From positions 1-21,382 of IMG/VR virus record IMGVR_UViG_3300025159_000130: a stretch of 21,382 nt of DNA; one strand, 5' to 3'. The notes beneath the pieces are model-generated. The model was not told where the DNA came from. It saw only the letters and a program-made list of their open reading frames with translations, and made no database searches. The stretch comes from a virus. Each line of letters begins with the position of its first letter. Within the stretch, counting starts at the first letter, position 1. Below, in pieces: positions 1-21,382 of this stretch. A program made the translations under genes and the position numbers.

Positions 1-1
1 A

Positions 2-34
2 ACTGGAATGTTTTTATCAATGGGATGCGGTTAA
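2..34 (+). CDS. C-terminal tail of an upstream gene (partial)
   Basis: A reading frame open from the left edge ends at a TAA at 32-34, giving the tail TGMFLSMGCG. It stops 26 bases before the well-supported start at 61, which fits the tight spacing of this operon. Ten residues cannot identify a product. The frame of the next gene is also open to the left edge, so this may not be coding. Confidence 0.3.
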   Translation, partial: TGMFLSMGCG

Positions 35-60
35 TAAAATCACAAAGAGAGGGGAAATCA

Positions 61-594
61 ATGCAAGGAATAGTAGAGAAAATTAATCAGAAGGTAGTAC
101 AATTAGCTAATGGCCCCAGGACAGCTTATTCACTCTTAATTTCTGGTGCGTGGTATTCACTAGGATTTGATAATAAGTTGCTCGTAGCGTCAGGTGTAGC
201 CGAAAAGGATACGGTAGAATTCACTTCTCACAAGAATGAGAAGGGATATAATAACTTAGACTCTTTAACCAAGATTGCTTCTGCTCCTGCTACTTCTCCT
301 GCTCCGGTTGCCACTACTGTAACCAAATCAACTGGTAGTGCTGATTATAGCTCAGTTGATAGGCGTGAAGCGTTAAAGGTTGCTGGCGATCTTGTTCTAG
401 GGTATTATAATCATCCAGCATCCAAGAAGGTTACAAGTTTGGATGTTCTTCTATCCAAGACCGTAGCATTAGCAGACCATTTATTTAGATATATTTCTAC
501 AGGGAAAGTAGAAGTGGTAAATCAGGAAGATGCTGCAAAGGTAGAAGAAGTATTAAACCCAAATCCAGAAGCAACGGAAGATATACCGTTCTAA
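61..594 (+). CDS. Single-stranded DNA-binding-like protein with acidic IPF tail
   Basis: Probable phage SSB, 177 aa. The N-terminal ~70 residues look like a small OB-fold: a beta-rich stretch with NGPRTAYSLLI, a GAWYSLGF turn and GYNNLDSLTKI at the end. A low-complexity Ala/Pro/Thr linker follows at about residues 78-95. A mainly helical C-terminal half ends in EATEDIPF, which matches the acidic DDIPF-type tip that bacterial and phage SSBs use to recruit partner proteins. The ATG at 61 is chosen over the in-frame ATG at 25 because AGAGAGGGG lies 6 bases upstream. The helical C-terminal region is longer than in a minimal SSB, so extra partner contacts are possible. The gene sits just before Cas4-like and endonuclease VII-like genes, which suits a replication/recombination role. 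The call rests on tail and fold pattern only. Confidence 0.6.
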   Translation: MQGIVEKINQKVVQLANGPRTAYSLLISGAWYSLGFDNKLLVASGVAEKDTVEFTSHKNEKGYNNLDSLTKIASAPATSPAPVATTVTKSTGSADYSSVDRREALKVAGDLVLGYYNHPASKKVTSLDVLLSKTVALADHLFRYISTGKVEVVNQEDAAKVEEVLNPNPEATEDIPF

Positions 595-613
595 GAATTG
601 GACAAATCCTATC

Positions 614-661
614 TACTGTCATAATGCCTAGTTGAAGCTAGGAACTTCACATATGATAGTA
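614..661 (+). ncRNA. Pseudoknotted RNA element A, downstream of the SSB-like gene
   Basis: An outer stem of 10 bp pairs 614-623 with 652-661 (one G-U). Inside it CCTAG (627-631) pairs with CTAGG (638-642), leaving a six-base loop. The last five loop bases, TGAAG (633-637), pair perfectly with CTTCA (645-649). This makes an H-type pseudoknot with a 1-nt first loop and no gap between helices. It starts 20 bases after the SSB-like stop codon. The same layout with different sequence occurs after the capsid gene (18389-18433, minus strand). Possible roles are 3'-end mRNA protection or control of the nuclease gene at 752. The pairings are read directly; the function is inference. Confidence 0.5.
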
Positions 662-667
662 AATTAG

Positions 668-723
668 GGGCCAGGGTTGGTATTGATAGGATACTGAGGG
701 ATTGATCTCCCTAAATCTGGCCC
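668..723 (+). ncRNA. Three-way-junction RNA fold in the leader of the Cas4-like gene
   Basis: GGGCCAG (668-674) pairs with CTGGCCC (717-723), closing two small hairpins: GTAT/ATAC (680-683/691-694) and AGGGA/TCCCT (697-701/708-712). An alternative helix is also available: ATCCTATC (606-613) matches GATAGGAT (685-692) perfectly over 8 bp. It would replace the first hairpin and knot this domain to the region before element A. The fold ends 8 bases before the purine-rich SD (731-744) of the gene at 752, so it could act as a 5' leader control element. It is not a tRNA, because there is no T arm. Confidence 0.4.
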
Positions 724-751
724 AATATTAAAGGAAGGAAAAGGATGCTTA

Positions 752-1516
752 ATGCCTAAATATTGGTCATTATTGGAACAAATATTAGATGAAGCTATTA
801 ATTTAAGGTATGAAGCAAGAAAAGCCAGGAGAAAAAATAAAGTAAAGTTTGCTGCTTCTAATGCTGGATTTTGTAAAAGAGCTACCATATTAAACAGGAT
901 TAATGCTAAGGAAGATGATATTGACCCAAGAACTAAGCGTGTTTTTTGGATTGGAGAAATTTTCCATGACGCTATAGTAAATCTTCTAAGGACAGTAAGT
1001 GGTAGGTTAGTCGCAGCAGAAGAATATGTAGGTAAATATGAAGATGACATTGGAGCAAAGTTTGATTTTATACTGAGAGATGATAATGGTCTTAATGAAT
1101 TAAATGAACTAAAAACCGTTACAGATGGTGGTATATGGGCCAAGATATTGAAGGCAAAGAAACCAGATCACCACCATGTATTTCAAGCGTTGACATATTG
1201 GATTAAAAATAAAAAGTACAGGGTAGATAAATTAGTGATATCATATATCTCTAAAGAATCTGCCATATTGAAAGTATTTAGAGTAAATGTAACAGATGCT
1301 TTATTGAAAGAAGTAAATGATTGGTGGGATAATATAAGAGAAGCATATAACAGGAAATGGTTGCCACCACCATTAGATGAAAAGTCTGTAGAATACAAAA
1401 AGTTTTGTAATAGTTGTACTTATAGAAATAAATATTGTTTTGGTGATCCAATCGAAATGGAAGAAAATATAAGGGAGTTGGTATGGGACAATGCCAAAAA
1501 ATTGGAGACTAAATAA
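752..1516 (+). CDS. Cas4-like / RecB-family PD-(D/E)XK nuclease with Fe-S cysteines
   Basis: A 254-aa protein with the Cas4/AddB-type layout. C41 lies in the N-terminal part and the cluster C219-x2-C222-x6-C229 near the C-terminus, the four ligands expected for a 4Fe-4S cluster. Between them are the nuclease core residues: H72 (GEIFHD), D105 (KFDFIL), E119-L-K121 (ELK) and Q145 followed by Y149 (the QxxxY helix). Enzymes of this family degrade or trim DNA ends, often 5' to 3' on single strands, and phage versions are usually linked to recombination and replication. Start ATG 752 follows an AAGGAAGGAAAAGG tract. The gene overlaps the endonuclease VII-like gene by 26 bp, so translation is probably coupled. 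No cas1 or CRISPR array is near, so this looks like a stand-alone phage nuclease. Confidence 0.75.
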   Translation: MPKYWSLLEQILDEAINLRYEARKARRKNKVKFAASNAGFCKRATILNRINAKEDDIDPRTKRVFWIGEIFHDAIVNLLRTVSGRLVAAEEYVGKYEDDIGAKFDFILRDDNGLNELNELKTVTDGGIWAKILKAKKPDHHHVFQALTYWIKNKKYRVDKLVISYISKESAILKVFRVNVTDALLKEVNDWWDNIREAYNRKWLPPPLDEKSVEYKKFCNSCTYRNKYCFGDPIEMEENIRELVWDNAKKLETK

Positions 1517-1943
1517 AGGTAAAGTAATCTATACAAACGAACAAAGGCGCAAATGGAGAGAATATAAAAAAAGGGTACATTCGGAAAATAACGAACTTCA
1601 CGAAAGAAGGAAGGACGTTTTGAAAAATTGGAGTAAGAGTGATAAAGGATTTAACAATCGTATCGCCAAATTGTATGGAATAGATAGAGTTTTTTTTGAT
1701 AAATTGCTTAAACTTCAAAATAATAAATGTGCTGTATGTAACACATCTTTTGATGAAAGAAAATTAAATATCGACCACGATCATTCTTTAAAAGGAAAAG
1801 AATCTGTCAGAGGATTGCTTTGTTGGCGGTGTAACAGATTCTATGTAGCTAAAAATGATATACACAATATAGATAATGTCAGAAGGTATTTACACAATCC
1901 TCCTGCTAAATTATTAGGAAATAAAAATGGACATACTAATTGA
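1491..1943 (+). CDS. Endonuclease VII-like HNH resolvase
   Basis: A 150-aa protein. Its second half carries the recombination endonuclease VII signature: C80-x2-C83, then DHDH at 95-98, then RGLLCWRCN with C111 and C114. The four cysteines would bind structural zinc, and the DHDH stretch supplies the metal-dependent catalytic residues. The first ~65 residues are basic and helical (KWREYKKR, HERRKDVLKNW) and probably bind DNA. In T4 this enzyme resolves branched DNA before packaging; in other phages relatives are general HNH endonucleases. The SD (AAGGGAG) lies inside the preceding gene. Its position after an SSB-like and a Cas4-like gene supports a recombination or DNA-processing module. Confidence 0.8.
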   Translation: MPKNWRLNKGKVIYTNEQRRKWREYKKRVHSENNELHERRKDVLKNWSKSDKGFNNRIAKLYGIDRVFFDKLLKLQNNKCAVCNTSFDERKLNIDHDHSLKGKESVRGLLCWRCNRFYVAKNDIHNIDNVRRYLHNPPAKLLGNKNGHTN

Positions 1944-2064
1944 TTCTGAATTACTAGAAAAATGGAGAGATACATTACAGAATTTTATAGATTATGAAGA
2001 CATTCCGCATCATGATATGGAAGAAATTATAGAAGATGTAAATGAGTTGATAGGTGAAGTTTAA
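1927..2064 (+). CDS. Small acidic hypothetical protein (45 aa)
   Basis: The frame starts at an ATG 17 bases before the resolvase stop and ends at a TAA at 2062-2064, overlapping the GTG start of the endolysin gene. The product is acidic and helical (LEKWRDTLQNF, DMEEIIEDVNELIGEV). It fills what would otherwise be the only gap between two genes, and its overlaps match the local style. I do not recognise it. Confidence 0.5.
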   Translation: MDILIDSELLEKWRDTLQNFIDYEDIPHHDMEEIIEDVNELIGEV

Positions 2065-2602
2065 AATATTAATACTAATCATAGGGGTGTTAATAATAAT
2101 GAGTTTTGAAAAATGTTTTGCGTTCACTATAGGAGAGGAAGGTGGGTATGCAAATCACCCTAAAGACAAGGGAGGCGAAACTAAATGGGGTATATCTAAA
2201 AATCAATACCCAAATCTTGATATCCCCATTCTCACAAAAGAAGATGCGAGAACCATTTATCTTAGAGATTACTGGGAACCGTCAGGTGCTAACCTTTTGC
2301 CTGATAAACTCTCGTTGGTTCACTTTGATTCAGCAGTTAATCATGGTGTCCCCAGGGCAATAAAATTACTTCAAGCTGTTGTTTGTGTTTTCCCTGATGG
2401 AAAGATTGGGCCTAAAACAAAAGCTGCCATAGAACGTGATATAAAATATCAGGGAGAAAGAGCATTAGTGATGTTATATTTACAAAAACGATATGAGTTT
2501 TATAAAGCTATAGTCAAAACAAATCCAGGTCAGAAAGTGTTTCTCAAAGGATGGTTAAATAGATTGGATAAACTTAGACAAGAGGTAAGGGATGGAGAAT
2601 AA
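2054..2602 (+). CDS. GH108-type endolysin with hydrophobic N-terminus
   Basis: A peptidoglycan-cleaving endolysin related to glycoside hydrolase family 108. The core opens with EEGGYANHPKDKGGETKWGIS (residues 28-48), with E29 the expected catalytic acid. The C-terminal part (FPDGKIGPKTKAAIE, about 114-128) resembles the PG_binding_3 region that usually follows this domain. The frame from GTG 2054 adds a basic then very hydrophobic N-terminus (KFK then ILILIIGVLII), like a signal-arrest-release or signal sequence, with a possible cleavage after CFA at 21-23. A second in-frame start, ATG 2099 (residue 16), has a good AGGGG SD 11 bases upstream and would give an ordinary cytoplasmic enzyme. The GTG has a weak SD. 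The product call is firm; the start is open. Confidence 0.8.
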   Translation: MKFKILILIIGVLIIMSFEKCFAFTIGEEGGYANHPKDKGGETKWGISKNQYPNLDIPILTKEDARTIYLRDYWEPSGANLLPDKLSLVHFDSAVNHGVPRAIKLLQAVVCVFPDGKIGPKTKAAIERDIKYQGERALVMLYLQKRYEFYKAIVKTNPGQKVFLKGWLNRLDKLRQEVRDGE

Positions 2603-2687
2603 CTTAATCATAATCAAGGATTGGATATTGGAAGGATGGGAATTAGTATTATATAATGGTAAGTATAAATTAAGGAAAACATTCTGA
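2592..2687 (+). CDS. Very small hypothetical protein (31 aa)
   Basis: The frame runs from ATG 2592, inside the end of the endolysin gene, to a TGA sharing bases with the next ATG (TGATG at 2685-2689). The purine-rich AGGTAAGGG precedes the start. The product (MENNLIIIKDWILEGWELVL...) is amphipathic. It has no recognisable family. Support comes only from the exact junctions on both sides and the SD. Confidence 0.4.
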   Translation: MENNLIIIKDWILEGWELVLYNGKYKLRKTF

Positions 2688-3022
2688 TGAACTTTAATGA
2701 ATATCAAAATGAGACAGAAAAAACAGCAAAGTATCCTGATTTTACTATAATTCAACGATACTTAGAAGAACCTTCTTCTCCGATATATACTTTTTTGTAT
2801 CCTGCTCTTGGCCTATCAGGAGAAACCGGAGAAGTATTGGAGATTATAAAAAAGATAGTTAGAGATAGGAGAATAGTAACAGAAGAAGATAAGAAGAAGA
2901 TAGAAGGGGAGTTAGGAGATGTTTTGTGGTATCTAGCACAATTAGCTGCCAGATTTAATCTAAGTTTGGATGATATAGCCAAGAATAATTTAAAGAAATT
3001 AGAAGAAAGGTATGCGGAATGA
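2687..3022 (+). CDS. MazG-like nucleotide pyrophosphohydrolase
   Basis: A 111-aa all-alpha NTP pyrophosphatase. It has the family metal site: E46-x-x-E49 in LSGETGEV and E75-x-x-D78 in ELGDVLWY. Enzymes of this fold cleave (d)NTPs to the monophosphate plus pyrophosphate. In phages they shape nucleotide pools or lower alarmone levels. The length fits single-domain phage members. It is coupled to the 31-residue ORF before it by TGATG and to the deoxyribosyltransferase after it by an ATGA overlap (3019-3022). It opens a block of four nucleotide-metabolism genes. The exact substrate cannot be read from sequence. Confidence 0.85.
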   Translation: MNFNEYQNETEKTAKYPDFTIIQRYLEEPSSPIYTFLYPALGLSGETGEVLEIIKKIVRDRRIVTEEDKKKIEGELGDVLWYLAQLAARFNLSLDDIAKNNLKKLEERYAE

Positions 3023-3495
3023 AAGTTTATCTTAGTGGGCCAATATATACACAAAATACTCCCGAAGATAGAGAAGCAACTGACGGATGGAGGAATGAAG
3101 TAGATTTTTATTTTAGATCATGGAATGAAAGAAGTATTGGGTTTGTGGAATCTGTAACTAAATTAGAAAATTATAAATTTATAGAAACAATTGATCCTTG
3201 TCGCAAGAAAGCAATTTATGACCCTAAAATATTTACTCCGAATGAGATCGTACTTCGTGATCTAAAGGACGTAAAAAATGCTGATATTATACTTGTTAAT
3301 TTCAATCTCATTGGTAACAAATTGCCTATTGGTACTGTCATGGAAGTCATGTATGCGTGGAATTTGGGTAAGCCAGTTGTTATTGTATCTACAGATAATA
3401 GGATTATCAATCACCCTTGGCTTATTGCTATGTCAGTTCGGATTTTTGATGATCTAAAAACAGCATGTGATTATATTGTGGAGTTTTGGGCATAA
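3019..3495 (+). CDS. Nucleoside 2-deoxyribosyltransferase-like protein
   Basis: A 158-aa protein with the deoxyribosyltransferase pattern. It has an N-terminal MKVYLSGPI strand and loop, a middle RDLKDVKNADIILVNF strand (residues 80-95), and GTVMEVMYAWNLGKPVVIV (105-123), where E109 is the expected catalytic glutamate. The family moves deoxyribose between bases, or hydrolyses the N-glycosidic bond of (deoxy)nucleosides or their monophosphates. Here it sits between a MazG-like enzyme and other dNTP-modifying genes. It therefore likely acts in salvage or remodelling of the phage nucleotide pool. It is coupled to the upstream gene by ATGA. Whether it is a transferase or a hydrolase is not decided. 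Confidence 0.8.
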   Translation: MKVYLSGPIYTQNTPEDREATDGWRNEVDFYFRSWNERSIGFVESVTKLENYKFIETIDPCRKKAIYDPKIFTPNEIVLRDLKDVKNADIILVNFNLIGNKLPIGTVMEVMYAWNLGKPVVIVSTDNRIINHPWLIAMSVRIFDDLKTACDYIVEFWA

Positions 3496-3504
3496 GAGGT
3501 AAAA

Positions 3505-3858
3505 ATGGATAGATACGATCAACTTAAAACTACAAAAGGGAAACCCCACTTTCATACAGGTATTCACGCAGAAAGGTGTTGTGAACACAAATTTGGTGAT
3601 GCTGGCAACTGCTGTCATTTGAATGGTGTTCAACACTCTTGGAATAAAACAGAAGATACAATCACAGAAGTACCAGAAATAATTAAAGTGGAAAAAGAGG
3701 AAAACGATGTCATGGTTGAGCCACAATTAAAACAAATACAAGAAATGGAAGAAAAATTAAAGACTAATTTACATATCGTGAAAAGAATTAGGGAGAAGAT
3801 AGAATTGAATCTAGCAGAAAACCAAAAACTTCTGGATGAATTTGCGAGGTTAATATAA
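3505..3858 (+). CDS. Cys/His-rich protein with C-terminal coiled coil
   Basis: Unknown 117-aa protein with two parts. Residues 14-46 are packed with potential metal ligands: H15, H17, H21, C25, C26, H28, C36, C37, H38 and H44. The spacing matches no zinc finger I know. After an acidic linker (49-70), residues 71-117 form a probable coiled coil (QLKQIQEMEEKLK, KRIREKIELNLAENQKLLDEF). The start has AGAGGT 7 bases upstream. The stop overlaps the next ATG (TAATG). It may be a metal-binding adaptor or regulator that dimerises through the coil; this is inference. Confidence 0.7.
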   Translation: MDRYDQLKTTKGKPHFHTGIHAERCCEHKFGDAGNCCHLNGVQHSWNKTEDTITEVPEIIKVEKEENDVMVEPQLKQIQEMEEKLKTNLHIVKRIREKIELNLAENQKLLDEFARLI

Positions 3859-4142
3859 TGAGACAGTTAGAATTAATTTTGGAAGATAAAAAGTATGCGT
3901 TTATATTTCACAAACCAGATCAGGCTCCTACAGTTTTTGTTCTTGATTTTGAAGAACTGTCTGCCTTAGATACACTGATTAATATACTTCAAAAGTCCGG
4001 TGGACTACAGAAAGACCCTATAATTCATCAGCAAAGGTTTATGTTGGATATAGATAAACTGTTTGCGAAGATAGATAAACTTTTTCCTGGGGCATTAGAT
4101 GAAAACAAGCCTTCCAAAGAGCCAGGAGGACATTATGTCTGA
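3858..4142 (+). CDS. Hypothetical protein (94 aa)
   Basis: Unrecognised small soluble protein. The N-terminal part alternates short beta-like segments (LELILEDKKYAFIFHK, TVFVLDFEEL). The C-terminal part is helical with a repeated flavour (DIDKLFAKIDKLFPG). It starts with a TAATG junction to the Cys/His-rich gene and overlaps the start of the next gene, so it belongs to the same transcript between the deoxyribosyltransferase and the diphosphohydrolase-like gene. Confidence 0.65.
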   Translation: MRQLELILEDKKYAFIFHKPDQAPTVFVLDFEELSALDTLINILQKSGGLQKDPIIHQQRFMLDIDKLFAKIDKLFPGALDENKPSKEPGGHYV

Positions 4143-4524
4143 AAATCCAAAAGATTTATTGGGGGTTAAAAAAGTACCTGTTAATTTAATTCCTCCTGTA
4201 GCCATCATTCAAGAAGCTATGGCCATGAAGTTTGGAGCATACTTGACCAAAAGAAAAGATGGCACTACTGGGTATGGCCCCTATAATTGGAGAGAAGGGC
4301 AAATACAATTATCTATCTATCTGGCTGCTATAATGAGGCATTGGCTTGCTTATCTTGATGGAGAAGATTTAGCATCAGATAGTGGGGTTCATCATTTAGC
4401 ACATATCAGGGCAGGATGCGGAATTGTATTAGATGCTATTGCAAATGGTAATTTGATTGATGATAGACCAATAAAGGGAAAGGCAGCACAATTATTGGAG
4501 GCATTCAAAGAAGTAAATGAGTAG
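4135..4524 (+). CDS. dATP/dGTP diphosphohydrolase-like protein (MazZ/PF18909 type)
   Basis: 129 aa from ATG 4135, chosen because AGGAGG lies 5 bases upstream; an in-frame ATG at 4099 lacks such a site. The sequence follows the phage diphosphohydrolase pattern. It has PKDLLGVKKVPVNLIPP at 5-21, YGPYNWRE at 47-54, YLAAIMRHWLAYLDGED at 62-78, and SGVHHLAHIRAGCGIVLDA at 83-101, ending with NLIDDRP. The acidic and His residues of the last blocks form the likely metal site. Relatives convert dATP or dGTP to monophosphates; the MazZ branch works in 2-aminoadenine synthesis. No PurZ or DatZ partner is visible here, so a Z-genome role is only a possibility. Confidence 0.75.
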   Translation: MSENPKDLLGVKKVPVNLIPPVAIIQEAMAMKFGAYLTKRKDGTTGYGPYNWREGQIQLSIYLAAIMRHWLAYLDGEDLASDSGVHHLAHIRAGCGIVLDAIANGNLIDDRPIKGKAAQLLEAFKEVNE

Positions 4525-4690
4525 AGATAAAAAGAAATCAGACCATAGAAAATTGGGGCAGATAATTAAATCTATACATAAACACAGTCCTAAGACGGTG
4601 GCAGAGGAACAAAGTGTATCTAAGAAAAATGCGAAAACAACTGTACTGCATGTTAGTTGGAATGGTCGCAGTAAGTTTGTTACTAATTAA
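4517..4690 (+). CDS. Small basic hypothetical protein (57 aa)
   Basis: The frame starts with an ATGA overlapping the previous gene end and stops at TAA 4688-4690. The product is strongly basic (SRDKKKSDHRK, KSIHKHSPKTVAEEQSVSKKNAK) with VLHVSWNGRSKFVTN at the C-terminus. It could bind nucleic acid, but no motif proves it. Its last third overlaps, in another frame, the small lipoprotein ORF at 4629. Confidence 0.45.
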   Translation: MSRDKKKSDHRKLGQIIKSIHKHSPKTVAEEQSVSKKNAKTTVLHVSWNGRSKFVTN

Positions 4691-4778
4691 TTGCGCTCAC
4701 AAACCACACATACTAAATAAAGATTGTGTGAAAGTCAAATCTAAGGGAGTAATAGTTTATATTTGCTATGAAAAATAG
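4629..4778 (+). CDS. Small lipoprotein-like ORF (49 aa)
   Basis: The product has a basic start (MRKQ), a hydrophobic segment (about 8-20) and LLINC at 18-22, a near-lipobox with the acceptor Cys at 22. A short tail with DC (33) and YIC (44-46) follows. The Asn before the Cys is not typical. The tail resembles the lipoprotein at 7169-7447, which has DC at 46-47 and YIC at 57-59 after its lipobox, so a truncated paralogue is possible. The SD is poor and the first 62 bases overlap another ORF. Confidence 0.4.
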   Translation: MRKQLYCMLVGMVAVSLLLINCAHKPHILNKDCVKVKSKGVIVYICYEK

Positions 4779-4791
4779 AGAGAAAGTAAAA

Positions 4792-4923
4792 ATGTTTTTC
4801 ATCAATTTATATTACTTACTTAATCCACATAGCGATACTAATATTTGGATTAAAGAAAAAAAATTAAGTTGGTGGAAAGTTTTGTGGCATCAAGATTTGA
4901 GGTATAACAAACATGAACATTAG
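4792..4923 (+). CDS. Small Trp/Tyr-rich hypothetical protein (43 aa)
   Basis: The frame from ATG 4792 (or in-frame ATG 4768, 51 aa) ends at TAG 4921-4923, overlapping the start of the deaminase gene by 11 bp. The product is aromatic and basic (MFFINLYYLLNPHSD, KLSWWKVLWHQDLRY). AGAGAGAAAG precedes the 4792 start. No family is recognised. The overlap with the downstream gene and the lack of another frame here support it modestly. Confidence 0.4.
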   Translation: MFFINLYYLLNPHSDTNIWIKEKKLSWWKVLWHQDLRYNKHEH

Positions 4924-5335
4924 ATTTTTTGAGATTGCCAAACTAGCTGCAATTAAAAGCGAACATAGGATTAAGATAGGGGCGGTGTTAGTCAAGAATG
5001 GCAAACCTGTAGCGATTGGGTTTAATAAGGTAGGTAAGACACATCCTAAAGCTGAATGGTTTATCCATGCAGAACTAGATTGTGTTTTAGAAACTAAACA
5101 TACTAATTGGAAAAATACTGCGTTGTATGTTTACAGAACGAATAGATTAGATCAAGTGCTGAATTGTAAACCTTGTCATAATTGTCAGGAAGTATTAAAA
5201 CTGTTTGGAGTTAAAAAAGTGTATTATACTACAGGCGCAAGTATTGAAAAACTAGAATACCATAAATCTAATGTGCCTTACGGAGATTGGGTATATATAT
5301 ATCATGTTCCTGAATATGGAGAATTAAAACTATGA
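4913..5335 (+). CDS. Deoxycytidylate/cytidine deaminase-like protein
   Basis: A 140-aa zinc deaminase. It has HAE at 52-54 (zinc ligand H52 and proton-shuttling E54) and PCHNC at 87-91 with ligands C88 and C91, the standard dCMP/cytidine deaminase site. The N-terminal KIGAVLVKNGKPVAIGFN is the usual strand pair before the site. The reaction is removal of the amino group from a cytosine nucleotide, giving dUMP for thymidylate synthesis if dCMP is the substrate. The C-terminal tail (YGDWVYIYHVPEYGELKL) is not familiar. It closes the nucleotide-pool block and is followed 2 bases later by a tRNA gene. Confidence 0.8.
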   Translation: MNIRFFEIAKLAAIKSEHRIKIGAVLVKNGKPVAIGFNKVGKTHPKAEWFIHAELDCVLETKHTNWKNTALYVYRTNRLDQVLNCKPCHNCQEVLKLFGVKKVYYTTGASIEKLEYHKSNVPYGDWVYIYHVPEYGELKL

Positions 5336-5337
5336 TT

Positions 5338-5410
5338 GGGGATGTGGCTCGAATGGATAGGCAGCAGTCCGTAAAATTGCGTCATGCAGGTTCAAGTCCT
5401 GTCGTCCCCA
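5338..5410 (+). tRNA. tRNA-Tyr(GTA)-like, atypical anticodon loop
   Basis: The acceptor GGGGATG (5338-5344) pairs with CGTCCCC (5403-5409, one G-U), with discriminator A5410. The T arm GCAGG/CCTGT (5386-5390/5398-5402) has loop TTCAAGT. The anticodon stem GCAGT/ATTGC (5364-5368/5376-5380) has loop CCGTAAA, giving anticodon GTA (Tyr). Position 33 is C instead of the near-universal U. The D stem is weak (2-3 bp). The variable loop is only 5 nt, while bacterial tRNA-Tyr has a long variable arm. CCA is not encoded. It may be degenerate or a special-purpose tRNA. Confidence 0.7.
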
Positions 5411-5435
5411 CTGATATTTTTAATAGGAGATAAAA

Positions 5436-5618
5436 ATGAAAAAATTAACTTCGTTTACTGTCATGGCAGATTTAAAAATAGCGACTACTATTATTATCGA
5501 AGCAGAATCTTTAGAGGATGCTGTACTTAAATCTAAAGAACTCAGAGTAGAAGATTTTGTGGATGTTCAGGGAGAGTTGATGGATGGTGAAGTAAAATTG
5601 ACAGGAGTGTATGAATGA
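5436..5618 (+). CDS. Small hypothetical protein (60 aa)
   Basis: Unrecognised 60-aa protein with a beta-alpha-beta look: FTVMADLKIATTIIIEAES, then the helix LEDAVLKSKEL, then a beta-rich tail. This pattern is common among small phage proteins of unknown role. The SD (TAGGAGAT) is clear. It is the first gene after the tRNA and is coupled by ATGA to the membrane protein that follows. Confidence 0.65.
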   Translation: MKKLTSFTVMADLKIATTIIIEAESLEDAVLKSKELRVEDFVDVQGELMDGEVKLTGVYE

Positions 5619-5845
5619 AAAATTATTATGTAATACCGTTGGGAGAATTGATAAACAATAGATTTAAATATCTATTGATAAGTTTAACATCATTTAAGAA
5701 TCTTATGTTGATTGGGGTTACTACATTATATCTGATTGATGGACTTGAATCATGGCCCTTTGTTACCTTTGCTGCATTTGTACTAGGTGCTAGGGAATTA
5801 AAAGAATGTTTGATAGCGTGGAGGGGGAATGGGAAAGCCGAGTAA
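5615..5845 (+). CDS. Two-helix membrane protein, holin candidate
   Basis: A 76-aa protein. A polar N-terminus is followed by two hydrophobic segments at about 27-42 (LMLIGVTTLYLI) and 46-60 (WPFVTFAAFVLGAR), separated by a short DGLES turn. A charged tail ends in KAE. Size and topology fit a class II holin or another small inner-membrane phage protein. It is far from the endolysin gene, but all small plus-strand genes seem to share one operon. It starts within the previous stop (ATGA) and overlaps the next gene by 17 bp. The holin role is inference. Confidence 0.6.
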   Translation: MKNYYVIPLGELINNRFKYLLISLTSFKNLMLIGVTTLYLIDGLESWPFVTFAAFVLGARELKECLIAWRGNGKAE

Positions 5846-6023
5846 AAAATATTTGATGTACTTTAAGAAATATAGAGATGACCCTGAGAAAAGTTTCTAT
5901 AGTTTGTTTAGTAATGTTATTGAGTATGGAAATTTTCTAAAAATAGCATGGCCCAATTATCATAAGATAGCAAAACCTTGTCCATATATTGATTGTCCTT
6001 GGTGTCAAGGAGATATTGAATGA
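5829..6023 (+). CDS. Small protein with C-terminal Cys cluster (64 aa)
   Basis: Unknown 64-aa protein, basic and aromatic at the N-terminus (KPSKKYLMYFKKYRDD). It ends with C-P-Y-I-D-C-P-W-C (about residues 51-59), a CxxxxCxxC cluster that could bind metal, perhaps with H45. The SD GAGGGGG lies just upstream of ATG 5829. It is coupled to the next gene by an ATGA overlap. Confidence 0.6.
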   Translation: MGKPSKKYLMYFKKYRDDPEKSFYSLFSNVIEYGNFLKIAWPNYHKIAKPCPYIDCPWCQGDIE

Positions 6024-6247
6024 GTGTAATGGCGATACCACCACAACCAAATATTGTTGAAACGAAAAAGATAATAAATGATATTGGGATGATAGGAGAT
6101 ATGTATATCAGCACACAACATATCGAAGCAAGGGTGGAATTTAATAATCTAATAACCCAATTATACCAAAGATTAATGGTATTGGAAGGCATATATACTG
6201 ATGGTTTTCAAGAAGGATATATAAGAGGAAAAAATGAGAGAATATAA
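6020..6247 (+). CDS. Hypothetical helical protein (75 aa)
   Basis: Unrecognised small soluble protein. It has a short Pro-containing start (MSVMAIPPQPN) and then almost entirely helical sequence (ETKKIINDIGMIGDMYI, ARVEFNNLITQLYQRLMVLEGIY). It starts in an ATGA overlap with the Cys-cluster gene and overlaps the next gene by 14 bp. Confidence 0.6.
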   Translation: MSVMAIPPQPNIVETKKIINDIGMIGDMYISTQHIEARVEFNNLITQLYQRLMVLEGIYTDGFQEGYIRGKNERI

Positions 6248-6677
6248 TGAAAGTTTGTGGGGTTTATTTAAATTTAGAATTAAGTGGACATGGGAACATT
6301 ATTTTAGATACACCATTTTACCTACATGGAGATATAATTACAATCTATCTAGGGAATGGGAGAGTGGATCAGAATTTAAGAAAGATTTATTAACCCAAGT
6401 CAGAGCATTACAAACATATATTGAAAGAATTGAAGGTAGCAATAAAGCGTTAGAAACCATTGCTGATAATCAAAGAGGGGTGATTAGAAAATATGTTAAG
6501 TTTTTTAGAACTTTTGGTCTTTCTGAAGAAGTATTGGACAAAGATTATCATGGGACTGGGACTACTTTTAATCTGGTTGAGGTTGATTTACATGAAATCT
6601 CAAACGAGGAAGATGGAAAGGGAGTTGGGGATCAGGAGAAACAAGGAGAAGATACAAGAGAAACACAAGGAGATTGA
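6234..6677 (+). CDS. Hypothetical protein with coiled-coil centre (147 aa)
   Basis: Unknown protein. The first ~40 residues are rich in Trp and Tyr (WGLFKFRIKWTWEHYFRY). Residues ~45-90 are a likely coiled coil (FKKDLLTQVRALQTYIERIEGSNKALETIADNQ). The last ~30 residues are low-complexity and acidic (NEEDGKGVGDQEKQGEDTRE), which suggests that the true gene content has moved to another frame there. An ORF from 6493 in a different frame overlaps this tail and continues past it. A frameshift or a genuine overlapping gene would explain the pattern. Confidence 0.5.
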   Translation: MREYNESLWGLFKFRIKWTWEHYFRYTILPTWRYNYNLSREWESGSEFKKDLLTQVRALQTYIERIEGSNKALETIADNQRGVIRKYVKFFRTFGLSEEVLDKDYHGTGTTFNLVEVDLHEISNEEDGKGVGDQEKQGEDTRETQGD

Positions 6678-6771
6678 GAAAGATTATACTGATAAGTTTA
6701 AAGCTGTAGAAGGGGCAAAGGAAGCCAAAGATTTTAATGATATATGGAAAAATAGGGGAGATCATGCCTAA
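6493..6771 (+). CDS. Membrane plus coiled-coil ORF, i-spanin-like candidate
   Basis: A 92-aa frame with one hydrophobic helix (about 15-33, WTKIIMGLGLLLIWLRLIY) followed by a highly charged coiled coil (36-70). That is the plan of Rz-type inner-membrane spanins. GGTGAT lies 8 bases before ATG 6493. It overlaps the gene at 6234 by 185 bp in another frame. Shorter starts are possible: ATG 6592 (59 aa, GAGGT 8 bases upstream) or ATG 6613. The part after 6677 is covered only by this frame, so some version is very likely real. In AT-rich DNA an off-frame stretch can look hydrophobic by chance, so the long form is uncertain. Confidence 0.45.
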   Translation: MLSFLELLVFLKKYWTKIIMGLGLLLIWLRLIYMKSQTRKMERELGIRRNKEKIQEKHKEIEKDYTDKFKAVEGAKEAKDFNDIWKNRGDHA

Positions 6772-6988
6772 CAGTGATGTAAATTTAAATAAGCCCATCG
6801 AGATAGCTTATGTTTGTCGAACTTGTAAAAAAATACATTACAGAAGCTATCATATCAAAGAGATTATTGCCAAGAGATTACGAAGGGGAAAGTTTCTTGA
6901 TCTTGAGAATTTAACTGTAGCCGGTTTAGGATTGCCTCGGATATTATATTGTAGTCCTGAATGTAGAAAGAATGGACATGGAAGATAA
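6764..6988 (+). CDS. Zinc-ribbon-like small protein (74 aa)
   Basis: Starts at ATG 6764 (AGGGG 5 bases upstream), overlapping the previous stop; the in-frame ATG at 6737 is less likely. Two cysteine pairs, CRTC (about 18-21) and CSPEC (about 63-67), bracket a basic helical middle (IIAKRLRRGKFLDL), a layout that could form a zinc ribbon. A nucleic-acid or protein-binding regulator is possible. No specific family is recognised. Confidence 0.6.
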   Translation: MPNSDVNLNKPIEIAYVCRTCKKIHYRSYHIKEIIAKRLRRGKFLDLENLTVAGLGLPRILYCSPECRKNGHGR

Positions 6989-7172
6989 TAGATTAAAAGT
7001 TTCTGAGTTGGGGGTAGTGGTAGATGCTTTAATTAGTTATGTAAAGAAAATGGATTATCTCGCCAACAAAACAACAGATGAAACAGCGAAAGATGGGTTT
7101 AAAAGAAGGGCAGAAGAAGGATATAAAATATATTTGAAATTAAATATTTTGCTATCGGAGAGAAGTAGATGA
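6972..7172 (+). CDS. Small helical hypothetical protein (66 aa)
   Basis: Unknown all-helical protein (LGVVVDALISYVKKMDYLANK, FKRRAEEGYKIYLKLNILL). It overlaps the previous gene by 17 bp and the lipoprotein gene by an ATGA at 7169-7172. ATG 6978 is an alternative start two codons in. Helical pairing suggests a small dimer, but nothing identifies a role. Confidence 0.6.
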   Translation: MDMEDNRLKVSELGVVVDALISYVKKMDYLANKTTDETAKDGFKRRAEEGYKIYLKLNILLSERSR

Positions 7173-7447
7173 AAAATTTTATAATAAGCTGTGTTTTAAC
7201 TGGATTCGCACTTGCATTGCTGATACTTTTAATTGGATGTTCTGGTGTTCAAGTAAAGTATACAGAGCCTATAATACCAGTACGCCCCAATCTTACATTT
7301 AATGATTGTCAAATAATTCGAGTCAGTACAGATAAGTATATCTGTTTATCACTGGAAGAAATGAGAACTCTGTTTGCTTACGTCCTACAAACAGAGATGG
7401 AACTGGCTAAGTGTTCTGTAACTATAAAAGAGATTAATAAAGATTAA
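7169..7447 (+). CDS. Rz1-like outer-membrane lipoprotein (o-spanin candidate)
   Basis: A 92-aa protein with a basic start, a hydrophobic signal (about 5-22) and the lipobox LLIGC with acceptor C24. The mature part has a Pro-containing stretch (TEPIIPVRPN), Cys residues at 47, 59 and 81, and the helix LFAYVLQTEMELAKC. That order (lipid anchor, proline region, Cys, short helix with Cys) is common in phage o-spanins, which join an inner-membrane partner to disrupt the outer membrane at lysis. It is the last plus-strand gene. Its TAA shares TTAA with the stop of the converging minus-strand gene. Lipoprotein status is strong; spanin function is inferred. Confidence 0.65.
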   Translation: MKNFIISCVLTGFALALLILLIGCSGVQVKYTEPIIPVRPNLTFNDCQIIRVSTDKYICLSLEEMRTLFAYVLQTEMELAKCSVTIKEINKD

Positions 7448-7641
7448 ATAGAACTGTCTTTTTGACAAAGTTGTTGCTGTTGTTTAAATAACTCTATGTG
7501 ATTCTGAAAACTCTCTACTCTTCCAGCATTGACAGACCACAATATAATGTATAGTGCGTATATTGAAACAACAAGATATGCTGCTATACTCCCATATCCT
7601 ACTAATTTAAGAATTCTCTTGGCACTAACTTGTATTTGCAT
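7444..7641 (-). CDS. Small single-helix membrane protein (65 aa)
   Basis: Last gene of the minus-strand operon. It has a short basic N-terminus (SAKRILK), one long hydrophobic segment (about 12-36), then a polar tail with QQQQ and one Cys (59). The likely orientation is N-terminus in the cytoplasm. It could be a holin, antiholin or small i-spanin; the short tail makes a spanin less likely. AGGCGGTG lies about 8 bases before the start. It follows the 1087-residue protein by 37 bases and ends within the stop of the converging lipoprotein gene. Confidence 0.55.
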   Translation of the reverse strand: MQIQVSAKRILKLVGYGSIAAYLVVSIYALYIILWSVNAGRVESFQNHIELFKQQQQLCQKDSSI

Positions 7642-7678
7642 TAAAATATCACCGCCTGGGGCAACCTACCCCCTATTA

Positions 7679-10600
7679 TTACCCATAGATTCGTGTTCCT
7701 GCCTTCTGTTTTTGTTCTTCTGGAAACATCTCATTATATAATCTTTGCCCTATACCATAAGGAATTGCCCTAAGAGTAAAATATGATATAGACTTTAACA
7801 TCTTTCTTTGTTCTTTTGGAGACAGTCTACCATCCAAAACAGCTTTAACAGAAGATGACATAAAATCTCCATATCGTTTAAGCATAGATATGTTCGCACC
7901 CTCCATATAATTTACTACTCCCTTTCCTCCACGTTTAAATGTGGACATAACTATATCTCCGTAAAGTCCAAATGTTTGAACCATAATTAAATTATCTACA
8001 ATTCTCTGCAACCCTTTTGGTCTTTCTTTACCTGTCATCTTACTTTTTAAATCTTGCACTAATTCTGTAGTGCCTAATTGTAGTGTTAGAGCAGTTAATA
8101 ATGGTTTAACATTTCCTCTAGCCATTTGATCCCACAAAGCATTTTTCATAAATCGACTTTGTGTAAAAGCAAAGTTTTTAAATAGCGTGATAAATTTAGC
8201 AAGGTGGTTGCTCCATGCTAGAGGTAAATCAACTGGGCGTGTTCTACCGATTACTAAATCAGTAAATCGTTTAACTGCTAGATCATGTTGTTCTGGTCTT
8301 AATCCTTTATTACGAAGCACTTCTTTAGGATCAAAATACAATTCTTCCAATCTCTTACTTAAATCTTTAGATGTAGGATTTTTAAGAAATTTTTTGATAA
8401 CATCATTAATATATATCTTCCCACCATTAGCTGCCATGATCCTAGTATGATTATCTGCCCAATTAAGACCAGATAACTTCATATAATTTTGGCTATATGC
8501 TCCTGTTTTATATAAATTTCTAAAATCATTAAACGTATTCCCCATAAGTACGCCAACCTGTTCAGCATACTCTTGTGGTGCTTTAGATACAATATGTTTC
8601 AATCCAGTATATACAGATGATACTCCAGCCTTAAATCCTGCTTTAAGAAATACGTTAGGGGTAGACATATACTGTGCTATTTGAGACATCCCTAGCATAG
8701 TAGAGGCTGTGAAATTAGTTAGTTTAGACACGACAAACGCAGTATTTACATCTTTGACATCTCTATGAGTAATACGTTTAAATAAACCAGCAGCTATATT
8801 AGCTCTTGCCCTGTCCGTTTTACCTATTTCTCTAATTAGATGATATGCTACTTTTGTTCCCTTCTCCCCAAATTGTTTTAATTCTTCTGCACGTCTGTAT
8901 GTTCCCATTAAGTAATTTTCAAACTCAGTAAAATCAACATCGAACCCATGTTTCTTTAATTGGTCATACCCTCTAATATGAAGTGTTCTTGCTTTTTCTG
9001 CTCCTGCAAATTCTCTATTAGAATATTTAAGTCTATAATCTTCGATTATATTCAAAGCAGCATTCATATCTTTGGCTTGTTTATTTTTAATTAGTGTTTT
9101 AGCTACTTCTGGTGCATTCTTAAAAAACTTTTCAGCATCAATTAAATGATGGCCCCAAAATGGTCTAGTTATCGTTGCTACTTCACCACCAACATTTCTT
9201 AAAGCGTCTGTAGCATCAGCTTTAGCTTTAGACATATATTCTGCCATAGCTTTAGCTCTAGGGCTAATGAATTTAAATGTATCTTCAAAATACCACTTCT
9301 CGTCCATCCAATCAACTACATTTGCTTTTTCTTTTTCACTCAATTTATGCCATTCTTTTTTCTTTGCAGATGTGGCAATACTTCCTACAATCCTTTCGGG
9401 TTCATCCACAAAATTCATTATTTTTGTTGCCAGTTCCCTTCCAGCGTCTCCTGCTTGTTTAATTGCTACTATAGAAGTAGTGGCTAATTTTCTAAATGAG
9501 CCACTCATTTTTTCCCATGTTGTTAGATATCCAGATTCGGCAGCATCATTAATTAATTCATCATAATTTTTATTAGCAGCTTCAAAATCTTGTGCTTCTC
9601 TGGCTGCTTGTGTAGCAGGAGATTCTGGTGGTAGTTGTCTTTTTAATGTTTGCTCTGCTGTTTCCAAACCTCGCATTTTTCTGGCTTTTATATTTTGAGC
9701 CTCATATCTATGACTGACAACTTGACCCATCTCCGGTTCTGTTAATCCTTCAAGCTGTTTCATTTTAGTAACTTTTTCCACATTTTGAAATTGTAATTCT
9801 ACATCAGGATCGGGAGTATAATTATGTGTATGCTCAAAATCAATCTTCTGTTCTCTTGTTAATTCTTCTGGATTAAGCCCAGTTTCTTTAATCTGTTTAT
9901 TTAAACTGGCTTCTGTAACTGGTTTTGTTTTGATAGAGTTATAAAGTTTATTTCCACGATTTAAAACCCGTAATGTTTGTGATACCCCCATATATCCACC
10001 AATGGCAACCAATTCATCAATTAATTGAGATTCAAATGGAGTGGTAGTAATTTTAGCTGTAGGAGCTAAACCAAGTGTTAAGCCCTTTAATGTATATACT
10101 CCTTTTTGGTAAGGAGGCATTTCTGTTACTCCTTTTAATAATTCTTCTGGTGCTGCAAAAACTATCCCCATTTTCTCTGCTTCTTCATGCCCCTCTTGTA
10201 TCTCTAAGAAGTTATATAAATCTTGACCGTATTCAGGATCAACATGATAATCTTCCATTATTTGTTCAACAAATTCTTCTGGAGTTTTCTTAATACGAGT
10301 ACCGGCTTCATCCCATTTATAAAGATCGTTAGGATTATATAATCTATTAGGATTAATTGGTTTAGTTTTTTCAAATTTTCCTAATATACCTTTAACTCTA
10401 TCAACATCAGTTTTTTCTGGGTGTTCAAATTGAGACACAATTCCAGCTACTCTACCTTCTAAACCAGTAGCATATACTTCCGCTCCCAAACTAATAACAG
10501 GCTGATCGGGAAATTTTTCTTGCAAAGATTTAATTAATGAAGATTCATACATTTTTTCAGCTATAGCTTTTTGTTCTTTATTAGCAGTAGCGAAACGATA

Positions 10601-10942
10601 AGAAATATCAACAGGAGATTCTTCAATAAAAGCCAATTTATCTCCTGATGGTAATTTTTTCTTTATAGCCCCTGGATCATAAGGGGTTGTACCACTATAT
10701 TCTTTTACTAAATCCATGTGATCCTGTCCAGGTTTTCCTGTAGCTAATATTTCCCCTGTTTCAGCATTTGCTAAATGAGGAATTCTATTCTCTCTACGAT
10801 ATACTTCTGGACTCATTTTAATTTGGGCAATCTGATATTGTTGTCCTTTAGGCAAATCTTTAATAACAACTTCACTTTTAAATGGAGCAATAATTCTATT
10901 AACCCTTGCTACTATATGTGGTCTAGGGATTGGTAGAGCCAT
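7679..10942 (-). CDS. Very large internal virion / ejection protein (1087 aa)
   Basis: The largest gene here and the third of three consecutive ejection-type genes, matching the position of the largest inner-core protein in podoviruses. The N-terminal ~350 residues are mixed and may contain a small beta-rich domain around QPVISLGAEVYATGLEGRV. The middle is charged and helical (KQLEGLTEPEMGQ, RQLPPESPATQAAREAQDFEAANKNYDEL). The last ~300 residues carry amphipathic and hydrophobic helices (TNFTASTMLGMSQIAQYM, FITLFKNFAFTQSRFM, LLTALTLQLGT), as in large phage proteins that enter the host membrane with the DNA. I see no lytic transglycosylase or peptidase signature. The SD is AGAAGGA. Confidence 0.7.
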   Translation of the reverse strand: MALPIPRPHIVARVNRIIAPFKSEVVIKDLPKGQQYQIAQIKMSPEVYRRENRIPHLANAETGEILATGKPGQDHMDLVKEYSGTTPYDPGAIKKKLPSGDKLAFIEESPVDISYRFATANKEQKAIAEKMYESSLIKSLQEKFPDQPVISLGAEVYATGLEGRVAGIVSQFEHPEKTDVDRVKGILGKFEKTKPINPNRLYNPNDLYKWDEAGTRIKKTPEEFVEQIMEDYHVDPEYGQDLYNFLEIQEGHEEAEKMGIVFAAPEELLKGVTEMPPYQKGVYTLKGLTLGLAPTAKITTTPFESQLIDELVAIGGYMGVSQTLRVLNRGNKLYNSIKTKPVTEASLNKQIKETGLNPEELTREQKIDFEHTHNYTPDPDVELQFQNVEKVTKMKQLEGLTEPEMGQVVSHRYEAQNIKARKMRGLETAEQTLKRQLPPESPATQAAREAQDFEAANKNYDELINDAAESGYLTTWEKMSGSFRKLATTSIVAIKQAGDAGRELATKIMNFVDEPERIVGSIATSAKKKEWHKLSEKEKANVVDWMDEKWYFEDTFKFISPRAKAMAEYMSKAKADATDALRNVGGEVATITRPFWGHHLIDAEKFFKNAPEVAKTLIKNKQAKDMNAALNIIEDYRLKYSNREFAGAEKARTLHIRGYDQLKKHGFDVDFTEFENYLMGTYRRAEELKQFGEKGTKVAYHLIREIGKTDRARANIAAGLFKRITHRDVKDVNTAFVVSKLTNFTASTMLGMSQIAQYMSTPNVFLKAGFKAGVSSVYTGLKHIVSKAPQEYAEQVGVLMGNTFNDFRNLYKTGAYSQNYMKLSGLNWADNHTRIMAANGGKIYINDVIKKFLKNPTSKDLSKRLEELYFDPKEVLRNKGLRPEQHDLAVKRFTDLVIGRTRPVDLPLAWSNHLAKFITLFKNFAFTQSRFMKNALWDQMARGNVKPLLTALTLQLGTTELVQDLKSKMTGKERPKGLQRIVDNLIMVQTFGLYGDIVMSTFKRGGKGVVNYMEGANISMLKRYGDFMSSSVKAVLDGRLSPKEQRKMLKSISYFTLRAIPYGIGQRLYNEMFPEEQKQKAGTRIYG

Positions 10943-10945
10943 TTA

Positions 10946-11983
10946 TTAATATCCTTCTTCCCTTAATTTTTCGGTTATTTCATCATCTGTTAATTTAGGA
11001 TTGTCTGTTATTATTTCCTGCGTTCTGATACTAATATCCTTCTTAGGTTTAGATTTAGGAGTCTCTTTAGTTTCAGGCTGCTTACCAACTGGTTTCTTTG
11101 GCTTAATCTTAGTTATTTCTTTTCCACCAAAGAATCCAAACCCCCATTTGGGAGTTGTTTCTTTTTCAGGACTCCATGTTTCTAATATTGGTTCTTCTCC
11201 CTGTTCTGCTAAATAAGCATTTACCACATCTGCTCTTTGGTTAAGAAGTGGTGCATATCTATTTTTAACTTCTTCTAAATCTAATTCTTCTTTTTCTGCT
11301 TTAAACAATTCACTCTGCATTTGATTGCTTAATGCTTTATGTTCATCAAACATCAATTTTACTTCAGGAGGTAATTGTGTTTTAGGTTGAGAAGATAAAT
11401 ATTTTATATATTCTCTTGCTTCTTTAATTTTACCTGTATCAGTAACTCCTGCCAGATGTTTCATTAATCCTGCTTGAATTTTCTTATCTGATAATTGTTC
11501 AGGAGTATAATCTGCTATAGCTGTAGTAAATTTACTATATTTTTCGGTATCCGCTAATAGTATTTCTTCTTTTCTCCTGGCTATTCTTTCAGCACCAGTT
11601 TCTTTTGTTCCTAGAGTTTTCATAACTCCTGTAAGTTCTTCGGCAGATTTACCAGTATCTTGCATCCATTTCCCGATACCTTTTAATCTTTCTCTCTCTT
11701 GTGGATCATCAGAAATTAAATGAGCATGTTTTTGAAGATTAAATCCCATACTGACATTACCAACAATTTCTTTACCAAGTTTTTCTTGTTCAATTCTCTT
11801 AGTTTCTTCTAAAGCAAGTTGATGAATTTTTTTCTGTTGCTCAAATTGTATTTCAGATATCTTAGTTTGTACTCTAATTTGTCTTTCTTCATCAGCCTGG
11901 GCTTGAGCAGCAGCTACATTTTGTACAGCTATTTCACGCAATCTATCTGCTAAGTACATACTTGCACTTGTTCTTTGTGGCAT
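10946..11983 (-). CDS. Coiled-coil internal virion protein (345 aa)
   Basis: From ATG 11983, preferred because AAGGAG lies 8 bases upstream; an in-frame GTG at 11992 overlaps that region. The N-terminal ~70 residues are an extended coiled coil (NVAAAQAQADEERQIRVQTKISEIQFEQQKKIHQLALEE). A helical middle follows, with mixed-charge segments. The tail is a Lys/Pro-rich linker (KPKKPVGKQPETKETPKSKPKK) ending in DDEITEKLREEGY. It lies between the Gly-rich and the 1087-residue proteins, the place of the middle ejection/inner-core protein in podoviruses. No enzyme motif is visible. Confidence 0.65.
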   Translation of the reverse strand: MPQRTSASMYLADRLREIAVQNVAAAQAQADEERQIRVQTKISEIQFEQQKKIHQLALEETKRIEQEKLGKEIVGNVSMGFNLQKHAHLISDDPQERERLKGIGKWMQDTGKSAEELTGVMKTLGTKETGAERIARRKEEILLADTEKYSKFTTAIADYTPEQLSDKKIQAGLMKHLAGVTDTGKIKEAREYIKYLSSQPKTQLPPEVKLMFDEHKALSNQMQSELFKAEKEELDLEEVKNRYAPLLNQRADVVNAYLAEQGEEPILETWSPEKETTPKWGFGFFGGKEITKIKPKKPVGKQPETKETPKSKPKKDISIRTQEIITDNPKLTDDEITEKLREEGY

Positions 11984-11995
11984 GTTAATCACTCC

Positions 11996-12844
11996 TTAAT
12001 AAGCCTGACCGTAAGCACCTGAGATATTGATTAGATTTTGTAGTGCTAGTTGGTTTAATTGTGCCTCAATTAATGGTAATTGTTCTGCTTCGGCAGCAGC
12101 ACCTACACCGCTTGTAAAGATACCTCTCTCTGCTTGTGATGCTCTAATACTCTCTTTTGCTCTAGCCAACATAGCTTTTCTAGCTTCTGGACTTAATTCA
12201 GCTAATTCACGTCCCTGTCCTAACAATGATCTTTGAATATCTCCTGTTTCAGATTCTCGCCTCTCTTGTCGTCTTGCTCCACCATAACCTAATACTGTGG
12301 ATGCCAATTGGGGTAAACCTCCTGCACCTAGTAAAGTGCTTAAAAATCCTCCACCCCCTCCTGCACCACCACCTAAACCAAGCATTGAACCAAGGCCACC
12401 ACCAGCACCAGCACCTCCACCGAATAATCCTAATCCTGCTCCACCAGCACCACCTCCTCCCATTCCTAACATTCCGGCTAATCCACTTCCTAGACCGCCG
12501 AGTAAACCAGTTTGTCCTCCCAGTCCTAACATTGAGCTAAGACCCCCACCAGGGATTCCAAACATGCCTCCTGCTCCCATAAGCGCACTAGAACCCAATC
12601 CTCCTAACGCTCCCATTCCTGCGGATTTAAATAGATTACCAAAAGTAACTGGCTGTCCCCCTTTTTGTAAAGCACCTTTAAGTCCTGTAGCCCCACCCAT
12701 GATAGCTCCCATAGGCCCACCTGTTAAAAATCCTCCCAACGCACCTGTAGCAATAGGTAATGTTCTTCTCCATACTTTACCCTGGAATTTTCCTATAGGT
12801 CTTAACACACTTTTCTCAAATTTCTTTCCAATTTTATGAGCCAA
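11996..12844 (-). CDS. Gly-rich hydrophobic ejection-type protein
   Basis: A 282-aa protein. A basic N-terminus (KKFEKSVLRPIGKFQGKVWRR) precedes a very Gly/Ala/Leu-rich stretch of about 170 residues (ATGALGGFLTGGPMGAIMGG, GLGGGAGGGGG and so on), then a helical C-terminal part (RKAMLARAKESIRASQAERG, LPLIEAQLNQLALQNLI). Small podovirus ejection proteins that form a membrane channel often have this composition. The start is TTG at 12844, directly after the preceding TAA, with AGAGGGTG just upstream; no ATG is better placed. GC content rises locally because of the Gly codons. The role is inferred from composition and position. Confidence 0.65.
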   Translation of the reverse strand: MAHKIGKKFEKSVLRPIGKFQGKVWRRTLPIATGALGGFLTGGPMGAIMGGATGLKGALQKGGQPVTFGNLFKSAGMGALGGLGSSALMGAGGMFGIPGGGLSSMLGLGGQTGLLGGLGSGLAGMLGMGGGGAGGAGLGLFGGGAGAGGGLGSMLGLGGGAGGGGGFLSTLLGAGGLPQLASTVLGYGGARRQERRESETGDIQRSLLGQGRELAELSPEARKAMLARAKESIRASQAERGIFTSGVGAAAEAEQLPLIEAQLNQLALQNLINISGAYGQAY

Positions 12845-13300
12845 TTAACTCACCCTCTTTATCCATGTTGTTTCTAATTTACTAAAATTATTTGCTTGAT
12901 AGAATTTTTCAACATCTTTTAAATCTTCCAAGCCAATCATCATAATATTAGTAGCTTGTTTATCACAAGCCCACTGTTCAAAATTTACATACAACTTTTT
13001 TCCTACATCTTTATCTCTATATTCTTTTAATACAAACCAAAATAATTCGCTTGCAAATTTTAAATTTTTATTGAAATTGGATGGGATAATACTTCCCCCA
13101 ATCCCACCGACTACTTTATCATTTTCAATAGCTGCAAGTAAAAATCCATCATCTCCCTCGTTTAACCAGAAGTCAGTAAAATCTTCCAGATTATAACTTA
13201 TCCCATAATTCCCAAACTTACCTTCTTTTTCAAAACTCTCATTCAATGCTTCAAAAACTTTCTTAATCGTTTCTTTCTTCAACACTCGTACTATTTTCAT
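12845..13300 (-). CDS. GNAT-family N-acetyltransferase
   Basis: A 151-aa GNAT fold. A helical N-terminus is followed by FLLAAIENDKVVGGIGGSI (53-71, the usual strand pair). The acetyl-CoA region is ELFWFVLKEYRDKDVGKKL (85-103), with YRDKDVG standing for the R/Q-x-x-G-x-G/A loop. The end has VEKFYQANNFSKLETTWIK, the FYxxxGF-type strand seen near GNAT C-termini. Such enzymes move an acetyl group from acetyl-CoA to an amine. The target is unknown; it could be a virion or host protein. It overlaps the upstream gene by 38 bp inside the late operon, so it is made together with virion proteins. Confidence 0.75.
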   Translation of the reverse strand: MKIVRVLKKETIKKVFEALNESFEKEGKFGNYGISYNLEDFTDFWLNEGDDGFLLAAIENDKVVGGIGGSIIPSNFNKNLKFASELFWFVLKEYRDKDVGKKLYVNFEQWACDKQATNIMMIGLEDLKDVEKFYQANNFSKLETTWIKRVS

Positions 13301-13694
13301 CGGTTTCTATAACCTCATCTTCTTTTTCTAGTCTATCCCAAACTAGATTGTAAGATTCTACTTTAAAATTGGAAGCAAATCTATCCAACTCTTTTAATGA
13401 AACAGTTATTTTTTCAGGATCAAACGCTTTCAATATTTTATTGAATAATGTTTGTTTTAATTTTTCATTCCCTTCGATTCTTCCTATTGATACGATAGTT
13501 GTTTCTTCATAGAACCATCCTGTAACAACAGCTAGTACCTCATGATCCTTTACTATTACATAACTAAAAAATGAAGGATTATTTTTATGCTGATACAACC
13601 ACTCTTGTAATATCTGTTTCTGTTCTTCTTCATCATCACTTAATACTTGTGTTGCTTTATAAATATCTTTAAAATTAGGTTTACGAAGGATCAT
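13263..13694 (-). CDS. GNAT-like protein lacking a clear acetyl-CoA loop
   Basis: A 143-aa protein just upstream of the GNAT gene. The order of elements is GNAT-like: a start MILRKPNFKDIYKATQVL typical of GNAT N-termini, then SYVIVKDHEVLAVVTGWFYEE, VSIGRIEG, and a helix before a final strand. The usual R/QxxGxG/A loop is replaced by GNEKLKQTLFNKI, so catalysis is doubtful. The last 20 residues are acidic and overlap the next gene. It may be a degenerate duplicate or a structural partner of the neighbour. The family call is tentative. Confidence 0.55.
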   Translation of the reverse strand: MILRKPNFKDIYKATQVLSDDEEEQKQILQEWLYQHKNNPSFFSYVIVKDHEVLAVVTGWFYEETTIVSIGRIEGNEKLKQTLFNKILKAFDPEKITVSLKELDRFASNFKVESYNLVWDRLEKEDEVIETDENSTSVEERND

Positions 13695-13705
13695 TTTATC
13701 TCCTA

Positions 13706-14818
13706 TTAATAATTTAAAGTTTCAGTTAAATCAATCTCATATACCGGAAAATGTGCTATAATAAAAGTACCAGCAGTAGTTGATGGTGGTGTTACAAGAA
13801 ACTGATCTCCTGGTTCAAGTAATGGAAATCCTGATGAACCGATTGCAGATGATGATGCTGCAAATGGAGATTGAAAGGGAGTATTCATATATCGACTTCC
13901 TTGATTCCAGGTATATAATCCAGGGAACGCTATAGTTGGAACTGCTGTATCTACTGGTATATGTCTCCATTTTGCACCAGGAGAACCTCCAGGTGTTCCA
14001 GTAAATCTTAGTGCAACATATTCTAATGGAATATATGATACTTTATTTGCTGGCGAAGTATATATAGGAGTCCCTAGTGTAGAAGTTGGAGCTACTTTAA
14101 CTCTTATAAATTTTAAATTAATACCATAACCAAGGTTTAAAGTATCTGTTTGTCCTAACGGCCATTTTGCAATTAATAAAAGTGTAAAATGCCCTGAATA
14201 AGTTTGTGCTACAGGAAAATGCACATCACTAGCTGTTTTATTAACTGTTACTTGTATATATTCTTCTTCATCTAACAAAGTATTATATCTTACAGCAAGT
14301 TCTGATGCACCTCCAACAATTTGAGGTGGAGAGATGGTTTCTATATCTGTATCGGTAATATTTGGGCCTTTTAATTTAATGTCAACTAAATCCTCTGCCC
14401 CAACTGTAGGGATATAATAACCAAATGTTCTACCAACATATCCTATTGGTATTCCTGATGGTGCTGGTATACTAGCACCTACTGTAACTGGATAAGGCCC
14501 AGGAGGATGAATAGAAAATTGTTGCTTCACAAAAGATGGAGTAGAAGGTAATCCAGTAAGAGGATCAAAAGGTAATGTCGTACTCGTTCCTCTTGGTATT
14601 CTTGCCAAAATTTCTTCTCTTGAATATCCTGGCCCACCTACTCGTCCTACTCCATAAATATTAGTAAAGGGGTCATTTCCTGCTCCACCAAATTGATCTG
14701 AATATTGTCCTCTCCTATTATACAAAGCATCCCAAATCCGTCTTATTTCTTCATCTAGTTGATCGAATTGAATGTCTTTAGACTTCGATCTCCGTCTACT
14801 ATAATCGTAAAGTTTCAT
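13706..14818 (-). CDS. Beta-rich virion structural protein (370 aa)
   Basis: Unrecognised structural protein. The N-terminal ~35 residues are basic and helical (YDYSRRRSKSKDIQFDQLDEEIRRIWDALYN), which could anchor it to the particle. A Gly/Pro linker follows, then about 280 residues of beta-type sequence rich in Thr, Ser, Pro and Gly. This plan fits a tail appendage, fibre or head decoration. Its start overlaps the stop of the nozzle-like gene (TAATG), so the two are probably made in matched amounts. No receptor-binding or hydrolase motif is seen. Confidence 0.6.
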   Translation of the reverse strand: MKLYDYSRRRSKSKDIQFDQLDEEIRRIWDALYNRRGQYSDQFGGAGNDPFTNIYGVGRVGGPGYSREEILARIPRGTSTTLPFDPLTGLPSTPSFVKQQFSIHPPGPYPVTVGASIPAPSGIPIGYVGRTFGYYIPTVGAEDLVDIKLKGPNITDTDIETISPPQIVGGASELAVRYNTLLDEEEYIQVTVNKTASDVHFPVAQTYSGHFTLLLIAKWPLGQTDTLNLGYGINLKFIRVKVAPTSTLGTPIYTSPANKVSYIPLEYVALRFTGTPGGSPGAKWRHIPVDTAVPTIAFPGLYTWNQGSRYMNTPFQSPFAASSSAIGSSGFPLLEPGDQFLVTPPSTTAGTFIIAHFPVYEIDLTETLNY

Positions 14819-16566
14819 TAGTCTACCCTTTGTTCTGTATCATAATCAAAATAGCTGCTATCAAATAATGCAAATCTATCAGTATTACTAGCTGGTTGTG
14901 TATACTCTATCTGAAATGTTATGTGCTTCCCGAATGATAAATGTCTCTTTGGTAAAAACTTTTTAATATTATGTCCTGTAGCAGTTGGGGTGAATGTAAG
15001 TGTCTCTTTTAATACTCCATCACCATATATTTTTAATGTTACGGCATTCACTGTGTTAGGTGCGTTGAATTCCAACACTATATAATTCAATTTCTTAAAA
15101 CGACCAATATCTTCTAAGGAAAAATCTTTTGTCTTAACCAAACATGATATATTAGTTTCTGCTGTAGATATTCTCTGATCTAATTCAACTATATATCTAT
15201 TTGTCCCATCATCTTCGATAGCTTTTAATCTTTTATCGAATGTTAATATTCCTTTATTTTGGCAGAAAACTACTATGGGAATATTATATTGATACACCTT
15301 CAAGTTTTCTTCATCTAATATATCTACCAAATAAATCCTATTATTTTTACTTTGTCCTGAATCAGATTTTGTACTAATTAAAACTTGATCTTCTCTGAAC
15401 ATTAATGCAGCAGCAGTATTTTGAAATCCTTTAAATTTATTATAAAGTTGTAACACACTTGGTTCTATATAAAGACCTGATATAGATTGGATACCAGCAT
15501 CAGCACTATAAATATATGTACCGAATGATCCCCAAACAACCCCTAGAGGGCTTACTGATCCCTTCCATTGATCCCCTCTAAGTATAGTTGATTCTGTAAG
15601 TGTAGGAGCTAAGTAAAATCCATACATAGATTTTTCTTTAATTAATATACATCTTTCTGTTTGGTCAATCCCTGCAACTAAAGCATCTGTGGATTCTCCT
15701 ACATCAAAACTGTTAGCTGCCGGTACTGTTTCTGGTGTTCCGGTGTTGCTAACCCAAAACCGATGTGGTTTGTTATTAGTAACATCATTTAGATATATTG
15801 CTTTACTTTTATGTTGAATACCATACTTGGTTATTGTGGTAAACCCACTGGCTGTATCATCTAACCCATCCCACTTACGCCATGCTTTGTTTCCATCAGT
15901 ATAATATAGATAATTATTAAATAACAAAAAGCTGCATACCCCTGCACTAACGGTAGCTTGAGAACTGACTTGTATTGGGGTTGTCTGTCCATCTCGAAGT
16001 GCTTTAATTACAAAGGTAGTGCCTGCTCCTAATCCCCCAACAACTAACCATTTAGTACCAGATGGAGATACATTAACTATCCACTTATTCCCTAGTGTAT
16101 GTCCTGTAGTGGCTGCAAAAGTGATTGTTACTCCTTCCGCAAGCGTCTGAGCAGAACCAGTGATAGCTACCCCTGTGGTATATCCTCCTGCATCTTTTCT
16201 CCATTTAAAAGTATCGGGGGTTCCTGTGGCATCTATCTCTACTTCATAGGTGGATAAAACAGTTGATCCTACATAAGTACCACCAAACGTAGCATCATTT
16301 AATCCAGCCCCAGTAAACTGTTTAACTCCTACTCCACTATTCACTTGGACAAACTCCACCAAATTTCTTGGGATTATCCCTAGATCGGAGCCATGTAATC
16401 TCTTGTAAGAATATCTTGCTGTAAGAGCATAGAAAGTTAAATTACCATCAATACTGGTAGGACGTATCTCCATATTTTCTAAAGTCTGCGCCTGATTATC
16501 TGCTACCTCATGTGGAGGTACAAATAAATTTAATCCACCAGTGAATTTTAAATCCTTTTTGGACAT
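14818..16566 (-). CDS. Tail nozzle / hub-like beta-propeller protein
   Basis: A 582-aa protein. It opens with FTGGLNLFVPPHEVADNQAQTLENMEIRPT, the pattern that starts many phage tail nozzle or packaged-DNA stabilisation proteins (T7 gp12 or P22 gp10 type). Repeated beta segments with aromatic turns follow (LFNNYLYYTDGNKAWRKWDG, YGIQHKSKAIYLNDVTNNKPHRFWV), as expected for propeller blades. An inserted Thr/Gly-rich beta domain at roughly residues 75-170 interrupts the propeller. Its place after the adaptor-like gene fits the lower part of a short tail. Confidence 0.7.
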   Translation of the reverse strand: MSKKDLKFTGGLNLFVPPHEVADNQAQTLENMEIRPTSIDGNLTFYALTARYSYKRLHGSDLGIIPRNLVEFVQVNSGVGVKQFTGAGLNDATFGGTYVGSTVLSTYEVEIDATGTPDTFKWRKDAGGYTTGVAITGSAQTLAEGVTITFAATTGHTLGNKWIVNVSPSGTKWLVVGGLGAGTTFVIKALRDGQTTPIQVSSQATVSAGVCSFLLFNNYLYYTDGNKAWRKWDGLDDTASGFTTITKYGIQHKSKAIYLNDVTNNKPHRFWVSNTGTPETVPAANSFDVGESTDALVAGIDQTERCILIKEKSMYGFYLAPTLTESTILRGDQWKGSVSPLGVVWGSFGTYIYSADAGIQSISGLYIEPSVLQLYNKFKGFQNTAAALMFREDQVLISTKSDSGQSKNNRIYLVDILDEENLKVYQYNIPIVVFCQNKGILTFDKRLKAIEDDGTNRYIVELDQRISTAETNISCLVKTKDFSLEDIGRFKKLNYIVLEFNAPNTVNAVTLKIYGDGVLKETLTFTPTATGHNIKKFLPKRHLSFGKHITFQIEYTQPASNTDRFALFDSSYFDYDTEQRVD

Positions 16567-16567
16567 T

Positions 16568-16768
16568 TTAATCCTTCTTTGCTAAACGAAATATATGATC
16601 GGTGATTTGTGATAGCATTTCATTTATATGTTTAAGATCATTCTCTCTTAATATCATTAATTCTGCTTTAACTTTTACAGCTTCCTTAACTGCTAATTTA
16701 TAATACACAAATCCATTAATATACAATCCCACTATTAGTGATCCTACAAGATATTCAAATGGTGTCAT
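16568..16768 (-). CDS. Small membrane protein within the virion operon (66 aa)
   Basis: One N-terminal hydrophobic helix (about 5-25, EYLVGSLIVGLYINGFVYY) followed by a charged helical tail (KEAVKVKAELMILRENDLKHINEMLSQITDHI). AGGAGAAAC precedes the start. The topology could suit a holin-like or spanin-like protein. It sits between two tail genes, so a role in assembly at the membrane is equally possible. Confidence 0.55.
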   Translation of the reverse strand: MTPFEYLVGSLIVGLYINGFVYYKLAVKEAVKVKAELMILRENDLKHINEMLSQITDHIFRLAKKD

Positions 16769-16777
16769 TAGTTTCTC

Positions 16778-17479
16778 CTATTCTGAGAGCCATGAAGCTG
16801 TTCTAGGTCTATGTCTGAATATTCTACCATCTAACTTCGCTCTCTGTGGATATATTCCTTCATCAGCCATATTTCTACGCATCCTACCCAACACCTTTTC
16901 CAACATCTGTGGATCGTATGGTATGCCAACATCTGTACCGTATCCCATTCCTCTTAATTCATTGGTAAGCAATTCAGTTAATGTTTTTATATCAAGAAAT
17001 GCTGGCGCAGCAGCATCGGCTACATCATAAATTTGAATAGCATGATAATATAATTTACCAGAATATGTTTGATCTGGAACAGGCCATACCGTACCGGATA
17101 ATTGTATCTCTCCACCAGTGTCCACTCGTCTGTTAATATTTAATATCTGTGGTTGCCCTGGTTGACTTTGGGCACTAATCAATCCGTAATCAACAAAAGA
17201 CAACAGTGGCAAAGTAATCTCGATTGGGGGAGAGCTATTAGGCAATATTAACTTCCCAAACAGCCCCTTGGCATAATCTGTAGGAACAGTCCATGTGCTA
17301 AGATTAGCAGTTAATGTGATGGAAGCAGATATCTGATTACTAGGCCATGAAAAGTCATTATATAATTGATCGACAATTAGATTTAACTTGTCATCGCATA
17401 TAGTGTTTAATTCTGTCCCTCTAGCCACATTCTGTTGAGCAATACTGATTATAGCTGTCTTTGCTATTCTTACTGCCAT
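16778..17479 (-). CDS. Head-tail adaptor-like structural protein (233 aa)
   Basis: A 233-aa protein. The N-terminal half is helical (AIISIAQQNVARGTELNTICDDKLNLIVDQLYNDFSWP). It is followed by the beta run ISASITLTANLSTWTVPTDYAKGLFGKL and a C-terminal region with helices (LDIKTLTELLTNELRGMGY). An early helical bundle, a short beta domain with WTVPTDY, and a position between capsid and nozzle genes are typical of podovirus adaptor or gatekeeper proteins. It starts exactly at the previous stop (TAATG). The family assignment is by pattern only. Confidence 0.6.
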   Translation of the reverse strand: MAVRIAKTAIISIAQQNVARGTELNTICDDKLNLIVDQLYNDFSWPSNQISASITLTANLSTWTVPTDYAKGLFGKLILPNSSPPIEITLPLLSFVDYGLISAQSQPGQPQILNINRRVDTGGEIQLSGTVWPVPDQTYSGKLYYHAIQIYDVADAAAPAFLDIKTLTELLTNELRGMGYGTDVGIPYDPQMLEKVLGRMRRNMADEGIYPQRAKLDGRIFRHRPRTASWLSE

Positions 17480-17742
17480 TACTTTTTCACCTTGCTCTTT
17501 TTAAATTCAGATGTATCTTGAACATTATCTTCTTTTACTTCTTCCGTCATGCAACGCTGTGCTACCAAATTATTTTCAATAAGCCTTAGTCTTAATGCTT
17601 CCCCTGCTTCTTGCATGGCTTTATAAATTTCTTTCCTATCTAGTTTAAAAGCATTAACTGTAACACTGGTATTTTCTTCTGTTGCTGTTAATCTTGAAAT
17701 CTGAATAATAGCAACCGGCTTCCTTTTAAAAAAGTTGAACAT
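17479..17742 (-). CDS. Small basic/helical virion-operon protein (87 aa)
   Basis: Unrecognised. Residues 1-35 look beta-rich (KPVAIIQISRLTATEENTSVTVNAF). Residues 36-60 form a helix (KEIYKAMQEAGEALRLRLIENNL), and the tail is Lys-rich (FKKSKVKK). GGAGAAAACA precedes the start. It is coupled by TAATG to the adaptor-like gene and may be a minor structural or assembly protein. Confidence 0.6.
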   Translation of the reverse strand: MFNFFKRKPVAIIQISRLTATEENTSVTVNAFKLDRKEIYKAMQEAGEALRLRLIENNLVAQRCMTEEVKEDNVQDTSEFKKSKVKK

Positions 17743-17755
17743 TGTTTTCTCCTAT

Positions 17756-18256
17756 TTAATTGCCTTTTAATACTGCCAATTCTAATATTGGGTGTTCTAT
17801 ATATTCTAATTCTTTCCTTTTTGCTTCTTCTCTTGTCTCCATCATTCCTTTTAGTCGGCTTGCCAAACTAACAGGGACTTCAACTATCCCACAATATCTA
17901 GCTCCATTAATTATTATTTCTGGCTTCACATTTATCTTGACTTTTTTTTCCCCAGTATCTTCTAATTTTTCCTGTACTGTTTTGGCTGTGTCTGCCAACG
18001 CATCAGCGTCTAATTTCTTCTGATCTACCAGTCCAGATACTATCTGAGTAAGAAGATTAATTGATCTTTCTAGTTTATCAAATCTATCATCATTGGTAGC
18101 AGGAGAAGGACTTGCACCTTCTATCTTTTGGGTATGAGCCAAATGAGTATCTACATTCTCTTTCCTGCTATTCTTATTCTTTGAGCCTGGGGGTCTACCA
18201 CGCTTCTTTACTATAATTTCTTTTTCAGTAAAATCTAATTCTAATTGGTTGGACAT
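17756..18256 (-). CDS. AT-hook-containing protein in the capsid operon (166 aa)
   Basis: The N-terminus carries KKRGRPPGSKNK (17-28), a textbook AT-hook that binds the minor groove of AT-rich DNA. A Ser/Pro-rich linker and a coiled coil (FDKLERSINLLTQIVSGLVDQKK, 59-81) follow. The C-terminal part is beta-like then helical (PEIIINGARYCGIVEVPVSL, KGMMETREEAKRKELEYIEHP). It comes right after the capsid gene and the structured RNA stretch. A DNA-binding protein made with the capsid could sit at the portal vertex or organise packaged DNA; that is inference. GAGGATG provides the SD. Confidence 0.65.
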   Translation of the reverse strand: MSNQLELDFTEKEIIVKKRGRPPGSKNKNSRKENVDTHLAHTQKIEGASPSPATNDDRFDKLERSINLLTQIVSGLVDQKKLDADALADTAKTVQEKLEDTGEKKVKINVKPEIIINGARYCGIVEVPVSLASRLKGMMETREEAKRKELEYIEHPILELAVLKGN

Positions 18257-18285
18257 TTCATCCTCTTTTTTGAGTAATAACCCTC

Positions 18286-18359
18286 ATCCTGCTCCCAGGA
18301 TCATCCTCGGTCATCGGATATTAGCTAGTTCCTTTTAGACATTGTATTGTCAAGAACCA
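18286..18359 (-). other. Further predicted hairpins after the capsid gene
   Basis: On the minus strand, TGGTTC (18359-18354) pairs with GAACTA (18331-18326), enclosing GACA/TGTC (18351-18348/18341-18338). ATCCTG (18301-18296) pairs with CAGGAT (18291-18286) around a GGAG loop. With pseudoknot element B these fill most of the 179-base gap between the capsid gene and the AT-hook gene. None is followed by a T run, so they are not simple intrinsic terminators. Confidence 0.35.
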
Positions 18360-18388
18360 TTTTACCGAATTATACCTACTCCACCCTT

Positions 18389-18433
18389 TTAGCCTATTCT
18401 ACTACTTAGAACCGTAGATGGTTCATAGGCTAA
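18389..18433 (-). ncRNA. Pseudoknotted RNA element B, downstream of the capsid gene
   Basis: Read on the minus strand, TTAGCCTAT (18433-18425) pairs with ATAGGCTAA (18397-18389), a perfect 9 bp outer stem. Immediately inside, GAACC (18424-18420) pairs with GGTTC (18413-18409). The last five loop bases, TCTAC (18418-18414), pair perfectly with GTAGA (18402-18398). This is the same plan as element A at 614-661: 5-bp and 5-bp helices, a 1-nt first loop and no gap between helices. None of the stem sequences is shared. It starts 2 bases after the capsid stop codon. Protection of capsid mRNA or control of the downstream gene is possible. Confidence 0.5.
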
Positions 18434-18435
18434 TT

Positions 18436-19860
18436 TTAATCAAATGAAGATTCAGCTTCTACTCGATTGAAGAAGTTGTTGTTGTTGATTACGCATTTGA
18501 ACATAATCTTCCATCCAGCTTTACGTCTTAATGCTAGAGGATTACTATCACTTGCCCCAGGAGGGGTTAGTGTAGACTGTAAGTTTTGTAGATCAACAAC
18601 GGTGTATGCTTCCTTACCGAATAAGAATCCAAGGTGAGTCTTGGAACTAGCTGATGCCATTTCGTCAAGTAAGCTACCAGCAGTTGTACCGGAGGTAGCG
18701 ATTGCGAAGATTGTAGTACCATTGGCATTGGCAGTATCTCCAATCTCAATACTTGCTGATGCAGCAAAATATTGATCTGAACCTTGAACATACTTAGTAA
18801 TAGCTGCGTTTGCAGCACTAGAAGCGGTAATATCTGATGCGGATGTTGCCCAGTAAATCTTATATCGTAGTGTAGCAGTAGATGGTAACACTACGGTAAC
18901 AGAGTCATCAGTATCGGCAGCACCAACATCCTCAGTTGAAACTTGGTAGATTACGCTAGGATAATTGAATGTAGTATCGAAACCTACAACTAGAATCCGG
19001 TGATAACGTAGTGCCAAATCTCCCCCACCTTCATTAATATTTGTGGTAGGTGCAGCAGCAGATGTTAAAGTTGGAAGTGAATTGGATCGTAGAAAACGAA
19101 CACCTAAGAACTCTCCAATCTCTCCATTCCATAACCTCTTTGCAGCAGCGTATTTAACTGAGTCAATAAAATCAGGATCAGATGATACATCAAACTCCAT
19201 GTAGGAATCAAGAATAGATACATAATGATCTCCTAACTCTGGATCGGCAACCCCTGGCGCACGTTCCATTCCCATAGCACCATTAGCTCGTAGACTTGCC
19301 ACCATCCTACGCCATGTATCAGAAGTAACTACATCGGTAGAGGTTAGTGAAAATCTATTTGCAATAGTACCAGGATAGAAGATAGATGTTCCAGTCGCAA
19401 CGACATTAAAACATTCTCGCTCAACTGTTTCACCACTCTGAAACCCTAATAGTTGTAGAGCCTTTTGTAGAGGCTTATGTTTAATTGTTAATTCAGCAAC
19501 GTCAGTAATTGTAACGTATGCTCCCCACTGTTCCGCAGTCGCAGTAACAGTTGAAATACTCATTGTAGTAGAGCTACCCTCATTACCTTCACTAATTACA
19601 CTGAAAGGTAATGGTAAACGCTCATATCGAGTATATTGGAATGTCTTGGATGATTGAGAAGGCAATACTGCCTTATCACCCATTTCATAGAACCTTAGAA
19701 TCTTATAAGCAATCCTAAGAGTTTTTTCTGCAATGTACTGGATAGCGTCTGATCCAGACTGTACGGTATAATTACCGAGAACAGTGGATGTGGTATCTGC
19801 TCCACCAGCCATCTTAGGTTGTAACCAAGAAGATAGCTTATTGGATAACCACTTGAACAT
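18436..19860 (-). CDS. Major capsid protein, N4gp56-like, with inserted beta domain
   Basis: A 474-aa HK97-fold-type capsid protein. It shows the N4gp56 family pattern: GDKAVLPSQSSKTFQYTRYERLPLPFSVISEG (61-92), then TATAEQWGAYVTITDVAEL (106-124), and EFLGVRFLRSNS (250-261) near the shell-domain end. The usual lead-in to the last strand (LGFLFGKEAYTVVDL, 410-424) is delayed by about 125 residues. The extra beta-rich, Ser/Thr/Ala-rich segment (about 282-405) reads like an added Ig/Fn3-type surface domain. AAGGAG lies upstream of the start. It follows the scaffold gene by 15 bases, and a structured RNA stretch follows the stop. Confidence 0.85.
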   Translation of the reverse strand: MFKWLSNKLSSWLQPKMAGGADTTSTVLGNYTVQSGSDAIQYIAEKTLRIAYKILRFYEMGDKAVLPSQSSKTFQYTRYERLPLPFSVISEGNEGSSTTMSISTVTATAEQWGAYVTITDVAELTIKHKPLQKALQLLGFQSGETVERECFNVVATGTSIFYPGTIANRFSLTSTDVVTSDTWRRMVASLRANGAMGMERAPGVADPELGDHYVSILDSYMEFDVSSDPDFIDSVKYAAAKRLWNGEIGEFLGVRFLRSNSLPTLTSAAAPTTNINEGGGDLALRYHRILVVGFDTTFNYPSVIYQVSTEDVGAADTDDSVTVVLPSTATLRYKIYWATSASDITASSAANAAITKYVQGSDQYFAASASIEIGDTANANGTTIFAIATSGTTAGSLLDEMASASSKTHLGFLFGKEAYTVVDLQNLQSTLTPPGASDSNPLALRRKAGWKIMFKCVINNNNFFNRVEAESSFD

Positions 19861-19875
19861 TAAAAATCACTCTCC

Positions 19876-20547
19876 TTAAAATTTTACATCAACCATGCTT
19901 TCATCTAGTTCTTTGTCATTCATGTCTCGCATGGGCTTCTTTATTTTATCCTTAGAAGAACTGACATTGTTATTGGTCTTTTCTTTGCTTATTCTGACAT
20001 CAGACTTTTTAACAATGAGTTTTCCAGTGGAAGTTTTCTTAATCAACCCCCTAGTAACAGCAATTTCAAATGCCTGTTCCCTAGTTAAATATGCCCCTGA
20101 ATTAGAATATTCTTTACGAATAGTATCTATCTCCCTGGTATATTTTTTAATTTGAGGGTTAGCAACAGAAGCCTTTACTTCATCAAGTCTGTCAATAACA
20201 GCCCCTAAGATTTCCTCATTGGCTGCATTTTGCTTGCCAGATAATTGTCTGTAATATTGTTCTACAGCTTTTCTTGTATTAGCATCGACATCTTCGGGCC
20301 ACTCAAATTCCTTATCCTTTGGTGTCAATCCTCTATTTTGAGTAACTAATTGAGATAGAGTATCAGTCAAACCTCTAAGTGTATTCTTTTCATCAACAAC
20401 TTCCTTGAATCGAGAATAAGGCACTTTTTCTTCATGCTCTGATTCTTCTTCCTCAACGACTTCTTCTTCTTTAACTTCCTCTGTATCTTCTTTCTGTTCA
20501 TCAGTATCTTTAACGTCAACCTGATCTGACGCTTCTTGATCAGCCAT
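19876..20547 (-). CDS. Capsid scaffolding-like protein
   Basis: A 223-aa protein directly before the capsid gene. A strongly acidic N-terminus (DVKDTDEQKEDTEEVKEEEVVEEEESEHEEK, about 10-40) is followed by VPYSRFKEVVDEKN, a motif common at this point in phage scaffolding proteins. A long helical middle and a basic C-terminal part (KLIVKKSDVRISKEK, KDKIKKPMRD) complete the plan, the basic end being where scaffolds usually bind the capsid protein. AGGAGG lies 6 bases before ATG 20547. No protease domain is seen. Confidence 0.8.
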   Translation of the reverse strand: MADQEASDQVDVKDTDEQKEDTEEVKEEEVVEEEESEHEEKVPYSRFKEVVDEKNTLRGLTDTLSQLVTQNRGLTPKDKEFEWPEDVDANTRKAVEQYYRQLSGKQNAANEEILGAVIDRLDEVKASVANPQIKKYTREIDTIRKEYSNSGAYLTREQAFEIAVTRGLIKKTSTGKLIVKKSDVRISKEKTNNNVSSSKDKIKKPMRDMNDKELDESMVDVKF

Positions 20548-20567
20548 TATATCCTCCTATTTTACGC

Positions 20568-20918
20568 TTAGCCAGCGATTTTGGCATTTGTTTTTTCCTG
20601 TATTTTCAAAAGTGTCTTTAAGAAATTCTCAGGAAAATTTATTAATTCATCTGTCTGTTTATATATTGTATTAAACTTTGCTAGTGTAATACAATCATCC
20701 AAGTTATTTATTGTTTTTCCCTTCAGATTTTGTTCCATACTCCATTTGGTTCTAACCATGCAGCCCTGAAAAAATCTCCAAAACTCGGATTTCATTCCGT
20801 CCAAAAACACTTGTTTTATGTGTTCTGGATTCTCTTTACATAGTTTATCAAATTCCTCAGCATCCTTTAAACACTTTGTTAATTTCTCATAATCTGCACT
20901 AAGATTTTGAAAGTCCAT
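20568..20918 (-). CDS. Hypothetical helical protein (116 aa)
   Basis: Unrecognised, almost fully helical and rich in aromatic residues in the middle (KSEFWRFFQGCMVRTKWSMEQNLKGK). A second helical half follows (LAKFNTIYKQTDELINFPENFLKTLLKIQEKT). Small helical proteins of this size often sit between portal and scaffold genes in podoviruses. AGGAGATGAT precedes the start. The role is unknown. Confidence 0.65.
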   Translation of the reverse strand: MDFQNLSADYEKLTKCLKDAEEFDKLCKENPEHIKQVFLDGMKSEFWRFFQGCMVRTKWSMEQNLKGKTINNLDDCITLAKFNTIYKQTDELINFPENFLKTLLKIQEKTNAKIAG

Positions 20919-20929
20919 CTATCATCTCC

Positions 20930-21124
20930 TTAAATTGCTCTACCTTTTAATCGTTTTTCAAGTCGTTGTAATCTTTCTTCTCTTTCTCCTTCTATTTCTT
21001 TTTCAAATTCTTTGGGGTATGGAGCAACCCTGGCTTTCCTTTTTCTTGCTCTAGGTAATAAAAGTGGTTCCCCTCTTGGATATTTTGGTGTCCCAGGAAC
21101 AGTGGGCATTGCTCTTTTTGCCAT
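20930..21124 (-). CDS. Small very basic protein (64 aa)
   Basis: Pro/Arg/Lys-rich N-terminal half (VPGTPKYPRGEPLLLPRARKRKARVAPYPKE) followed by a charged helix (FEKEIEGEREERLQRLEKRLKGRAI). AAGGAG lies upstream of the start. It could bind nucleic acid or an acidic virion partner. No family is recognised. Confidence 0.6.
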   Translation of the reverse strand: MAKRAMPTVPGTPKYPRGEPLLLPRARKRKARVAPYPKEFEKEIEGEREERLQRLEKRLKGRAI

Positions 21125-21141
21125 TAATATTCTCCTTAATT

Positions 21142-21216
21142 TGGTCAGGGAGATTGGATTCGCACCAATGTCCTCTCGGTTCCAAGCCGAGTAGTCTACT
21201 ACTGACTTACCCCCTG
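21142..21216 (-). tRNA. tRNA-Pro(TGG), CCA encoded
   Basis: Minus strand. The acceptor CAGGGGG pairs with CTCCCTG (one G-U). The D stem AGTC/GACT is complete. The anticodon stem CTCGG/CCGAG has loop CTTGGAA, giving anticodon TGG (positions 21182-21184). The variable loop is 5 nt and the T stem ATTGG/CCAAT has loop TGCGAAT. Discriminator A is followed by an encoded CCA (21144-21142). All parts are canonical, unlike the tRNA-Tyr-like gene. It lies within the late operon. Confidence 0.93.
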
Positions 21217-21284
21217 CTCTTAATTTGTTTTTTACTTGTATAAATAGGTTTCTTACTTTCAGAATCCTTCCACGTTTTACCCAT
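21207..21284 (-). CDS. Tiny basic ORF overlapping the tRNA-Pro 5' end (25 aa)
   Basis: ATG at 21284 follows the preceding stop as TAATG, with AGAGGGAAG about 9 bases upstream. The frame ends at a TAA inside the tRNA-Pro acceptor region (10 bases shared). The product is polar and basic (MGKTWKDSESKKPIYTSKKQ...). The good SD is in its favour; the short length and tRNA overlap are against it. Confidence 0.4.
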   Translation of the reverse strand: MGKTWKDSESKKPIYTSKKQIKSRG

Positions 21285-21382
21285 TAAAATTTCTTCCCTC
21301 TTAATCGTTTTTCTGCTGGTGATGGAGAAACTTTCTCTCCTGCTTCCCTAGCTTCGCTGAGAGCAATCGCCACAGCCTGTTT
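21284..21382 (-). CDS. C-terminal part of a small basic phage protein (DUF6496-like, partial)
   Basis: A frame open from the right edge to a TAA at 21286-21284. The visible 32 residues start KQAVAIALSEAREAGEK and end KRLRGKKF. The KQAxAIALSEAR segment is familiar from short Lys-rich phage proteins annotated as DUF6496, which often lie near terminase or portal genes. The gene is cut by the window edge. The family call is from memory of this motif and is moderate. Confidence 0.6.
   Translation of the reverse strand, partial: KQAVAIALSEAREAGEKVSPSPAEKRLRGKKF

Follow-up and report, generated by a model that had tools for sequence, protein, structure and literature searches.

Closed H-type pseudoknots of unrelated sequence behind two stop codons of a phage genome, and a covarying RNA between SSB-like and Cas4-like genes

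Introduction

The window (the whole stretch of viral DNA analysed here, 21,382 nt) raises the question of what a single pseudoknot fold, written twice in unrelated letters, might do behind the stop codons of two genes. The initial annotation placed the fold downstream of an SSB-like gene on one strand and of the major capsid protein gene on the other, held that the pairing and not the sequence is conserved, and proposed a 3'-UTR element that blocks exonucleases or stabilises mRNA. To our knowledge, structured 3'-UTR elements have seldom been documented in bacterial viruses, and sequence-based family searches are blind to a fold that is kept with unrelated sequences. The features discussed are listed in Table 1.

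Table 1. Coordinates of genes and RNA features, in the window unless a contig locus is named.
Feature	Location	Strand	Description
SSB-like gene	25-594	+	Upstream of copy 1; likely start 61; product ends EDIPF; no family match; OB-like strand order in low-confidence model
Proposed larger RNA	597-726	+	P1 597-601/722-726, P2 606-613/685-692, P3 697-701/708-712, PK 670-675/716-721; blind topology search
Copy 1, SSB-side pseudoknot	614-661	+	P1 614-623/652-661, P2 627-631/638-642, pseudoknot helix 633-637/645-649; scans
Cas4-like exonuclease gene	752-1516	+	Downstream of copy 1; phrog_1706 E=5.7e-25, phrog_1990 E=6.6e-13
Gene downstream of capsid UTR	17756-18256	-	tRNA-like sequence within reading frame
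tRNA-like sequence	18097-18169	-	In variants: L008:4694-4766; L007:3404-3476; L078:7304-7376
Rest of capsid-downstream intergenic region	18257-18388	-	Blocks GGGTGGAGTAG, CGAGGATGATC, GATGAGGGTTA framing a variable hairpin and a covarying one, then ribosome-binding site
Copy 2, capsid 3'-UTR pseudoknot	18433-18389	-	P1 18433-18425/18397-18389, P2 18424-18420/18413-18409, pseudoknot helix 18418-18414/18402-18398; scans; kept in L008, L003, L007
Major capsid protein gene	18436-19860	-	Upstream of copy 2; phrog_1357 E=1.1e-35
SSB-Cas4 RNA of G006	L018:3567-3678	+	112 nt; covariation-supported closing stem around H-type pseudoknot
SSB-Cas4 RNA of G012	L079:5283-5414	-	132 nt; as above

The pseudoknot plan in the window

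Copy 1 reads TACTGTCATA atg CCTAG t [TGAAG] CTAGG aa [CTTCA] ca TATGATAGTA and copy 2 reads TTAGCCTAT GAACC a [TCTAC] GGTTC taagta [GTAGA] ATAGGCTAA, with the pseudoknot strands in brackets. The closing stem P1 has 10 bp in the first, one of them G-U, and 9 bp in the second. In both, a 5-bp hairpin stem (P2) carries a 6-nt loop split into one base and five, and the 5' strand of the pseudoknot helix runs directly into the 3' strand of the hairpin. Copies 1 and 2 differ in the length of the 3' linker (2 and 6 nt, respectively) and have no stem sequence in common. The architecture that the initial annotation had described, including the gapless pseudoknot helices and the unrelated stems, was thus confirmed in each copy.

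Because covariance models cannot hold a pseudoknot, a pseudoknot-aware scanner for the strict plan (5-bp stem, 6-nt loop split 1+5, 5-bp pseudoknot helix, closing stem) was used in place of a covariance model of the two copies. On both strands of the window it returned exactly two matches, copy 1 and copy 2. The plan was not as common in shuffled sequence, which the annotation had named as grounds for rejection: with P1 of at least 8 bp it was absent from 1,500 dinucleotide shuffles of the whole window, both strands. The core without its closing stem is expected 0.89 times per window in such shuffles, and two closed copies are therefore far beyond chance for a plan that was, it must be added, defined post hoc after both copies had been seen. 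When the scan was carried to relatives, as had also been proposed, the strict plan with P1 of at least 7 bp matched only at homologues of both places among 106 fetched phage loci (1.06 Mb, overlapping); with a 6-bp stem, it also matched one AT repeat in G012. The intergenic regions of G012 contain AT-rich repeats (L079:14277-14668 and 9635-9763) with many overlapping inverted repeats and numerous pseudoknot-like scan matches.

A looser scanner with relaxed loop and stem lengths found one equally good match in 14 of 200 shuffles (7%), so that a single copy alone is only mildly significant. The statistical strength rests on two matching copies and their homologues, not on either fold singly. Folded without pseudoknots, the two intergenic regions scored z = -1.8 and -2.3.

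Placement relative to genes

Both copies lie in the 3'-UTR position claimed for them, copy 2 beginning 2 nt past the capsid stop codon (18438-18436) and copy 1 beginning 19 nt past that of the SSB-like gene (592-594). Closing stems begin past the upstream stop by 2 nt at the window's capsid gene and, for the larger RNAs described below, by 2 nt in the window, 8 nt in G006 and 3 nt in G012; the spacing to the next gene is variable, whereas this offset stays at 2-8 nt. Neither intergenic region contained an intrinsic terminator (a G+C-rich stem followed by a T run), which disfavours reading the structures as terminators, or a sigma-70 promoter above chance.

The identity of the capsid gene was supported by its PHROG match. 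The label SSB-like draws on the protein's C-terminal DIPF tip and on the OB-like strand order in a low-confidence structure model that is too weak for a fold search; no family was matched in Pfam or PHROG searches.

The capsid copy in related phages

The capsid pseudoknot was kept in all fetched contigs that reach past the stop codon and encode a 100%- or 93%-identical capsid protein. P1 and P2 were identical in the window, L003, L008 and L007, while at third codon positions of the capsid gene the window was only 78-80% identical to L007 and L008. The changes fell in the linker (shortened to 4 nt in L003, altered in L008) and, in L007, in the loop base, the linker and the pseudoknot helix, where TCTAC/GTAGA became TCTATT/AATAGA, that is, a C-G to U-A exchange plus one extra U-A pair. 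Counted by hand, the variable sites of the capsid copy included 4 of the 7 unpaired positions but just 2 of the 38 paired ones (Fisher p=0.003).

In G012, whose capsid protein is 66-67% identical, the pseudoknot was absent at this place and only a 6-7 bp stem (CTTAGC/GCTAGG) was found. The purine-rich blocks GGGTGGAGTAG, CGAGGATGATC and GATGAGGGTTA were nevertheless conserved down to this distance, and the hairpin between CGAGGATGATC and GATGAGGGTTA covaried, from ATCCT/AGGAT in the window to ATCACA/TGTGAT in G012. Since G012 lacks the pseudoknot despite the conserved flanking blocks, the pseudoknot is not essential to the whole group. Judged by sequence comparison, the capsid pseudoknot is real and selected in the closer group, within a larger structured region. 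As to homologous loci lacking any pairing, a further ground for rejection named in the initial annotation, pairing is kept in the 93%-identical relatives, and in G012 the pseudoknot is gone and a stem remains.

Searching with the capsid P1 pair and a free middle yielded just homologues plus unrelated chance or coding matches, and protein alignment brought no new full-length variants in viral contigs and none in genome contigs. The hairpin insert framed by the capsid-downstream blocks differs in length and sequence among variants.

Further downstream, the reading frame of the post-capsid gene contains a sense-strand tRNA-like sequence (42-62 bits against Rfam tRNA) in 4 of 4 variants examined, directly after an RGRPxGSKNK motif in each. 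The window and L007 have the anticodon CAU there, L008 and G012 have UGU; unlike tRNAs thus occupy the same place, and the reading frame is open through each.

The SSB-side RNA

The only homologue of copy 1 was found in contig G004 and is identical, which makes covariation uninformative at this place. The 2-nt linker spanning a 5-bp stem is sterically tight, and the pseudoknot-free fold favours a 6-bp hairpin with a UGAA loop. The conservation of pairing over sequence claimed in the initial annotation holds for the capsid copy, with its compensatory change in L007 and its far less variable paired sites; the SSB-side copy occurs only in this phage and the identical contig.

Two relatives, G006 and G012, have the same gene order, SSB-like then Cas4-like, with SSB-like proteins 86% and 38% identical to that of the window. 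Their gap sequences are mutually alignable through CACCTACCTAnCTGTnGGGTATATnGCnGGAG and the hairpin loop AGGAAATG, and contain the long invariant blocks CACCTACCTA and GGGTATAT besides that loop. A four-helix model, consisting of a closing stem P1, a helix P2 interlocked with a long-range PK, and a hairpin P3, fits both. Its 24 pairs show 8 double changes, 3 single changes and none broken, one pair being missing from both strands of G006 simultaneously; at least one double change falls in each of the four helices. When the partners were slid by 1-3 columns, at most 44% of positions paired and at most 1 double change was seen. The conserved block was found only in G006, G007 and G012, and only three distinct sequences of this RNA are known.

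A local pseudoknot in G006, CCTAC[CTAGCT]GTAGG..[AGCTGG], was dropped, since G012 has not preserved it and the covarying long-range helix competes with it. In G006 the SSB-like frame also stays open for about 79 codons past its TAA, across the structured RNA (L018:3556-3795), which is probably chance; the window does not share this.

A sequence-free topology search recovered the G006 and G012 model and found the same helix order in the window. None of 200 shuffles reached the score of the window, G006 or G012. Of 3,000 shuffled versions of the window region, 12 reached the score, 5 of them with a stem near the stop codon, and among 160-nt tiles of three genomes 9 of 1,260 reached 24.8. Because the gap limits of this search were set after the window had been viewed, the proposal that positions 597-726 fold like the RNA of G006 and G012 is suggestive. 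Copy 1 would then appear to be a domain inserted between P2, which ends at 613, and PK of the larger RNA. At the place where the initial annotation put copy 1, relatives carry a different, larger pseudoknotted RNA. The four-helix topology was also sought in the capsid region and was not found.

Putative role and alternatives

The elements are probably genuine components of the messages, with a putative regulatory or stabilising role. The reading we favour, at a probability of about 0.38, is that both places hold 3'-UTR structures acting in cis, by which the upstream message is protected or delimited. A fold that is kept while its letters change, a site just past the stop codon and the lack of terminator features together fit a barrier or end-marker against 3'-to-5' decay. 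Structured RNA, a closing stem around an H-type pseudoknot, would stand in polycistronic phage messages directly past the upstream stop, and the fold rather than the letters would matter, as expected for a mechanical barrier. Decay would be preceded by cleavage further downstream, for instance at the tRNA-like sequence 3' of the capsid RNA; were this sequence excised, a new 3' end would arise close to the capsid pseudoknot. The barrier would then shield the 3' ends of the capsid and SSB-like coding regions from 3'-to-5' exonucleases and raise the expression of both relative to the downstream genes. Counting against a barrier are the missing capsid pseudoknot in G012 and the small SSB-side copy without an independent homologue, and the conserved blocks adjoining both elements suggest more than a passive one.

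The main rival, possible though doubtful, is translational control as in T4 gene 32: the SSB-like, capsid or downstream protein would bind the pseudoknot as an operator and thereby govern initiation at the following gene. The H-type core with its 5-bp stem and 1-nt first loop, the SSB-like gene adjoining one copy, and the conserved purine-rich blocks and small ribosome-binding-site hairpin that follow the capsid pseudoknot ahead of the next gene would all suit such an operator, for which T4 provides the precedent (PMC535899, PMC3014915). Position is, however, tied to the upstream stop and not to the downstream start, the 90-132 nt up to the next start have predicted structure where the T4 segment is unstructured, and the SSB-like protein matched no PHROGs or Pfam family.

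It is on the unlikely side that the regions encode a trans-acting or ligand-responsive RNA, with the small pseudoknots as peripheral domains of this new ncRNA or sensor. G006 and G012 keep the invariant blocks and the interlocked core while the SSB-like protein falls to 38% identity, as such an RNA might; against it, no promoter or terminator of its own was seen, the blocks are not conserved in the window version, only three distinct sequences are known, and no Rfam relative was found.

A DNA-level element, with the inverted repeats as protein sites, or two chance folds is an improbable reading. The post hoc plan, the 7% of shuffles matched by the looser scan and the SSB-side copy without a homologue lend it something, but the strict plan was absent from all 1,500 shuffles, the compensatory change lies in a helix outside the outer inverted repeat, and copy 1 has a G-U pair in the sense strand. 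A stimulator of frameshifting or stop-codon readthrough at either gene is hardly credible, even though pseudoknots are frequent stimulators and the coat proteins of T3 and T7 have frameshifted extensions (PMC5009743), as the zero frame past the capsid stop closes after two codons in all variants but L003, where it takes five, most variants have stops in the shifted frames within a few to about a dozen codons, no frame is conserved between variants, and the stop-to-stem spacer is just 2 nt.

Should the barrier reading be true, it would show tailed phages setting unequal expression within one operon without terminators, by means of a small natural RNA that resists 3'-to-5' decay. A wider version, which we regard as unlikely, is that this lineage reuses closing stems with H-type pseudoknots past stop codons, free of sequence constraint and including, in the gap from the ssb-like to the cas4-like gene, a new RNA family of about 120 nt. 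These would be the bacterial equivalent of exonuclease-resistant RNA, acting against 3'-to-5' decay. Whatever its function, the SSB-Cas4 RNA is a covariation-supported structure absent from Rfam.

Comparison with known RNA families

Only tRNAs passed in Rfam searches of the window, L078, L020, L007 and L008; focused scans gave nothing credible, and the SSB-Cas4 RNA of G006 and G012 had no match. Likeness to hammerhead and group I RNAs was judged by helix order only and finds no support in Rfam. STAXI (RF01728) is likewise a pseudoknot motif near SSB genes (PMC2864571), but it consists of two to three tandem repeats with UUCG loops in Enterobacteriales, and its covariance model matched none of 8 records at E <= 10. 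The L17 downstream element (RF01708) belongs to the 3'-UTR structures known yet unusual in bacteria (PMC2864571). It and other candidate 3'-UTR RNAs resemble the present elements as structured 3'-UTR RNA of a highly expressed gene with a putative function, and differ in structure and hosts.

The T4 precedent is a pseudoknot in the leader of gene 32, bound by gp32 and serving as its translational operator (PMC535899, PMC3014915). The gene 32 mRNAs of T4, T2 and RB69 share with the phage elements a small H-type pseudoknot with a short first loop and coaxial stems and the link to an SSB gene. The T4 operator lies in the 5' leader and is followed by an unstructured UUAAA-rich segment of more than 40 nt up to the start codon, whereas the elements here follow stop codons, are enclosed by a 9-10 bp closing stem and precede the predicted-structured stretch noted above.

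The exonuclease-resistant RNAs of flaviviruses and plant viruses stop a 5'-to-3' enzyme. They too are compact pseudoknot folds in a 3' region; in the phage elements, unlike those viral RNAs, the closing stem encloses the pseudoknot partner, and a barrier would face a 3'-to-5' enzyme. The structures described here can be classed with the untranslated-region RNAs of phages, a general kind already known; as RNA structures they are new, and their placement and fold are uncommon.
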